A stretch of DNA of 64,000 nucleotides from Natronomonas marina (GTDB lineage Archaea > Halobacteriota > Halobacteria > Halobacteriales > Haloarculaceae). The notes below the pieces were generated by a model. The model made no database searches, was not told the DNA's origin, and worked only from the letters and a program-made list of their open reading frames with translations. The position numbers and the translations under genes were made by a program. The stretch lies in NCBI RefSeq assembly GCF_024298905.1, contig NZ_CP101154.1, positions 3,038,001 through 3,102,000 on the forward strand, in the 5' to 3' direction. How positions within the stretch are numbered: position 1 is the stretch's first letter; each line of letters opens with the position of its first letter. This document shows, one piece after another, positions 1 through 64,000 of this stretch.

Positions 1-579
1 GGCGGTGATGCGACCCTTCCCGACCAGATACAGCTCCGAGGAGGAGTCCCGCGACGCGTCGGGGTGGACGGTGCGGACGTACTCGAACTCCGCGTCGACG
101 TCGGCCCGGAGGTCGTCGGTGTCGGGCCCCTCGAACACCTTCGCCACGAAGTCGCCGCCCGGCGCCAGGAGTTCCAGCGCCGTCTCGAAGGCCGTCCGCG
201 CGAGGTGGACCGACCGAGCGTGGTCGAGTTCGTACTCGCCGGTCATGTTCGGCGCCATGTCCGAGACGACCACGTCGGCCTCCCCGACGAGGTCGACGAC
301 GTCCTCGCGGGTGGATTCCTCGGTCATGTCGCCCCGGACCGTCTCGACGCCGTCGACCGGGTCGATGCGCTGGCGGTCGACCCCGACGACGGTGCCCGAC
401 TCGCCGACGCGCTCGGCGGCGACCTGGAGCCACCCGCCGGGCGCGGCGCCCAAATCGACGACGGTGTCGCCCTCGCTCAGCAGGTCGGCCGTCCGGTCCA
501 GTTGCTGCAGTTTGTAGGCCGACCGCGACCGGTAGCCCTCCTGTTTGGCCCGGTTGTAGTATTCGTCTTTACCCGCCAT
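1..579 (-). CDS. rlmE: 23S rRNA (uridine-2'-O-)methyltransferase RlmE (FtsJ family), 3' end cut by window edge
   Basis: Reads leftward from ATG at 579 and stays open to base 1. The N-terminus MAGKDEYYNRAKQEGYRSRS and the following SAYKLQQLD are typical of FtsJ/RrmJ, with the SAM-binding motif DLGAAPGGW, then SDMAPNMTG and later GGDFVAKVFEG. These cover the family's catalytic Lys-Asp-Lys region. Family role: 2'-O-methylation of a uridine in the 23S rRNA A loop. Haloarchaeal members usually carry a C-terminal TRAM domain, which would lie outside the window. A second, decayed copy of this gene's first codons lies at 1318-1351. Confidence 0.93.
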   Translation of the reverse strand, partial: MAGKDEYYNRAKQEGYRSRSAYKLQQLDRTADLLSEGDTVVDLGAAPGGWLQVAAERVGESGTVVGVDRQRIDPVDGVETVRGDMTEESTREDVVDLVGEADVVVSDMAPNMTGEYELDHARSVHLARTAFETALELLAPGGDFVAKVFEGPDTDDLRADVDAEFEYVRTVHPDASRDSSSELYLVGKGRITA

Positions 580-723
580 GGGTGCCTCCTGTCGCGTCTC
601 TGCCGCGGTAACCGCACGAAATATCGGTCATACCCTAGACAGGCCGTCGACGCTGAAAGGGGTGCCGGATTGACGGGACGAAAACGCGTGTCCGGTGACT
701 CGCGTCCCGGCAACACCGTTTAG

Positions 724-744
724 TGTACGTACGATAGACGTACA
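724..744. promoter_or_regulatory. Inverted repeat in the toxin-antitoxin promoter (probable RHH operator)
   Basis: TGTACGT (724-730) and its exact reverse complement ACGTACA (738-744) are separated by 7 nt and end 5 nt before the antitoxin ATG at 750. A TTTAG stretch near 719-723 fits a TATA box for a near-leaderless transcript. Ribbon-helix-helix antitoxins typically bind such repeats to repress their own operon; binding here is inferred. Confidence 0.5.
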
Positions 745-749
745 GGCGT

Positions 750-1025
750 ATGTCAGACACGGAGTCGGACGACGCCGATCCCGAGATCGACCGGATCAAT
801 CTCCGGATTTCGCATTCGTTCCTCGAAGTCGTGGACGAGGCGTGGCGGGAGCGTGGCTTCAACAGTCGAAGCGAGTATATTCGGTACGCTCTCCGCGATG
901 CGGTGAACCACCCCGAAGGTGCGGGCTTCTGGAAAGACCTCGCCATCAGTGAGGCGCAGTTCGACGCGGGAGAGGGCCTTTCGAGCGACGAGGTCAAACA
1001 GAAGCATGGGATCGACGGCGAATGA
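750..1025 (+). CDS. Ribbon-helix-helix antitoxin (CopG/ParD-like)
   Basis: A 91-residue protein. After an acidic leader, residues about 14-55 form an RHH fold: a short beta strand (DRINLRIS), a helix (FLEVVDEAWRERGF), then the typical turn and second helix NSRSEYIRYALRDAV. The C-terminal tail ending in SSDEVKQKHGIDGE is likely the toxin-binding part. The gene overlaps the downstream toxin gene by 20 nt, the usual tight coupling of type II toxin-antitoxin pairs, and has a perfect inverted repeat directly upstream. Recognition rests on fold-type sequence pattern and gene order, not on a named homologue. Confidence 0.82.
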   Translation: MSDTESDDADPEIDRINLRISHSFLEVVDEAWRERGFNSRSEYIRYALRDAVNHPEGAGFWKDLAISEAQFDAGEGLSSDEVKQKHGIDGE

Positions 1026-1299
1026 CGAGGAGTGGGACTGGGCGTTCTCCCCACGAGCGGACGACCAGTTCGCACAACTGGATTCCGAATCCAAGCAGCG
1101 AATTACGTCGAAGTTAGACGAGGTAGTGTCCTCCGAGTGGCGAGAGCCAGCTGATTTTCTCGAACCGCTGACGAACTCGCCGTTCCAGAAGTTACGAGTC
1201 GGGGATTACCGACTCGGGTGTCGGCGCCTTCGAGAAGAACGAACACTCCGCGTCGAGAGTATTCGGCAGCGAGAAGGAGCGTACAAAGGCGACGATTAG
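1006..1299 (+). CDS. RelE/ParE-superfamily toxin
   Basis: A 97-residue protein from ATG at 1006, inside the antitoxin gene. It shows the RelE/ParE pattern: FSPRADDQFAQLDSESKQRI (N-terminal helices), a middle PADFLEPL segment, then the core strand motif KLRVGDYRLGCR and a basic C-terminus (LRVESIRQREGAYKG). Family members are mRNA-cleaving (RelE) or gyrase-targeting (ParE); which applies cannot be told here. The pair sits directly upstream of rlmE, and a 23/29-matching copy of the rlmE start follows it, suggesting the cassette arrived as an insertion. Confidence 0.82.
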   Translation: MGSTANDEEWDWAFSPRADDQFAQLDSESKQRITSKLDEVVSSEWREPADFLEPLTNSPFQKLRVGDYRLGCRRLREERTLRVESIRQREGAYKGDD

Positions 1300-1317
1300 G
1301 AGGCAAAACAGGCCGTT

Positions 1318-1351
1318 ATGGGTAGTTGTAGTACTCGTCTTTGCCGGTCAT
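1318..1351 (-). pseudogene. Decayed copy of the rlmE 5' end
   Basis: On the minus strand from ATG at 1351 the sequence encodes MTGKDEYYNYP and then stops, against MAGKDEYYNRAKQ in intact rlmE at 579. At DNA level 1323-1351 matches 551-579 at 23 of 29 bases, in the same orientation. The two rlmE starts bracket the toxin-antitoxin pair about 770 bp apart. This looks like the old 5' end left behind when the cassette, with its own diverged rlmE start, entered. The rest of the 310-bp gap 1300-1610 holds only a TATA-like AAATTTTACT near 1540 for the next gene. Confidence 0.7.
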
Positions 1352-1610
1352 CGACCCGTCACCCGGTTGCTCGATACGATCGGCGCCGGAACCGCGGACG
1401 AACTGTCGTTCATACACGGAGGAACGCTGTCGACCCGGAAAGCCACATCGGATGGGACCGGGTGCCCGACGGTCGAGTCGGTCGTGGCGCTCGCCAGGGT
1501 CGGAGCGGGCGGTCGGCCGCACCGTCCGGTTTCGATCGTAAATTTTACTCCGGCCGAGCCTTCGCTTCGCAAGCCAGAAGGAAAAAAACGTCCGGCTACT
1601 ACACACGGCC

Positions 1611-2411
1611 GTGTTCGAACAGACCACGGTGGCGCTGGCGAGTTCGCCGGTACCCGAGTGGCTCGTCCGCTGGGGCATACAGGTAGAGCACGCACTGGCG
1701 CCCGCCCGGGACGTGGTCCGGCCGGTCCTCTCCAGTTGGTGGACGCTCGCGGTCTGGCTCGCGGTCAACGTCCTCTCGCTGGGGGTGCTGTGGCGGGACG
1801 TTTGGACGCGAAACCGGAACCTCCCGTCCCTGATGAAGTTCGTCTGGTCGCTGGTCGTCCTCTACTCTGGGCCGGTGGGACTGGTCGTCTACTGGTACAC
1901 GGGACGGACGCAACTGGACGGCGACTCGCTGTGGAAACAGGGCTTCCGCTCGACGTCGCACTGCTACTCCGGCTGTGGGATGGGCGAGGTGGTCGGCATC
2001 ACCGCCGCCACCATCATCCTCAGCTTCCCGACGTTCTGGGTGGTGGTGACGACGTTCGCGCTGGCGTATCTCGCCGGCTTCGGTCTCACGGTCGGCCCGC
2101 TGATGCAGGAGGGCGTCGGCTTCGGCGAGGCCGTGGAGGACGCGCTCTGGACCGAGACGCCCAGCATCACCGTCATGGAGATCGTCGCCATCGGGACGGA
2201 CCTGCTGGTGGCCGGCAGCGCGGGATGGACGCGTCCGCTGTTCTGGACGGCGCTGCTGTTCTCGCTCACGATCGGTTTCGCCGCCGCGTACCCGGTCAAC
2301 GTCGCGCTCATCGCCGTGGGCGTCAAGGATGGGATGGGCAACCCCGCCGAGATGGACGGTACTCCGAGCGCCGGCGAGGGGTCGAGCGGGCGGGCCTCGC
2401 GTGGCGACTGA
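1611..2411 (+). CDS. DUF4396-type integral membrane protein
   Basis: A 266-residue protein starting at GTG 1611; no ATG is available before the first membrane segment. There are about six hydrophobic segments, roughly at residues 43-62, 78-98, 125-155, 185-205 and 218-245. Between the second and third is the HCYSGCGMGEVVG motif with a His and two Cys characteristic of DUF4396, a possible metal or redox site. The C-terminus is polar. The function of the family is not established. The 225 bp after it (2412-2636) show nothing recognisable and mark the left border of the lower-GC R-M island. Confidence 0.75.
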   Translation: MFEQTTVALASSPVPEWLVRWGIQVEHALAPARDVVRPVLSSWWTLAVWLAVNVLSLGVLWRDVWTRNRNLPSLMKFVWSLVVLYSGPVGLVVYWYTGRTQLDGDSLWKQGFRSTSHCYSGCGMGEVVGITAATIILSFPTFWVVVTTFALAYLAGFGLTVGPLMQEGVGFGEAVEDALWTETPSITVMEIVAIGTDLLVAGSAGWTRPLFWTALLFSLTIGFAAAYPVNVALIAVGVKDGMGNPAEMDGTPSAGEGSSGRASRGD

Positions 2412-2636
2412 ACGCCGGTCGTCATTCAGTGCCATTCGTCCCGTACCGGATTCTTCACAACGTTCTGTGGGAAACGGCGCACTTCGGGACGGGTCAGCTG
2501 TGGGCACCGACAATCCGGCACGCTTCGCTCGATTATGCGTGATATGGCCGCACCCGCCGTAGACGGTGTGTTGGGGGCAATCGAATTCGGTGAGGCGACA
2601 TAGTCTCGGCGTTGTACCAATACTCGAAAAGACGTA

Positions 2637-3509
2637 TTAGAGCGTTTCTTGCCCCTGAACAGCTCGAAGTGCCTCGGCATCTTTGCTCTCATACCGCGCG
2701 TACGGAATCAAGTCGGGATCGAGATAGACACAGTCGAAGTTCCACAGAGCCGCAGCAGAGAACGTCGCTGTCTTCCCCGAGTCACCTTCTGTGTCACTCT
2801 CGTTGAACTGCTCTTCATCCATCCGACCCATGCGAACCTCCCAAATCCAAGCTGTATCCTTCCGCTCATCACGCTCATAGGTCTTGTCACGCTCGGCAAG
2901 GACGTACCGAACGACGACGTACATCCCCGGCTTGGGCAGATGGCCCTTCGGCTGGTTCGTCTCCATCGCCACCTTCACCTCGATACCGGGAACACCACTC
3001 CGCTTCCCCGTGCTGATGAGGTCGGGGAAGTCGCCCGCATTGACCTCGTACAACCCATCCGATGCTTCCGCGACACCAGACGCGAAGAACTCTCCAATCA
3101 CAGTAGACAGTGCTGCATACTCGTCGAACTGCTCGGCCAGTGGGTCGAGACCCCGACGTTGCAGTGCGAAATCGATGGTGTCCAAGTTCTCGTACGTCTG
3201 CTCGACACCGGTGAGAATCGCCGAACCGTCAATCGGGAGCTCGTCCATGATTTCCGCATCCTCGATCACCTGCTCTTTTTCGGGTGTCCTGAAAGACTCG
3301 GGGTTCGTCAGCTCGGTGATGGTGACGTTCAGAGCATCGGCGATACCCATAGCGATAGAAATGCTCGGCTCACGCTCACCACGCTCTATTTTGCCGAGCA
3401 TCGTCCGATGGATACCCGCGTCCTCAGCGATTTCCTCCAGAGAACCACCATGCAGTTCCCGAAGTTCCTTCACTCTGCGTCCGAATCCTGACTTAAAATC
3501 CTCACTCAT
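2637..3509 (-). CDS. Type II restriction endonuclease fused to N-terminal Cro/C1-type HTH
   Basis: A 290-residue protein from ATG at 3509. Residues about 8-66 form a Cro/C1-type HTH (RRVKELRELHGGSLEEIAED through KIERGEREPS and ADALNVTITEL). The C-terminal half carries a PD-(D/E)XK-like signature: PD at 162-163 and E177-V-K179 in GIEVKVAMETNQPKGH. It diverges from a C5-methyltransferase, the classic partner. The HTH probably lets the enzyme control transcription of itself and the methylase through the two palindromes between them. It may belong near the ScaI-type group, but recognition sequence and subfamily are not provable here. Base composition is lower in GC than the flanking core genes. 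Confidence 0.72.
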   Translation of the reverse strand: MSEDFKSGFGRRVKELRELHGGSLEEIAEDAGIHRTMLGKIERGEREPSISIAMGIADALNVTITELTNPESFRTPEKEQVIEDAEIMDELPIDGSAILTGVEQTYENLDTIDFALQRRGLDPLAEQFDEYAALSTVIGEFFASGVAEASDGLYEVNAGDFPDLISTGKRSGVPGIEVKVAMETNQPKGHLPKPGMYVVVRYVLAERDKTYERDERKDTAWIWEVRMGRMDEEQFNESDTEGDSGKTATFSAAALWNFDCVYLDPDLIPYARYESKDAEALRAVQGQETL

Positions 3510-3545
3510 ACACACCGAGGCGGGCCGATACTCGTTAAAAATACT

Positions 3546-3561
3546 TGAGACGATTGTCTCA
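3546..3561. promoter_or_regulatory. R-M operator 1 (palindrome, nuclease side)
   Basis: TGAGAC-gatt-GTCTCA is a perfect 6-bp inverted repeat 36 bp upstream of the HTH-nuclease start codon. It is the reverse complement of the site at 3711-3726, including the central four bases, so both are the same 16-bp site in opposite orientation. Position relative to both divergent genes fits a controller-protein operator. Confidence 0.6.
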
Positions 3562-3610
3562 TTCGCGCCGCAATCAGTCAATTTCTACATTAAGGAGAGT
3601 CGAGCAACAG

Positions 3611-3624
3611 TCGAGGACTCGACC
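3611..3624. promoter_or_regulatory. Second type of palindrome in the R-M intergenic region
   Basis: GTCGAG-ga-CTCGAC, a perfect 6-bp inverted repeat with a 2-nt spacer, lies midway between the two TGAGAC operators. It could be another protein-binding site or even a target of the enzyme itself. No independent support. Confidence 0.3.
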
Positions 3625-3697
3625 ATGAAGAGTATTAAGAGAGTGCAAACAGACGTTCAGTTAATGGAGTGCCCGCATGCTCGACCGAGTCCTAAAC

Positions 3698-3726
3698 GTT
3701 TAAACTATGTTGAGACAATCGTCTCA
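3698..3726 (+). promoter_or_regulatory. Promoter and operator 2 of the C5-methyltransferase gene
   Basis: GTTTAAAC at 3698-3705 is a good TATA-like element about 31 nt before the ATG at 3736, as expected for a leaderless or short-leader haloarchaeal mRNA. The palindrome TGAGAC-aatc-GTCTCA (3711-3726) sits between TATA and start, where a bound repressor would block initiation. Confidence 0.6.
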
Positions 3727-3735
3727 CTGTGACCC

Positions 3736-4995
3736 ATGAGAGGAGTCATCGACCTGTTCTGCGGTACGGGTGGGTTCACGTACGGGTTCGAGACACATCC
3801 ATCGAGCCAGTTCGACGTTCTCCTCGGTTTTGATAAGAAGAACGTCGCTACAGAGACGTTCAAGCAGAATCATCCCAGGGCCGAAGTTGTAAACGAGGAT
3901 ATACGGGAATGGCCGGCCGACGAAACCGAGGCCGAAACGGGAGTGACTCCTGAGGACGTACAGATCATCGTTGGTGGCCCTCCGTGTCAAGGGTTCTCAT
4001 CCATCCGTCCTGATCGGGGCGACGACGTACGAGACCACCGGAACGGCCTCTACACTGACTTCATAGAGTACGTCGCCCACTACGAACCCGACTTCTTCAT
4101 CATGGAGAACGTCGTCGGACTCGCAACACATGACGATGGAGAGACCATCGCACGAATCCTCGATGATGCTCGTGAGGTCGGATACAGTACTGACTGGCGA
4201 ATCCTGAACGGAGCCAACTTCGGCCTCCCACAGAGACGAGAGCGGCTAATTATGATTGGGGCAGCGGACGAGCGCAATATCCAATTCCCCAGCCCGACCC
4301 ACCAAGCAGACGGGAGAACGATCGGGTATCGGGACAAGTCGAAGGTCATCACCACGCAACCTACGCTGGAAAACTTCCGCGACAGCGAGTCACTCCCTGA
4401 AGCGCGGACGATTATGGACGCTATTGGCGACCTCCCGGAACTCGAAGCCGGTGGGGAAGCTACCGGATATACGAAGCCACCGGAAAACCAGTATCAGGAA
4501 TCGATGCGCCGAGGTTCGGGCGAATTACGGCTCCACAAGGCAACCAACCACGGCGAGAAAATGATGACGATTATCAAGAACAGCGGCCCGAACAAACAGA
4601 CAACCATCGAGAACCTCGAAGCTTCCGATACAGTCGATAACGTTGAAGACTACATCACTAGCGGGTACAGTTCCAGCTACTCGCGTCTCGATCCGAATCT
4701 TCCGTCGGTGACGATGACAGTGAACTTCGTCCATCCCGCTTCCAACAAATGCATCCACCCCTACCAGAACCGCGCCCTTACCCCTCGTGAGGGGGCTCGA
4801 ATCCAAAGTTTCCCCGACTCTTTCGAGTTCTCCGGCAGCCGAAGTGACATCGTCGAACAAATAGGGAACGCAGTCCCGCCGCTCCTCGGACGTGTCCTCG
4901 CCGAGCATGTTCTCGGAATGTACGATGAGTCGTACGAAACGGACTACGAAGCCTGCGTGATCGGAGCAGCGCCAGAACAGACCATCCAAACCTGA
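3736..4995 (+). CDS. DNA (cytosine-5-)methyltransferase, R-M modification enzyme
   Basis: A 419-residue protein with the ordered C5-methylase motifs: I DLFCGTGGFTYGFE near residue 6; IV GGPPCQGFS with catalytic Cys84; VI MENV at 123-126; VIII LPQRRERLIMIGA; IX LTPREGARIQSFPDSF; X QIGNAVPPLLG. The stretch between VIII and IX (target recognition domain) is of ordinary type II length. It transfers a methyl group from SAM to cytosine in DNA, protecting the host from the divergently encoded nuclease. AT-richer codon use than its neighbours and position between core genes suggest horizontal acquisition. Confidence 0.95.
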   Translation: MRGVIDLFCGTGGFTYGFETHPSSQFDVLLGFDKKNVATETFKQNHPRAEVVNEDIREWPADETEAETGVTPEDVQIIVGGPPCQGFSSIRPDRGDDVRDHRNGLYTDFIEYVAHYEPDFFIMENVVGLATHDDGETIARILDDAREVGYSTDWRILNGANFGLPQRRERLIMIGAADERNIQFPSPTHQADGRTIGYRDKSKVITTQPTLENFRDSESLPEARTIMDAIGDLPELEAGGEATGYTKPPENQYQESMRRGSGELRLHKATNHGEKMMTIIKNSGPNKQTTIENLEASDTVDNVEDYITSGYSSSYSRLDPNLPSVTMTVNFVHPASNKCIHPYQNRALTPREGARIQSFPDSFEFSGSRSDIVEQIGNAVPPLLGRVLAEHVLGMYDESYETDYEACVIGAAPEQTIQT

Positions 4996-5175
4996 TTCGC
5001 GTTATCAGACCGAGCGGGTCGCAGTACGTTTCCCTCGAACGAACCGAACGCTTCCCGTGCTTTCTCGCCCGACATCCCCTCGAAACGAGGAACTGCTTGG
5101 TGCGGTCGTCGAAGGACTTGACGACGGCCAACGGAAATCACCGAGGAGATGACCGTTGGCATTCACGACCGCGAT

Positions 5176-5688
5176 TCAGAGCATCTCGGCGGCGTCCTCG
5201 ACGGAGAGGTCACCGCGTGCCAGCGCCGCCAGTACCTCCCGGTCGGGACCGCCGTCGTCGACCGCTATCTCCTCGAGAGTGACCTTCTCGGAGTCGCCGA
5301 CGAACTCCGCGAAGTCGGTGCCCTCGGCCAGCGCCGTCTCCTTCTTGACGCGGTAGTTGCCCCCGTCGGTCGTGTAGAGGTCACCGGGGTGGAAGAAGTA
5401 CCAGTCCTCGCGGTCGAACCGGACGCCGACGCGGGGTTTCGCGCCGAAGTTCCGCGCGAAGTAGACGAGCGCCTCTATCTCCTCGCCGGTCAGGTAGATG
5501 GGGTCGCCGGCGGAGGATTTGGCCTCGATGGCGTAGAACCGCTCGCCGTCGCCGGCCAGCACGTCCGGCAGTTCGCGCTCGGTGGCGCTGCCGGAGGCGG
5601 GCGCCCGCATCACCGCGAAGCCGGCCCCGTCGAGTTCGTTGACGAGTTCCCGCTCGCGGCGGTCGCCCTTCGCGTTCGAGTTCGACAT
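5176..5688 (-). CDS. hjc: Archaeal Holliday junction resolvase Hjc
   Basis: A 170-residue protein from ATG at 5688. The N-terminus [20 protein letters not shown] places the catalytic Glu in the helix ([10 protein letters not shown]), followed by [20 protein letters not shown] and YAIEAKSS, giving the E...PD...ExK nuclease core typical of Hjc. It resolves four-way DNA junctions in recombination and fork repair. The C-terminal 45 residues are an acidic extension ending in SVEDAAEML. It is transcribed divergently from uvrB (130 bp between starts). Bases 4996-5175, between the methylase and hjc, hold no convincing gene. Confidence 0.93.
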
Positions 5689-5818
5689 CGGCGGGAGTTG
5701 GGGAGCGGACCGCAATAAAGGGGCCGACGACGCGGCGGAACTGGAGACGACGGCCGCCCGTTCCCCGACATCGCCCCCGAGCGTGCGCCTCAAGTGCGCC
5801 GACGCCCTGGGACCCACA

Positions 5819-7873
<2,055 letters not shown>

Positions 7874-7911
7874 GCCGTGTCTTTTAGTCCCTGACGGCGC
7901 GTGGTTCCGGT

Positions 7912-8637
7912 ATGGCTCTCGGCGTCTACCTGCGCTCGTCGGTCGCCCTCGCGTGGACGCTCCTCGGCGCCGCGGTCGTCGGCGGCCTCGCCGTCGCCGG
8001 CTGGCTGGCTGCCTCGTTCGTCCGCGCCCGGGCCGCCGCGGCCGGTCCCGGCTTCCTGATCGGTCTCGGCGACCTCCTCTATCTCGTCGTCGTCTTCGTC
8101 CTGGCGGCCCTCGTCGCGGTCGCGTGGCTGCCGTTCGGTGCGGGCGTCGCCTACGCCGTCGGACGGCGCACCCGCGACCAGCCCGCCGCCTTCCGCGCGT
8201 CGGTGACGGCGGTGCTGGACGGTGCCGCCGCGCTGGCCCGCTGGGTGAAGACCAGGGTCGCCGTGCCCGGCCTCGCCGAGTACGTCCTGACCGAGGAGGA
8301 CGTGGCGCCGACCGAGGTGGTGACCGGCTGTGAGCCGTACGTCGTGCCGGCGGTCGTCCTCGATTCGCCGACCGGGCTCGCGCGGGCCGTCGACCGCGCC
8401 AACCGGGTGACCCCCCGGCCCGGCCGGGAACGGCTGTGGGCCGGGGCGCTGGGGGCGACGCTGCTGGCGACGGGCGGCGGCTACGTCGGCGGCGCCCTCG
8501 CCGACCTCGGGATCACTCCCACGGCACTGGCCGTCGCCGTCCTGGCGGTCGGCCTCGCCGTCACGGCGGCGCTGGACGCGGCCTGGCGTGCCGAGACCTA
8601 CGCCTCCCAGGACCTCGACGAGGGGTTCCGCCGGTAG
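7912..8637 (+). CDS. Uncharacterised membrane protein
   Basis: A 241-residue protein 38 bp after uvrB, same strand. There are two N-terminal hydrophobic segments (about residues 10-37 and 48-82), a polar middle region including TEEDVAPTEVVTGCEPYVV, and two C-terminal segments (about 170-190 and 198-220). Ala/Val/Gly-rich with typical high-GC codon use, so it is a genuine gene, but no domain is recognised. A role next to uvrB cannot be inferred. Confidence 0.7.
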   Translation: MALGVYLRSSVALAWTLLGAAVVGGLAVAGWLAASFVRARAAAAGPGFLIGLGDLLYLVVVFVLAALVAVAWLPFGAGVAYAVGRRTRDQPAAFRASVTAVLDGAAALARWVKTRVAVPGLAEYVLTEEDVAPTEVVTGCEPYVVPAVVLDSPTGLARAVDRANRVTPRPGRERLWAGALGATLLATGGGYVGGALADLGITPTALAVAVLAVGLAVTAALDAAWRAETYASQDLDEGFRR

Positions 8638-8642
8638 CGCCC

Positions 8643-9938
8643 TCAGAGCGCCTCGAGGAAGCTATCGAAGACGCCGGACGCCGCGTGGAAGTGCGCGTGC
8701 GTGCCGAGCGTCCGGTACTCGGTGAGGCCGTCCCGACCGTCGGCGACGCCGTCGCCCCGCCGGACGTCGAATGCGAGCGTGGCGTCGGCCGCGACGTCGG
8801 TTTCGGAGTAGTGGAACTCCTGGCCCCGCACGGCCTCGCCCGCGTCGGCGACGAGCGTCGGGCGGTCGGCGACCAGTTCGACGTGGTCCAGCGCCCGATA
8901 GCGGTCGCACATCCGCACCTCGGCGGGGAGGACGCCCGCCATCTCGTGGGTCTCGCCGTCGGCGTCGGTCAGCGTCTCCGAGAGCGCCATCAGGCCGCCG
9001 CACTCGCCGAGGACGGGGAGCCCGTCGGCGGCCCTGGCGGCGAGCGTGTCGAGGACGTCGCTGGCCGCCAGGTCGGCGCCGTACAGTTCCGGGTACCCGC
9101 CGGGGAGGTAGACCCCGTCGCAGTCCGGCAGGGGGTCGCCGGCAACCGGCGAGAACGGTTCGACGGTCGCGCGCTTCCGGAGGCGCTCGACGGTGGCCGG
9201 GTAGGTGAAGGCGAAGGCGGCGTCGTCGGCGACGGCGACCGTCGCGTCGACGGCGGGGCCGGAGTCCGCGGGGTCGGGACGCGGCGGCACCGCCGCGGCG
9301 TCGAGCAACCGGTCGACACGGACGTGCTCGGCGGCCGCCGCGAGCGCCGCCTCGTCGACGGGGGCCTCCCTCGCCGTGTGGAGGCCGAGGTGCCGTTCGG
9401 GTACCTCCAGGCCCTCGAGCGGCGGCACCCGGCCGAAGTACGCGAGGTCGTCCAGCAGCGCCTCGCGGATGCCGTCGGCGTGGCGGCCGCCGTGGGCCCG
9501 CTGGGCGAGGACGCCCACCACGTCGACGTCGCGGCCGGCCTCGGCGGCGTACGCCCGGAAGCCGAGCGCCTCGGCGGCGACGCTCTCCATGCCCGCCGCG
9601 GCGTCGACGACGAGGACGACCGGCAAGCCGAGCGTCTCGGCGACGCGGGCCGTCGAGTGCGTCCCGTCGTACAGCCCCATCATCCCCTCGACGACGCAGA
9701 CGTCGCCCGATCCGCGCCAGTAGTTGCGCCGGCAGCCCTCCGCGCCAGCCAGCCACGGGTCCAGCGAGCGGGACGGCCGCTCGCAGACGGCGGCGTGGTG
9801 GCTCGGGTCGATGAAGTCCGGGCCGGTCTTGGCCGGCTGGGGGTCGCGGCCGGCCGCCCGGAGCGCCCGACAGACCGCGAGCGTGGCGACGGTCTTGCCG
9901 ACGCCGGAGGCGGTGCCCGCGAGGACGATTCCCTTCAC
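8643..9938 (-). CDS. cbiA: Cobyrinic acid a,c-diamide synthase
   Basis: A 431-residue protein. N-terminal P-loop [12 protein letters not shown] (about residues 8-19), then [12 protein letters not shown], and [11 protein letters not shown] of the CobB/CbiA family. The C-terminal glutamine amidotransferase domain carries [14 protein letters not shown] and the nucleophile region [13 protein letters not shown] (Cys near 314) and a late His (HAHFHAASG). It amidates the a and c side chains of the corrin ring using glutamine and ATP. Its ATG overlaps the stop of the upstream cobT gene by 4 nt, so the two are co-translated. Confidence 0.93.
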
Positions 9939-10975
9939 CGCCCGGGCGCCTCCCGCTCGCCGTCGGCCAGCAGGCGGTCGTAGCCCTCGCGGACGCCGGC
10001 CCGGACCTCGGCCATCGGCAGGCCCGCCCGGTCGGCGAGCGCCAGGGCGCCGCCCATCCCGACGCCCTCCTTGGCCTCGCCGCGCTCGTAGGCGGCCATC
10101 GCGGGGTGGTCGTCGGTGAACCCAGGGTCGGTGACGGTCAGCCGGAGGTCCAGGCGGTCGGCAGCCCGGTCGAGGTCGACCGCCGGATCGGCGTCGACGA
10201 AGGAAGTGGTGGCGAGCGCGAGCGGCCCCTCGTAGCCGCGGTGCCGGAGACAGGCCGCGGCGGCCACCAGTTGCGTCCCGCCCGCGAGCGTGACGGCCGT
10301 GTCCGTCTCGCGAGCGCCCGCCGCGAGGCCGCAGACGACCGCCAGCACGGGGTCGCCCATCCGCCGGAGCGCCGCGAGCGGGTCGCCGGCGGCCCCGCCC
10401 GGTTCGAGGCCCGAGGCGTCCAGCCCCTCGGCGACGACCCGGCGCTTCAGCGCCAGCGGATTGTCGGAAAGCGACGAGGAGACGGCTCTGGTGTCGTCTC
10501 CCCGACCCAGGACGTCCGCCTCGCCGAGCGCACGCAGGACGCCGAGAGCGGTCGTGGTCCCGCCCGGAACGGTTTCGGCGAGGATGATTTCGTCGTCGGG
10601 GAGCTTCCGGCCGAACTGCCGGGCGGCGGCGAAGGCGCCGGGTGCGGTCGGAACGGGGTCCGTCTCGCGGAGGTCCGCGCCGGCGCGCGCACCGACGGTC
10701 ACCGTGGGCGCGCCCGTGGGTTCGAGGAGACCGGCGTCGACGACGGTGGTGTCGACGCCGAGTCGTTCGACGACGGCCCGGGTCACGACCGCCGGCGTCG
10801 GACAGCCGGTCGGCGAGACGGGGACGACCGGTGCCCGGACCGGCCGCCCGTAGACCAGGATTTCGGCGTCGGCGCTCGGCGTGTGCGCGAGCAGGTCCGG
10901 CTCGGCGCCGGCGGCGCTGATACCGTCGATTTCCGCCGTCCGGGTCGCCCCCGCACAGAGCACGAGACGGGTCAC
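9935..10975 (-). CDS. cobT: Archaeal CobT-type protein of cobalamin nucleotide-loop assembly
   Basis: A 346-residue protein. It resembles the archaeal form of nicotinate-nucleotide-dimethylbenzimidazole phosphoribosyltransferase: [64 protein letters not shown], and the late Glu-rich [16 protein letters not shown]. Expected role is activation of the lower-ligand base for cobalamin. Translationally coupled (ATGA overlap) to cbiA, making a two-gene cobalamin operon. The exact substrate in haloarchaea is not shown by sequence. Confidence 0.87.
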
Positions 10976-11033
10976 TACCGTCCGTGTTCGTGGGGGCGAA
11001 CTTGAGTCTGCGGGTGGCGACCGGGACGACTCG

Positions 11034-11348
11034 CTACGGCGGTTCCGGGCGGTCTCGGAGCGTCACCTCGATCTCGATCCGGTCGTAGTCGACGACCGGG
11101 CGGTGCGCGCGACCGCTCCGGTCGAACTCGACCAGCCCGAGCTGGCCGAGTTCCCAGAGGTTGTCGTGGACCTGTCGGACGTCGCGGTCCACGAGCCGGG
11201 CGGTCTCGCGGATGCTCGCCGGTTCCTCGCGTGCGACGGCTCGCAGCAACTCGACGGTCGTCGGGCGGGTGAGGGCGTCGGCCTCTTCGGGATCGAACGT
11301 CTCCGTCTCCACGCCCTCCGGGCCGACCAGACGAACCTCGACGGTCAT
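11034..11348 (-). CDS. Small winged-helix transcriptional regulator
   Basis: A 104-residue protein, start taken at ATG 11348 ([12 protein letters not shown]); an upstream ATG at 11375 adds only nine residues of weak coding quality. Residues about 22-75 give a winged-helix: [20 protein letters not shown], then [20 protein letters not shown] and [10 protein letters not shown]. This resembles ArsR/MarR-like archaeal HTH proteins. The next gene in the same direction is cobT, 58 bp away, so it may regulate the cobalamin pair or act elsewhere. Confidence 0.72.
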
Positions 11349-11444
11349 GCTTCGGCTCCCACGGCCCGCCGACAAAACGTTGTGGTTCGAGACAGCGGTC
11401 GGCCAGCGGCCGTCGGGGATACGCGACCGTAGACCGCGGCGTGC

Positions 11445-12587
11445 TCACTCCTCGTCCCCGTCCCGCTCGGCGTCGCCGGTCTCCACCGCGAGGTCGGCGT
11501 CGGCGTCGCCGTTGCCAGCCGCCAGTTCCGCGATGTCGTCGAGTCCGAGCATCTCGCGGGTCTCGGCGTCGAACTCCAGCGAGTCGAGGGTCGGTCCGGC
11601 GCCGTCGGCGTCGCCGCCGGTGAGATGCCGGCCGTAGCGGCCGAGCAGCGAGGTGAGTTCCTGCGGGAGGACGAACGTCGTCGACTCGCCCTTGCCGATT
11701 TCCTCCAGCGTCTCCATGCCCCGCTCGATGACGGCGCGTTCACCCATCGACTCGGCGGATTTGGCGCGCAACACCGTCGAGACGGCGTCGCCCTGCGCCT
11801 CGAGGATCTGGCTCTGCTTTTCGCCCTGGGCGCGGATGATGTTGGACTGCTTGTCGCCCTCGGCGCGCTCGATGGCGCTGCGCCGCTCGCCCTGGGCCTC
11901 CAGGATCATCGCCCGCCGCTTCCGCTCGGCGGCGGTCTGCTGTTCCATCGCGGACTTGACGCCCTGGGAGGGGGTGACCTCGCGGACCTCGACGGCCTCG
12001 ACGCGGATACCCCACTCGTCGGTCGGGCCCTCCAGATCCCGCCGGATCTTCCCGTTGATGCGGGTGCGCTGGGAGAGGGTCTCGTCGAGTTCCATGTCGC
12101 CGATGGCGGCCCGGAGCGTGGTCTGGGCGAGGTTCGACGTCGCGCGCTTGTAGTCCTCGACCTCGAGGAACGCGCGTTTCGCGTCCATCACCTTGATGTA
12201 GACGACGGCGTCGGCCGTCACCGGCGAGTTGTCGCGGGTGATGGCCTCCTGGCGCGGCACGTCGAACGTCTGGGTCCGCATGTCGTAGCGATAGGTCCGG
12301 GAGACGAACGGCGGGACGACGTGGATGCCCGGCTCCAGCAGCTTCCGGTAGTCGCCCAGCACCGTCAGCGCCCGCTTCTCGTAGGCCTCGACGATCTCGA
12401 CCGCGCTCGTGATGGCGGCGATTGCGACGAGCAACAGCGCGACGCCCGCGACCAGGAGGGGATCGAACTCGACGACGCCGAGGGCGACGGCGGCGCCGAC
12501 CGCGAGCAGGGCGAGCACCGAGACGACCACACGGGTCGAGATGCCCACGCTCCGTCGGCCGAGTTCGCGGGCCACGCTGTCGGACAT
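11445..12587 (-). CDS. SPFH/stomatin-type membrane protein
   Basis: A 380-residue protein, start at ATG 12587 (MSDSVARELGRR). Two hydrophobic stretches at about 15-55 anchor it; the SPFH domain follows with ALTVLGDYRKLLEPGIHVVPPF and RTQTFDVPRQEAITRDNSPV, then VTPSQGVKSAMEQQTAAERK and a long helical, heptad-rich region of ERKRRA, EGERRSAIE-type repeats. Prokaryotic relatives form large membrane oligomers linked to membrane quality control. No NfeD partner gene is adjacent, which is unusual for this family. Confidence 0.87.
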   Translation of the reverse strand: MSDSVARELGRRSVGISTRVVVSVLALLAVGAAVALGVVEFDPLLVAGVALLLVAIAAITSAVEIVEAYEKRALTVLGDYRKLLEPGIHVVPPFVSRTYRYDMRTQTFDVPRQEAITRDNSPVTADAVVYIKVMDAKRAFLEVEDYKRATSNLAQTTLRAAIGDMELDETLSQRTRINGKIRRDLEGPTDEWGIRVEAVEVREVTPSQGVKSAMEQQTAAERKRRAMILEAQGERRSAIERAEGDKQSNIIRAQGEKQSQILEAQGDAVSTVLRAKSAESMGERAVIERGMETLEEIGKGESTTFVLPQELTSLLGRYGRHLTGGDADGAGPTLDSLEFDAETREMLGLDDIAELAAGNGDADADLAVETGDAERDGDEE

Positions 12588-12689
12588 ACGGTTACGTTGG
12601 GGCCGTTCGCACTTCAACCCCTGCGCCGGGGGCGCTGGCGGGGCCGCTCCAGCGACCGAGACGGACGCGACCCCGGGATAGCGGGGATA

Positions 12690-14573
12690 CTACAGCGCCC
12701 GGTCGATGGCCGCCGCGGTGTCGTCGCCGACGCCCTCGACGTCGACCAGTTCCTCGCGGGTGGCCGCCCGGACGCCGTCGACGCTGCCGAACCGCCGGAG
12801 GAGCCGCTTTCGGAGTTCGGGACCGACGCCCGGCACCTCGTCGAGCGGCGTCGACACTTCGTCGCGGACCGTCCCGTGGTACTGGACGGCGAAGCGGTGA
12901 GCCTCGTCGCGGACCCGCTGCAGCAGGTGCAGCGCCGGGTCGTCGTCGTCCCAGTCGTGGACGCCGTCGGCGGTGACGACGAGTTCCTCGTCTTTCGCCA
13001 GCGCGACGACCGGGACGTCCCACCCCGTTTCGGCCAGCGCGTCCCGGGCCGCCCCGAGTTGCCCCTCGCCGCCGTCGATGCACAGCAGGTCCGGGACCGG
13101 CCGGTCGTCGCGGCCCTCCACCGACCGCCGGGCGCGCCAGGCGACCAGTTCGCGCATGTTGGCGTAGTCGTCGTTCCGTTCGGTCAGTTTCTTGCGCCGA
13201 TAGTCGCGCTTTTCGGGGGCGCCGTCGACGAAGGCGACGTCGCTGCCGACGACCGCTTTCCCCCCGGCGTGGCTGACGTCGAACCCCTCGATTCGCTCGG
13301 GCCGGTCGAGACCGAGTCGCCGGGCCAGCGCCGCCGCGCCGTCGGCCTGACCCCCACGTCTGCGGGCGTTCTTCAGCGCCAACTCGACGAGTTTGGCCTC
13401 CCGACCCGCGCCGGGGACGCGGACGTCGACGCCCTCGCTCTCCAGCCAGCGGGCCAGTTCCTCGTCGCCGTGAGGTTCCGGGAGCAACAGCGCGTCCGGC
13501 AGCGGCCGGTCGGCGTAGAACTGCGGGACGAACGCCGCGAGTACGGCCGGGACATCCGTCTCCCCGCTCGCCACTTCCGAGGCCTCCCGCTGGTCGGCCT
13601 CGCCGCTCGCGGCTCCTCCGTCACCGCTCGCACTCTTCGAGGACTCGCGTCGCTCGTCCTCGCCGCTCGCGGGTCGCTGGCGCTCCCCGCTCGCCACTTC
13701 CGAGGCCTCCCGCTGGTCGGCCTCGCGCTCGACCCGGTGCCGCTCGCGGTCGACCAGTTTGCCGTCCTCGCTGTGGAGTCGGGCGACGGTCGCCGACCCC
13801 CCCTCCGTGGCGACCCCGAGGACGTCGACGGTCGCCTCGGTCCGGTCGGCGACGGCCTCGCCGCCGCCCTCGTGGAACGACTCGACGGCGTCCAGCCGGT
13901 CCCGGAGGGCCGCCGCCCGCTCGAAGGCCTGCGATTCGGCCGCCGCCTCCATCTCCCGGCGGAGCGGTTCCGCCAGGGCACCCGTCTCGCCCTCCAGGAA
14001 CCGGACGACGGACTCGACGTCCTCGCCGTAACTCGCGGCGTCTATCTCGTCGGTACAGGGCGCCGTACACAGCCCCATCTCGTGGTCCAGGCAGGGCCGG
14101 TCGCGCCCCGAGTACTTGTGGTCCGAACAGCCCCGGACGCCGTAGACCGAGCGGAGCGCCTTCACGACTGTCTCGACGCGGCCCTTCTCGGTGTAGGGAC
14201 CGAAGGCCATCGCCCCGTCGTCGGGGTCGCGGGTCACCTCGATGCGGGGGAACTCGTGGTCGGTCAACTGCACCAGCGGGTAGGACTTGTCGTCCTTCAG
14301 CCGGACGTTGTACCGCGGCCGGTGGCGCTTGATGAGGTTGGCCTCCAGCAACAGGGCCTGCGTCTCGGTGTCGGTGACGGCGAAGTCGATTCCGTCGGCC
14401 GCCTCGACCATCCGGCGGACCCGCTCGCTCCGGGGGGTGGCATACGAGCGCACCCGGTCGCACAGGTCGACCGCCTTCCCGACGTACAGCACCGTGTCGC
14501 CGCCCTCGAAGAGGTAGACGCCGGGCTCTCGCGGGAGTTCGCCAGCGCGCTCGCGGACCGCCTCGGCGTCCAT
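12690..14573 (-). CDS. uvrC: Excinuclease ABC subunit C
   Basis: A 627-residue protein from ATG at 14573 ([20 protein letters not shown]). The GIY-YIG nuclease domain is seen as [20 protein letters not shown]; the Cys-rich region as [15 protein letters not shown]; the UVR motif near [19 protein letters not shown]; the RNase H-like second nuclease as [11 protein letters not shown] and [11 protein letters not shown]; and a helix-hairpin-helix tail [12 protein letters not shown]. It makes both incisions in excision repair. Odd feature: an acidic, ASGE-repeat insertion in mid-protein encoded by 44-bp direct repeats. The ORF extends far upstream, but there it is antisense to the MFS gene. Confidence 0.96.
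13560..13726. repeat. In-frame direct repeat inside uvrC
   Basis: Bases 13560-13603 and 13683-13726 are an identical 44-bp sequence, period 123 bp (a multiple of three). Each encodes [14 protein letters not shown] on the minus strand, and the region between adds further ASGE/ASGD units. The insert separates the UVR region from the second nuclease domain and looks like an expanded linker. Confidence 0.85.
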
Positions 14574-14599
14574 CGTCGGTACGTTGGCGTCGAGCGGTA

Positions 14600-15913
14600 T
14601 CAGGGTGACGCGTCGGGACCGCCCCGGGTCGCTCGACGGTGGAGGCCGACGGCGGCGAGGACCGCGACGAGACCGGTCAGCGCGGCCAGTCCGAAGGCGA
14701 CCCGGTAGCCGAACTCGGTGTAGACGCGTGCCCCGCCGATGGTCTCTCCCGTCCAGTAGGCGTCGAGCGCGAGCCCCATCAGGGTCGGCAGGACCGCGGC
14801 ACCGCCGAACGCCATGGTGTTGACCGTGCCGGTCGAGACACCCGAGGCGGCCGTCGCGTGCCGCTCCTTGACGACGGCGTAGGTGAGCACGTACGACCCC
14901 GACAGCGCACCCCCCGCGAAGAAGACACCACCGACGACGAACAGCGGGGGCCGACCGGCGACGGCGAGGACGGCGAAGGCGGCGGTGTACAGCGACATCC
15001 CGGCGACGACGAGCCCGGTCCGGGAGCCGAGGCGGTCGGAGACGGTCCCGACGGCCGGCGGCCCGACCAAAATCCCCGCGCTCCCAAGCAGGGTGAACGT
15101 CGAGGCGACGGTCGCCGAGACGTCGTACATCTGGACCAGATACGGGATGCCCCACAGGCCGAAGACGGTGATGTTGACGCCGGTGCCGGCGAAGAGCACC
15201 ACGCCACCGAGCCACGTCTCGGGTTCGGCGAGGACGTCCCTGGCGTTCCGGAGCACGTCGGCCAGCGAAGGCGCCCCGGGTGTCTCGACGCCGCCGACGG
15301 GGGCGAGTCCGGCGTCGGTGGGCGAGTCGCGGGCGAGGACGAAGGCGGTCGCGGCGAGGACGACGCCGACCGCCGACAGCGCCGTTATCGTCCGTCGCCA
15401 CCCGATCGCGTCGACGGCGACGGCGAGCGGCGTCGTCGCCACCACACCGCCGAGGCCCGCGACCGCGACGGTGAGTCCGCTCATGCGGCCGAACTCCCCC
15501 GGCCGATACCAGTTGGCACAGAACCGGAGGATCGCGATGAAGAGGACGCTTCCGCCGAGTCCCACGATCGCGCGGCCGGCGAAGGCGGCGAGATAGGAGT
15601 CGGCGGCCGCGAATGCCAGCCCGCCGGCGGACATCACGACCGTCCCGACGGCGACGGTCCGGCGAGCGCCGAGCCGGTCGGCGAAGACGCCCGCCGGAAG
15701 CTGCATCGCCGCGTAGACGTAGAAGAAGGCGGCGTGCAGGGTCCCGAGCTGTGTCCCCGTCACCGAGAAGGCGCGGGTCAGTTCGTCGGCCAGGACGGCC
15801 GTCGAGAGCCGGTAGACCGACACGAGCGCGTACGCCGCCGCGAGTGCGGCGAAGGCGAGCCAGCGCCGTCGTTCCGGGACGGTCCAGAGGCGCCGGAGGC
15901 GTCGGTCGACCAC
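14600..15913 (-). CDS. Major facilitator superfamily transporter
   Basis: A 437-residue protein with about 12 hydrophobic segments and the MFS loop 2-3 signature [15 protein letters not shown] (about residues 77-91), repeated in the second half as [14 protein letters not shown]. The RW..N/GR motifs of sugar-phosphate carriers are not clear, so the substrate is unknown; general layout resembles nitrate/nitrite or hexuronate-type MFS members ([16 protein letters not shown]). It starts at ATG 15913 and lies 26 bp upstream of uvrC in the same direction. Confidence 0.87.
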
Positions 15914-16109
15914 TGTCCGTACTCGCAGGGGTCGACCCTAAGGCGTGTCGGATGCCGTCGGTCGACCGCGGTCGACGAGCGGCGTCCGTGAGGCGCCGTC
16001 GGCCGCCACGACGAACGCAGCGACCGCGACGACTGCGGGCATACGGCCGTTCGCTCCTCGGCGCGAAAGACAAGAGTTAATCGGTTCCCGTGACCCACTC
16101 CGAACGATT

Positions 16110-17024
16110 ATGACAAAGGTTAGCGTCATCGGCGCGGCCGGCACCGTCGGCGCCGCCGCGGGGTACAACATCGCACTCAGGGACATCGCGGACGAACTGG
16201 TCTTCGTCGACATCCCCGACCAGCGGGAGACGACCGTCGGCCAGGCGGCCGACACCAACCACGGCATCGCCTACGACTCCAACACCACCGTCCGGCAGGG
16301 CGAGTACGAGGATACCGCCGGCTCCGACGTCGTCGTCATCACCGCCGGCATCCCCCGTCAGCCGGGACAGACCCGCATCGACCTGGCGGGCGACAACGCG
16401 CCCATCATGGAGGACATCGGCTCGTCGCTCGACGAGTACAACGACGACTACGTCTCCATCACCACCTCGAACCCGGTCGACCTGCTGAACCGGCACCTCT
16501 ACGAATCCGGCGACCGCGACCGGCAGAAGGTCATCGGCTTCGGCGGCCGACTCGACTCGGCGCGGTTCCGGTACGTCCTCTCCGAGCGGTTCGACGCGCC
16601 CGTCCGGAACGTCGAGGCGACCATCCTCGGCGAGCACGGCGACGCCCAGGTCCCCGTCTTCTCGAAGGTGCGCGTCGACGGCACCGACCCCGAGTTCTCC
16701 GCCGACGAGCGCGAAGAGATCCTCGAGGACCTCCAGCAGTCCGCGATGGACGTCATCGAGCGGAAGGGCGCCACCCAGTGGGGCCCGGCCACCGGCGTCG
16801 CCCACATGGTCGAGGCCGTCCTCCGGGACACCGGCGAGGTGCTGCCCGGGTCGCTGGTGCTCGACGGCGAGTACGGCTACGAGGACACCGCCTTCGGCGT
16901 GCCCGTCAGGCTCGGTTCCGACGGCATCGAGGAGGTCGTCGAGTGGGAACTGGACGACTACGAGACCGAGCTGATGGACGACGCCGCCGAGAAGCTCTCC
17001 GACCAGTACGACGAGATCGCCTAG
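16110..17024 (+). CDS. mdh: Malate dehydrogenase (LDH/MDH superfamily)
   Basis: A 304-residue protein from ATG at 16110, with a GAGTTAATC TATA-like stretch about 30-40 nt upstream. N-terminal Rossmann motif [15 protein letters not shown]; the substrate loop [20 protein letters not shown] carries the malate-specific Arg; catalytic His is in [12 protein letters not shown]. It oxidises malate to oxaloacetate with NAD(H) in the TCA cycle. Length and strong acidity match haloarchaeal MDH. Its stop codon overlaps the stop of a small convergent ORF. Confidence 0.96.
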
Positions 17025-17131
17025 TCCTCGGATTCGGGGGCGCAGGGGTACTCCTCGGGCAGCCGGTCGCCGGTGAGCGACGCCCACTCGCAGAGGCGCT
17101 CCGGATCGCGGCTACGGGTGCTGCCGGTCAT
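17021..17131 (-). CDS. Small Cys-containing protein (36 aa), convergent with mdh
   Basis: From ATG at 17131 the minus strand encodes a 36-residue peptide with cores CEWASLTG and [11 protein letters not shown] and a stop overlapping the mdh stop codon. The two Cys, the acidic tail and the third-position GC are compatible with haloarchaeal small proteins, and an AT-rich stretch (AAATAATC) lies about 20 bp upstream. No family is recognised, and chance cannot be excluded. Confidence 0.45.
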
Positions 17132-17196
17132 GGCTGTGCTCTACCCGAAATAATCTCCATCCCAGTTGTTAAGGATTGTGTCAGGCGCGGGAACGG

Positions 17197-17439
17197 TCAG
17201 ACGAGTTGCTCGCCGTCCTCGTCGTAGATTTCGATGGCGTCGACGGGGCACGAGCGGGCGGCGAACTTCGCGTCGAGTTCCGCGCCCTCGGGGACCTCCC
17301 GCTCGAAGACGTCCGGTTCGACCTCCTCGCTTCCGTCGAGGTCGGCCTTGCCGGCGTCGGTGTCCTTCTCGAAGGCGTCCCACTCGGCGGTACACTGGAA
17401 CATCCCGATGCAGGTGTCGCGGTCGAATCTGACCTTCAT
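17197..17439 (-). CDS. Small ferredoxin (3Fe-4S-like)
   Basis: An 80-residue protein from ATG at 17439. MKVRFDRDTCIGMFQCTAEW provides Cys10 and Cys16 (C-x5-C), and AARSCPVDAIEIYD supplies the C-terminal cluster Cys followed by Pro. Only three cluster Cys are seen, the pattern of single-cluster 3Fe-4S ferredoxins that donate electrons to P450s and other monooxygenases. An acidic middle insertion is typical for halophiles. No obvious redox partner gene lies next to it; the divergent neighbour is the penicillin-acylase-type hydrolase. Confidence 0.88.
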   Translation of the reverse strand: MKVRFDRDTCIGMFQCTAEWDAFEKDTDAGKADLDGSEEVEPDVFEREVPEGAELDAKFAARSCPVDAIEIYDEDGEQLV

Positions 17440-17600
17440 ACCCCCCCGTTGGACCGAGACGGCCAAAGGCGTGGCGCCCGCCAGGGTCGGGGACGACGAC
17501 GGGGCCGTCCACCCGTCGAGGGACGGACGACCCGCAGACGCCGGGGGTACCCACCCGTGATACCCCAACCGTTTTTCACCGCGCCGGGTGAGTGAGAGCC

Positions 17601-19994
17601 ATGAACCGCGACGTAACCCGCCGGGCCCTCCTCGGTGCCATCGTCGGGGCCGGCGCCGGCGGCACCGCCCTCTCGTCCGCCGGCGACCTGCTCGATTCGT
17701 TCGCACCGCCGAGCGGCCGCGCCTGGCGCGACACCCGCGGCGAGGTCCCCGGAACCGTCGCCAGTCCCCACGGCGAGGCGACGGTCACCTACGACGAGTA
17801 CGGCGTCCCGCACGTCGAGGCCGACACCGAACCGGCGGCGTACTTCGCCGTCGGCTACGTCCAGGCGGCCGACCGGCTCTTCGAGATGGACCTCGTCCGG
17901 CGGCTGATGGACGGTCGGCTCGCGGCGGCGGTCGGCGAGCGTGCCGTCGAGTCGGACCGCTTTCACGCCAAGATGGACTTCCGGGGGGCCGCCGAGGCCT
18001 CGATGGAGGCCCTTTCGGGCACCCGGACGGAGGCGCTCACCGAGGCGTTCACCGACGGCGTCAACGCCTACATGGATGCGGGTCCCGACCCGCTGGAGTT
18101 CGCGCTGGCCGGCTACGACTCCCGCGAGTGGGAACCCCTCGACAGCCTGCTCGTCGGGACGCAGATCTCCTGGGGGCTGACGGGTAGCTTCCGGGCGCTG
18201 CGGCGCGAGGTGCTCAGAGAGCGGTTGAGTGCCGACGACTACCGCCGGCTCTACGGACGACCCTTCGAGCACGGCGCACCGATACTCCGGGAGGGGACGG
18301 CGGGAACGGTCAGCGGGACCGGCGACCGGGCGGCGAGTCGGTCGCGCCGGCGCGTCGACCCCGCGACGGCCGAGTGGCTGTCGGCCCACGAACCGCCGCC
18401 GCGGTGGGGGTCGAACCACTGGGCCGTCGGCGGCGAACACACCGAGAGCGGGTCGCCCATCCTGGCGTACGACCCCCACCTGTCGCTGATGGCGCCGCCG
18501 GTGTGGTACGAACAGCGGATCACCGTCGCGGACGCCGACGTCGACGTTCGCGGCGCGACGTTCCCCGGCATCCCGTTCGTCATCGTCGGCGAGAACGACC
18601 ACGGCGCCTGGGGATTCACCAACGTCGGCGCCGACGTCGTCGACCACTACACCTACGAGACCGACGGCGATCAGTACCGCTACCGCGGCGAGTGGCGCGA
18701 GTTCGACGCCGAGACGCGGACCATCGAGGTCGCCGGCGGCGAGGACCGCGAGGTCGAGGTCAAAAAGACCGTCCACGGCGCCTTCCTCGACCGCGAGATA
18801 GACGGCGAGACCCACCACGTCGGCGTCGCCTGGACCGGCATGTCAAGCACCCGCGAGTCGGCGGCCATCTACGAGTTCTCGAAGACGACGAACGTCGACG
18901 AGTACCGCGAGGCGCTCCGGAAGATGGAGGTCCCGACCCAGAACGCGCTGTACGTCGACGACGAGGAGGTGTACTACCAGGTGACGGGCCGCATCCCGAT
19001 CCGCCGGGTCGACGGCGAAGTCGTCGACGGCGACCGCGTCTTCGACGGGTCGGCCGGCGAAGCCGAGTGGAGCGGCTTCGAGCCGTTCGGGCAGAGCGAC
19101 TGGGACGCCGGCGGCTTCGTCCCCTTCGAGGACAAGCCCGGCGTCCGCGACCCCGACTACGTCGGGACGGCCAACCAGCGGGTCGTCGACGACCCGACCT
19201 ACCCCATCGGCCAGGAGTACGCCTCCGGCTTCCGGGGACTGCGCATCTACGAGCGACTGGACCGCCGCATCGAGAGCGGCGACCCCGTCGACACCGAGTT
19301 CATGCGGTCGCTCCAGAACGACACCCTCGACGACCGCGCGCGGCGACTGGTGCCGGCGATACTGGACGCCCGCGACCGCGTGGACGACGGCGCCGACCCG
19401 TGGCTGGACGCGCTGGCCGACTGGGACTACCGGATGGAACGCGACTCGGCGGCCGCGCTCTTCTTCGACCGCTTCTACGAGCAGTTCCGGGAGGCGACGT
19501 GGGGCGACGACTTCGAGGACCTCGGTCTCGACGACGGCTGGTGGCCCCAGGAGTGGACGCTCGTGACCCTGCCGGCCGACGACCCGTTCTTCGACGGCGA
19601 CCGCGCCGGCGTCATCGCGGAGGCGGCCGCCGCCGCCGTCGAGGAGATAGATTCCGAGGGCTGGGAGGTCTACGGCGACCGCCACCGGACCGAGATCGAC
19701 CACCCCTTCGGCGGCCAGGTGTCCGCGCTGAATTACCCGCGATACCCGACCGACGGCACCGCATTCACCGTGTTCAACGTCCACGACGGCGCGGGGGCGG
19801 GCAGTAGCTGGCGACAGATCTCGCCGATGGACGGGCCGTCGCTGTCGGTCGTCCCCGGCGGCCAGAGCGGGTCGTACTTCTCGGAGCACTACGACGACCA
19901 GCTCCGGATGTGGGCCGACGGCGAGTACAAGTCGATGGCCTTCGAGACGCCCGACGACGGCCGAACGGTCGAGTTCCGGGAGGGCGAGGAATGA
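17601..19994 (+). CDS. Penicillin acylase-family N-terminal nucleophile hydrolase, Tat-exported
   Basis: A 797-residue protein; start at ATG 17601, preferred over 17592 because it puts DVTRRALLG (twin-Arg) near the N-terminus before a hydrophobic stretch, a Tat-type signal. The alpha-chain region has EYGVPHVEADTEPAAYFAVG and QAADRLFEMDLVRR; the beta chain begins at Ser271 in RWGSNHWAVGG, the autocatalytic nucleophile, followed by GSPILAYDPHLSL and PGIPFVIVGEN. The family cleaves amides such as N-acyl homoserine lactones, beta-lactams or N-acyl amino acids; substrate here is unknown. It ends in an ATGA overlap with a membrane protein gene. Confidence 0.92.
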   Translation: MNRDVTRRALLGAIVGAGAGGTALSSAGDLLDSFAPPSGRAWRDTRGEVPGTVASPHGEATVTYDEYGVPHVEADTEPAAYFAVGYVQAADRLFEMDLVRRLMDGRLAAAVGERAVESDRFHAKMDFRGAAEASMEALSGTRTEALTEAFTDGVNAYMDAGPDPLEFALAGYDSREWEPLDSLLVGTQISWGLTGSFRALRREVLRERLSADDYRRLYGRPFEHGAPILREGTAGTVSGTGDRAASRSRRRVDPATAEWLSAHEPPPRWGSNHWAVGGEHTESGSPILAYDPHLSLMAPPVWYEQRITVADADVDVRGATFPGIPFVIVGENDHGAWGFTNVGADVVDHYTYETDGDQYRYRGEWREFDAETRTIEVAGGEDREVEVKKTVHGAFLDREIDGETHHVGVAWTGMSSTRESAAIYEFSKTTNVDEYREALRKMEVPTQNALYVDDEEVYYQVTGRIPIRRVDGEVVDGDRVFDGSAGEAEWSGFEPFGQSDWDAGGFVPFEDKPGVRDPDYVGTANQRVVDDPTYPIGQEYASGFRGLRIYERLDRRIESGDPVDTEFMRSLQNDTLDDRARRLVPAILDARDRVDDGADPWLDALADWDYRMERDSAAALFFDRFYEQFREATWGDDFEDLGLDDGWWPQEWTLVTLPADDPFFDGDRAGVIAEAAAAAVEEIDSEGWEVYGDRHRTEIDHPFGGQVSALNYPRYPTDGTAFTVFNVHDGAGAGSSWRQISPMDGPSLSVVPGGQSGSYFSEHYDDQLRMWADGEYKSMAFETPDDGRTVEFREGEE

Positions 19995-20365
19995 CCCGCC
20001 CGGACGGCGAAGCGGGGACCGCGAGCGACCCCTCGTGGACGCCAGCGGCACTGACGGCGGTCCGGACCGACCCGCGGAAGCGCGCCGTCGCGCTGGTCGT
20101 CGCCGCCGTCGTCGGCCTCGCCGTCGCCTGGGTCCACTGGCTGGGGCTGTTCGTCGCCGGCGCGCTGGTTGGACTCGTCAGTCGGTCGCTGCCGCGCGCG
20201 GTGGCATGGGGCCTCGTCGTCGGCGCCCTCGCCGTCGCCGTCACCGTCCTCACGCACCCGACCGGGGTCGGGGAGTTCCTCGCGTTGCGCCCGCCCGTCT
20301 ACGTCACCATCGGGGCGGGCCTCCTCGCACCCGCCTGGGGGTCGCTGCTCCGCGGCGTCGTCTGA
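19991..20365 (+). CDS. Small membrane protein coupled to the acylase gene
   Basis: A 124-residue protein whose ATG at 19991 overlaps the acylase stop codon, implying translational coupling. A polar 30-residue N-terminus is followed by four hydrophobic segments at about 31-50, 52-66, 70-88 and 99-118. No family assigned. Its pairing with an exported hydrolase suggests a membrane role related to it, but that is inference. Confidence 0.75.
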   Translation: MTRPDGEAGTASDPSWTPAALTAVRTDPRKRAVALVVAAVVGLAVAWVHWLGLFVAGALVGLVSRSLPRAVAWGLVVGALAVAVTVLTHPTGVGEFLALRPPVYVTIGAGLLAPAWGSLLRGVV

Positions 20366-20473
20366 TAGTGGTTACTCCGAATAGTTTCAGCAACAGTGTC
20401 GAAAGACGCCGACTTAGCGTCCATCGTCACGGAAGCGGACCATCGCGGTGGTAAGGACTCGCAGTAATCACTA
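20366..20473. mobile_element. Candidate 104-bp MITE with TA target duplication
   Basis: GTGGTTACT (from 20368) and AGTAATCAC (to 20471) are inverted repeats with one mismatch, each flanked directly by TA (20366-20367 and 20472-20473), the duplication expected of IS630/mariner-type transposition. The interior has no ORF. The right end shares TAATCACTAT with the right end of the IS630 copy at 30201-30210, hinting at kinship with that family. The right half lies just before the DUF547 gene. Confidence 0.45.
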
Positions 20474-20540
20474 TGAGCCGTCGGGCACGGGCCGCGCCAG
20501 CCCGCGGCAGCCTTTTGCGGCTCTCGGCCGACCGACCCAC

Positions 20541-21272
20541 ATGGCAGATTCCGCCGTCGACGAACGCGACGCCGCGGAGGCGTCGCCGACGACGGTCGCG
20601 GCCGACCTGCTCGTCGCAACCAGAACCGGCGACGACCCCGACCCACACCTCGCGGCGCTGGCCGGCTACGATCACGACGACCTGGCGCCGGTCCGGACCG
20701 ACCGGCGGACGGCGCTCGCCTTCTGGACGAACCTCTACAACGCCGGGACGCAACTCCTCCTGGAGCGCCGACCGGGCCTGTACGAGAGCCCGCTCCGTGG
20801 CCTGCGGTTCTTCCGGGCCGACGCCGTCACCGTCGCCGGCCGGGGACTGGGACTGGACGCTATCGAGCAGGGCATCCTCCGGGGCGGCCGCTCGAAGTAC
20901 GGTCTCGGCTACCTGCCGCGGGTCCCGTGGCCCTTCGAGCGTCGCTACCGGATCGACTGCGACCCGCGCATCCATTTCGCGCTGAACTGCGGGGCCGAGA
21001 GCTGTCCGGCGATTCGTGCCTACGAACCCGCGCGGGTCGACGACCAACTGGATCTGGCGACGGAGACGTACCTCGACGCCGGCGTCGAGTACGACCCCGA
21101 GGCCGGCGTCGCGCGCGTCCCCCGACTCTTCCTGTGGTACCGGGGCGACTTCGGCGGGGCGAGCGGCATCCGGGCGTTCCTCCGGGAGTACGGGGCGGTG
21201 CCGGGCGACGCCGACCCGACCCTTCGGTACGATTCGTGGAGCTGGGAGCGGGCGAAGGGGAAGTTCGCGTAG
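20541..21272 (+). CDS. DUF547 domain protein
   Basis: A 243-residue protein from ATG at 20541. It carries the DUF547 hallmarks FWTNLYNAGTQLLLE (about residues 56-70), DPRIHFALNCGAESCPAIRAY (about 142-162, with conserved His and two Cys), and LFLWYRGDFG near the end. The family is widespread in bacteria, archaea and plants without an established activity; the conserved Cys/His set suggests a hydrolase- or transglutaminase-like fold, which is a family-level guess. Confidence 0.85.
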   Translation: MADSAVDERDAAEASPTTVAADLLVATRTGDDPDPHLAALAGYDHDDLAPVRTDRRTALAFWTNLYNAGTQLLLERRPGLYESPLRGLRFFRADAVTVAGRGLGLDAIEQGILRGGRSKYGLGYLPRVPWPFERRYRIDCDPRIHFALNCGAESCPAIRAYEPARVDDQLDLATETYLDAGVEYDPEAGVARVPRLFLWYRGDFGGASGIRAFLREYGAVPGDADPTLRYDSWSWERAKGKFA

Positions 21273-21300
21273 CGGGCTCGGCCGTCCGGCGACGGGTCCC

Positions 21301-23604
21301 TCAGTCGTCGACGAACTCGACGCCGGTGAACTCGAAGTGGACGCCGCCGTCGTCGCTCTCCGTCAGGGCGACCTCCCAGCCGTGCTCGCGGGCGACCTGT
21401 TCGACGATGCTCAGGCCCAGGCCGGTCCCGTCCTCGCCGGTGGAGTAGCCGCTCTCGAAGACGTCCGCCCGGTCGTCGGGTGGGATGCCGGGACCGTCGT
21501 CGGCGACGAAGAACCCGTCCTCGACGGCGCCGACCGTGACGGTCACGCCCCCGTCCTCGCCCGCCGAGCCGTGCTCCACGCTGTTCCCGACGAGGTTTTC
21601 GAGCAGTTGCCGGAGCCGGCTCCGGTCGGCCTCGACGGTCCGGTCGGTCTCGACCGAGAGCGTCGCCCGACCGGTCGGGACGTTCTGCCAGCAGTCCTCG
21701 ACGAGCGGCGCCAGGCTCACCGCCCCCGTCTCGGTGGCGCGGTCGCCCTCGCGGGCGAGCGCAAGCAGGTCCTCGACGATGGCCCGACTCCGCTCGACCG
21801 CGCCGGCGGCGTCCTCGAGGTGTGCGCTCTCGCAGTCGTTCCGCGCGAGGTCGAGACGACCCTTGGCGACGTTCAGCGGGCTCCGGAGGTCGTGGCTGAT
21901 GACGCTCACGAGTTCGTCGAGGCGGTCGGTCCGGTCCTCGAGGAGCCGTTTCTGCTCGTGGAGCGCCCGTTCGCGCTCGGCGCGGTCCAGCACCGCCGTG
22001 AGTATCGTCGCAAGAATGTCCGCGAGATGCCTGTCGGACTCGGTCAGCGCGTTCGGTTCCGGGGACGCCGCAAACAGGATGCCGTGGTCGTCGAGGGGGA
22101 GAATCACCCCGCTCCGGGTCGGCGTTTCGGTCTCGTCGACCGCCTCGTACTCCCGGAGGTCGTCCACCACGGCCGGGTCGCCCGATTCGAAGACACCCCA
22201 GTTGACCCGGTCGATGGTCCGGTCGGGGTCGGTCCGCTCGTAGGCGGGCGCCTCCCCCGCACGGTCACGGCCCTCGTCGGTGACCGCGACCGGTTCGAGC
22301 ACCGCCCCCTCGTCGTCGACGAAGTGGACGCCGGCGAAGGGCAGGTCCAGCGTCCCTTTGGCTACGTCGACCGCGATTTCGGCGACGCGTGTCCGGTCGT
22401 TCGCCCGGATGACTCCCTGGGCGCGGTGCTGGAGCTGTCGGAGCGTCGTCAGTTCCTCCGCTCGTTCGGTGACGTCGGCGTAGATGGCGTAGCCGTCGAT
22501 GGTCTCGTCGTCGACCAGCCGGACGTTGCGGAAGCGGAACTCCCGGACCCCGTCGGCGGTCCGGCGACGGAGGTGCTCGTCGACGGTCTCGCCGGCCCGC
22601 ACCCGCTCGTCGATGCGTTCGGCCGTCTCGTGACGGTCCGGCGGGACGAGGAGATCGTCTATCGGCTCGCCGACGGCCCGCTCCTCGTCGTAGCCGAACG
22701 TCTCGACGAACGCCTCGTTGACGTCGACGACGTGTGGCTCGTCGTCCTCGTAGCGGTAGGCGACCGTCGGCTCGGGGAAGTTCTCGAACAGCGCCGCGAG
22801 CCGGGTGTTCTTCCGTTCGAGTTCCCGCTTTCTGGCCGCCCGGCCGGTGACGTCGGTGTAGATGGCGAACCCCGCGGACCCCTCCCGGTAGACGGCGTTC
22901 TGCAGGAGGAACTCCCGCTCGCCGTCGGCGGTCACCCGCGTCACCTCCTTCGAGAATATCCGGCCGCCATCCCGGACTCGCCTGTTGATTCGTCGGGCCT
23001 CCTCCTCGCGGTCGTCGGGGACGATGTACTCGTCCAGCGACTCGCCGACGATCTCGTCGGCCGAGTAGCCGAACACCTCCTCGAAGGCGGGGTTGACCCG
23101 CCGGACGACCGGGGTTTCGCCGTCGAGTTCCACCTCGACGGTCGGCTGGGTGAGCCGCTCGAACAGGACGTGGAATCGGCGGTGCTCCGCCTCGAGCCGC
23201 CGCTCTGCGCGGAACTGGCTCACCGCGTTCGTGATGCGGTTGGCCAGCAGACCGTACTGTTCGGTGCCGGCGCCCTTCTGGAGGTAGTCGGTGACGCCGA
23301 CCGACACCGCCTCGCCCGCGACCGCCTCGCTTCCCTTCCCGGTGAAGAGGATGAAGGGGAGGTCGGGATGGGTCTCGCGGACGCTCTCGAAGAGTTCAAG
23401 TCCGTCCATCCGCGGCATGTCGTAGTCGGAGACGACGCAATCGAACTCCCGATCGGCGAGACGATCGAGCGCCTCCCGCGCCCCCGTGGTGGTCTCGACG
23501 TCGAGCCGCGAATCCTCCCGCTCGAGGAACCTGGCCGCCACCTCGGTGAGACCGGGGTCGTCGTCGACGTGGAGGACGTCGATGGAGCCGTCCCAACCAC
23601 TCAT
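21301..23604 (-). CDS. Receiver-PAS-PAS-GAF sensor histidine kinase
   Basis: A 767-residue soluble protein. Order: N-terminal receiver (DVLHVDDDPGLT, phospho-acceptor Asp60 in CVVSDYDMPRMDG, FTGKGSE Lys); PAS (about 145-265, NPAFEEVFGYSADEIVG); PAS (about 275-395, NEAFVETFGYDEE); GAF (about 405-540); HisKA with His571 in SVISHDLRSPLN; HATPase with ENLVGNSVEHGS, DDGPGIP and GTGLGLSIV. No membrane segment, so it senses an internal signal or partner. An N-terminal receiver on a kinase is common in haloarchaea. A TTTATA element about 25 nt upstream fits a leaderless start. Confidence 0.93.
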   Translation of the reverse strand: MSGWDGSIDVLHVDDDPGLTEVAARFLEREDSRLDVETTTGAREALDRLADREFDCVVSDYDMPRMDGLELFESVRETHPDLPFILFTGKGSEAVAGEAVSVGVTDYLQKGAGTEQYGLLANRITNAVSQFRAERRLEAEHRRFHVLFERLTQPTVEVELDGETPVVRRVNPAFEEVFGYSADEIVGESLDEYIVPDDREEEARRINRRVRDGGRIFSKEVTRVTADGEREFLLQNAVYREGSAGFAIYTDVTGRAARKRELERKNTRLAALFENFPEPTVAYRYEDDEPHVVDVNEAFVETFGYDEERAVGEPIDDLLVPPDRHETAERIDERVRAGETVDEHLRRRTADGVREFRFRNVRLVDDETIDGYAIYADVTERAEELTTLRQLQHRAQGVIRANDRTRVAEIAVDVAKGTLDLPFAGVHFVDDEGAVLEPVAVTDEGRDRAGEAPAYERTDPDRTIDRVNWGVFESGDPAVVDDLREYEAVDETETPTRSGVILPLDDHGILFAASPEPNALTESDRHLADILATILTAVLDRAERERALHEQKRLLEDRTDRLDELVSVISHDLRSPLNVAKGRLDLARNDCESAHLEDAAGAVERSRAIVEDLLALAREGDRATETGAVSLAPLVEDCWQNVPTGRATLSVETDRTVEADRSRLRQLLENLVGNSVEHGSAGEDGGVTVTVGAVEDGFFVADDGPGIPPDDRADVFESGYSTGEDGTGLGLSIVEQVAREHGWEVALTESDDGGVHFEFTGVEFVDD

Positions 23605-23619
23605 GACCCGGGCGTTCGG

Positions 23620-23730
23620 CCCGCCGCGGTATAAACCTGAAAGCGAGAACGAAAGTCGAATCCGCGGACGCGAGAACCGAATCCGAACGGACGGGAGCCG
23701 ACGCCCGAACCGAGGAGCGATGATTTAAAC
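23620..23730. promoter_or_regulatory. Divergent promoters of the kinase and hel308
   Basis: In the 150-bp gap between divergent starts, TATAAA at about 23629-23634 (read leftward as TTTATA) sits some 25 nt before the kinase ATG, and TTTAAA near 23724-23729 sits about 27 nt before the hel308 ATG at 23755. Both spacings match haloarchaeal TATA boxes for leaderless transcripts. Confidence 0.55.
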
Positions 23731-23754
23731 CCGACGACGCATTACCCGACAGCA

Positions 23755-26007
23755 ATGGACGTCGCCGACGTGTCGGGCGTTCCCCCGTGGTTCGCCGACC
23801 ACCTCCGGGCGGAGGGCATCGAGTCGCTGTACCCGCCGCAGGCCGAGGCCGTCGAATCCGGCGTGACCGACGGCGAGAGCCTCGTCGCCTCCGTGCCGAC
23901 CGCCAGCGGCAAGACGCTCGTCGCCCAGCTAGCGATGCTGTCGGCGGTCGAGCGGGGCGGCAAGGCGCTGTACATCGTCCCACTGCGGGCGCTGGCCAGC
24001 GAGAAGCGCGAGGAGTTCTCGATCTTCGAGGAGCACGGCGTCTCCGTCGGCGTCGCCACCGGCGACTACGAGGACACCGGCGAGTGGCTGGCCGACAAAG
24101 ACGTCATCGTCGCAACCAGCGAGAAGGTCGACTCCCTCGTTCGGAACGGCGCGCCGTGGGTCGACGACCTCGACTGCGTCGTCGCCGACGAGGTCCACCT
24201 CGTCGACGACCCCGGCCGGGGACCGACGCTCGAGGTAACGCTTGCGAAACTCCGCCGCATCAACCCCGCGCTGCAGGTGGTCGCGCTGTCGGCGACGGTC
24301 GGCAACGCCGCCGACGTCGCCGAGTGGCTCGACGCCGAGTTGGTCGACTCGACGTGGCGACCCATCGAACTCCGGAAGGGCGTCCACTACGGGCAGGCGG
24401 TCCACTACGGCGACGGCTCCCAGCAGGAGCTCCGCGTCGAGTCGGGCGAGAAACCGACCGCCGCCATCGTCCGGGACACGCTCGCCGACGACGGCTCGAC
24501 GCTCGTGTTCGTCAACTCCCGGCGGAACGCCGAGAGCGCCGCAAAGCGGCTGGCGAACACGACGAAGGGCCGGCTGGACCGTGAGGAGCGCCAGCGGCTC
24601 GCGGAACTGGCCGAGGAACTGCGCGGCGTCTCCGACACCGAGACGAGCGAGGACCTCGCCGACTGCGTCGAGGCGGGCGCCGCCTTCCACCACGCCGGCT
24701 GTGCCTCCGAGCACCGCTCCATCGTCGAGGACGCCTTCCGCGAGCGGCTCATCAAGGTGATTGCGGCGACGCCGACGCTGGCCGCCGGCGTCAACACCCC
24801 CTCGCGGCGGGTCGTCGTCCGGGACTGGCGGCGCTACTCCGGGGAGGCCGGCGGGATGCAACCGCTGTCGGTGCTGGAGGTCCACCAGATGATGGGCCGG
24901 GCCGGCCGGCCGGGACGGGATCCCTACGGCGAGGCGCTGCTGCTGGCCAACAGCCACGACGAACTCGACGAGTTGCTCGACCGGTACGTGTGGGCCGACC
25001 CCGAGCCGGTCGAGTCGAAACTGGCCCGCGAGCCGTCGATGCGGACGCACCTGCTGGCGACGGTCGCTTCGGGGTTCGCCGACTCGCGGGCGGCGCTGCT
25101 GGAGTTCCTCGACCAGACGCTGTACGCCACCCAGTACCGCGATGGCGGCGGGACGGACAACTTAGAGCGGGTCGTCGACACGACGCTCGAGTACCTCGAG
25201 GCCAACGGGTTCGTCGAGGGCGGCGGCGACGAGCGCCTGGAGGCGACGAACCTGGGGCACACCGTCTCGCGGCTCTACCTCGACCCGATGAGCGCCGCCG
25301 AGATAATCGACGGCCTGGAGGCGACCGCCGAGCCGACCGCGCTGGGGCTGTACCACCTCGTCTCCCGGACGCCGGACATGTACGAACTGTACCTCCGGTC
25401 GGGCGACGACGAGGAGTACACGATGGTGGCCTACGAGCGGGAATCGGAGTTCTGCGGCGACCTGCCCAGCGAGTTCGAGGAGGAGCGCTTCGAGGACTGG
25501 CTGTCGGCGCTGAAGACCGCCCGTATGCTGGAGGACTGGGCCAGCGAGGTCGACGAGGACGAGATCGCCGAGGAGTACGGCGTCGGCCCGGGCGACATCC
25601 GCGGAAAGGTCGACACCGCCGAGTGGCTGCTCGGGGCCGCCGAGTCGCTGGCGGGCGAACTCGACCTCGCCAGCGTCCCGGCTATCCGCGAGGCCCGCAA
25701 GCGCGTCCAGCACGGCGTCGGCGAGGAACTCATCGACCTGGCGGGCGTCCGGGGCGTCGGCCGCAAGCGGGCCCGGCGGCTCTTCGAGGCCGGCATCGAG
25801 ACCCGGGCGGACCTCCGGGAGGCCGACAAGTCGGTCGTCCTCGGCGCGCTCCGGGGACGCGAGAAGACCGCCGAGAACGTCCTCGAGGCGGCGGGCCACC
25901 AGCACCCGGAGATGGACGGCGTCGTGCCGGACGCCTCGGCCGCCCCCGAGGAAGACGAGTCGGCGGCCGAGGACGGCCGGGGACAGGCCAACCTGGGTGA
26001 CTTCTGA
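23755..26007 (+). CDS. hel308: ATP-dependent DNA helicase Hel308/Hjm
   Basis: A 750-residue superfamily 2 helicase. Motifs in order: Q-motif [24 protein letters not shown]; Ia PLRALASEK; Ib [21 protein letters not shown] (DEVH); [60 protein letters not shown]. The C-terminal helix-hairpin-helix [20 protein letters not shown] is the Hel308 domain 5. It unwinds lagging strands at stalled forks. It ends in an acidic QANLGDF tail, a PCNA-interacting-peptide-like sequence. Its stop shares one base with the ATG of the next gene. Confidence 0.96.
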
Positions 26008-26519
26008 TGCGCCTCGTCGAGGGTATCGTCGAGATCGGCGACGAGAGCGGCGAGCCGTTCCCCGACGTCGAGGCGTTCGTCGACCGCCTCGATGCGGTCG
26101 CCGACGAGCACGGGGCGACCGTCCAGGCGTTCGACGCCCGCTACGTCGTCTCCGAGCGCCACCTCGAGCGGGCCGTCGAGTTGGCCGACCGGGAGCGAGG
26201 ACGCGGCGAGGGTATCGCCCGTGAGCGGAGCGTCGAAATCCTGCTGTACGCGGCCGGCCGCCGCCAGATAAATCGTGCGCTGGAGATGGGTGTCGACGAG
26301 GGCGAGACGCCGGTCGTCGTCCTCGTCGATAGCGGCGACGAGGCGGCCGCCGCCGAGGCCGTCCGCGGGACGCTGGAACCTGCGGAGACGCTCGGCGAGT
26401 ACGACGAGGCGACTGTCAGGGAGTTCTTCGAGGTCGGCGCGTCGGAACTCGATGCGACCGACCGCGGACTGGAGGCGCTCGTCCTCGAGCGGGTCGCACT
26501 CCTGGTCGTCGACCGATGA
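26007..26519 (+). CDS. cgi121: KEOPS complex subunit Cgi121
   Basis: A 170-residue protein beginning on the last base of the hel308 stop codon. The core RSVEILLYAAGRRQINRALEMGVD is characteristic of Cgi121, along with the strand TVQAFDARYVVSERHLERAVE. Cgi121 binds Bud32 and the tRNA 3' CCA end within KEOPS, which makes the t6A modification at position 37 of ANN-decoding tRNAs. The coupling with hel308 is seen in haloarchaea and joins tRNA modification with replication repair in one transcript. Confidence 0.88.
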   Translation: MRLVEGIVEIGDESGEPFPDVEAFVDRLDAVADEHGATVQAFDARYVVSERHLERAVELADRERGRGEGIARERSVEILLYAAGRRQINRALEMGVDEGETPVVVLVDSGDEAAAAEAVRGTLEPAETLGEYDEATVREFFEVGASELDATDRGLEALVLERVALLVVDR

Positions 26520-26588
26520 GCGGCCGCCGTCGCCCCGACGAATCGCCGGAGTAGACAACCGTTTCAGGCCCGGCCCGTTACCGGCCGT

Positions 26589-27449
26589 ATGCAGCAGGGG
26601 AGCACCGATTCGGGGGTCGTCAGCGTCGAGGTGACGGACGGTCGCCGGGGGCGAGTCGAGACGGACGTTCACTACCGGGTCGCCGGCGAAGGGGCGCCGG
26701 TCGTGCTGTTGCACGGCATCGGCCTCGACGCGGCGGAAGTGTCGTGGCGGCACACGCTGCCGGCGCTGGCCGAGGAGTACCGCGTCTACGCGCCGGACTT
26801 CCCGGGCCACGGCGACAGCGACCGGCCGAGCGTCCGGTACACCCACGAGTTCTTCCTCGAGGTGCTGGAGTCGTTTCTCGCGTCGCTGGACATCGAGGGG
26901 GCGCCGCTCGTCGGGGCGTCGATGGGCGGCGGCGTCGCCCTGGGCTACGCCATCGAGCACGACGTCGAGCGGCTGGTGCTGGCGGACGGCTACGGGCTCG
27001 GGCGGGACGCCCCCTGGCGCCCGGCGGCGAGTACCTTCCTGCGGGTGCCGGGCGCCGCGAGCGGCCTGTGGCGGACCGTGGGCGCGACCCGCGCCTCGGT
27101 CCGGGCTCACCTGCAGGCGCTGACCGGCGGCGGCGGTCCGAGCGACGAGCACGTCGAGGACGTCTACGAGGCGATTCAGGACGCCTCCGTCGGGCGGGCG
27201 ATGGCGAGCTGGCAGCGAAGCGAGTTCCGCTACGACGGGCTGCGGACCTGCTATCTGGACCGGCTCTCGGAGCTGTCGGCGCCGGCGCTCTTCGTCCACG
27301 GGACGGCGGACCCGCTGTTGCCGGCGTCGTGGTCCGAGCGGGCGGCAGCCAGAACGGGCGGAACGCTCGCGGCCTTCGAGGGCTGTGGGCACTGGCCCTC
27401 CAGGGAGACCCCCGAGCGGTTCAACCGGCGGGTCCGGTCGTTCCTCTAG
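26589..27449 (+). CDS. Alpha/beta hydrolase
   Basis: A 286-residue protein. VVLLHGIGLDAAEVSWRH holds the oxyanion His-Gly; YAPDFPGHGDSDRPS follows; the nucleophile elbow is VGASMGGGVALGYA (Ser at the G-x-S-x-G); the late acid and His are in FVHGTADPLLP and FEGCGHWPSRE. All three catalytic residues are present. The family includes esterases, lipases and dehalogenases; substrate is unknown. Its end overlaps by a few bases the convergent maoC gene. Confidence 0.9.
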   Translation: MQQGSTDSGVVSVEVTDGRRGRVETDVHYRVAGEGAPVVLLHGIGLDAAEVSWRHTLPALAEEYRVYAPDFPGHGDSDRPSVRYTHEFFLEVLESFLASLDIEGAPLVGASMGGGVALGYAIEHDVERLVLADGYGLGRDAPWRPAASTFLRVPGAASGLWRTVGATRASVRAHLQALTGGGGPSDEHVEDVYEAIQDASVGRAMASWQRSEFRYDGLRTCYLDRLSELSAPALFVHGTADPLLPASWSERAAARTGGTLAAFEGCGHWPSRETPERFNRRVRSFL

Positions 27450-28054
27450 GCGGACGAGTCGATGAGGACGACCGCTTCGCCGTCGATGATGCGGGTGTCG
27501 CCGCCGTCGACGACCGTCCGGAGCCGGTAGCGGTCGTCGCCGAGCGCCTCGACGATGGTGACCTCGGCGGTGACCCGGTCGCCGATGCGGACCGGCGCGC
27601 GGAACTCGAGGTCCTGCGAGAGGTAGACGACGTTGCCGGGGAACCGCGCCAGGGCGGCGCTGATGAGACCGGCAACCAGGGTCCCGTGGACGATTCGGCC
27701 CTCGAAGCGGGTCTCCTCGGCCCACTCCTCGTCGAGGTGGAGGGGGTTCGTGTCGCCGGAGGCGGCGGCGAAGCGGTCGACATCGTCCTCCGAGAGGGTC
27801 TTGCTGAACCGGACGGTGTCGCCGACGGTCGGCTCCCCGTCGACGTGGACCTCGGAGGTCCACTCGGCGAGGTCCTCGCCGGGATCGATACGGTCCTCGG
27901 CGTCGGCGGCGGGTGGGGTCGCCTCGTCTGATCCGTCGGCCGGCGGGCTGAACGCCTCGATTGCCGCCCGGTTGGCCCGCATCGCGCTGTCGAACATCCG
28001 GGCCGACGTCTCCGACCACATCTCGAACACCGACGAGGGCGAACCGTGACTCAT
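27446..28054 (-). CDS. maoC: MaoC-like (R)-enoyl-CoA hydratase, PHA-locus type
   Basis: A 202-residue protein. Residues about 75-200 are a hot-dog hydratase: VGDTVRFSKTLSEDDVDRFA, then the catalytic hydratase-2 motif GDTNPLHLDEEWAEETRFEG with Asp and His, then RIVHGTLVAGLISAAL. The N-terminal 35 residues (FEMWSETSARMFDSAMRANR) are an amphipathic helix like those of polyhydroxyalkanoate-associated proteins. In haloarchaea such a gene precedes phaR-phaP-phaE-phaC. Here it is divergent from a phaR-like gene, agreeing with a PHA role as supplier of (R)-3-hydroxyacyl-CoA. Confidence 0.85.
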   Translation of the reverse strand: MSHGSPSSVFEMWSETSARMFDSAMRANRAAIEAFSPPADGSDEATPPAADAEDRIDPGEDLAEWTSEVHVDGEPTVGDTVRFSKTLSEDDVDRFAAASGDTNPLHLDEEWAEETRFEGRIVHGTLVAGLISAALARFPGNVVYLSQDLEFRAPVRIGDRVTAEVTIVEALGDDRYRLRTVVDGGDTRIIDGEAVVLIDSSA

Positions 28055-28142
28055 GTGCCCGAACTACAGGCCACCTCTACTAAAGGGTGCTGTTGTTACG
28101 GGGAGTGAGTGTCAACAGATGGTACTCTACGTCTTCATGTGG

Positions 28143-28154
28143 TTCCTATAGGAA
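28143..28154. promoter_or_regulatory. Palindrome in the phaR-like gene promoter
   Basis: TTCCTATAGGAA is a perfect 12-bp palindrome 36 bp before the ATG at 28190, just upstream of a TATA-like GCTTATC at about 28156-28162. Haloarchaeal PhaR is known to repress its own promoter; this is a plausible site. A looser CTGTTG...CAACAG repeat lies at about 28091-28119. Confidence 0.4.
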
Positions 28155-28189
28155 TGCTTATCTGTTTGGAGCCCCGACAGCGGACAACG

Positions 28190-28522
28190 ATGACCGACGA
28201 GGACGACGACAGGGACGGGCTCATGTGGCCCCCGAACCTCCTGAAGAACATCCAAGACGTCTCGGAGACGGCGACTCGCCAACAGCAGGAGGCGCTCCAG
28301 CAGTTGCTGCTCGGCGCCGGCGCCGGCGGCGGGACCCCCGATCTCGGCGACCTCTCCGATCAGATGGGCGCCATGACACAGATGGCGACGTTCAAGACCC
28401 GCATCCAGAGCGGCGGACGAATCTCGATTCCCGACGCCGAGCGGGAGGCGCTGGACATCCAGGAGGGCGACATCGTCCAGACCGTCGTCGTGCCGGTCAA
28501 GCGGAACCGCGACGAGGACTGA
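28190..28522 (+). CDS. phaR: AbrB/SpoVT-type regulator, PhaR-like
   Basis: A 110-residue protein from ATG at 28190 (MTDEDDDRDGLMWPPNLL); the longer frame has poor coding quality before this. Residues about 15-50 are a helical segment rich in Gln (QDVSETATRQQQEALQQLLL). The C-terminal half is a swapped-hairpin AbrB domain: TFKTRIQSGGRISIPDAERE, LDIQEGDIVQTVVVPVKR. This two-part build and the divergent maoC neighbour match haloarchaeal PhaR, which controls polyhydroxyalkanoate genes. The expected phaP/phaE/phaC genes do not follow; a mobile element begins 40 bp downstream. Confidence 0.72.
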   Translation: MTDEDDDRDGLMWPPNLLKNIQDVSETATRQQQEALQQLLLGAGAGGGTPDLGDLSDQMGAMTQMATFKTRIQSGGRISIPDAEREALDIQEGDIVQTVVVPVKRNRDED

Positions 28523-28696
28523 TCCTGACCGCCGGGGGTGGTACCGCCAGCGGTCCGTCAGTTACGGAAGTGCGAGGAGAAAGCCCCGTCGTTCAGGGCG
28601 GGGATGAATCCGACAGCCGATGACACAACCCACCGACGATAGCACGGCCTGATATTCCAACAAATTCTTAAAACAGCGCATACATTTACAGTTGTA

Positions 28697-29043
<347 letters not shown>

Positions 29044-30217
29044 CACCCCGATAGTCATTCGGGGAAGTTATTGAGGAAAACCGTCTTTTCGATGTAATGA
29101 CTGGCCGTGAGAAAGAAGTTGTACGCCACCTGAGCGAGGAAGACCTGGATAGACTGCTCACGGAAACTGACGACGTGAAGCAACACGAACGGCTCGTGTT
29201 CATCAAACGGCTATACAAGGGAGCGACGCTCGCTGAAGCCGCTGATGACGTTGGGCGATCAGAGGGGACAGCTGACAACTGGGTCGAACGCTGGAATGAA
29301 GGAGGACTGGGCAAACTCACGCCGAACTTCGGGGGCGGCAGGCCCCCGAAGCTCGGCGAGGCCGAACAGCAGCGACTGATCGAGCGACTCCGTGAGGGCC
29401 AGCCCTGGAAAAAACAGGAGATTCAGCATCTCCTCAACGAGGAATTCAATATCGAGTATCATCCACACTATCTACCGACGTTTCTGGACAACCTCGGCCT
29501 CTCGTACGCTATTCCACGGACGAAACGTCCTGATCGACCAGACGACGCCGAAGGGATTCTCGACGAACGCGTCGAGTACGCGTTCGACGAGGATGCCGAC
29601 GATCAGCCTCACAACAAACGAGAGAAAGATCAAGACGACGAAGACTGGGACCGTGACGAGGATATTCGAACAGATGGTGGCACAGTCATCGGGTTTTTCG
29701 ACCTGTCACATCCACAGCCGTGGGACAATTCTCAGCGGATGTACACAGTTGATGACCCACACATCACCCGGCCGCTGGTGAAAATCGACACACCAGCGGC
29801 CGGGTTCTATGCACTCAACGGTGAGAGTGTACTGTCGTTTCCGCCGAACCAGGAGAAAGAACAGATCTGTGAGTGCTTCGAGACGATCCGCGAGCAGAAT
29901 CCGCGTACCCGGATTCTGCTCGTTTTAGATAACTTCTCATCTCACATTTGCAAGTACACTCGCAAGCGTGCCCACGAACTAGGAATTGATCTCGTATTCC
30001 TTCCGGTTGGATCGCCGCATCTCAATCCAATCGAGCCAGTCTGGAAAAGTCTCAAGTGGGAGTCATCACCGCTGATTGTCGAAGATGAAGACGAGTACCG
30101 AACACTCCTTGACGATCTGTTCGAAGAACTGACCGAGCAACTGAGCTTCGCTGCATCGTGGATTGACAATCACCTCAGTGGATTCCTCAATAAGATCCGC
30201 TAATCACTATAGGGGTG
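29044..30217 (+). mobile_element. IS630-family insertion sequence, 1174 bp, in tnpB
   Basis: Both ends begin CACCCC (29044 inward; 30217 inward on the other strand) and give terminal inverted repeats matching over roughly 34 bp with six mismatches. TA at 29042-29043 and at 30218-30219 is the duplicated target, as the IS630/Tc1 group makes. Removing the element and one TA restores tnpB in frame, fixing the borders to the base. Confidence 0.93.
29097..30203 (+). CDS. IS630-family DDE transposase
   Basis: A 368-residue protein, intact and in a single frame. The N-terminal HTH region ([32 protein letters not shown]) is followed by the DDE core: Asp in [10 protein letters not shown], Asp in [13 protein letters not shown], and Glu in [15 protein letters not shown]. 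These are the marks of the IS630/Tc1-mariner group that inserts at TA. All catalytic residues are present, so the copy could be active. Confidence 0.95.
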
Positions 30218-30219
30218 TA

Positions 30220-31148
<929 letters not shown>

Positions 31149-31283
31149 CGCACCGGGACCGAGGTGGAGTGAGGCCGAGACGGGTCGTAGCAGTCCGTGC
31201 GACGCCGTCCGAGACCGGCGCTTGCGAGCCGAGAACACCACATCCGCCCCGGCTTCGAGGTCGCCGGGAACGCCCGTTCGGGC

Positions 31284-32072
31284 TCAGAACGCGACGGCGG
31301 CCGCGAGGAGGCCGGTCGGCGCGTTCGTGACGTCGCCCACCAGCAGCAGCGTGAGCAGGACGGAGTTGTGCGTGCTGTGCAGCAGCCAGGGAACGACGAG
31401 GTTGCCGGTGTACTCGTAGACGGCCCCGAGCACGAGGCCGGGGACGAGCAACACCAGCACGGTCACCGCGACCGCCGAGGGGCTGCCGGCGAGGGCGGCG
31501 ACGTGGACGACGGCGAAGATGCTCCCGGCGATGGCGACCGCGGGCACGGCCGACAGCCGTTCGCGGAGCCGGTTCTGGACGATACCCCGGTAGAGTAGCT
31601 CCTCGGAGGGACCGACGACGAGGAACATCACGACGATCCCGACCGGTATCAGCTCGGGATTGTCCGCGAACACCGCCGCCCCCTGGTTCTCCGCGGGTTC
31701 GGGGAGGAACTGCAGGACGGCCGCCAGGACGGCTACCAGAACCCCGATGATGGCCAGATAGCCGGCGACGACGACGCCGAGGTCCCGCAGTGACGGCCGT
31801 CTGATGCCGAGATACGAGCGGACGGCCGGCCACTCGAGGCCGCGGCCCCGGAGGTACGCCAGCCCGAGACCGACGAAGCCGACGTACTGCCCGAGGACGA
31901 TCGAGACGACGAACACCGTCCCGAACGCGAGGCCGGCGGCTCCGCCGAGGAGGCCGACCGGTATCGAGACGACGGCGAGAGCGACGATACCCGCGACGCC
32001 GAGACCGACCGCGGCGCCGACAGTTCGCAGCGGTGACTCCGTTGCCCGGCCGTCCGCTGGAGGGGATTCCAT
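31284..32072 (-). CDS. CPBP-family intramembrane metalloprotease
   Basis: A 262-residue protein, start at ATG 32072. About seven hydrophobic segments. The Abi/CPBP motif set is present: VGPSEELLYRGIVQNRL (motif 1, EExxxR), FAVVHVAALAG (motif 2 His), and PWLLHSTHNSVLL (motif 3 His/Asn). Members are membrane glutamic/metallo proteases related to the CAAX prenyl endopeptidase Rce1; roles in haloarchaea are mostly unknown. It is the first intact gene to the right of the mobile cluster. Confidence 0.88.
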   Translation of the reverse strand: MESPPADGRATESPLRTVGAAVGLGVAGIVALAVVSIPVGLLGGAAGLAFGTVFVVSIVLGQYVGFVGLGLAYLRGRGLEWPAVRSYLGIRRPSLRDLGVVVAGYLAIIGVLVAVLAAVLQFLPEPAENQGAAVFADNPELIPVGIVVMFLVVGPSEELLYRGIVQNRLRERLSAVPAVAIAGSIFAVVHVAALAGSPSAVAVTVLVLLVPGLVLGAVYEYTGNLVVPWLLHSTHNSVLLTLLLVGDVTNAPTGLLAAAVAF

Positions 32073-32156
32073 GCCGGAACTGTGGGCGCAGGGCTGTAAA
32101 TAGGGCACGGAGTCGGCGGGCCGGTCGGGGCCGCAGGGCGACGAGCCCGGCTGCCC

Positions 32157-33500
32157 CTACACCAGGCTCGCGCCGTCGAACTCGCCGCGGTCGACCTCCA
32201 AATCGAGGAGTTCCAGGAGCGTCGGCGCGATGTCGTAGAGGTCGGCGTCGTCGATGCGGGCGTCGTCGTCGTCGACGAACAGACAGGCGTTGTCGAAGCT
32301 GTGCATGCCGTTGCGGGGACCGGTGTCGAAGACGTCGGCGCCGCCCTTGAACCCGGACTTCAGGTCGAAGCCGTGGTTCGGAACGACGACGAGGTCCGGC
32401 GCGATGTCGTCGTGGTCGCCGCGGAAGGCCTGCTCCTTCGTGACGACGCGGTCGGCGACGGGGGTGCCGTCCGGTCCCTCCATCATCTCGAGTTCGGCCT
32501 TGAGTTCGCTGCGGACCTGCTCGTACTCCTCCTGGGGAACGGACCCACGGGGCTCGCGGCCCTCGAGGTTGACGTAGAACCGGCCGGGGATCAGCGAGTA
32601 CGCCTTCGTGTCGTCGCCGATGTCCTCGAGACTGTCGTGGTCGTCGTCCTCGTAGGATAGCCAGCCGTTCTCCTCGAGCCAGACGTTGCACTTGACCTCC
32701 CAGTCAAGCGGCGTGAAGCCGTGGTCGGAGGCGACGACCATCGTGGTATCGTCGTCGAGCATCCCGCGTAACTCGCCCAGGTAGCGGTCGACCTTCTCGT
32801 AGAACTCGAGGAACTCCTGCTTGTACTCGCCGTCCTCGGCGTAGTGTTTGAACAGGAAGTGGTTGACCCGGTCGGTCGTCATGAAGACGCCGAAGAAGAG
32901 GTCCCAGTCGTCCTCCGTGATGTAGTGTTTGAACGCCTCGAACCGGGCGTCCAGCGTCTCGTGGGCGTCCTCGATGAAGTCGCTCTTGTCGTCGTCGTGG
33001 CCGAGTTTGGCGTTGACGTCGATCTTGTAGTCGAGTCCCTCCAGCGTCTCGCGGAGTTCGTCGGGGTAGGCCGCCTTGTCGACGCCGGGCGAGAGGAAGC
33101 CGCTGACCATCCGCTGGACGTCCCGATCCGGCGGGAAGGTCACGGGCACGTTCATCACGGTCGCCTCGCGGCCGGCGTCGCCGACCCGACTCCACAGCCG
33201 CGTCGCCTGGACGTCCCGGCCCATCGGAACGTAGGTGTCGTAGCTACCCACTTCCCGATCCTGAAAGCCGTAGACGCCGGTCTCGCCGGGGTTGACGCCG
33301 GTCGTCAGCGCCGGCCAGCAGGCCGACGACTCCGGCGGGACGATGGAGTCGATGGCGCCGCCGGCGCCCGCGTCCTCGATGGCGTTGAGGTTCTCGAAGG
33401 TCTCCTCGTTGTCCGCGACGAGGCTGTACGGCACCCCATCGATACCGAAGAAGGCGACTCGTGGCCCCTCGCCGCCGCGAAGTCGATCGAACAGTCCCAT
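32157..33500 (-). CDS. Alkaline phosphatase-superfamily hydrolase (phosphodiesterase/nucleotide pyrophosphatase type)
   Basis: A 447-residue protein from ATG at 33500. FFGIDGVPYSLV has the first metal-binding Asp; PPESSACWPALTTGVNPGETG supplies the Ser nucleophile region; FMTTDRVNHFLFKHY, ASDHGFTPLDWEVK and FDTGPRNGMHSFDNACLFV hold the remaining Asp/His metal ligands of the superfamily. No signal peptide or membrane anchor. Substrate not determinable; relatives act on nucleotides or phospholipid headgroups. Confidence 0.85.
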   Translation of the reverse strand: MGLFDRLRGGEGPRVAFFGIDGVPYSLVADNEETFENLNAIEDAGAGGAIDSIVPPESSACWPALTTGVNPGETGVYGFQDREVGSYDTYVPMGRDVQATRLWSRVGDAGREATVMNVPVTFPPDRDVQRMVSGFLSPGVDKAAYPDELRETLEGLDYKIDVNAKLGHDDDKSDFIEDAHETLDARFEAFKHYITEDDWDLFFGVFMTTDRVNHFLFKHYAEDGEYKQEFLEFYEKVDRYLGELRGMLDDDTTMVVASDHGFTPLDWEVKCNVWLEENGWLSYEDDDHDSLEDIGDDTKAYSLIPGRFYVNLEGREPRGSVPQEEYEQVRSELKAELEMMEGPDGTPVADRVVTKEQAFRGDHDDIAPDLVVVPNHGFDLKSGFKGGADVFDTGPRNGMHSFDNACLFVDDDDARIDDADLYDIAPTLLELLDLEVDRGEFDGASLV

Positions 33501-33600
33501 ACCGGCGTCTGGGGCAGGCGCCTACAAGAACTTTCGTTTCTGCTGCCAGAAGGGTCGGTTGTCGGCGAACGCGGCAAACGCGTCGGCGACCGCGAGTCGG

Positions 33601-33705
33601 CTATTCGCCGTCGTTCTCGACGTCCGGCTCCTCGACGGTGTCGAAGTTCTCGGGCACGACGGTCATGTGACGCATCCCCATTGGGGACTGCCCTTCGGCG
33701 CTCAT
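33601..33705 (-). CDS. Small haloarchaeal protein (34 aa)
   Basis: From ATG at 33705: begins MSAEGQSPMGMRHMTVVPEN and ends in an acidic VEEPDVENDGE with TAG at 33601. An ATATAT TATA box at 33731-33736 (read leftward) is 26 bp before the start, the ideal haloarchaeal spacing for a leaderless mRNA, and codon third positions are GC-rich although the upstream region is AT-rich. No family assigned. Confidence 0.6.
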   Translation of the reverse strand: MSAEGQSPMGMRHMTVVPENFDTVEEPDVENDGE

Positions 33706-33865
33706 GCCCGACGGTTGGTCCTCCAGCCCCATATATCACACTATAAACATAATGTATCGTCGTAATTCTGTGTATTACTGTAGGGAATCAAGCAGTCGAA
33801 AACCAAGTTACGTAGCGGATTCGAGGAAGGATTACTTTCAATTATTTCATCTGCCTTCGTATGTC

Positions 33866-33882
33866 TCCGGGGAATCCCCGGA
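33866..33882 (-). terminator. Hairpin after ppk1
   Basis: TCCGGGG and CCCCGGA, exact complements with a 3-nt loop, lie 20 bp past the ppk1 stop codon, followed in the direction of transcription by AT-rich sequence (GAAATAATTG). No long U run, so a termination role is a suggestion. The wider gap 33706-33903 is AT-rich and holds no gene that I can support. Confidence 0.35.
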
Positions 33883-33903
33883 CACGTCGTCGGCGGGGCC
33901 GAC

Positions 33904-36150
33904 TCAGGGCGGCCCCTCGAACTCCTCGGGCGCCAGCGAGTCCACCAGGTCCAACACGACGCCGTCGTCGGTTCTGGCCCGCTCGGCGGCGTCGCGGGCC
34001 TCCCGCATCAGCCGGGCGTGGGTGTCGACGACCGCCTCGTCGCCGGGCCGACACCGGGTGTAGCTGCCGTCGGGTGCCATCTCCCAGGCCCGTCGGTTGT
34101 CCTGGAGGTTCAGACGGAGGATGGCCCGCAGGCGCTCGCGGAGGTCGTCGTCCTCGACGGGCGTCACCGCTTCGACGCGGTTGTCGAGGTTCCGTTCCAT
34201 CCAGTCGGCGCTACCGATGTAGAACCGTTCGTCGCCGGCGTTCTCGAAGTAGAAGACCCGAGAGTGTTCGAGGAACCGCCCGACGATGCTGCGAACCGTG
34301 ACGGTCTCGCTGACGCCCTCGACGCCGGGGCGGAGCCGGCAGATGTCCCGCACCACGAGGTCGACCTCGACGCCGGCCATCGAGGCGCGGTACAGCTCCT
34401 CGACGATGTCGGGGTCCTCCAGGCGGTTGACCTTGGCGACGATGCGACCGCCGTCGCCGTCGCGGGCGTGGGCGGCCTCCCGCCGAACGAGTTCCGTGAA
34501 CCGCTCGCGCATGTTCTCCGGGGCGACGAGCAGTTTCCGGTAGGAGTCGTGCATCGCGTGGCCCGTGAAGAAGTTGAACAGCTTCACCAGGTCGTGCCCG
34601 ATGCTGGGGTCGGCGGTCAGCACGCCCAGATCCTCGTAGGTCTTTGCGGTCTCGGAGTGGTAGTTGCCGGTACCGACGTGGGCGTACTGCCGGACGCCGT
34701 CGTCGTCCTCCCGGACCACGAGCGATGTCTTCGTGTGTGTCTTTAGGCCGATGGTGCCGTAGGCGACGTGGATGCCCTCCTCCTCGAGGCGGCGGACCCA
34801 CCGGAGGTTGTTCGCCTCGTCGAAGCGGGCCTTCAACTCGACCATCACGGCGACCTGTTTGCCGTTCTTGGCGGCGTCGATGAGCGCCTCGATGACCTTC
34901 GAGTCGTCGGCCGTCCGGTAGATGGCCGCCTTGATTGCGAGCACGTCGGGGTCGTGGGCGGCCGCCTGCAGGAACCGCTGGACGGTCCCCTCGAAGGAGT
35001 GATACGGGTGGTGGACCAGCAGGTCGCCCCGGCGTATCTCGGCGAAGACCTCGCCCTCGTCCTCAACGTCGACGAGCCGGGGGTGCGGCTGTGGCGTCCA
35101 CGGATCGATCTTCAGTTCGGGGCGGTCCAACTCGACGAGGTCGAACAGGTCCTCGTGGTCGAGCAGTCCCTCGCGTTCGACCACCTCCTCGGCGTCGAGG
35201 TCGAGTTGCTCGACGAGGACCGCCCGGGCGCGGTCGCTCATGCCGGCGGCGACCTCCAGCCGCACGACCGTCGCGAACCGGCGGTCCCGGAGGACCCCCT
35301 CGATGGCCTCGATGAGGTCCTCGGCGACCTCCTCGTTGCGCCGGACCTCGGCGTTGCGCGTCACCCGAAACATCGCGTGGTCGACCACCTCGACGTCCGG
35401 GAAGAGCAACTCGAGGTTGGCGGCGACGACGGCCTCGATGGGGACGAACCGCCCCTCGTCCACCCGGAGGAACCGCGGCCGGTTCTCGGGTATCTTCACC
35501 CGCGAGAAGGTCGGCTCTTCCTCGTCCGACCGGCGAGTCAGCACCGCCATCGAGAGGCTGAGGTTCGAGATGAACGGGAATGGGTGGGCGGGGTCGAACG
35601 TCAGCGGAGTCAGCGTCGGCAGCACCGACTCCTCGAACCGCTCCCGGAGGTTCGCTCGCTCCGCGTCGGTCAGCGCCTCGATGTCGACCACCTCGACGCC
35701 CGCCTCCGCCAGCGCCGGCCGCACCGCATCCCGCCAGCACTCGTCCTGCCGTTCGAACATCGGCACCGCCGTCTCGAAGGCCGCCGTCCACTGTTCTGCC
35801 GGCGTCATCCCGTCCGGCGTCCGCTCGGTCACCCCGGCAGCCATCTGCTGTTTGAGGCCTCCCACTCGCTTCATGAAGAACTCGTCGAGGTTCTTCGTGA
35901 GGATGGCGAGGAACTTCGCCCGCTCGAGGGGCGGATTTCGCTCGTCTTCGGCCTCCCGGAGCACCCGCCGCTGGAACGCCAGTTCGCTCAGCTCCCGGTT
36001 CAGGTACAGCGCCGGGTCCGAGAGGTCGACGGTCGGCTCGCTCGCGTCGTCCCCGGGTTCGTTGCCGTCCGGCTCCGTCGCGTCGGCGGGCTCCCCGGTG
36101 CCCGCGGCGGTTCCGTCGGCGGCTCCGTCCCCCTGCCCCCCGTCGCTCAT
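33904..36150 (-). CDS. ppk1: Polyphosphate kinase 1
   Basis: A 748-residue protein from ATG at 36150. After an acidic, low-complexity leader of about 40 residues come the PPK1 domains: DPALYLNRELSELAFQRRVL and FLAILTKNLDEFFMKRVGGL (N domain), FPFISNLSLS, then VHHPYHSFEGTVQRFLQAAA, and the catalytic C domains with the autophosphorylated His in GLKTHTKTSLVVR and GTGNYHSETAKTYEDLG. It makes polyphosphate from ATP reversibly. It is translationally coupled (ATGA) to an upstream ApaH-like phosphatase gene. Confidence 0.95.
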   Translation of the reverse strand: MSDGGQGDGAADGTAAGTGEPADATEPDGNEPGDDASEPTVDLSDPALYLNRELSELAFQRRVLREAEDERNPPLERAKFLAILTKNLDEFFMKRVGGLKQQMAAGVTERTPDGMTPAEQWTAAFETAVPMFERQDECWRDAVRPALAEAGVEVVDIEALTDAERANLRERFEESVLPTLTPLTFDPAHPFPFISNLSLSMAVLTRRSDEEEPTFSRVKIPENRPRFLRVDEGRFVPIEAVVAANLELLFPDVEVVDHAMFRVTRNAEVRRNEEVAEDLIEAIEGVLRDRRFATVVRLEVAAGMSDRARAVLVEQLDLDAEEVVEREGLLDHEDLFDLVELDRPELKIDPWTPQPHPRLVDVEDEGEVFAEIRRGDLLVHHPYHSFEGTVQRFLQAAAHDPDVLAIKAAIYRTADDSKVIEALIDAAKNGKQVAVMVELKARFDEANNLRWVRRLEEEGIHVAYGTIGLKTHTKTSLVVREDDDGVRQYAHVGTGNYHSETAKTYEDLGVLTADPSIGHDLVKLFNFFTGHAMHDSYRKLLVAPENMRERFTELVRREAAHARDGDGGRIVAKVNRLEDPDIVEELYRASMAGVEVDLVVRDICRLRPGVEGVSETVTVRSIVGRFLEHSRVFYFENAGDERFYIGSADWMERNLDNRVEAVTPVEDDDLRERLRAILRLNLQDNRRAWEMAPDGSYTRCRPGDEAVVDTHARLMREARDAAERARTDDGVVLDLVDSLAPEEFEGPP

Positions 36151-36899
36151 CGTCCGGGCGGGTCGACGATGCTGTCCGAGTCGCGGTGCCGGTAGGTCTC
36201 CCGGGCCGGGACGCTCACGAACTCCCCGGCGCGGTAGTCGTAGGCCGTCAGTTCGCCGCCGTAGACGCAGCCGGTGTCGAGGCCGACCGCCCACTCGCGG
36301 TCGAGTGGCGCCTCGAGGACGGTGTGGCCGAAGAATACCCGCGGCGGTCCCTCGTGGAGTTCGAACCAGAATGGCCCCTCGTAGCCGTTCTCGGGCGGGA
36401 TAGCACGCGTCTCCAGCAGGTCGACGAGCGCGTGCTCGGCCAGCGGCCGACGCGGGTCGACGCCGCCGTGGACGACGAGTGCCTCGTCGAAGGAGACGGC
36501 GGCCGGCATCGACGCCACGCGGTCGATACCGTCACCGAGTCGCTCGGGCGGTTCCTCGCCGTCGATGAACTTCTGTTCGTTGTTGCCACGGACGCTCACC
36601 ATGTTCGGCGAGGCGCCGACCAACTCCAGTACCGCCTCGCTGTCCGGCCCCTTCCGGACGAGGTCGCCGACGAACACGACGAGGTCGTCGGAATCCACGT
36701 CGAGGGGGTCGAGGAGGTCGCGGAGTTCGTCGATACAGCCGTGAACGTCGCCGACGACGTAGATGTCGTCGAAGCGGGCGGCGTCGAACCGTCGGTGGAG
36801 TCCCGCGAGCGGGTCGGCGAACGTCGCGCCGGCCGGCGCCGTCTCCCCGGCACCGTCGGTGCCCGCGACGGCCGTCCCGTCGGCACTTGCTGGTCGCAT
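36147..36899 (-). CDS. ApaH/PPP-like metallophosphoesterase
   Basis: A 250-residue protein from ATG at 36899. After a 45-residue Ala/Gly-rich leader, the calcineurin-like core shows VVGDVHGCIDELRDLL, FVGDLVRKGPDSEAV, VRGNNEQKFIDG (GNNE for GNHE), VVHGGVDPRRPL and FFGHTVLEAPL, closing with VGLDTGCVYGGELTA. This is the ApaH/PrpE group that cleaves diadenosine polyphosphates or acts as protein phosphatase. Coupling to ppk1 suggests nucleotide/polyphosphate turnover. Confidence 0.88.
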   Translation of the reverse strand: MRPASADGTAVAGTDGAGETAPAGATFADPLAGLHRRFDAARFDDIYVVGDVHGCIDELRDLLDPLDVDSDDLVVFVGDLVRKGPDSEAVLELVGASPNMVSVRGNNEQKFIDGEEPPERLGDGIDRVASMPAAVSFDEALVVHGGVDPRRPLAEHALVDLLETRAIPPENGYEGPFWFELHEGPPRVFFGHTVLEAPLDREWAVGLDTGCVYGGELTAYDYRAGEFVSVPARETYRHRDSDSIVDPPGR

Positions 36900-37054
36900 A
36901 CGGTCAGTGAGACAGTAGCCGGAAAGTGGGTTGCTATGATTGCTGTGTACCGATATATACCGGTTGGGGGGAGTATAGCGACGGGGCGGTCGCTCTCCCG
37001 CGCTGCTATCACGGCTCACTACGAGTTCTTCTCCTCGGCCGTCGTCTATCCGGC

Positions 37055-37471
37055 ATGGAACCGAGATTACTGCTCCGTGCCGAGGGTCTCGCGGTCGCTC
37101 TCGCCGCAATCGCGGCGTACTACGCGGCCGGCGGCCCGCTGTGGCTGTTCGCGGTGCTGGCGCTGGCGCCGGACCTCTCGATGGTCGGGTACCTCGCGGG
37201 CGCTCACGCCGGAAGCCGACTCTACAACGCCGTCCACACCTACCTCGGCCCGCTGGCACTCGGCGCCGTCGGCGTGGGACTCGCCGTGCCGCCGCTCCAG
37301 TGGATCGCGCTCGTGTGGGCCGCCCACATCGGTGTCGACCGCGCGGTCGGCTACGGCCTCAAGTACCCCACCGGGTTCGGGGACACGCACCTGTCGGCCG
37401 ACGCCGACCGCCGTCCCGGGGCCGACGTTCCCGACGACCCGGTCGCCAGCGCCGTCACCGGCGACGACTGA
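37055..37471 (+). CDS. DUF4260 membrane protein
   Basis: A 138-residue protein from ATG at 37055. Four hydrophobic segments cover residues 5-110, with the family motifs APDLSMVGYLAG, NAVHTYLGPLALG, and HIGVDRAVGYGLKYPTGFGDTHL near the C-terminus. Function is not known. The following 205 bp (37472-37676) have coding-like minus-strand composition in two frames but no intact ORF, and may be a gene relic. Confidence 0.82.
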   Translation: MEPRLLLRAEGLAVALAAIAAYYAAGGPLWLFAVLALAPDLSMVGYLAGAHAGSRLYNAVHTYLGPLALGAVGVGLAVPPLQWIALVWAAHIGVDRAVGYGLKYPTGFGDTHLSADADRRPGADVPDDPVASAVTGDD

Positions 37472-37676
37472 CCGTCCCGGCCCGCCCGCGAGGGCGTAGC
37501 GTCCGTCGGCCGTCGCCACCGGGTCCCGGACGAACCCGTCCTCGCCGGGACATCTCCACCTCGGCGACGCGGGGGAGGCCTACCGAGCGATCCCGACCGC
37601 TCCGGACCGCTCCGGATACCTGCCGGTGGTCGGTTCGTCGCTCGCGGCGGCGAGAACCGGCAGTCCGCTGGCCGGC

Positions 37677-38216
37677 CTATCCGAAGTGCTCCTCGTAGAG
37701 GTCCTGGGCGTGTTCGATGGCGTCGTAGGCGGCCTGTCGGTCCTCCCAGCCCAGCGTCTCGACCTCCTTGCCCTCCTCTAAGTTCTTGTACGTTGCGAAG
37801 AACTCGTCTATCTCGTCGAGCGTCTGCTGGGGGATGTCGTCGACGTCCTCGATGTGGTCCCAGCGGGGGTCCTCGCTGGGAACCGCGATGACCTTGTCGT
37901 CCTGCTCGCCGTCGTCGTCCATCTTCATCAGCGCGACCGGACGGGCTTCGATGACGCAGCCGGGGAACGTCTGGTCTTCGACGAGCACCAGAACGTCGAA
38001 GGGGTCCTCGTCGTCGTAGTACGACTGCGGGATGAAACCGTAGTCCGAGGGGTAGTGGACGTTCGAGTGCAACACCCGGTCGAGAACGACGCCGGGGATG
38101 TCCTTGTCGTACTCGTACTTGTTGCGCTCGCCCTTCAGGCACTCGACGACCGCGTAGATCTCCTCGGGCGCGTTCGGCCCCGTCTCGAGGTCTTCCCACA
38201 GGTTCGCTCCAGCCAT
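37677..38216 (-). CDS. ppa: Inorganic pyrophosphatase, family I
   Basis: A 179-residue protein from ATG at 38216 (MAGANLWEDLETGPNAPEEI). The family I active site is complete: KGERNKYEYDKDIPG, HYPSDYGFIPQSYYDDEDPFDVLVL (with the Asp triad region), and KVIAVPSEDPRW. It hydrolyses PPi to drive biosynthesis. Length is typical for archaea. It lies 1 kb from the ppk1 operon. Confidence 0.96.
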   Translation of the reverse strand: MAGANLWEDLETGPNAPEEIYAVVECLKGERNKYEYDKDIPGVVLDRVLHSNVHYPSDYGFIPQSYYDDEDPFDVLVLVEDQTFPGCVIEARPVALMKMDDDGEQDDKVIAVPSEDPRWDHIEDVDDIPQQTLDEIDEFFATYKNLEEGKEVETLGWEDRQAAYDAIEHAQDLYEEHFG

Positions 38217-38297
38217 GTGTCGGCCTGCGCGTGACGGCCGCAAAGAGCTTTCGACACGCGCCCGTCCCGGGAACGACCCTGCAGTTGAACACCCAGG

Positions 38298-38327
38298 CAC
38301 TTATAGATGTTTGATAAATGTTAAGTG
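38298..38327 (+). promoter_or_regulatory. padR promoter with inverted repeat
   Basis: CACTTA (38298-38303) and TAAGTG (38322-38327) flank a TATA-like TTTGATAAATG about 30-38 nt before the ATG at 38350. PadR-type proteins commonly bind their own promoters, so autoregulation is plausible. Confidence 0.4.
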
Positions 38328-38349
38328 TGTTGCGAACGTGTTTTTTCGT

Positions 38350-38709
38350 ATGTCAGAGGCACAGACAGCCACCCCGGATCCGGGCATCGCACGGGACCTG
38401 ACGGCGTTCCAGCAGAACATCCTCACCATCCTGGCCGAGGACGCGAGATACGGGCTCGCGATCAAGCGCGAACTCGAGAACTACTACGACAGCGAGGTCA
38501 ACCACGGCCGGCTCTACCCGAACCTCGACGACCTCGTCGAGATGGGGCTCGTCGAGAAGAGCGAACTCGACAAGCGGACCAACGAGTACGCCCTGACCGA
38601 CGAGGGGCTGGAGGCGGTCCTCGGCCAGCTGGAGTGGGTCTTCTCGAACGTCGCGACGGACGGGGAACGGGCCGCGCGACTCCACGACCTGGTCGAGCAG
38701 TTCGAGTAA
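38350..38709 (+). CDS. PadR-family transcriptional regulator
   Basis: A 119-residue protein from ATG at 38350. The winged helix is clear: LTAFQQNILTILAEDARYGL, IKRELENYYDSEVNHGRLYPN, LDDLVEMGLVEKSELDKRTNEYALTDEG, followed by a C-terminal dimerisation helix. The NHGRLYPNLDDL segment is the PadR recognition-helix pattern. It is convergent with the rnhA operon; stop codons abut. Confidence 0.9.
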   Translation: MSEAQTATPDPGIARDLTAFQQNILTILAEDARYGLAIKRELENYYDSEVNHGRLYPNLDDLVEMGLVEKSELDKRTNEYALTDEGLEAVLGQLEWVFSNVATDGERAARLHDLVEQFE

Positions 38710-39258
38710 CTACCCCGAGACCGCGATTTCTTCGAGCAGCCGAAGCGACTCCTCGACAGCCTCGCGTTGGGCCTCGGTCGGCCAGGCGTTCCGCCGGAAG
38801 TACTCCTCGCGGAACTCCTCGCGTTCGGCCGGCGTCGCCTCCTCGACCCGCTTGGCGTAGTGGTTGCTCATGAAGTCGGCGAAGGCGTGGGCGTTTTCGC
38901 CGTGAGGGTCGCCGTACTCCTCGCGGACCCGCTCGGCGACGCTCCGATTGTGTTCCTCGACGGTCTCCCAGTCGCCGCTGCCGACCCCGGACAGCGACCG
39001 CTCGACGGCGCGGTCGGTGTCCTCGATGCGGTCGACCCGGACGACGCCCTCCTCGACCCACTCGTCGGGGTACAGCACCAGCGTCTCGCCGGGGTCGTCC
39101 TCGCGGACCCGGGGGACGTAGTCGTGCTCGCCGAGCAGTCGGTCCCGTTCGGTGCGGTAGGCCGCCCGCTCGTTGTCGTCGACGGCCGCCCGCATCCGGC
39201 GGGTGAGCGTCAGCGCGCGGTTCACGACCTCCTGGGGGAGTGGCGTCTCGTCAGCCAT
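38710..39258 (-). CDS. Conserved protein of the rnhA operon
   Basis: A 182-residue acidic protein, no membrane segment. It contains RALTLTRRMRAAVDDNERAA near the start, LYPDEWVEEGVVRVDRIEDT in the middle, and HAFADFMSNHYAKRVEEATP followed by a PTEAQREAVEESLRLLEE helix. Genes of this type follow RNase H in haloarchaea and are annotated only by that context. It overlaps rnhA by 8 nt. No catalytic motif is recognised. Confidence 0.8.
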   Translation of the reverse strand: MADETPLPQEVVNRALTLTRRMRAAVDDNERAAYRTERDRLLGEHDYVPRVREDDPGETLVLYPDEWVEEGVVRVDRIEDTDRAVERSLSGVGSGDWETVEEHNRSVAERVREEYGDPHGENAHAFADFMSNHYAKRVEEATPAEREEFREEYFRRNAWPTEAQREAVEESLRLLEEIAVSG

Positions 39259-39841
39259 CGAGTGCGTCGTTGACCAGTTCGTCCGCGCGGCTGTTTATCT
39301 CCCGCGGTACGTGTTCGATGGACCACTCGCCGAACCGCTCGAGTAGCTCCCGTGCCCGGACCCGTTTTTCGCGCAGCGTCGGGTCGTTCGTGTCCCACTC
39401 GCCGCGGACCTGCCTGACGACCAGTTCGGAGTCGCCCCTGACGACGGCCTCCTCGAAGCCGTAGTCGTCGGCCGCCGCAAGCCCACGGACGAGTGCCTCG
39501 TACTCGGCCTGGTTGTTCGTCGCCCGGCCGATGCGCTCGGACCCCTCGGCGACGATGCCGTCGCTCGTGACGATGACCCACCCGACCGCCGCCGGACCGG
39601 GGTTGCCGCGGGAGCCGCCGTCGAAGTAGAGGTGGGCCCGCCCGCCGCCCTCCCGGAGCAGTCCGACGAGCCGTGCGGGGTCCCCACCCTGGACGACGAC
39701 CTTGTCCTCGTAGGCGACGGCCGTCGCGCCCGCGTGACTCGCCCGCCACAGTTCGTGCTCCGTGTTGCCGGCCTCGACGTCGACACCGGCGTCTTCGAGC
39801 CGTTCGCGGGCGACCTCGGGGTCGCAGTCGACGACGGGCAT
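39251..39841 (-). CDS. rnhA: Ribonuclease HI, archaeal type
   Basis: A 196-residue protein. The first 65 residues are a small N-terminal domain (VVDCDPEVARERLEDAGVDV). The RNase H core has Asp in LYFDGGSRGNPGPAAVGWV, Glu in NNQAEYEALVRGL, Asp in VRGDSELVVRQVRG and the last Asp in NSRADELVNDA. It removes the RNA of RNA-DNA hybrids. Operon with the conserved gene downstream; divergent from tfb. Confidence 0.95.
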   Translation of the reverse strand: MPVVDCDPEVARERLEDAGVDVEAGNTEHELWRASHAGATAVAYEDKVVVQGGDPARLVGLLREGGGRAHLYFDGGSRGNPGPAAVGWVIVTSDGIVAEGSERIGRATNNQAEYEALVRGLAAADDYGFEEAVVRGDSELVVRQVRGEWDTNDPTLREKRVRARELLERFGEWSIEHVPREINSRADELVNDALDG

Positions 39842-40002
39842 CGTTCTGCGCTGGCGGCTTCCGAGTGTTATCCTTTCCGATATCCGTTTAGTATCCGCCT
39901 ACTCCGCCGAAACCGCCCCGCCCCAGTAGTGCGATTAGTGTCAGATATTATGACGTGTTTGCGAGGGTTTAAGGCAGTTCATCGAGTGAGTATAAAAACG
40001 CG

Positions 40003-40968
40003 ATGACACGGCCCACCCGTCAACGGGAGCGCGAGCGAGAGGAGGAGGGCGAGGGTGTCGATCAGGACGAAGCGACGGTCTGTCCGGAGTGTTCCTCGGA
40101 TAACATCGTCAAGGACGCCGACCGGGGCGAGTTGGTCTGTGACGACTGTGGGCTCGTCGTCGAGGAGGACCACATCGACCCCGGGCCGGAGTGGCGGGCG
40201 TTCAACCACTCCGAGCGACAGGAAAAATCCCGCGTCGGGGCGCCGACGACCCAGACGATGCACGACAAGGGGCTGACGACGACCATCGACTGGAAGGACA
40301 AGGACGCCTACGGCCGTTCGATCTCCTCGAAGAAGCGCTCCCAGATGCACCGCCTCCGCAAGTGGCAGGAACGCATCCGCACCAAGGACGCCGGCGAGCG
40401 GAACCTCCAGTTCGCCCTCTCGGAGATCGACCGGATGTCCTCCGCACTCGGCGTCCCCCGCTCCGTCAGGGAGGTCGCCTCCGTCATCTACCGGCGGGCG
40501 CTCGACGACGATCTCATCCGCGGCCGCTCCATCGAGGGCGTCGCCACCGCCGCGCTGTACGCCGCCTGCCGCAAGGAGGGCATCCCGCGCTCCCTGGAGG
40601 AGATCAGCGAGGTCTCCCGCGTCGAGCGCAAGGAGATCGGCCGCACCTACCGCTACATCTCCCAGGAACTCGGCCTCGAGATGGAACCCGTCGACCCCAA
40701 GAAGTACGTCCCCCGCTTCTGCTCGGAACTGGAACTCTCCGAGGAGGTCCAGACGAAGGCCAACGAGATAATCGAGACGACCGCCGAGAAGGGCCTACTC
40801 TCCGGCAAGTCGCCGACCGGCTACGCCGCTGCGGCCATCTACGCTGCCTCCCTGCTCTGCAACGAGAAGAAGACCCAGCGCGAGGTCGCCGACGTCGCCC
40901 AGGTGACCGAGGTCACCATCCGGAACCGCTACCAGGAACAGATCGAAGCGATGGGCATTCACTCCTGA
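40003..40968 (+). CDS. tfb: Transcription initiation factor TFB (TFIIB)
   Basis: A 321-residue protein from ATG at 40003. Zinc ribbon [12 protein letters not shown]...[20 protein letters not shown] (about residues 26-63), the B-reader/linker with [20 protein letters not shown], then two cyclin repeats, starting near [20 protein letters not shown] and [20 protein letters not shown], with [19 protein letters not shown] and [19 protein letters not shown]. It bridges TBP-TATA and RNA polymerase. Haloarchaea have several TFBs; which paralogue this is cannot be told. A TTTAA element is about 31-35 nt upstream. Confidence 0.97.
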
Positions 40969-40987
40969 GGCCCGGCCGGCGCGAAAC

Positions 40988-41407
40988 TCAACCGAGCGAG
41001 GCGTTCGCCGCGTCGGAACTGCCGTCCAACCAGCCGCCGACGTGCCCGCCGAGGGCTCCGAACCCGCCGAAGACGGTCACGAAGATGCCCACGAACAGAA
41101 CCGCGAGCAACCCCGCGAGGAGCGAGAACGGAAGTGACCACGAGTAGTCCGGTATCGTCGAGACGAACCGAACCGATTTCGGAAGTACGGCGACCGAACC
41201 GACCAGCCCCGTTCGCCACCCGACCCGCCGACCCGGGACGCCCCGACCGCCGAACACGTACCCGACCACACCGCCGGCGAGAAACACGGGGAGTATCGAC
41301 GGCAGTTCGGTGACCCGGACACACAGCACCGTGAACGGAACCGAACCGAGTCCGGCGGCGACGGGGTAGCGCCAGGCGTCCTCCGCGAACGCGTTTCGGA
41401 GGTCCAT
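40988..41407 (-). CDS. DUF5518-like membrane protein
   Basis: A 139-residue protein from ATG at 41407. Segments at about 16-34, 36-53, 62-76 and 93-120 are hydrophobic, and the Gly-rich GYVFGGRGVPGRRVGWRTGLVGSVAV piece resembles haloarchaeal DUF5518 proteins. Function is unknown. It is convergent with tfb and divergent from nreA. Confidence 0.7.
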   Translation of the reverse strand: MDLRNAFAEDAWRYPVAAGLGSVPFTVLCVRVTELPSILPVFLAGGVVGYVFGGRGVPGRRVGWRTGLVGSVAVLPKSVRFVSTIPDYSWSLPFSLLAGLLAVLFVGIFVTVFGGFGALGGHVGGWLDGSSDAANASLG

Positions 41408-41534
41408 GCGGGTAATTTTCGAACCTCATCACTTGGACGTTGTGGTGCCAGCGAACCGGGCGGCGTCCGGGGCGGCGAACGCGGCACCGCGGCGCCGCCG
41501 AACAGCCTTTGTCCGTCCCCGACGAAGCCCCGCC

Positions 41535-42818
41535 ATGCGCCTCGACGAGTACGTCGACGGACTCGACCGCGAGGAGTCCGTCGAGTTGCGGAAACTCGCC
41601 GAGGAGAAGTCATACGCCATCACGGATCACCTCGACGCCGCACGGGCCCGGTTCGACGAGACGCTGACCGACGACGCGGTGGTCGGTTCGACGGCGCCAT
41701 CGGTGTTCGTCGGCCGGTCGTCGTATCCGAACGTCTCGACGGGCCTGCTGGCGCCCGTCGGCGACGAGGACGACGCCGACGCCTACGTGACCGACGGCGA
41801 GTGGTACCGGCAGGACTTCTCCATCGAGGACGTCTTCGCAAAGCGAACGGGCCTTCTGAACTCCACGCGGCGGGCGACCGTCGACGTCGAGGATGTCTGG
41901 GACGGCTTCGTCGGCACCCAGAGGGAGGTCGCCATCGCCGACCGCCCCGTCGACGTCGAACTCGGTCTGGCGGAGTCGCCGGGCTTCGACCTCGACGGCA
42001 GCCTCGAGGACATCGCCGCACCGCGGGGCCCCCGCGCCAGCGCCGAGGCCGCCCGACTGACCGAGAACCCCTCGGTTCCCCGGGCCGTCGAGAAGACCCT
42101 CTCGGACGACGACTGGCGCGCGGAGGGCGCCATCACCTACCTCTACCGCCGGGGATTCGACGTCTACGACGTCAACAACGTGCTGTCGGTCGGCGCGCTC
42201 GGGGTCGGCGAGAACCGGCGGCTGGTCCCGACGCGGTGGTCCATCACCGCCGTCGACGACACCGTCGGGCAGTACCTGCGGGGTACGATCCGCAACGCCC
42301 CGACCATCGGCGAGACGAAGGTGTGGCACAACCGCTACGTGGGCAACGACTACTGGATAATCGCGGCGCCGGGCGACTGGGAGTTCGAGTTGCTGGAACT
42401 GAAGGCGCCCGGCTCCATCTGGAACCCCGACCCAGACGGCCAACTGTATATGGCCGCCGACCGCGAGGGCTACGAGGGTCGCACGGGGTACGTCGACGAG
42501 ACCTCCGGCGCCTACTACGCCGCCCGCCTCGGGGTCCTGGAGCACTTCGCCGACCGCGACCGGCAGGCGAAGGTGTTCGTGGTGCGGCACGCCACCAACG
42601 AGTACTGGGCGCCGGTCGGCGTCTGGCAGATACGCGAGTCGGTCCGCAACGCCTTCGACAACGAACCGGCCGTCGCGGAGACGTTCCACGACGCCGTCCG
42701 AAAGCTGGTGCCGCAACTGCCCGTCTCGATGGCCGACCTCCGCCGGAAGTCGACGATGGCCGCCGGCGTCCAGGCCGACCTCTCGGCGTTCGGCGCCGGC
42801 GGGACCGACCGGCCCTGA
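41535..42818 (+). CDS. nreA: DNA repair protein NreA
   Basis: A 427-residue protein from ATG at 41535. It matches archaeal Nre: SVFVGRSSYPNVSTGLLAPVG near residue 55, WSITAVDDTVGQYLRG, VWHNRYVGNDYWIIAAPG, and GVWQIRESVRNAFDN. It ends with QADLSAFGAGG, a PCNA-interacting (PIP-like) motif as shown for Nre of other archaea. Nre works with PCNA in repair of interstrand and mitomycin damage. The usual N-terminal zinc-finger Cys set is not evident, consistent with NreA rather than other Nre forms. Confidence 0.88.
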   Translation: MRLDEYVDGLDREESVELRKLAEEKSYAITDHLDAARARFDETLTDDAVVGSTAPSVFVGRSSYPNVSTGLLAPVGDEDDADAYVTDGEWYRQDFSIEDVFAKRTGLLNSTRRATVDVEDVWDGFVGTQREVAIADRPVDVELGLAESPGFDLDGSLEDIAAPRGPRASAEAARLTENPSVPRAVEKTLSDDDWRAEGAITYLYRRGFDVYDVNNVLSVGALGVGENRRLVPTRWSITAVDDTVGQYLRGTIRNAPTIGETKVWHNRYVGNDYWIIAAPGDWEFELLELKAPGSIWNPDPDGQLYMAADREGYEGRTGYVDETSGAYYAARLGVLEHFADRDRQAKVFVVRHATNEYWAPVGVWQIRESVRNAFDNEPAVAETFHDAVRKLVPQLPVSMADLRRKSTMAAGVQADLSAFGAGGTDRP

Positions 42819-42863
42819 CCCGTTCTCGAAGCGATTAAGCCGCCGTCGGCGTATCCGTCGGGT

Positions 42864-43013
42864 ATGCTCCCCGCCTCCACGCACGCGGCGCTGCTCTCGG
42901 GGCCGGCGCTGTTCGTCGTCCTGCTATCGGTCGTCTTCCTCGTCTTTCCGTGCTTCTACCTCTACCGGGCGCTCTCAGAGCGGGGCGTCTTCCGGCGGCT
43001 GCTCGGGCGGTGA
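42864..43013 (+). CDS. Single-span small membrane protein (49 aa)
   Basis: From ATG at 42864. Residues about 10-32 are one hydrophobic helix (ALFVVLLSVVFLVFPCFYLY) followed by a basic tail SERGVFRRLLGR that would stay in the cytoplasm. It starts 45 bp after nreA in the same direction. Size and composition suggest a regulator or assembly factor, but no family is known to me. Confidence 0.65.
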   Translation: MLPASTHAALLSGPALFVVLLSVVFLVFPCFYLYRALSERGVFRRLLGR

Positions 43014-43037
43014 GCGGGTCGCTTCGGCACAAGTACG

Positions 43038-43263
43038 TCACGTCGTCGATGCACCCCAGACGACGTCGACGTCGCCCTGCGACGGCTCTCCCGTCCGTAT
43101 CCGTACCGCCTCGACGACGAGATACGTTCGAGTGGCGTCGACGACGTGCGCGTACGTTCCCGGCTCCGTCGAGTTGATCCAGTACTGCCGCGGCCGGTCG
43201 GCCAGGCCGTGGGTGATCGAGTCGCCGTCGCCGACGGTCGTTCGACCGCCGTTTTCGGTCCGG
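43038..43263 (-). pseudogene. Beta-helix protein gene, 3' fragment cut off by IS66
   Basis: Minus-strand coding sequence ending in TGA at 43038. It continues exactly in frame from the 5' part when the IS and one 8-bp target repeat are removed: GYRTENGGRTTVGDGDSITH through QYWINSTEPGTYAHVVDATR to VVWGASTT. The tail looks like a beta-strand module after the helix. Together the two parts give a 466-residue protein. Confidence 0.85.
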
Positions 43264-44868
43264 GTACGTGTTTAGCCCCGATGAATTTCGCCACTATCTC
43301 GTAACAGGCGACCAATCGGGGGGATATGCACCCTCAGCAAGGGCTAATTGAATTTCTCCAGGGATGGTCTCCGCTCGGAGACCATCCCGGTGACCCTGCT
43401 GAGGTAACGCTGAGGTGGTCATAGTGGAGTGGGATGACCTCAGCAAAGACGAACTTCTCTCACGGTTTCTCCAGATGGAAGAGCGAATTGACGAGCTGGA
43501 GGAGAAACTTGAGCAAAAGGACGAACGGATCGAAGAGCAGCAAGAGCGAATCGAAGAACTCGAAACACGGCTTCGCAAATACGAGAATCCACATACACCG
43601 CCGAGTAAGCGACGGTCGGGGACTGACGAGTCCCCGACCTCGCAAGATGACGAAGACGACGATGTTAGAACTGATGGCGGCGCTCCCGGACGAAAGGACG
43701 GTCACGACCCGGAGTGGCGCTCTACGGCTGATCCGGACGAAGAAGTTGAGGTTACCTGTGACTGCTGTCCAGAGTGTGGCCAACACTTCGACGAGTCGGT
43801 GGGCGTCAGCCCCCGACTCGTCGAGGAGATACCGGACCCACAGCCACCAGAAGTCACGCAATACAACCGCCACTGCTACCAGTGCGACTCCTGTGGGACT
43901 GAGACAGTCGCTACACACCCCGACTGCCCCGATGAGGGGCAGTTCGGGGTGAACGTTATCGCCCAATCTGCACTGTCGAGGTACGATTACCGCCTCCCCT
44001 ATCGGAAGATTGCAGACCGTTTCGAGCAGCTACATGAACTGGAGTTGTCGGGCGCGTCCGCATGGCACGCGACCGAGCGCGCTGCGCGCGCCGGTCGCTG
44101 TGAATACGAGCAGATCCGCCGCCAGATCTGGCAGGCCGACGTTGTCCACATCGACGAAACAGGCATCAAGCGGGATGGTGAGCAAGCATGGATCTGGACG
44201 TTCACCACCGAGAACCACACGCTCTACGCTGTTAGAGAGAGTCGTGGAAGCGATGTTCCCGCGGAAGTCCTCGGCGAGGACTTCGCGGGAACGGTCATCT
44301 GTGATGGGTGGACGGCCTATCCGGCCTTCAGCGACAATCTACAGCGGTGTTGGGCTCATATTCTGCGGGAGGCTAAAGATGCCGCCGAGAAGCACCCCGA
44401 AGGCAAACCGATCTACGAGTCTCTCAAGCAGTTGTACGTCGCTCTCCAGACGCGGCTGGAGAGCGACTTGTCCATTCGTGAGCGAGCAGAGCTCCAGTGT
44501 GTTGCACGAAGAGAGCTTGAATCGCTGATTGAGCGGTCAGTTCCCGACGGACCAGTGGCAACACTGCTCGGAAAGATCGAAGGTGGCCTCGACCACTGGC
44601 TCACCTTCGTCGGTGAGCCAGCGGTCTCTCCGACCAACAATGCCGCCGAAAACGCGCTCCGTGAACCAGTGGTTCTCCGGAAACTTATCGGAACACTCCG
44701 CAACGACCGCGGGATGTTCGTTCATGAGACGGTGCTGTCCCTGCTGGCGACGTGGCGCCAGCAGGGACGCAATCCCTACGACGAACTCAAGCGAGTCTCT
44801 CGAAACAACGAGATGGTTTCACGAGATCAGGCTGTGCCGGTCGTTGAGTCATCGGGCTAAACACGTAC
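43264..44868 (+). mobile_element. IS66-family insertion sequence, 1605 bp
   Basis: Ends begin GTACGTGTTTAGCCC on both sides (left at 43264, right end read inward from 44868), with one base difference soon after. The 8-bp CGGTCCGG occurs directly at 43256-43263 and 44869-44876 as target duplication, the size IS66 elements make. It lies inside a beta-helix protein gene and is oriented against it. Confidence 0.95.
43415..44860 (+). CDS. IS66-family transposase
   Basis: A 481-residue protein, start taken at GTG 43415. Residues about 10-60 are a coiled coil (ELEEKLEQKDERIEEQQERI), then a zinc-binding part with CDCCPECGQHF and CYQCDSCG, then the DDE domain with Asp/Glu in ADVVHIDETGIKRDG, Asp in TVICDGWTAYPAF, and Glu in SPTNNAAENALREPVVLRK. 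Complete and uninterrupted. The helper orfs tnpA/tnpB of bacterial IS66 are absent, as in archaeal members. Confidence 0.95.
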   Translation: MVIVEWDDLSKDELLSRFLQMEERIDELEEKLEQKDERIEEQQERIEELETRLRKYENPHTPPSKRRSGTDESPTSQDDEDDDVRTDGGAPGRKDGHDPEWRSTADPDEEVEVTCDCCPECGQHFDESVGVSPRLVEEIPDPQPPEVTQYNRHCYQCDSCGTETVATHPDCPDEGQFGVNVIAQSALSRYDYRLPYRKIADRFEQLHELELSGASAWHATERAARAGRCEYEQIRRQIWQADVVHIDETGIKRDGEQAWIWTFTTENHTLYAVRESRGSDVPAEVLGEDFAGTVICDGWTAYPAFSDNLQRCWAHILREAKDAAEKHPEGKPIYESLKQLYVALQTRLESDLSIRERAELQCVARRELESLIERSVPDGPVATLLGKIEGGLDHWLTFVGEPAVSPTNNAAENALREPVVLRKLIGTLRNDRGMFVHETVLSLLATWRQQGRNPYDELKRVSRNNEMVSRDQAVPVVESSG

Positions 44869-46051
44869 CGGTCCGGTATCCCCGATTGAACCGGTACGTG
44901 GACCCGGTCGACCGTGACGGCCGGTCGACGGCCGCGGCGGCGTTGCCGTGAAGGAGGTTGAACGAGATCAGGTTGTCACGACTGTCCGACGTTTCGACGA
45001 GGCCGTGTCCTTGCGTACGGTCGTAATCGTCGTCGTTGAGCAGTGCGGACTCGACGACCCTACTGCGGTGTGCCCCGTCGAGGACGACCCCGCTGTAGGA
45101 ACCGGGGTCGTCGCGCGAATTGTTGGCGACGAACGCGTTCCGGAGGGTGACCCGGTCGCCCTTGATCAGCACGCCGTGTCGCCGGTTGCGCTCGCTGTGG
45201 GCCCCTACGAGCGTGGCGTCCTTCGCGCTCTCTATCATTCGGATACCTGCCTCGCCCCTCGTGTCGTACGCGTGGGGGTGGATCAGCGTCCCGCCGGCGT
45301 CCGCCATCGTGAACCCGTAGCTCTCGCAGCTTTCGGCGTACAGGTTCACGCCGAACAGGTCCCCGGTGTACCCGAAGACGAACCCGTCGCCGGCACAGCG
45401 TGCCACGTCGACGTCCGTGAGCGTCGGTTCGTAGGAGTACTCCCCGTTGGGCCCGCCCTCGAACCGGACGCCGTCGCCCGCTCCGTTCCGGACGACGAGG
45501 TGTTCGACGACCGGTCGCCATGTGTACCCGACCACGACCAGACAGTCCCCCCGCTCGTTGCCGGACCGGTTGCCGTCGATCCGGAGGTCGGAAACGCGGA
45601 CGTGTTCGGCACCCGACGGGATCGTCAGGAGGTCCGCGTTCAGCCCGTCGGCAGCACGGAGGGTCGTCGCGGGGCCGCTTCCGGCGACCCACGTCGCCCC
45701 CGCCAGCGTCACCGGCCGATCGAGCTCGTAGGTTCCCGGTGCGACTTCGATGGCGGTGCCCGTTCCGGTCGCCTCACCGGCGTCGATCGCGTACTGGATG
45801 GCGTCGCTGCCGGAGCCACCGAACGCGGGATCGTCGGTCCCCCGTCGGAAGACGTACGACGTTCCGTCGTCCCGGGTGACGAGGAAATCGGCGCCGGTCG
45901 GTTTCACGGTCCCTCTCATCGACGCCCTCCACTCGGGTTCCTCGTCCGTCCGGAGGGATCGGGCGCCCCGCCCGACCGGGAGGACGCCGATTCCGGCGGC
46001 GACCGCTCGGAGCGTCGCTCGTCGCCGACGGTCGATACCCTCTCGAACCAT
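44869..46051 (-). pseudogene. Secreted right-handed beta-helix (pectate lyase/epimerase-like) protein gene, 5' fragment
   Basis: From ATG at 46051: a Tat-like N-terminus (IDRRRRATLRAVAAG), then a pectin-lyase-type beta helix from about residue 70: GSGSDAIQYAIDAGE, GTAIEVAPGTYELDRPVTL, followed by repeated strands around LLTIPSGAEHVRVSDLRIDG, VVRNGAGDGVRFEGG, NAFVANNSRDDPGSYSGVVL. Such folds cut or epimerise acidic polysaccharides. The IS66 insertion replaces the last 75 residues by CLAR. Next to a processive glycosyltransferase gene. Confidence 0.87.
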
Positions 46052-46182
46052 GTGGTCTGTCCGGTGTCGTACCGTTCGACCGGGGGTACCGTGGTTCTAC
46101 CGGCGACCGGTCCGCTCGGGTCCCGCCATCCGTGCCGATCGGGTCGTTTCCGACCGATCCGGTGTCCGAGCGCGCGCATGTC

Positions 46183-47337
46183 TCACTTGTCGATGACGAC
46201 GAACTCGCTGTCGCGGGTCCAGAGCGCATACAGGGGCACGACGTGTTCGAGCGTCGCGTAGACCGGCGTGAGTAGCAGCAGGCCCGCGCCTTCGAGACCG
46301 CCGACTCGCCGTGCGCCCAGTCCGATGGTGCTGACGTAGATGAGACTGCCCGCCGCGAGCAGGCCGACGACCCACGTCGGAAACGCGAGCCCGTACCCGA
46401 GGAGCCACAGCGGGAGGAACACCCAGCTGGACGCGACGGCGACGGTCCAGGTAAGGATGCGAGCACCGACGACGACCCGGCTCGCGACCGGTGCCTTCGG
46501 GAGGTACCGGGCGATACCGAGATACCAGCGCGACCGTTGCTTCAGGAACGACGTGACGTCGTGCGGGCTGAGAATGCTCACGCGGGTCGCGCTCTGCCAG
46601 ACCGGGACGTCCCGTTTCACCAACTCGAGCGCGAAGGCGAAGTCCTCGACGATCGTCTCCCGATCGAAGCCGATCTCCGCGAGGACGTCGCCGCGGGCAC
46701 AGAGCAACTCGCCGTGGAACCCGAGGTAGGGTTTTCCGAGGACGCCGGTGAACAGACGGTAGATGGACAGGTCGTCGACGAAGCGGATGTGGTCGGCCAT
46801 GAACGTCGTCACCGACCGGCCCCGGCGCGGGAGGAGAACGGGGTTCATCGCCCGGTAGCCGCGCTCCTCGTAGTGGGGAATCTCGTAGAGGAACGCGTCG
46901 TCGAGGACGCGGTTGTCGTCGTCGATGAACCCGTACCAGTACGACGGTGCCTCGGCGACGACCGTCTCGATGAAGTAGTTGATGGCCCGTCCCTTGGCGA
47001 CCGCCTCGCAGTCGTACGACTCCGGCACGACGACGGTCGTGACGTCGTCGCGGTCGAGGAGTTCGGCCTGGAGATCGCTCCCCTCGTCGAGGACGCAGAA
47101 GATCTCACAGTCGGAGAACCTCGCGGTGGTGTGGTCCAGCGTCTCGCGAAGCGCGGTGGCGACGTGGGCGGCGGCGACCGTCGTGATCACGAGCCGTACG
47201 TTCTCGGCTCGCTCGCCGCTCCGCTCCGGCTCGTAGCGAACCGACAGGAGCAGACCGGTGCCCATCATCAGCGTGAAGACGAGGCCGACGAAGGCACCGA
47301 GTATCCGGATTAGCGTGACGAGTTCGGACCAGATCAT
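46183..47337 (-). CDS. Membrane glycosyltransferase, family 2 (processive polysaccharide synthase-like)
   Basis: A 384-residue protein from ATG at 47337. One N-terminal hydrophobic segment (about 8-32), a cytoplasmic GT2 domain with GFIDDDNRVLDD (metal-binding DDD), ETIVEDFAFALELVKR (acceptor-side ED), and LKQRSRWYLG, the Q-x-x-R-W mark of processive enzymes such as cellulose and hyaluronan synthases; then three or four membrane segments (about 285-345). It would build and export a surface polysaccharide. Confidence 0.85.
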   Translation of the reverse strand: MIWSELVTLIRILGAFVGLVFTLMMGTGLLLSVRYEPERSGERAENVRLVITTVAAAHVATALRETLDHTTARFSDCEIFCVLDEGSDLQAELLDRDDVTTVVVPESYDCEAVAKGRAINYFIETVVAEAPSYWYGFIDDDNRVLDDAFLYEIPHYEERGYRAMNPVLLPRRGRSVTTFMADHIRFVDDLSIYRLFTGVLGKPYLGFHGELLCARGDVLAEIGFDRETIVEDFAFALELVKRDVPVWQSATRVSILSPHDVTSFLKQRSRWYLGIARYLPKAPVASRVVVGARILTWTVAVASSWVFLPLWLLGYGLAFPTWVVGLLAAGSLIYVSTIGLGARRVGGLEGAGLLLLTPVYATLEHVVPLYALWTRDSEFVVIDK

Positions 47338-47433
47338 CTTTGAATCGAGATTTCGTGTGGGGTGGTAGGGTTCCGGGTGTCTCCGACCGAATCGAGCGGT
47401 CGCGGGGGAACCGGGGCGACGTTCGACAGGGAA

Positions 47434-50400
47434 TCAGGCCCCGATGCCGTACTTGTCCTGCAGGTACTGCTCGACCTGCTGGCGTTCGGTGTCGGTCAGC
47501 GCGCGGTCGTAGACCACGACCTCGGCGACCTCCATGTCGACCAGTGGGCTCCCGTCGAGTTCGGCGCCGACGACGATCTTCTGCGGGTCGGTGTCGTAGG
47601 TGTGGGTGAACTGGTCGATCTGGGTGCCGTTCTTGTAGTGGGTGACCTGGTCCGAGGCCAGAACCGCCGACTGGGTCAGCCAGGTGTCGGAACCAACGTC
47701 GGCGGAGGCGGGCGCGGTGAAGTCCTCGCACCAGCCCTGCACCTGCAGGCTGCTGTCGTGGACGATGAGGCCGAAGGCGTTGTTGCAGGCCGCCGCGCCG
47801 TAGGCGACACCGCCGCCCCAGTCCGGCGAGCTCTGGTAGTTCACGACGTACATGATCGTCCGGCTGTCGTTCCCCGACGGGAGGCCAGTCAGCGTGTCCG
47901 TCCGCTGGAGCAGGTCGTCGGTGCCGTCCAGACTGACCATCGGTTCCCCGTTCGGACCGTCAGTGACGAGCGTCGGATCGCCCGACGCCGTGAGGTCGTT
48001 GCCCTGCCCGGACTGGTCGGCCCAGCCCGTGACGTTGTCGCCGCTCGTCGTCACGCCCTGCCCGGCGTCGAAGTGCGTGACCAGCCCGCTCGTCACCGGA
48101 AGCGACGAGGTGGTGGGCTGGTTCACAGTGATCGAGACGGTGGCGGTGTCGGTCGCGCCGTCGTCGTCCGCCACCGAGTAGGTGAAGCTGTCCGACGCCG
48201 AGTCGGAGCCGCCGTGGGTGTAGGTGATCGCGCCGGTCGAATCGTCGACCGAAACCGTCCCGTTCGACGGCCCGCTCGTGACCTGAACGGACGAGGCGTT
48301 CAGGCTGCCGTCGCTGTCGGTGTCGTTGGCGAGGACGTCCACGACGACGGACTGTCCGGCGTCGACCGTTGCCGAGTCGTCGCTGGCCGTCGGCGCCGTG
48401 TTGGCTGCGCTGATCGAGACGGTGACGGTCGCCTCGTTGGACGTGGCGCCGTCGTCGTCGTCGACGGTGTACGTGAACGTCGCGTCACCGCTGGCGCCCG
48501 AGGGGGTGTCGTAGGTGATCGTGCCATCGGGGTTGGCCGTGGCCGTGCCGGTCGCCGGCCCGCTCGTGACCTGGACGGACGAGGCGTTCAGCGAGCCGTC
48601 GCTGTCGGTGTCGTTGGCGAGGACGTCGATAGTGGTCGACTGCCCCGCCGTCACGCTCGCGGCGTCGTCGCTGGCGGTCGGGGCTACGTTCGAGGTGCCA
48701 GTGGTGTCGAGGTACTTCTGCTGGAAGTACGCCTCGACTTGCTGGCGCTCCGAATCGGAGAGTGCGCGGTCGTAGACGAGAACGGCGGCGACCTCCATGT
48801 CGTTGTAGCCGGCGCCGGAGATTTCCTCGCCCACGATGAACTTCGCTTGGGCGTCGTCGGGGTCCGTCTCGTAGGTGTGGGTGCCGCTGTCGATCTGGGT
48901 GCCGTTCTTGTAGTGGGTGACCTGATCGTCGGCGACGGTGGCCGACTGGACCAGCCAGCCGGCGCCGGTGCCCTGGGTGGCCGAGGTGATGTCGGTGAAG
49001 TACCCGGTCACGTCCAGCAGGCCGGAGTCCTCCTGGACGATGAGGCCGAAGGCCTCGTTGGGATTCGCGGCGCCGAACGCTGCTCCGGCCCACTCGTTGG
49101 CGTTCTGATACTCGGTGACGACGAACATCGTCCGGTTCTGGCTACCCGACGGGAGCCCCGACAGGGCATCAGTCCGCTCGAGTTTGTCGCCGTCGCCGTC
49201 GAGACTGATAACCGGTTGCCCGTTCGGACCGTCAGTGACGAGCGTCGGATCGCCCGACGCCGTGAGGTCGTTGCCCTGCCCGGACTGGTCGGCCCAGCCC
49301 GTGACGTTGTCGCCGCTCGTCGTCACGCCCTGTCCGGCTTCGAGGTGGGTGACAAGGCCGCTCGTCACCGGCAGCGACGAGTCCGGGGGCTGGGTGACGG
49401 TGACGGTCACCGTGGCGGTGTCCGTCGCGCCGTCGTCGTCGGCGACCGTGTAGGTGAACGTCACGTCACCACTCGCGCCCGAGGGTGCACTGTAGGAGAT
49501 CGTGCCGTCCGGGTTGACCGAAACCGTCCCGTTCGACGGCCCGCTCGCGATCGAGACCGACGAGGCGTTCAGCGAGCCGTCGCTGTCGGTGTCGTTGGCG
49601 AGGACGTCGATGGTGGTCGACTCACCCGCCGTGACGGTCGCGGCGTCGTCGCTGGCCGTCGGCGGCTGGTTTACCGCTCCCGTCGCGTCGGTCGTGAACG
49701 TTTCCTCGCTGCCGGCGGTCCACTTGCCGTCGTCGCTCTCGGCGTACGCCTGGAAGACGTAGGTCGTCTCGGAATCGAGCCCGGTCACGTCCGCACCGAA
49801 CTGGCCGGGACTGCTCAGCGAGGAGCCGGTCCACCAGGTCAGCGTCGAGCCCTTCTGGCCCTGTTTCCAGTACTGGAAGTAGACCGTCGCGTTGTCGCGG
49901 TCGCCGAGCCCCGTGAGGTTGCCCTGCAACGTCGCCGAGTCCGCATCGACGTTCGTCGCCGACTCGGTCGCGACGCCGTACGGCTGCCCGGACTGGGTGG
50001 TGAACGTCTCCGCGGGGCCGGCCTTCCACTCGCCCTCGTTGCTCTGGCCGAACGCCCGGTACTCGTAGGTCGTCCCGGGCTCGAGACCGACCTCGGTGCT
50101 GAACGCGCCGGGCGAGTCCTGCACCGGACCGGTGTACCAGGTCAGCGTCGAGTCCTTCTGTCCCTGCTTCCAGTAGGTGAAGTACACCTGGGCGTCGGCG
50201 TTGTCGCCGAGGTTGACGATCTCGCCGTTCAGCGTCGCGGACTCGACACCCACGTCGCTCGCGCCGGTACTGTCGACCCCGAAGTACTGGCCCGTCGGGG
50301 TGGTGAACGTCTTCTCCTCGCCAGCCTTCCACGCGCCGTCGCCGCTCTGGGCGAGCGTCTGCCAGACGTAGGTGGTGCTCGGGCTCAACACGACGTCGAA

Positions 50401-53400
50401 CTGGAATCCACCGGACTGGGTCGTCGGCGCGCCCGTGTACCAGAAGGCGTCCTCCGGCTGTCCCTCCGGCCAGATCTTGACGTACGGCGTCGCCTCCTGT
50501 TTGTCACCCAGCGTGAGCGTGCCGTCGAGAGTCGCCGAGGCGTTGGTCGCCGTCGAGGTATCGATGACGACGTTCGTCGCCTGGCCCGTCGACGTGCCGT
50601 AGGTGCCGGTTCCGGTGTCCGCGCTGATCGAGACGGTGACGGTCGCCTCGTTCGAGGTGGCGCCGTCGTCGTCGTCGACCGTGTAGCCGAACGTGACGTC
50701 ACCGCTGGCACCCGAGGGCGCGCTGTAGGTGATGTTGCCGTCGGGGTTGGCCGTGGCCGTGCCGGTCGCGGGCCCGCTCGTGACCTGGACGGACGAGGCG
50801 TTCAGGCTACCATCGCTGTCGGTGTCGTTGGCGAGCACGTCGATGGTCGTCGATTGCCCCGCCGTGACGCTTCCCGAGTCGTCGCTCGCGGTCGGGGCCG
50901 CGTTCGCGGTGAAGTACGTCTGCTCGAAGTAGGTCTCGACCTGCTGGCGTTCGGTGTCGGTCAGCGCGCGGTCGTAGACCACGACCTCGGCGACCTCCAT
51001 GTCGACGTAGGGGTCCTCGTCGAGTTCGGCGCCGACGACGATCTTCTGGGGGTCGGTGTCGTAGGTGTGGGTGAACTGGTCGATCTGGGTGCCGTTCTTG
51101 TAGTGGGTGACCTGGTCGCCGGAGAGAACCGCCGAGTGGGTCAGCCAGTCTCCCGAACCGACCTCGGCGGAGGCGGGTGCGGTGAAGTCCTCGCACCAGC
51201 CCTGCACCTGCAGGCTGCTGTCGTGGACGATGAGGCCGAAGGCGTCGTTGCAGACCGTCGCCCCGTAGGCGACACCGCCGCCCCAGTCCGGCGAGCTCTG
51301 GTAGTCGACGACGTATATGATCGTCCGGTCGTCGTTCCCCGACGGGAGGCCGTTCAGCGCCGCCGTCCGGACGAGCGCGTCGCCGTCGCCGTCGAAGCTG
51401 ATCACCTGATTCCCGGCGAGCGTGTCGTGTTTGACCAGCGGGTCGCCGGTGGCGGTGAGGTCGTTACCCTGACCGGACTGGTCGGCCCAGCCCGTGACCA
51501 CGTCGCCGGTCCCGACGCTGACGCCCTGGTCGGCCGCGTAGTGCGTCACGAGGCCGCTCGTCACCGGCAGCGACGAGCCGCCCGTGTCCGTCCCCTGGTC
51601 GATCGACACCGTGACCGTCGCGGCGTCACCGGCGCCCTGGTCGTCGCTGACCTGGTAGACGAACGTATCCGACGTCGTGTCCGACCCGTCGTGGGCGTAC
51701 GTGATCGAGCCGTCGGGGTTCACCGTCGCGGTGCCGTGGGCGGGGCCCTGATCGATGGTGACCGTCGAGGCGTCGAGGCTGCCGTCCGGGTCGTCGTCGT
51801 TGGCAAGCACGTCGATCGTCGTCGAGGATCCAGCCGTCACCGAGGCCGAGTCGTCGACGGCCGTCGGGTTCTGGTTGGTCGCTTCCTGGGAGAGGTACTT
51901 CTGCTGGAAGTACGCCTCGACTTGCTGGCGCTCCGAATCGGAGAGTGCGCGGTCGTAGACGAGGACGGCGGCGACCTCCATGTCGTTGTAGCCGGCGCCG
52001 GAGATTTCCTCGCCCACGATGAACTTCGCTTGGGCGTCGTCGGGGTCCGTCTCGTAGGTGTGGGTGCCGTTGTCGATCTGGGTGCCGTTCTTGTAGTGGG
52101 TGACCTGATCGTCGGCGACGGTGGCCGACTGGACCAGCCAGCCGGCGCCGGTGCCCTGGGTGTCCGAGGTGATGTCGGTGAAGTACCCGGTCACGTCCAG
52201 CAGGCCGGAGTCCTCCTGGACGATGAGGCCGAAGGCCTCGTTGGGATTCGCGGCGCCGAATGCTGCTCCGGCCCACTCGTTGGCGTTCTGATACTCGGTG
52301 ACGACGAACATCGTCCGGTTCTGGCTACCCGACGGGAGCCCCGACAGGGCATCAGTCCGCTCGAGTTTGTCGCCGTCGCCGTCGAGACTGATAACCGGTT
52401 GCCCGCTCGGCGCGGTGGCCGTCGTCGGATCACCGACCGCCGCGAGGTCGTTGCCCTGCCCGGACTGGTCGGCCCAGCCCGTGACCTGCCCGCCGCTCGT
52501 CGTCACGCCCTGGTCGGCCTCGAACTGCGCGACGAGGCCGTCCGTGACGGGGGCCGAGCACTCGCCGACGTCCTGGTAGTTCGCGGTGAGCGTGGCGTCG
52601 GATGTCGGGACCGTGTACGTGTGCGTCTGTGCACCACCGTCCGACCAGCCCTGGAACTCGTACTCGCGGCCGTTCAGGCACTGTGTCGTCGGGGCGCTCA
52701 CCTCGTGTTCGAAGCCGACCAGCGTGTCGATGACGGCCCCGTCGTTCACCGGGAGCCCATCGACGCTCAGCTCGAGACCACCGGGGTCCGTCGCGAACGT
52801 GATGTCGACCTTGTCGGGTTCGATGGTGACCGAATCCGACGCCGAGAGCCCGTCGGAGTCGGTCGCGGTGACCGTCAGCGTGTAGCTGGTGTCGGTCGAG
52901 TAGCCGTGCCCCGACGCGGGCACGTCGAAGGAGCCGCTCTCGCCCGTGTAATCGGAGAGAACGGGATGCGTGTGTGCGGCCCCCTCCGGCGGGTCGTGAT
53001 CGAAGACGACGTCCCAGGTGAACGCGTCACTGCTCAGGGTGCCGTCCTGCGGGTCGGTGCCGCTGGCGTTGAACTCGATCGTGTCGCCCGCCTGGAAGAG
53101 GCTTCCGTCGGCCGGCGAGTCGATCGTCACCGAGGGCGGTTCGCCGATCGTGATCTCGATCGGCTGGGACTCGACCGTCTGCGTGCCGTCACTCACCTCG
53201 ACGTACGCCGTGTAGGTGCCGGCGCTCTGGTAGGTGTGGCTCGGCGAGGCGCCCGAGGCCGTCGATCCGTCGCCGAACGTCCAGTTGTAGGTGAGCGAGT
53301 CCTGGTCGGGGTCGCTGGCCGAGACGCTGAAGTCGACCGTCTGTGGCGCGCTCGCCGCCGACGTGGGTGTCGCCGAGACGGAGTCGATGCTCGGGGCCTG

Positions 53401-54693
53401 GTTGCCCGTGTAGGTGACCTCGTGGATCGTCCCGTCGCTGATGCTCGTCCAGTAGAGCGACCCGTCGGGACCGACGGAGATGGCGTTGACGTTGTTTGCG
53501 CTGTCCTCGAACATCTCGACGCTCTGGACGTCGCCGTTCGAGTCGAACGTCAGGTACTTGATCCAGTCCTTCGCGTAGTCGCCGAAGAAGTACGCGCCCT
53601 GGTACTCGTCGGGGAACTGCTGGCCGCGGTACACCTCGCCGCCCGTGATCGAGTTCCCCTCGCTGTGCGGGTACGAGTAGACCGGCGCCGTCTGACTGAC
53701 GTCGCAGGGTGCGTCCTCGTTCGACTTCGAGGTGCCCTCACAGTCGGGCCACCCGTAGTTGGCGGCCGGGTTGTCGAGCGTGGCGACGTTCACCTCCTCG
53801 TAGTCGGGGGCGCTGTTGCCGCCGACGTCGCCGAAGAAGAACCGACCGCTCTGCAGGTCCCACTCCGCCCGGAACGGGTTGCGGACCCCGTAGGCCCAGA
53901 TCTCGCCGAGCGTGTTCGGGTCGCCGTCGTCGACGTACGGGTTGTCCTGGGGGATGGTCCCGTCCTTGTTGACGCGGATGACCTTCCCGCTGGCCCGGCT
54001 CAGGTCCTGGGAGACGGCGCCGCCCTGGAAGTCGTCGCCCGTGGTGAGCCAGAGCTTCCCATCGGGACCGAAGTCCAGCCCGGCGCCCTGGTGACAGCAG
54101 CTCTGCCACTGTTCGTCCTCCTTCCAGACGACGAACTCGCTCGAGGCGTCAGCAGTGCTCTGCAGGCCCCCGCCGTTCTCCTGGTGGGTGAACCGGGCGA
54201 TGCGGTTCGTATCCTCCGCGTCGTTCGAGTAGAACACGTAGACGTAGCCGTTCTGCTCGAAGTTCGGGTCGAGCGCGATGTCGATGAGCCCACGCTCGCT
54301 CCCGTCGTTGACCTTCCCGGTGATGTCCAGGTACGTGCTCGTGTCCTTCGTCCCGTCGCCCGGGTCGGTGATCTCGATCGTCCCCGGTTTCTCGAGGAGC
54401 AGCATCCGGCCGTCGGGGAGGAACGTCATCCCCATCGGCTGATTGACGCCCGAGAGGAACGTCGAGCTCGAGAAGTTCGACGGCTGCACTGCCGCGGTCG
54501 AGACCGTGCCGGTGGACTCGGCGGATGTTTCCAGTGACGAGGCAGCCGAGTGGTCGACGTCACCCCCGTCGGTCGACCCCGCGGCGAGGCCCACGGGCGC
54601 GACGACCATCGACAGGGCAGTCACGACCGCCAGACAGACCGCCAGTAGTTTCGTCCCGTTCCCCGCACTCGTTCCGCGCTTCCATAGTGCCAT
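47434..54693 (-). CDS. Giant secreted modular protein: sorbosone-dehydrogenase-like, PKD, LamG and cadherin-like repeats
   Basis: A 2419-residue protein with a Sec-type signal (about 1-38, TKLLAVCLAVVTALSMVVAP). About 50-430: PQQ sugar/sorbosone dehydrogenase-like propeller (GVNQPMGMTFLPDGRMLLLE, GAGLDFGPDGKLWLTTGDD). About 431-518: PKD (YNWTFGDGSTASG). About 519-708: Ig-like and a Cys-containing module. Then four LamG-like domains (about 709-940, 1044-1258, 1771-1998, 2196-2419; each GWADQSGQGNDL to YDRALSDSERQQVE), five cadherin-like/Big_9 repeats (VLANDTDSDGSLNASS) and three FN3-like repeats (about 1361-1668). No membrane anchor or sorting signal at the end. Likely a cell-surface or matrix sugar-binding protein. 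Confidence 0.85.
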   Translation of the reverse strand: MALWKRGTSAGNGTKLLAVCLAVVTALSMVVAPVGLAAGSTDGGDVDHSAASSLETSAESTGTVSTAAVQPSNFSSSTFLSGVNQPMGMTFLPDGRMLLLEKPGTIEITDPGDGTKDTSTYLDITGKVNDGSERGLIDIALDPNFEQNGYVYVFYSNDAEDTNRIARFTHQENGGGLQSTADASSEFVVWKEDEQWQSCCHQGAGLDFGPDGKLWLTTGDDFQGGAVSQDLSRASGKVIRVNKDGTIPQDNPYVDDGDPNTLGEIWAYGVRNPFRAEWDLQSGRFFFGDVGGNSAPDYEEVNVATLDNPAANYGWPDCEGTSKSNEDAPCDVSQTAPVYSYPHSEGNSITGGEVYRGQQFPDEYQGAYFFGDYAKDWIKYLTFDSNGDVQSVEMFEDSANNVNAISVGPDGSLYWTSISDGTIHEVTYTGNQAPSIDSVSATPTSAASAPQTVDFSVSASDPDQDSLTYNWTFGDGSTASGASPSHTYQSAGTYTAYVEVSDGTQTVESQPIEITIGEPPSVTIDSPADGSLFQAGDTIEFNASGTDPQDGTLSSDAFTWDVVFDHDPPEGAAHTHPVLSDYTGESGSFDVPASGHGYSTDTSYTLTVTATDSDGLSASDSVTIEPDKVDITFATDPGGLELSVDGLPVNDGAVIDTLVGFEHEVSAPTTQCLNGREYEFQGWSDGGAQTHTYTVPTSDATLTANYQDVGECSAPVTDGLVAQFEADQGVTTSGGQVTGWADQSGQGNDLAAVGDPTTATAPSGQPVISLDGDGDKLERTDALSGLPSGSQNRTMFVVTEYQNANEWAGAAFGAANPNEAFGLIVQEDSGLLDVTGYFTDITSDTQGTGAGWLVQSATVADDQVTHYKNGTQIDNGTHTYETDPDDAQAKFIVGEEISGAGYNDMEVAAVLVYDRALSDSERQQVEAYFQQKYLSQEATNQNPTAVDDSASVTAGSSTTIDVLANDDDPDGSLDASTVTIDQGPAHGTATVNPDGSITYAHDGSDTTSDTFVYQVSDDQGAGDAATVTVSIDQGTDTGGSSLPVTSGLVTHYAADQGVSVGTGDVVTGWADQSGQGNDLTATGDPLVKHDTLAGNQVISFDGDGDALVRTAALNGLPSGNDDRTIIYVVDYQSSPDWGGGVAYGATVCNDAFGLIVHDSSLQVQGWCEDFTAPASAEVGSGDWLTHSAVLSGDQVTHYKNGTQIDQFTHTYDTDPQKIVVGAELDEDPYVDMEVAEVVVYDRALTDTERQQVETYFEQTYFTANAAPTASDDSGSVTAGQSTTIDVLANDTDSDGSLNASSVQVTSGPATGTATANPDGNITYSAPSGASGDVTFGYTVDDDDGATSNEATVTVSISADTGTGTYGTSTGQATNVVIDTSTATNASATLDGTLTLGDKQEATPYVKIWPEGQPEDAFWYTGAPTTQSGGFQFDVVLSPSTTYVWQTLAQSGDGAWKAGEEKTFTTPTGQYFGVDSTGASDVGVESATLNGEIVNLGDNADAQVYFTYWKQGQKDSTLTWYTGPVQDSPGAFSTEVGLEPGTTYEYRAFGQSNEGEWKAGPAETFTTQSGQPYGVATESATNVDADSATLQGNLTGLGDRDNATVYFQYWKQGQKGSTLTWWTGSSLSSPGQFGADVTGLDSETTYVFQAYAESDDGKWTAGSEETFTTDATGAVNQPPTASDDAATVTAGESTTIDVLANDTDSDGSLNASSVSIASGPSNGTVSVNPDGTISYSAPSGASGDVTFTYTVADDDGATDTATVTVTVTQPPDSSLPVTSGLVTHLEAGQGVTTSGDNVTGWADQSGQGNDLTASGDPTLVTDGPNGQPVISLDGDGDKLERTDALSGLPSGSQNRTMFVVTEYQNANEWAGAAFGAANPNEAFGLIVQEDSGLLDVTGYFTDITSATQGTGAGWLVQSATVADDQVTHYKNGTQIDSGTHTYETDPDDAQAKFIVGEEISGAGYNDMEVAAVLVYDRALSDSERQQVEAYFQQKYLDTTGTSNVAPTASDDAASVTAGQSTTIDVLANDTDSDGSLNASSVQVTSGPATGTATANPDGTITYDTPSGASGDATFTYTVDDDDGATSNEATVTVSISAANTAPTASDDSATVDAGQSVVVDVLANDTDSDGSLNASSVQVTSGPSNGTVSVDDSTGAITYTHGGSDSASDSFTYSVADDDGATDTATVSITVNQPTTSSLPVTSGLVTHFDAGQGVTTSGDNVTGWADQSGQGNDLTASGDPTLVTDGPNGEPMVSLDGTDDLLQRTDTLTGLPSGNDSRTIMYVVNYQSSPDWGGGVAYGAAACNNAFGLIVHDSSLQVQGWCEDFTAPASADVGSDTWLTQSAVLASDQVTHYKNGTQIDQFTHTYDTDPQKIVVGAELDGSPLVDMEVAEVVVYDRALTDTERQQVEQYLQDKYGIGA
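48711..49222. repeat. 512-bp near-identical repeat, copy 1 (LamG unit 3)
   Basis: Aligns without gaps to 51894-52405 (offset 3183) with about five base differences. It encodes most of a LamG-like domain. The rest of the gene's repeats are more diverged, so this block was recently duplicated or homogenised by gene conversion. Confidence 0.88.
51894..52405. repeat. 512-bp near-identical repeat, copy 2 (LamG unit 1)
   Basis: Partner of 48711-49222. Differences seen are single bases such as guanine for adenine in the YDRALS region and NGT for SGT coding. A second pair, LamG units 2 and 4 (about 50935-51350 and 47470-47885, offset 3465), is also very alike. Confidence 0.88.
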
Positions 54694-54733
54694 TGCGATG
54701 GGACAACACTCAGGGAGATGGGACTTTGTTAAT

Positions 54734-54746
54734 AGTCTAATAGACT
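54734..54746. promoter_or_regulatory. Palindrome upstream of the giant gene
   Basis: AGTCT-aat-AGACT lies 40 bp upstream of the ATG at 54693, next to a TTAAC-type TATA candidate. It is followed by a further CTCT-cgtt-AGAG repeat. Possible operator; untested. Confidence 0.3.
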
Positions 54747-54800
54747 CTCGTTAGAGACGTTGTATTTTTTCTAGTCCAGTTGCCTACCTGTTAAAATTCC

Positions 54801-54866
54801 TGTATTTCGCCGCGCTGCAGCGGCTTTTTTTGTTACTGGCTCTATATTCCGCCGCGCTGCACCGGC
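54801..54866 (+). repeat. Tandem GC-rich hairpins, the first followed by seven T
   Basis: GCCGCGCTGCA occurs at 54809-54819 and 54851-54861, 42 bp apart. The first forms GCCGC-gctgca-GCGGC and is followed directly by TTTTTTT (54825-54831), resembling a rightward terminator; the second is weaker (GCCG...CGGC). Otherwise the 308-bp gap 54694-55001 holds only AT-rich sequence and no gene. Confidence 0.45.
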
Positions 54867-55001
54867 GAATCCGTTAGAAGTCCTATATCGCGTTAAAACG
54901 CTGCTAACACGGCGGACAGCCCGGTATCGGTGAGCGGTGTAGCGAGCGGACGCTCACACCTTCGGGGGGGTGAGCGACTCAGGGTCACTCCCCCTCCCGC
55001 C

Positions 55002-55439
55002 TCAGAGCCGCTCGAAGAACTCCTCGACCAGTTCGCCGGTGTCCTCGACGATGGACGCCCAGGCGTCGTTGTCGGGCGCGATACCGACCAGCCGGCCGAT
55101 CTTCATGATGGAGACGTGGTAGACCCGCTGGACGCCCGGTTCCTCCTGCCAGATGACGAAGTTACACGGGAACAGCGCGCCCTGCTTCAGCGTCTCGTCG
55201 AGCGCCCGGTCGGCCATCTCGGGGTTGCAGGCCCCGAGCACGTAGTAGGGGTCCCGGTCCGCGTCGACCTTCTCGTTGAGCATCTCCGACGGCGAGAACT
55301 CGACGGGGACGCCGAAGCCCGTCGTCTCGGCGACCTCGCGGACGCGCTCGATTGCGGCCTCGTGGTCCATCTCGAGGGTCGCCTGTTTCTCGCCGATGTC
55401 CTCCGCGTCGAGTTCCGAGGGGTCGAACGGTAGCGTCAT
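55002..55439 (-). CDS. DUF302 domain protein
   Basis: A 145-residue protein from ATG at 55439. It has the DUF302 pattern: a helix with EAAIERVREVAETTGFGVPV, YYVLGACNPEMADRALD, and FPCNFVIWQEEPGVQRVYHV. Two conserved Cys (in GACN and FPCN) may bind a cofactor or metal. The family is found widely in bacteria and archaea without a settled role. Confidence 0.87.
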   Translation of the reverse strand: MTLPFDPSELDAEDIGEKQATLEMDHEAAIERVREVAETTGFGVPVEFSPSEMLNEKVDADRDPYYVLGACNPEMADRALDETLKQGALFPCNFVIWQEEPGVQRVYHVSIMKIGRLVGIAPDNDAWASIVEDTGELVEEFFERL

Positions 55440-55515
55440 GGATGGCGGTGCGGGAGGCGCGGACAAAAGGGTTCCTTCCCCGGGTCGACCGGACACACTA
55501 CCGGGCGGGCTCGGA

Positions 55516-55812
55516 CTACTCCTCTGCGGTCGGGACGGGACCGGTCCCGACGACGTCCTCGACGGCGTCGACGAACGACTGGCGGGTGTCGAAGTAGACC
55601 TCGTCGCTGGCCTCGAGGATGTCGGCGAGTTCGCGCGGCCCGTCGGGGGTCCGGATGGTGGTGTCGCCCTCGCGGCGGACGATTTCGCTCTTCTCGATGG
55701 CGTAGTGGAGCCGGGAGGCGACCCGCGCCAGCGGCGCGCCCTCGACCGGCTCGCCGTCGCCGAGTTCGACGGCCGGCTCCTCCTCGGTCTCCTCGTCGCC
55801 GTTGTCGCTCAT
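55516..55812 (-). CDS. DUF5789-like small acidic protein
   Basis: A 98-residue protein from ATG at 55812. Acidic leader MSDNGDEETEEEPAVELGDG, then ASRLHYAIEKSEIVRREGDT, IRTPDGPRELADILE and FDTRQSFVDAVEDVVG, the order of haloarchaeal DUF5789 proteins. Function unknown; soluble. Confidence 0.7.
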   Translation of the reverse strand: MSDNGDEETEEEPAVELGDGEPVEGAPLARVASRLHYAIEKSEIVRREGDTTIRTPDGPRELADILEASDEVYFDTRQSFVDAVEDVVGTGPVPTAEE

Positions 55813-55886
55813 GCGGCGGCCTTCGCGGCGTCCCGCCCTAACTGTTACGAAGGCCGCCGGGACGGGTCCGTGCGACCGCAACGGCT

Positions 55887-56849
<963 letters not shown>

Positions 56850-56856
56850 CCGGCGC

Positions 56857-57627
56857 ATGGTCGAGCGGGTCACGCTGTACCGCGCGCCGACGACGGAGGC
56901 AGACGCCGATGCCGTCGCCGAGTGGCTGGACGAGCGCGTCGACGCCGAGGTAACGGTCGAGGAGCGACTGCTCGGACGGATAGCGGACGACGACCTCGCG
57001 GAGTCGTTCGCCGGGGCGCGCGTCATCTCGCCGCACGACCGCGGGACGGGCAACACGATGTTCGGGGTCCGGCGCTACGAGGAGCGCGCCCTCGAATCGC
57101 CGGACCGGGCCGGCGGCGTCATCTACGACGGTCTCGCGGTGCAGGACGCCCTCCGGCGGCGCCTGGAGACGCCACTCGACCACCTGCAGGTCCCGCTCGT
57201 CGACCGCGTGATCGGGACGTGGGGCGACCACGACGGCCGCTGGCACAAGCGGGTGGCGGTGCTGGGACAGCCAGCGGTCGTGAGCGTGCCCGGCCTCTAC
57301 GAGGCGCCCGCGAAGCCGGAGGCCTACTACGAGGCCAAGCAGTCGTACGCGCTGCTGTCGGGCGACGCGCCGCCCCGAGAGGTGCTCGAAGCGGAGGTCG
57401 ACGGGGAGTTCCTCGTCGCCGAGGACCCCCGGACGAGCGAGGCCGTGCGGGGGTACGTCCTGGCGGCGTACCACTACCTCGAGACGGGCGAGGCGTTCTG
57501 CGAGAACCGGGGCTGTCGGCTCTACGACGCCCACAGACAGCCGGCGCTAATCGAGGCACAACTGCGGGAGCCGGCGTTTTGCGAGCAGCACGCCGACAGG
57601 TACGGGGTCCCCTCGGACGGGGAGTGA
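56857..57627 (+). CDS. Conserved archaeal protein of unknown function with C-terminal Cys/His motif
   Basis: A 256-residue protein starting 7 bp after thi4, likely the same transcript. It has DRGTGNTMFGVRRYEERALE in the first third, IYDGLAVQDALRRRLE, and a distinctive end GEAFCENRGCRLYDAHRQPA, LREPAFCEQHADRYG with three Cys and two His, as in archaeal putative metallopeptidase-like proteins. No HExxH-type motif is seen. Possible metal binding; function unknown. Confidence 0.72.
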   Translation: MVERVTLYRAPTTEADADAVAEWLDERVDAEVTVEERLLGRIADDDLAESFAGARVISPHDRGTGNTMFGVRRYEERALESPDRAGGVIYDGLAVQDALRRRLETPLDHLQVPLVDRVIGTWGDHDGRWHKRVAVLGQPAVVSVPGLYEAPAKPEAYYEAKQSYALLSGDAPPREVLEAEVDGEFLVAEDPRTSEAVRGYVLAAYHYLETGEAFCENRGCRLYDAHRQPALIEAQLREPAFCEQHADRYGVPSDGE

Positions 57628-57631
57628 GGAG

Positions 57632-57856
57632 TCAGGCCAACTCGGTCAGCGCGAGCAGGACCTGCGGGATGACCAGCAGGACGATTCCGAGCACGATGAG
57701 CGCCGCCGGGATGACCAGCAGGCCCATGTCCGTGAGGAGCCACAGGCCCAGTCCCGCGAGTATCGCGAGGATACCCAGGATGCGGAGCAGCCACGCGAAC
57801 TCCTCTTCGAGACCCGCGTCGGCCAGTACGTCGACGATCTCGAGTGCGTCCTCCAT
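57632..57856 (-). CDS. Small membrane protein (74 aa)
   Basis: From ATG at 57856: acidic amphipathic start MEDALEIVDVLADAGLEEEF and two adjoining hydrophobic helices (about 24-44 and 47-68) with little polar loop. Haloarchaeal genomes have many such two-span proteins. Convergent with the preceding gene. The longer frame to 58072 includes antisense to the next gene and is not favoured. Confidence 0.65.
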   Translation of the reverse strand: MEDALEIVDVLADAGLEEEFAWLLRILGILAILAGLGLWLLTDMGLLVIPAALIVLGIVLLVIPQVLLALTELA

Positions 57857-58017
57857 CGGCCGTGGGTTCGGTCGCCCGACTGATATACATGATGGTCGAG
57901 TGGCACGTTTCGGCGCTCCCGTCCGTCCCGGTGGGACCCCGCCGCGCCCCGGATTCGAGTCGGTCGTTCGTCGCGCGAACCAAAACCCCCATCCCCATCG
58001 ACGGCCTACCGGCGACA

Positions 58018-59292
58018 ATGACTCGTCGGTACGCACCGAGTCGTCGACGCTTCCTGAAGGCCGCCGTCGCAACGGGGGGTACCGCGGCGCTGTCGGCCTG
58101 TCTCGACCTCGGCGGCGACGATCCGGTCCCCGAAGGCGTCGAGGACCCCTCGACGCTCGACCGCCGGCAGCACGCCTGGAACGACGAACTCGAGACGGAC
58201 GCGAACGGCAACCACGCGCTGCCGAGACACCAGACGTTCCTCTACCTCGAGTTGGACGCCGACGGCGAGCCCGGCGCCGAGGACCGCGAGCAGGCCGCGG
58301 ACGCGCTGGCCGTGCTGGACCGGGCCTACGAGCGCTCGCCCGCCGGACTGATACACTCCATCGGCTACTCGCGGCCCTACTTCGAGCGCTACGGGGGCGC
58401 CCCCGAGGGTGTCGACCTCCCGCCGCCGCGGCCGCTCTCGAACTTCGAGACGCCGGAGTTGGACGCCCAGGACGCCCTGTTGCACCTGGCCTCCGACCGC
58501 GCCGACGTCGTGCTGGCGGCCGAGGAGGCGCTGTTCGGCGACCGCGGGACGGCCAACGGCGTCGACGCCGTCGACTTCCCGGCGACCGTCGACGACCGTC
58601 GCACCGGCTTCATCGGCCGCGGGATGCCCGCAGAGCGGGCCGACAAGGTCGACGGCATCCCCGCCGACGCCGAGGTCCCGGAGGCCTCGAAGCTCTTCAT
58701 GGGCTTCAACGCCGGTTTCGCCGGCAACCAGGCCAGCGAGTCGTTCGTCACCCTCGAGGAGGGTCCCTTCGCCGGCGGCACGACCAAGCACGTCTCGACG
58801 CTCCAGCAGCGGTTGAGCCGCTGGTACGAGGACAACGACCACGAGGAGATGGTCAAGAAGCTGTTCAGCACGGACCTCGCCGACGAGATCGAAGGCGCCG
58901 CCGAGGACATCGGCGCCAGCGGCGTCACCCCCCACGACGTCGAGGAACTGGTCGATGCGGCCCGCGAGCACGGCGCCGTCGGCCACGCCCAGAAGATGGC
59001 CCGCGCCAACCGCGACGAGGAGGGTAACTTCCTGACGCTGCGCCGGCACGTCGAGTCGACCGACCAGGGAATCGCCAGCCTCCACTTTCCCAGCCTCCAG
59101 AAGGAGATATCGACGTTCGAGGAGATACGGAAGGCGATGAACGCGGCCGACGTCGTCGAGGAGACGCCCGCCATCCGCCAGCGGGTCAACAACGGCATCC
59201 TCCGGTACGTCTTCGTCAAACACCGGGGCAACTTCCTCGTCCCGCCGCGGGACCTGCGGGCGCTCCCTACTCCCGACGGCGAGACGCCGTAG
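58018..59292 (+). CDS. Tat-exported putative lipoprotein (DUF7405-like)
   Basis: A 424-residue protein from ATG at 58018. The signal SRRRFLKAAVATGGTAALSAC is a twin-arginine signal ending in a lipobox (LSAC), so the protein is probably lipid-anchored outside the cell. The mature part has GNHALPRHQTFLYLELD, DDRRTGFIGRGMPAERADKV and LFMGFNAGFAGNQASESFVT, typical of a haloarchaeal family annotated only as Tat proteins. Activity unknown; the layout recalls exported redox enzymes, but no heme motif is proven. Confidence 0.72.
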   Translation: MTRRYAPSRRRFLKAAVATGGTAALSACLDLGGDDPVPEGVEDPSTLDRRQHAWNDELETDANGNHALPRHQTFLYLELDADGEPGAEDREQAADALAVLDRAYERSPAGLIHSIGYSRPYFERYGGAPEGVDLPPPRPLSNFETPELDAQDALLHLASDRADVVLAAEEALFGDRGTANGVDAVDFPATVDDRRTGFIGRGMPAERADKVDGIPADAEVPEASKLFMGFNAGFAGNQASESFVTLEEGPFAGGTTKHVSTLQQRLSRWYEDNDHEEMVKKLFSTDLADEIEGAAEDIGASGVTPHDVEELVDAAREHGAVGHAQKMARANRDEEGNFLTLRRHVESTDQGIASLHFPSLQKEISTFEEIRKAMNAADVVEETPAIRQRVNNGILRYVFVKHRGNFLVPPRDLRALPTPDGETP

Positions 59293-59470
59293 GCCTGGCG
59301 GGGCGACTCCACCGACCGGCCCGACGGGAACGGGGCTCGTCGTACGTTCTCCCGCGGGGTCGACGGGCCGCCGCGCGGTTCGGCCGGCGAGGGGCGCCGG
59401 TGGACCGTTCGTGAGGTGGACGGTGCGCCGAGGAAAACGTTTTAAAAAACCGGAGCGAGTCCTCCGGGTG

Positions 59471-59770
59471 ATGCCCTCCACGATCGACGAAACACTGTTC
59501 GGCGAGCCGTCGGGTCGGCCGGTTTCGCTCGTGATGTTCTCCGGGGCGGTTCTCTTCCTGGGAATGTACGTCTTCTACGGTGTTCTCCGGGACGGCTCCT
59601 CGCTGGAGTGGCTGCTCGTCATGTCGGCCGGAAACGGCCTCGCCGGCGCTGCCGAGTCCCTTTCGACGGATCGTCGCCGGGCAGCCGGCGTGTTGCGTGC
59701 AGCGGCGATCTTCGTGTTTCTGTGTCTGGTCGGTGCGGTCGTCCTCGCGCCCGAACTGCTCTTCGACTAG
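59471..59770 (+). CDS. Small membrane protein (99 aa)
   Basis: Start at ATG 59471, chosen because TTTTAAAAAA at about 59439-59448 lies 25-30 nt upstream. Three hydrophobic segments (about 20-37, 46-62, 75-95) with a basic loop STDRRRAAG. No family recognised. Convergent with the next gene. Confidence 0.68.
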   Translation: MPSTIDETLFGEPSGRPVSLVMFSGAVLFLGMYVFYGVLRDGSSLEWLLVMSAGNGLAGAAESLSTDRRRAAGVLRAAAIFVFLCLVGAVVLAPELLFD

Positions 59771-59776
59771 ACCGGG

Positions 59777-60172
59777 TCAGGAGACCCCCGGCCCACGGCC
59801 GACCCGCCGCATTCTGACGCCCAGCGCCGCCCCGACCGCTCCCGACAGCGCGTGTACCGGAATCACGAGCAGCGCGATCAGCAGCGTCTGGACGCCCAAC
59901 ACGAGCACCGCGAGGTCGCCGGCCGCCACCGACTGTGCGACCCCGACGGCGACGAAGGCGACGAAGGCGGCGCCGCCGCCGTAGGCCCCGGCGCGGGCGC
60001 CCGCCCCAACGTGACCCGGCGTCCGGGAGAGCGCGCCGACGACCACGCCGCCGGCCAACCCCGCCACGAGCACGAGACCGAGCAGGTCCGCCTCCGCGAG
60101 GAAGTCGGCGACGACGGCGGCGACGGCGGCGACGGCCGTCACGACGGCACCGGCGAGCGTCCGTCGGTCCAT
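59777..60172 (-). CDS. DUF5518-like membrane protein
   Basis: A 131-residue protein from ATG at 60172 with four hydrophobic segments (about 7-25, 31-48, 62-82, 88-120) and the Gly-rich GALSRTPGHVGAGARAGAYGG, similar in plan to the 139-residue protein at 40988-41407. Function unknown. It is 31 bp after the methyltransferase gene and could belong to that operon. Confidence 0.65.
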   Translation of the reverse strand: MDRRTLAGAVVTAVAAVAAVVADFLAEADLLGLVLVAGLAGGVVVGALSRTPGHVGAGARAGAYGGGAAFVAFVAVGVAQSVAAGDLAVLVLGVQTLLIALLVIPVHALSGAVGAALGVRMRRVGRGPGVS

Positions 60173-60202
60173 ACGCGGGCCTCGCCCGGCGCCGCGAAAA
60201 CG

Positions 60203-60862
60203 TTAGCGGACGCGGCCGGCCAGCAGGCCGACGAAGCCCAGCGCGAACGTCTCGTAGCTCCGCGCCTCGGTCCGGTCGACCAGGGCCGTCCGGGAGGCGT
60301 CGACGCGTTCCGACAGGGGTTCGTCGGGCCGGCCGAACGGCGCCCGGAGGACGGCGCCGGGGCCGCTCCCGGGCGCGCCGGCGGCGACGAACCCCCGGAA
60401 CAGCGGGTTCAGCGGCCGCCCAAGCGGGTCCTCGGTCACCGTCGCGTCCATCAGCGCGACCCGGCCGCCCGTCCCGACGAGGTCACACCAGTCGTCGACG
60501 ACGGCGTCGGGCGCATCGAACAGCCCGCAGACGAAGGTGGCGAGGACGGCGTCGGCCGCCGCGACCGGGGGGCGGGTGGCGTCGCCGCGAACGACGGCGA
60601 CGTTGTCGTAGGCGGCCGCGCGGCGCCGGGCGCGGGCGAGCAGCGGTCCCGTGAGGTCGACGCCGACGACGCGGCCGCCGGGGCCGACCCGCTCGCGGAG
60701 GTACGGGAGGTTCGCGCCGGTGCCACAGCCCATCTCGACGACGGTGTCGCCGGGTCTGGCGACCCGCCGGGCGGCGGCGCGGCGCCACCCGCCGACGCCG
60801 GGCGCGGTTGCGACGCGGTCGTAGAGGGCCGCCCACCGGCCGTAGAACTCCGCTATCGACAT
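60203..60862 (-). CDS. Class I SAM-dependent methyltransferase (UbiE-like)
   Basis: A 219-residue protein; ATG at 60862 shares one base with the stop of the upstream regulator gene. Motif I VVEMGCGTGANLPYLRE, then RVVGVDLTGPLLARARR and VVRGDATRPPVA; YGRWAALYDRVA at the start recalls UbiE/MenG. Substrate unknown. Third gene of an overlapping dcd-thiR-methyltransferase operon. Confidence 0.87.
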   Translation of the reverse strand: MSIAEFYGRWAALYDRVATAPGVGGWRRAAARRVARPGDTVVEMGCGTGANLPYLRERVGPGGRVVGVDLTGPLLARARRRAAAYDNVAVVRGDATRPPVAAADAVLATFVCGLFDAPDAVVDDWCDLVGTGGRVALMDATVTEDPLGRPLNPLFRGFVAAGAPGSGPGAVLRAPFGRPDEPLSERVDASRTALVDRTEARSYETFALGFVGLLAGRVR

Positions 60863-61758
60863 CAACTGAGGTCCCGGACGGTCGCGGCGACCGCGCTCGC
60901 GTCGCCCCCCAGCAGGTAGCAGACCGGCTCGATGCCGAACCCGCCGGTCTGGTAGAGCACGTCGACCTCGGGGTCGGCCTCCAGCGCCGCCGCGACGGCG
61001 GCTTCGAGGTCGGCCTCGGGGTCGAACTCGGCGGTCGCGTGGCCCGCTGCCTCCAGGTCGGCCAGCAGGTCGGGGTCGTACCGGACGTTCAGCGCCGCGC
61101 GTGCGGGACTGCCGGCCGCCCGCGCCGCCAGCAGGACCGACGCGACGTGCTCGGAGACGCCGAACTCCGGCTCTCCGGGGACCGTCGCCCGGCCCTTCAC
61201 GTCGAGGATGCGGCCCGGAACCGCCGCCACGTCGTCGATGGTCGTCGCGTCGGGCAGCGCCTCGACGAGGTTCGCGCCGACCGCCGGGATGAGCGCCGCG
61301 AAGCCGCTCGTGTTCTCCAGGGTGCGGACGCCCCGCCGGACCGACGAGCGGACCCGCTCGGTCGTCCGCAACTCCCCCTCCGGGTCGTGGACGTCGAAGG
61401 TGCCCTCGTACTCGGACAGCGGCGGGAAGGCGGCCTCGTGGAGTCGGGCCAGCACGTCGCCGCGTTCGAGCCGTCGGATCAGCACCTCGGCCTCGACGAG
61501 CGCCTGCACGCGACTCACGTCCCCGCTGGCCAGCCCATCGGCGAGGGCGTCGACCAGTTCGCTGACCCGCTCGTCGGCCGCCAGCTCGGCGTTGATCTCG
61601 ACCTCGCCGTGGGCGTACTTCGAGACGGCGCTCTGGCTGATGCCGAGCAACTCGGCGACCTCGCTCTGTGTGAGTCCGCGGTCGCGCAACTCGCCGGCCA
61701 GAAGCGACCGGAAGGTCGGCAGGAACTCCTCGACGACGACCTCCTCGACGAACTTCAT
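60862..61758 (-). CDS. thiR: ThiR-like thiamine-responsive regulator (HTH + ThiN)
   Basis: A 298-residue protein from ATG at 61758. N-terminal Cro/C1-type [35 protein letters not shown] (about 24-60). The C-terminal half is a ThiN domain (thiamine-phosphate synthase fold): [80 protein letters not shown]. This fusion is the archaeal ThiR, whose ThiN part senses thiamine phosphates instead of catalysing. ATGA overlap with dcd. A target, thi4, is in the window. Confidence 0.85.
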
Positions 61759-63797
61759 CGGTCCACCTGCTCGCCCCCGAACTCCTCGTCGGACTGGATG
61801 CGGGAGGCCTGCGGACCCGCCTGGCCCTGGTACTTCGAGCCGCGCTCCTCGCCGTAGGGGCGCTCGGCCGGGTTCTTCAGTTCGGTGAACGTCAGCTGTG
61901 AGATTCGCATCTCCGGCGTCAGTGCGACCGGCGCGGTGCCGAGGTTCGACAGTTCGAGCGTAATCTGTCCCTCGTACCCGGGGTCGCACAGACCTGCAGT
62001 GTTCGAGAGGAATACACCTCCCCGTCCTCCAAGGAAGTTCTCGATGGTCTTCCCGTTGGGCTGTACTTCGAGGTCGTACGTCGGTTCTACGCGGTCGGTC
62101 TCTTCAACTTCGACCACTTCCTCGAAGCGGACCTCCTCCTCGAGAATCTGATCGAGTCGCGTCGTGTCAACACCTGCGTCGGCATAGGCGTCTCGGAACC
62201 GCCGGAGCGTTTCCCGCTTGACCGCGTCGTACTCTTCGTTTTCGACGTTCGAAATGCTGGACGGCGAGGCGTATCCCATCGCTTCTGCAGCGTCGGACAT
62301 CGTCATCCCGGCTCTCCGACGATATTGACGTAAAAGTTCGCTCGGAGTCGGGACGTACTGTCCCCGCTTGTGCGGTTCGGTAGCGGTGTCGACTGCCCAC
62401 TCGGTACCCTCGTTGTGAACGTCGCTCGGCTCGATGTACACCTCCCGTTCGCGGCCGTACACCGAGCTGTGGAGTCCCAGTCTGGCTGCGAGATACATCG
62501 CTTCGTTTGCCAGTGATTCGTTTGCGGTGTAAAGCGTATCCCGCGAGTCGCGTCGACAGCCGTCCCCGTCGAGAAGGCCCTCCAGCAGCGCTTCCAAAAC
62601 CGATTCGGACCAGTTCCAGCTTCGGTTAGGGATTCCCTTTTCGCCACCGGACCCGGCGAGCTGACGGAAAACTTTCGACCAGAGCGCCGAACAGACGGTG
62701 AGTCGGCCGACGCCGTCGTTCCTCTGTTGCCGATAGATGCTGGTGTCGTACCGTTCGAACCAGGCGGCGACCCGGTCGAGATACGCTTCGTTCTTGTTGG
62801 CAAACTGGACCTGCTTCCGTCGTGCCGACCCCTCTGCGATATAGAACCCCAGTACCCAACCGAACTCCGGCGTGACTTCGAGCTGGCGCGGGAGTTTAGC
62901 GTCGCTCTGCTTGAACGCGAGCTCTACATCGCCCGGTGCCTTCGCAGGGGAGATACAGGACAGTGGTGCGGCGTTGCGTGAGTCGTAGTGACGCCGTGAA
63001 ACCTGAGGGACGTCTTCATCCCACTTGACAGCTCCTAGACCGTCCGTCGCATATGCGATAACCTCCCCGTCACCTTCGAAAAGGGACACCAGATCGATTT
63101 CGGTTTCTTCGGTCGGGGAATCAGGCAGGCGTCCGGGGACCATCACCCGACTTCCCTCGGCTTCTTCACTGGGTAATCGAGTCACGCCTCCATCCTCGTC
63201 GACCGTGAACAGGTTGTGGTCCCTGGTCACCAGCACCTCCCGACCGGATTTCAATCGCACACGATAGATTCGCTTTGTCGGATTGGTGATATAGTCGGTG
63301 ACACGGTGAGTGCTCACTCGGAGCGTTTTCGGGTCGAACGAGACCGCGCGTGCCGGCCGCTCGTTTTCGACTATGTCACCGATTTCGTAGAACCCGAATC
63401 CGTCCTCCGGGGTCCAGAGGAACACCTCCTCGTCGTACGGGAGTGAGGCGTGCACCACGACCGCCAGCCGGCCCAGCGAGGAGCGTCCCTCGACGTGGGC
63501 GATGAGGTCCGGCGGAATCTCGACGCGCTCCTTCGTCGTCCCGAGCACGAAGTCGCCGGGATGGAGGATGAAGTCCTCGCCCTCCTCGACGTAGGTCTCG
63601 TCGACGTACTCGTCGACCTCCTGTTCGCTGTTGGGGTGGATACAGGGGATGTTGGTCCGCTGGAACTCGAGGAACTCCCGGCCCAGTCGGAGGTCGATGC
63701 TGGCCGGCTGAATCTGGAGTTCGGGGTCCGCCAGCGGCTCGACGACGAGGTCGCCGTCCGTCAGCCGCCGACGGATGTCCGCATCGGAGAGTATCAT
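61755..63797 (-). CDS. dcd: dCTP deaminase interrupted by an intein
   Basis: A 680-residue precursor from ATG at 63797. Extein part 1 (1-117, [20 protein letters not shown] to [15 protein letters not shown]) and part 2 (600-680, [20 protein letters not shown] onward) join to a 198-residue dCTP deaminase of normal length, hydrolysing dCTP to dUTP for dTMP synthesis. The 482-residue intein sits inside the active-site motif HA/TAG, so the enzyme is inactive until splicing. A TTTAAG box lies about 27 nt upstream (63822-63828). Confidence 0.95.
62001..63446 (-). other. Intein with LAGLIDADG endonuclease and embedded HTH
   Basis: 482 codons. Ser1 ([11 protein letters not shown], block A), block B with T-x-x-H in [21 protein letters not shown] helices in [15 protein letters not shown] and [13 protein letters not shown], and block [19 protein letters not shown]; it ends in Asn599 with Thr as the +1 residue. 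The residue before Asn is Ser (FLSN), not the usual His. Between the endonuclease and block F is a Cro/C1-type HTH ([30 protein letters not shown]). GC is lower than in the extein, pointing to transfer. Confidence 0.92.
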
Positions 63798-63821
63798 ACC
63801 CCGACAGGGGGGCGACAGGGG

Positions 63822-63868
63822 CTTAAAGGTCAACGCTCGCGGCCGGCGCCGTCGAGGTGGGCTTTTAC
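63822..63868. promoter_or_regulatory. Divergent promoters of dcd and pth2
   Basis: CTTAAAG at about 63822-63828 serves dcd (start 63797) and CTTTTAC at about 63862-63868 serves pth2 (start 63891), both at 25-28 nt spacing, in a 93-bp gap. Confidence 0.5.
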
Positions 63869-63890
63869 CCCCGCCGTCCGACCGGCCGGT

Positions 63891-64000
63891 ATGAAGCAGG
63901 CAATCGTCGCCCGCACCGACCTCGGGATGGGACAGGGAAAGCTGGCCGCACAGGTCGCCCACGCCTCGCTGCAGGCCTACGAGTCGGCCGGCTCGTCGGC
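63891..64000 (+). CDS. pth2: Peptidyl-tRNA hydrolase, Pth2 type (partial)
   Basis: Begins at ATG 63891 and runs off the window. [20 protein letters not shown] followed by [13 protein letters not shown] is the highly conserved Pth2 N-terminus (the G-M-G-K-G/AAQ.aHA motif). It frees stalled tRNAs from peptidyl-tRNA in archaea and eukaryotes. Confidence 0.95.

Follow-up and report, generated by a model that had tools for sequence, protein, structure and literature searches.

Several described systems resemble the gene analyzed here. Periscope Proteins (Whelan et al. 2021, PMC8201768) are exported, consist of repeated folded domains with high DNA identity, and are prone to intragenic recombination. 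Concerted evolution by gene conversion, which leaves copies within a genome more alike than those between species, has been reported for prokaryotes (PMC6053082, PMC4632066), and segmental gene conversion reportedly alters an exposed protein, MgPa, in Mycoplasma genitalium (PMC2169797). Likewise, gene conversion is described as very efficient among the chromosome copies of Haloferax volcanii (PMC8223754). Here we report on a 64,000-nt stretch of the Natronomonas marina genome (the window), in which a single gene probably encodes an exported, GSDH-headed rod with four LamG modules that would have been multiplied by duplication and would exchange segments by intragenic gene conversion, a reading that we hold with good confidence.

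The features of the locus are collected in Table 1. From its signal-like start, the protein proceeds through the GSDH head, PKD, and an Ig-like part to U1, C1, U2, C2, the Fn3-like repeats, C3, U3, C4, C5, and U4, where it ends. Pfam identifies the GSDH head, PKD domains, six Big_9 and five Cadherin_4 stretches, and four Laminin_G_3 stretches (PF13385, 40.7 bits against a cut-off of 27.6). The protein also belongs to the NCBIfam tandem-95 repeat family NF012211 (217.5 bits, cut-off 90), and for TIGR03606 (non_repeat_PQQ) it scores 84.8 bits, below the curated cut-off of 434.55. All four units (47446-52551) have the same 36-nt run in the DQVTHYKNGTQID stretch, amid widely different surroundings. 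The long ORF that covers the gene on the plus strand is presumably a shadow of the GC-rich coding sequence.

Table 1. Features of the giant gene and of the block that contains it (window coordinates).
Feature	Position	Strand	Basis or remark
Giant exported protein ORF	47434..54693	minus	2419 aa, ATG start, no inner stop; signal-like N-terminus by eye only
GSDH (glucose/sorbosone dehydrogenase-like) head, aa 84-417	53443..54444	minus	Pfam PF07995, E 5.6e-60, 203.8 bits vs cut-off 25
PKD domain, aa 432-515	53149..53400	minus	PF18911, E 1.7e-18
LamG unit U1 (type A)	51892..52551	minus	Sequence comparison
510-nt U1 stretch common to U3, likely donor	51892..52401	minus	4 differences; direction inferred from flanks
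Cadherin-like domain C1, after U1	51568..51876	minus	Pfam and unit comparison
LamG unit U2 (type B)	50911..51567	minus	Sequence comparison
Cadherin-like domain C2, after U2	50629..50904	minus	87.7% nt identity with C4
Fn3-like repeats between C2 and C3, three by eye	49690..50622	minus	Self-match aa 1432-1566 / 1533-1668, 72%; weak Pfam fn3, E 0.0054
Cadherin-like domain C3, before U3	49372..49671	minus	Pfam and unit comparison
LamG unit U3, mosaic	48709..49371	minus	Breakpoint tests
114 nt of U3 identical to U4	49219..49332	minus	Sequence comparison
U1-type 510 nt of U3, ending where the LamG unit ends	48709..49218	minus	Sequence comparison
Cadherin-like domain C4, after U3	48403..48690	minus	63.5% nt identity to C1, 87.7% to C2
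Cadherin-like domain C5, before U4	48100..48402	minus	73% nt identity to C3
LamG unit U4 (type B core)	47446..48099	minus	Sequence comparison and fold model
12-kb block missing at the corresponding site in G006, G009, and G012	43015..54989		Locus comparison

Comparison of the four units confirms that U3 is a mosaic of a U4-like start and a U1-type remainder. Overall nucleotide identity is highest between U1 and U3 (627/660, 0.95) and between U2 and U4 (550/654, 0.84), the latter in agreement with the likeness of this pair proposed in an initial annotation; the other four pairs range from 0.71 to 0.76. The 36 aligned positions that differ between U1 and U3 are distributed unevenly, with 31 no later than column 146. 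The final 510 nt of each unit, from column 156 on, contain only 4 differences, 2 of them synonymous, and a fifth lies at column 151, which bears out the earlier estimate of 512 bp with about five changes. Counted by codon, the first 48 codons contain 6 synonymous and 12 nonsynonymous changes and the remaining 172 contain 2 and 3, respectively; the identity breaks off at the final codons of the unit. U3 and U4, for their part, differ at 6 sites in the first 39 columns and then share 114 identical nucleotides (columns 39-155; window 49332-49219 in U3 with 48060-47947 in U4), followed by strong divergence. The match that had been placed between the start of unit 3 (about 49200-49370) and unit 4 (about 47945-48110) is therefore real.

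The first quarter of U3 is thus U4-like, and the switch to the U1-like tract takes place within 5 nt. Among the informative sites, U3 agrees with U4 and not U1 at 28 and with U1 and not U4 at 174; the best breakpoint falls between columns 151 and 156, and few single sites depart from this pattern of partners (U4 up to column 151, U1 from column 156). The maximum chi-square is 185.6, against 31.9 for the largest permuted value, and none of 10,000 permutations of site order reaches the observed score. Sites that divide the four units two and two tell the same story: the 6 that favor U1U2|U3U4 all lie before column 150, and the 111 that favor U1U3|U2U4 all lie later (0/5,000 permutations). These tests substantiate the earlier proposal that recombination within the gene produced the patchwork.

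Full-length relatives of the protein and unit matches were absent from all 19 other genomes of the genus. Of 146 genomes of the family, those passing were our own, G143, and, with a weak partial match, G131; a sample of the class (391 genomes) yielded 8 passing genomes including our own, and the family of G400 (170 genomes) yielded 6, these sets overlapping. Four units are found in the window gene, G143, and G400, and one in the proteins of G408, G315, G237, and Haloferax larsenii; G273 carries several genes. A profile search of the genome itself recovered only the four units and no further LamG copies. Scanning genome contigs with the whole protein returned no relative in a set from which near genomes may be missing, and the unit alignment found five distant bacterial loci there (27-30% identity). 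Six loci came from viral contigs, four of them matching just 28 to 37 residues, and the best plasmid match was that of Haloferax larsenii. The species is sampled by one genome, and these contig, viral, and plasmid scans revealed no locus shown to be a strain of it. None of the window neighbors tested lies beside the relatives' genes in ten loci (L045, L059-L065, L075, and L076). In the literature on haloarchaeal or archaeal LamG, domain repeats, and gene conversion, as represented by titles and abstract openings, the protein is not described, which does not prove its absence.

A tree of 20 units, which leaves out the weak or partial LamG matches in G065, G131, and G457 and the Haloferax larsenii unit, groups units mostly by genome, as expected of concerted evolution. 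The four window units fall together (100/98), with U1 and U3 (100/100) and U2 and U4 (100/99) as pairs, and the same holds for U2-U4 of G143 (100/100) and U1-U4 of G400 (95/94). The exceptions are U1 of G143 and the units of the separate G273 genes, which stand apart from the rest of their own genomes. Mosaic signals are weaker in G400 and G143 (62/5,000 and 87/5,000 permutations reach the observed score), and the G273 pair gives none (356/5,000). In G143 (L045:5709-12656), U1 precedes the dehydrogenase head, following a Pro/Thr/Ser repeat region, which implies that LamG modules move within the protein. The G273 gene pieces at L062 and L060 lie on different contigs (C2 and C8), share an exact 69-aa overlap in protein, and include one that ends in a run of N. 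They may represent one gene split by an assembly gap, although they were retained as separate rows. Such repeats can break assemblies, as seems to have happened here, and unit counts from draft genomes may therefore be too low.

The gene lies in a block that differs among relatives. A Thi4 match was present in 16 other members of the genus, and the six that were compared were chosen for having Nre near Thi4 on the same contig. In G009, G012, and G006, Nre and Thi4 are ordered as here, and positions ~43015-54989 correspond to about 1.1, 0.7, and 0.2 kb, respectively; the area in G002, G003, and G016 has undergone rearrangement and does not contain the giant gene. The site between Nre and Thi4 is perhaps a hotspot for change. 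The 12-kb block contains an IS66-family transposase gene, a NosD/beta-helix-like gene, a family-2 glycosyltransferase gene, and the giant gene, and since it is missing from the site in three relatives and includes an IS66 element, the giant gene was probably acquired. The IS66-family element (43263-44869) appears whole: its 481-aa transposase is enclosed by perfect inverted repeats of 16 bp, and its GC3 is 0.65, whereas genes outside the block have about 0.9. GGTCCG occurs on both of its outer flanks, possibly as part of a target duplication. The NosD/beta-helix-like ORF (44849-46051) stops within the right inverted repeat, and the insertion therefore probably truncated or changed its 3' end.

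How the mosaic arose can be judged from the domains that flank the units. An uneven selective constraint along the unit could mimic likeness without any recombination, and parts such as the DQVTHYKNGTQID stretch are indeed alike in all four units. What refutes this reading, which we regard as having almost no chance of being correct, is the single point at which U3 exchanges U4 for U1 as its closest match, at synonymous sites as well, together with a breakpoint score that none of the permutations attained. In another scenario, units of the U4 and U1 types would have misaligned, and an unequal crossover would have fused U3 and changed the unit number simultaneously; unit number does vary between species, and a breakpoint within a unit is the trace expected of such an event. 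However, a single crossover predicts a U4 flank upstream and a U1 flank downstream of U3, whereas identity is only 73% (C3-C5) and 63.5% (C1-C4), against 99% within the tract, which makes this origin unlikely. Since C4 is unlike C1 and C3 is unlike C5, the U1-type tract has both of its ends at U3, and non-reciprocal gene conversion with two tract ends fits better than a single unequal crossover does. The surroundings of U3 look derived from U2 (C4 is 88% like C2), which makes U1 the more probable donor. The tract is short (510 nt) compared with the several-kb tracts reported between Haloferax volcanii chromosome copies (PMC8223754), but homology here itself drops at the unit edge. Duplication of a U1-U2 block to give U3-U4 was also considered and rejected as the whole story, as U1-U3 identity is 95% against 84% for U2-U4 and the linkers mispair relative to its prediction (C1-C5 61.7%, C2-C4 87.7%).

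The origin of the two core types invites further alternatives. In the unit core (protein alignment columns 75-175), A and B share 0.37-0.52 identity, while the best values for other species are 0.50-0.56. Because A-B cores are no closer than cores between genera, the split could be old or one core could be foreign, that is, transferred from another species and then spread within the gene. The absence of the 12-kb block with its IS66 element from the site in three relatives speaks for a foreign core; against it stand the failure to find a closer donor, the grouping of the four window units (100/98), and a GC3 of the gene (0.927) that resembles that of neighbors outside the block (0.90-0.93), so that we consider such a transfer improbable. 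Nor do we favor, giving it slim prospects, the view that positive selection for new binding acts on the units as a diversity-generating set. Simple NG86 counting places dN above dS in the A-B core, and omega there is 0.29-0.38, while within-genome pairs of G143, G400, and G273 have core values of 0.01-0.08. A codon model that includes base composition (F3x4) nevertheless removed the NG86 signal, giving omega below 1 everywhere, and the deviation of the A-B core from omega = 1 is downward (2dlnL 5.3-8.8). The excess in the NG86 counts would be an effect of the GC3 of 0.93, at which synonymous differences saturate early; simple dN/dS counts mislead in GC-rich haloarchaea. The A-B core thus evolves under less constraint here, and positive selection between unit types is unsupported once codon bias is modeled.

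Under the gene-conversion reading, an ancestral protein with a single LamG module would have gained further modules by duplication in this lineage, and module gain in other lineages may have been separate or followed by homogenization. Copies within the gene would then swap segments through ectopic homologous recombination, mostly as non-reciprocal gene conversion; in U3, with its U2-like setting and a start common to U4, U1-type sequence would have taken the place of the last 510 nt. The LamG modules may bind several glycan sites at once, and replacing the body of a unit could alter what that position binds. From one genome of the species, the ongoing recombination and the size and binding variation proposed in the initial annotation are conjectural.

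The architecture itself is shared more widely. The initial annotation had described a sugar-dehydrogenase head on an adhesin-like tail as unusual, a description that does not hold: the same order (dehydrogenase, PKD, a further Ig-like part, LamG) occurs in other haloarchaea, including Haloferax larsenii, and the arrangement of residues 65-778 is also found in bacteria such as Skermanella. By family match, the head is of the GSDH type and predicted to be sugar-dehydrogenase-like, and its relatives with solved structures include 2ism, 3a9g, 7cdy, and 2g8s. A histidine before GxxxxFGPDGxLxxTTG, with a putative catalytic role, aligns with 2ism and 3a9g. No pqqE match exceeded the cut-off in the genome, nor in any of 14 controls (0/14), so this search says little.

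An AlphaFold2 model of U4, built with 8 further alignment rows, has a mean pLDDT of 74.2 and a pTM of 0.79, and is poor in the variable core, where residues 91-106 and 113-136 fall under pLDDT 50. Its structural matches are ConA-like domains, as expected of a LamG / ConA-like beta-sandwich: a trypanosomal sialidase lectin-like domain at the top (Z 16.5, rmsd 2.8, 179 aligned), a GH54 arabinofuranosidase (Z 16.3, rmsd 3.0, 199 aligned), and domain 4 of AbnA (5hon; Z 15.2, rmsd 2.8, 169 aligned). Glycan binding by the LamG units is plausible from this predicted fold. Clostridial neurotoxin binding domains also rank high in the fold search, but a common beta-sandwich is uninformative on function and a relation to toxins was discarded.

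The end of the protein bears on where it is located. A PGF motif followed by a hydrophobic stretch and basic residues ends the proteins of G408, G315, G237, and Haloferax larsenii and G273a1; PGF-CTERM is an archaeosortase signal. This tail is absent from the C-termini of the window protein, G143, G400, and the single-unit G273b; G273c has a run of N, and G273a2, whose start is cut by a contig edge, ends without it. The window protein stops at its last LamG unit, and its last 60 aa contain neither a PGF motif nor a hydrophobic tail (maximum mean hydropathy 0.91 against 2.1-3.0 in five relatives). The cell-surface location assigned earlier is accordingly doubtful, given the tail seen in the five single-unit relatives, and secretion is probable, with binding accounting for any retention of the protein. 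The tail is present in 5 of the 6 single-unit relatives whose C-terminus could be read and in 0 of the 3 four-unit proteins, a link between unit number and anchor loss that is only a lead because the numbers are small and G315, G237, and Haloferax larsenii are close kin. A broader scenario would make the shuffling self-contained, with LamG modules as mutual donors and recipients, old A and B cores kept apart while ends are homogenized, LamG multiplication accompanying loss of the PGF anchor, multivalent glycan binding replacing anchoring, and conversion swapping the binding type by position; we regard this combination as speculative and not likely.

Compared with known proteins, the closest in layout is that of Haloferax larsenii (WP_258303835.1, plasmid pHl5678-2, annotated "PQQ-dependent sugar dehydrogenase"), which has GSDH, PKD, Ig-like part, and LamG in the same order and 47% identity over query residues 68-960. 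It differs in its length of 1299 aa, its one LamG unit, its PGF-type C-terminal tail, and its lack of repeated units. This single-unit gene (L075:7932-11831) lies on the plasmid among glycosyltransferase, sulfatase, and pilin genes. MgPa of Mycoplasma genitalium reportedly varies by means of donor copies located elsewhere in the genome; unlike such donor-cassette antigenic variation, the window genome holds no donor copies outside the gene in our profile search. Periscope Proteins (PMC8201768) reportedly form a tandem rod of one domain in near-identical copies and carry a C-terminal surface attachment motif, whereas the window units are interspersed with other domains and no anchor was found. 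Of the window units, U1 and U3 alone are near-identical (95%). The cases of concerted evolution cited above (PMC6053082, PMC4632066) concern separate paralogous genes, while ours concerns domains inside one gene.

The locus offers a readable example of conversion between domains of one archaeal gene, in which a likely donor, the recipient, and both tract ends can be named and species compared; its host belongs to a group known for efficient gene conversion between chromosome copies. Types A and B provide a natural module pair for asking whether conversion alters binding. Set beside these systems, it is a well-supported case of intragenic conversion in a haloarchaeal exported protein and belongs to a kind of gene evolution that is already known.

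Follow-up and report, generated by a model that had tools for sequence, protein, structure and literature searches.

A probable full-length homing intein in haloarchaeal dCTP deaminase with a repressor-type helix-turn-helix as its probable target-contacting accessory domain

The dCTP deaminase gene (dcd) of Natronomonas marina is split by an intein, which we analyzed within a window of 64,000 nucleotides (the whole stretch examined, taken from contig NZ_CP101154.1; positions refer to the window, and strand is given in brackets). We consider it likely that this element is a full-length homing intein of the haloarchaeal dcd ('dtd') type, in which a helix-turn-helix (HTH) serves as an accessory domain that adds contacts to the target DNA. 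The element is well conserved and of a known kind; its splicing residues show a single small oddity.

The dcd gene is located at 61755-63797 (-), where codon 117 directly precedes a 482-codon insert at 62001-63446 (-). The insert begins with S1, ends with N482, and separates VVHA from TAGLCD in dCTP deaminase; flank joining, domain profiles, and relatives identified it as an intein of 482 aa. The 117-aa N-extein (63447..63797, (-)) gave a match to TIGR02274 (dCTP_deam), and the C-extein, which starts with Thr+1 and is followed by the stop codon (61755..62000, (-)), was covered by matches to dCTP deaminase structures. Joining of the flanks restored an intact Dcd of 198 aa that matched TIGR02274 with E=2.9e-63. 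The insert boundaries and the 198-residue product, both proposed from the sequence alone in a first-pass annotation, were thereby found to be exact. A thiR-like gene (HTH_3 + ThiN; 60862..61758, (-)) lies outside the intein, and its start shares the ATGA at 61755-61758 with the dcd stop. The coupling of the two genes had also been raised in connection with the intein; the overlap is real, but the coupling is uninformative on the intein, since empty alleles show it equally. The two genes are adjacent in nearly all intein-free loci and likewise in most intein-bearing loci, and thiR is an ancestral neighbor in an old haloarchaeal synteny unrelated to the intein. A functional link of thiR specific to the dcd intein was ruled out on the same grounds. 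The source genome is intein-rich: 10 intein N-termini exceeded the curated cut-off, in rir1 (2), MCM (2), gyrB, rpolA'', DP2, RfcS, RtcB, and dcd.

The domain order of the intein was determined as the N-terminal half of the Hint splicing domain (Hint-N, aa 1-105; 63132..63446, (-)), a variable linker (aa 106-185), a LAGLIDADG endonuclease domain (aa 186-350; 62397..62891, (-)), an accessory domain with a Cro/C1 (lambda-repressor-like) HTH (aa 362-436; 62139..62363, (-)), and the C-terminal half of the Hint domain (Hint-C, aa 437-482; 62001..62138, (-)). The Intein_splicing and LAGLIDADG_3 profiles matched the insert above their curated cut-offs, Hint-N exceeded the cut-off of TIGR01445, and Hint-C was assigned by PF14890. 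LAGLIDADG motifs had been noticed in the insert in the first-pass annotation, and the match to PF14528 above cut-off bore this out. Both motifs with their catalytic acids are present: the first, LGFYIAEG (62829..62852, (-)), carries Glu205, which is Glu in 33 of 35 distinct dcd inteins, and the second (62559..62588, (-)) carries Asp293, which is retained in 35/35. In Foldseek searches, the nuclease domain matched I-DmoI and PI-TkoII, and the whole intein model matched PI-TkoII (1.4e-17), TliVMA (1.9e-14), and PhoVMA best among PDB entries.

Furthermore, the HTH was identified by both sequence and fold. Pfam searches with the intein gave HTH_31 (PF13560) at E=4.5e-9 and HTH_3 (PF01381) at E=2.7e-5, both above the curated cut-offs and both between the nuclease and block F; with the C-terminal 330 aa alone, HTH_31 was recovered at 1.6e-9. 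Structure modeling, which the first-pass annotation had recommended, was carried out with AlphaFold2 on an 18-sequence alignment and gave the helices typical of a Cro/C1 fold in this stretch with good local confidence, in a model of moderate overall quality (pLDDT 71.9, pTM 0.56) whose splice ends were poorly predicted. When the HTH stretch was modeled alone, Foldseek returned SinR, CapH, C.BclI, and DdrO with probability 1.00, but at E>=3.4e-3. The HTH profile gave one weak match only, CapH, among PDB sequences. These results indicate that the domain is a repressor-type DNA-binding fold of the Cro/C1 type; profiles, AlphaFold2, and Foldseek agreed with the earlier description of a domain resembling a phage-type repressor between the LAGLIDADG motifs and block F. 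The weaker Foldseek matches of the HTH (62139-62363) included the repressor Stl, whose structure was determined together with bound dUTPase. dUTPase is a fold relative of Dcd, and the match to Stl is probably a coincidence of the common HTH fold. Free-standing relatives of the HTH were weak matches only (best E 1.3e-5), so that a donor of the domain cannot be named. The nearest of them were haloarchaeal HTH proteins of ~180 aa (E about 1e-5), and in one such protein (L162:1504-2043 (+)) the C-terminal stretch was read as CBS domains.

The distribution of the intein was then surveyed. A dcd intein was present in 24 of the 391 haloarchaeal class genomes, representing 16 of 86 genera, and further loci were found besides; a scan of genome contigs yielded 17 full-length relatives with 59-83% identity. 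In the class-genome scan, the intein-bearing dcd reading frames were open. All 35 distinct dcd inteins that were aligned are full length and have kept the HTH, and the HTH profile (A2) matched all 24 intein-bearing genomes at E<=2.4e-32. A search of the 391 genomes with the N-terminal Hint part returned the same 24; the only addition was a distant match of 41% identity, located in a different long reading frame. No mini-inteins and no HTH-less versions were found at the dcd site in the 391 genomes. Nine residues, Ser1, Asn55, Thr74, His77, Asp293, Asp458, Glu469, Ser481, and Asn482, were invariant in all 35 sequences, and Thr+1 was present in all of the dcd-intein C-termini listed.

In the intein tree, the window sequence grouped with those of L009, L010, and L029 (98/94), a group spanning at least three families. 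In the extein tree, by contrast, the window sequence paired with L010 only (100/94), and L029 was placed with its own family (90/90). The window intein showed 77% identity to that of L010, a relative of the same genus, though the exteins were 95% identical, and it showed 83% identity to a Natronomonas intein. Its GC content was 59.6% vs 66.8% for the host gene. Taken together, the tree conflict, the identities, and the GC content indicate that the intein has in all probability moved horizontally, as a homing element would. A comparison of codons flanking the insertion site in 35 occupied and 30 empty alleles gave no clear co-conversion signal, a point that counts against the homing reading.

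We estimated the selection acting on each part of the intein. By substitution counts over 32 close, non-independent pairs of dcd inteins, dN/dS had nearly the same value in the HTH (0.157) and the nuclease (0.156), was higher in the linker (0.199), and was lowest in the Hint halves, at about 0.08 (0.08 for Hint-N and 0.077 for Hint-C); the HTH is thus under purifying selection equal to that on the nuclease. In the conservation profile, the recognition helix (aa 395-403, PSSISNVEN, with the family consensus KSSISNVEN; 62238..62264, (-)) was the most conserved HTH element, at 0.91 compared with 0.68-0.84 for the others. The catalytic Glu205 was replaced by Ala in only two of the 35 inteins, those of L023 and L048, and the L048 intein has GGG in its second LAGLIDADG motif as well. 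Residue N400 of the recognition helix, which by alignment we take to be the equivalent of the base-contacting Gln33 of the 434 repressor, was likewise changed in only 2 of 35 sequences, and these were the same two nuclease-dead copies. Their recognition helices were the most altered and jointly second most altered of the family (L048, 0.56; L023, 0.33), and their Hint domains were not outliers. The random chance of both N400 changes falling in the two dead copies is 1/595, for a position chosen post hoc and n=2. As N400 is altered exactly where the nuclease is dead, the HTH appears linked to the nuclease, and this pattern, seen in two sequences and noticed post hoc, would tie the HTH to homing over host regulation. 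It also makes the homing role of HTH domains testable, in that nuclease-dead copies alone have changed a DNA-contact residue. These results suggest that the HTH most likely adds DNA contacts for homing. The first-pass annotation had proposed that the HTH adds DNA-target specificity. DNA contacts for homing are the best supported part of this proposal, but the sign of the specificity effect may be wrong, since the accessory domain (ACD) of TliVMA made cleavage more promiscuous, not more specific (PMC8966425).

Two other functions were weighed for the HTH. It could be a true repressor, with the intein or its precursor binding the dcd-thiR region, repressing its own or its neighbor's expression and so limiting a toxic nuclease. 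The fold is that of repressors such as SinR and the C-proteins, the domain is under purifying selection, and a target spanning the insertion site would leave half of itself in the occupied gene, all of which would suit such a role. We nevertheless regard it as very unlikely: the changes of N400 link the HTH to the nuclease, empty alleles have thiR next to dcd just as occupied ones do, and the occurrence of HTH-type accessory domains in inteins of unrelated genes fits homing better. The first-pass annotation had also suggested binding to the intein's own gene, for which the analysis gave no support. A purely structural role, in which the domain would keep nuclease and Hint apart as a passive spacer without DNA binding, seems very unlikely. 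It is true that the ACD of TliVMA can be deleted with the Hint and nuclease folds undisturbed and the nuclease still cutting (PMC8966425). Against a spacer stand the recognition helix as the most conserved element of the HTH and a dN/dS as low as that of the nuclease, as a spacer should not keep DNA-facing residues. An accessory domain contributing DNA contacts for homing is the reading we prefer over both.

Next, we asked how unusual the splice residues are, by reading about 60 intein ends in related genomes. With Ser1, the C-terminal Asn482, and Thr+1, the dcd inteins have the nucleophiles of class 1. The class 1 block B Thr-x-x-His (T74 and H77; 63216..63227, (-)) and the block F Asp (D458) are kept in 35/35 in the 35-sequence alignment. 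A penultimate His is common in class 1 inteins and not obligatory; in the dcd inteins it is absent, and block G (GGVFLSN, then T; 62001..62024, (-)) ends in Ser481-Asn482 before Thr+1 in all 35 sequences. Block F (62025..62081, (-)) has Asp458 at F:4 and Glu469 at F:13. Its Glu, in E-N-F, is also found in gyrB inteins (DENF) and in PI-TkoII (ENFL), and the rpolA'' inteins have ETF; E-N in block F is thus ordinary. The penultimate Ser was rarer than E-N, and it recurs in the RtcB intein of the source genome, which ends in VVSN followed by C. Of the non-canonical splice block described in the first-pass annotation, the rarer Ser-Asn is real, but the E-N is not unusual, occurring as it does in gyrB and PI-TkoII. 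The RtcB intein (L082:1500-2915 (+)) gave only a weak LAGLIDADG match, and its nuclease may be degenerate. The DP2 polymerase intein of the same genome (L084:1105-2655 (-)) ends in Gln (SARQ, then C), not Asn, and inteins at the DP2 site in related genomes likewise have Gln last, as Lys-Gln.

A further departure was found at motif NX. Inteins with Ser1 and Thr+1 normally have a histidine after Arg or Lys in this motif, with rare replacements by Tyr or Asn (PMC10189870). PI-TkoII has this histidine (IRH), as do most of the gyrB and rpolA'' inteins that were examined. The corresponding position in the dcd inteins reads I-x-N, in which Asn55 is invariant (35/35) and is preceded by T, E, R, or I; in the window intein it is I-T-N-P (aa 53-56; 63279..63290, (-)), and I-R-H of PI-TkoII aligned to this I-T-N. 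Among the histidines with a known role in assisting splicing, block B His77 is the sole one left in the dcd inteins. As the NX, F:13, and penultimate histidines are all absent, slow or conditional splicing is possible. The loss of three assisting histidines is itself conserved, which makes these inteins a useful natural test of the residues that Ser1 inteins need.

These absences, together with the loss of the catalytic Glu205 in two relatives, could be taken as signs of a degenerating intein, a relic impaired in splicing and marked as such by its S-N and E-N ends. This is the least likely of the readings considered, as none of the 35 distinct inteins, which come from many genera, departs from Ser481, Glu469, Asn55, or the nucleophiles, selection is strictest on the Hint halves (dN/dS about 0.08), the dcd reading frames are open, and there are precedents for both S-N and E-N. 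Because its residues are invariant across the family, the splice block is a fixed variant, not a product of decay; decay of the splice block was ruled out by the same invariance. It has also to be considered that the HTH makes splicing conditional, such that Asn cyclization changes when the precursor binds DNA, and Dcd production or nuclease release becomes responsive to the target. The direct joining of the HTH to the C-terminal Hint half, and a splice site without assisting histidines that may be slow, are compatible with this. We give it a very small chance, given that the Hint fold was undisturbed by ACD deletion in TliVMA. Very unlikely, too, is a combined form in which the dcd inteins represent a fixed variant of oxyester splicing with one histidine, whose slow last step would be compensated or gated by the HTH next to Hint-C, with target DNA controlling splicing.

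The following scheme is proposed for the homing intein with an accessory HTH. The domain order, the fold, the conservation of catalytic residues, the purifying selection on the HTH at the level of the nuclease, and the horizontal movement were computed; the splicing activity, the cleavage, and the DNA target of the HTH are what we infer. The Hint domain would excise itself by a Ser1/Thr+1 oxyester pathway, in which T74 and H77 would aid the activation of Ser1. After transfer to Thr+1, Asn482 would cyclize without a penultimate His, releasing the 198-aa Dcd. The LAGLIDADG nuclease would cut intein-free dcd at the VVHA/TAG codons, and the intein gene would then be copied in. The Cro/C1 HTH would act as an ACD, as at that position in archaeal homing inteins, and would make sequence-specific contacts to dcd beyond the nuclease footprint, through which DNA binding and homing would work.

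The allele itself had probably already been catalogued. Soucy 2014 (PMC4071816) reports a 'dtd' intein in halobacterial dCTP deaminase as a new allele, and this allele agrees with the window intein in host gene and archaeal class; the comparison with catalogued inteins suggested in the first-pass annotation is answered to this extent. No account of the HTH or of the splice residues (penultimate serine) of a dCTP deaminase intein was found in the freely available literature covered. Class 2 inteins (Mja KlbA type) resemble the dcd inteins in that all of them have Ser at the penultimate G:6 (PMC4031507). They differ in having Ala1 and Cys+1, and with Ser1 and Thr+1 the dcd inteins are not class 2.

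The HTH had been presented in the first-pass annotation as an unusual extra domain. This did not hold, since the accessory domains of TliVMA and PI-TkoII resemble HTH proteins (PMC8966425) and other inteins of the source genome carry HTH-type domains. The first MCM intein (L080) and the gyrB intein (L081) of this genome both have LAGLIDADG and HTH_3/HTH_31 matches above the Pfam cut-off, as does the dcd intein; both end in His-Asn, unlike the Ser-Asn of the dcd intein. The gyrB intein shares E-N-F in block F with the dcd intein but has its one HTH before the main LAGLIDADG match. In the first MCM intein (L080:1792-3378 (+)), two HTH_3 stretches (combined E 2.5e-15) form a tandem HTH accessory domain between nuclease and Hint-C; the HTH of the second MCM intein is weak. 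In related genomes, the C-terminal parts of 49 inteins were searched, and HTH_3 was found in 10 and HTH_31 in 10 at E<=0.01. An HTH unique to the dcd intein was ruled out by these HTHs in other inteins of the source and related genomes. With the TliVMA and PI-TkoII precedents, they place the HTH among accessory domains of a known, ordinary kind.

PI-TkoII (PI-PkoII; PDB 2cw7) is closest to the dcd intein in both fold (1.4e-17) and sequence (2.2e-11), and it shares E-N-F in block F and an HTH-like ACD. It differs in its NX motif (R-H vs T-N), an extra domain IV, and its host gene, a DNA polymerase of a hyperthermophile. TliVMA (PDB 7qss) has the same order of Hint-N, LAGLIDADG, HTH-like ACD, and Hint-C (Foldseek E=1.9e-14), and in both TliVMA and PhoVMA the accessory domain lies between the nuclease and Hint-C (PMC8966425). 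TliVMA without its ACD bound DNA less well, and its cleavage was altered (PMC8966425). TliVMA differs from the dcd intein in host gene, in having Cys1, and in that its ACD is HTH-like and was not matched to a Cro/C1 Pfam family in this analysis. With the dcd inteins, a family of natural homing inteins is seen to have a bona fide repressor-type HTH as the accessory domain. They are a natural counterpart of the arrangement made artificially by Beyer and Iwai, in which a 434-repressor domain was grafted onto TliVMA at the ACD site (PMC8966425).
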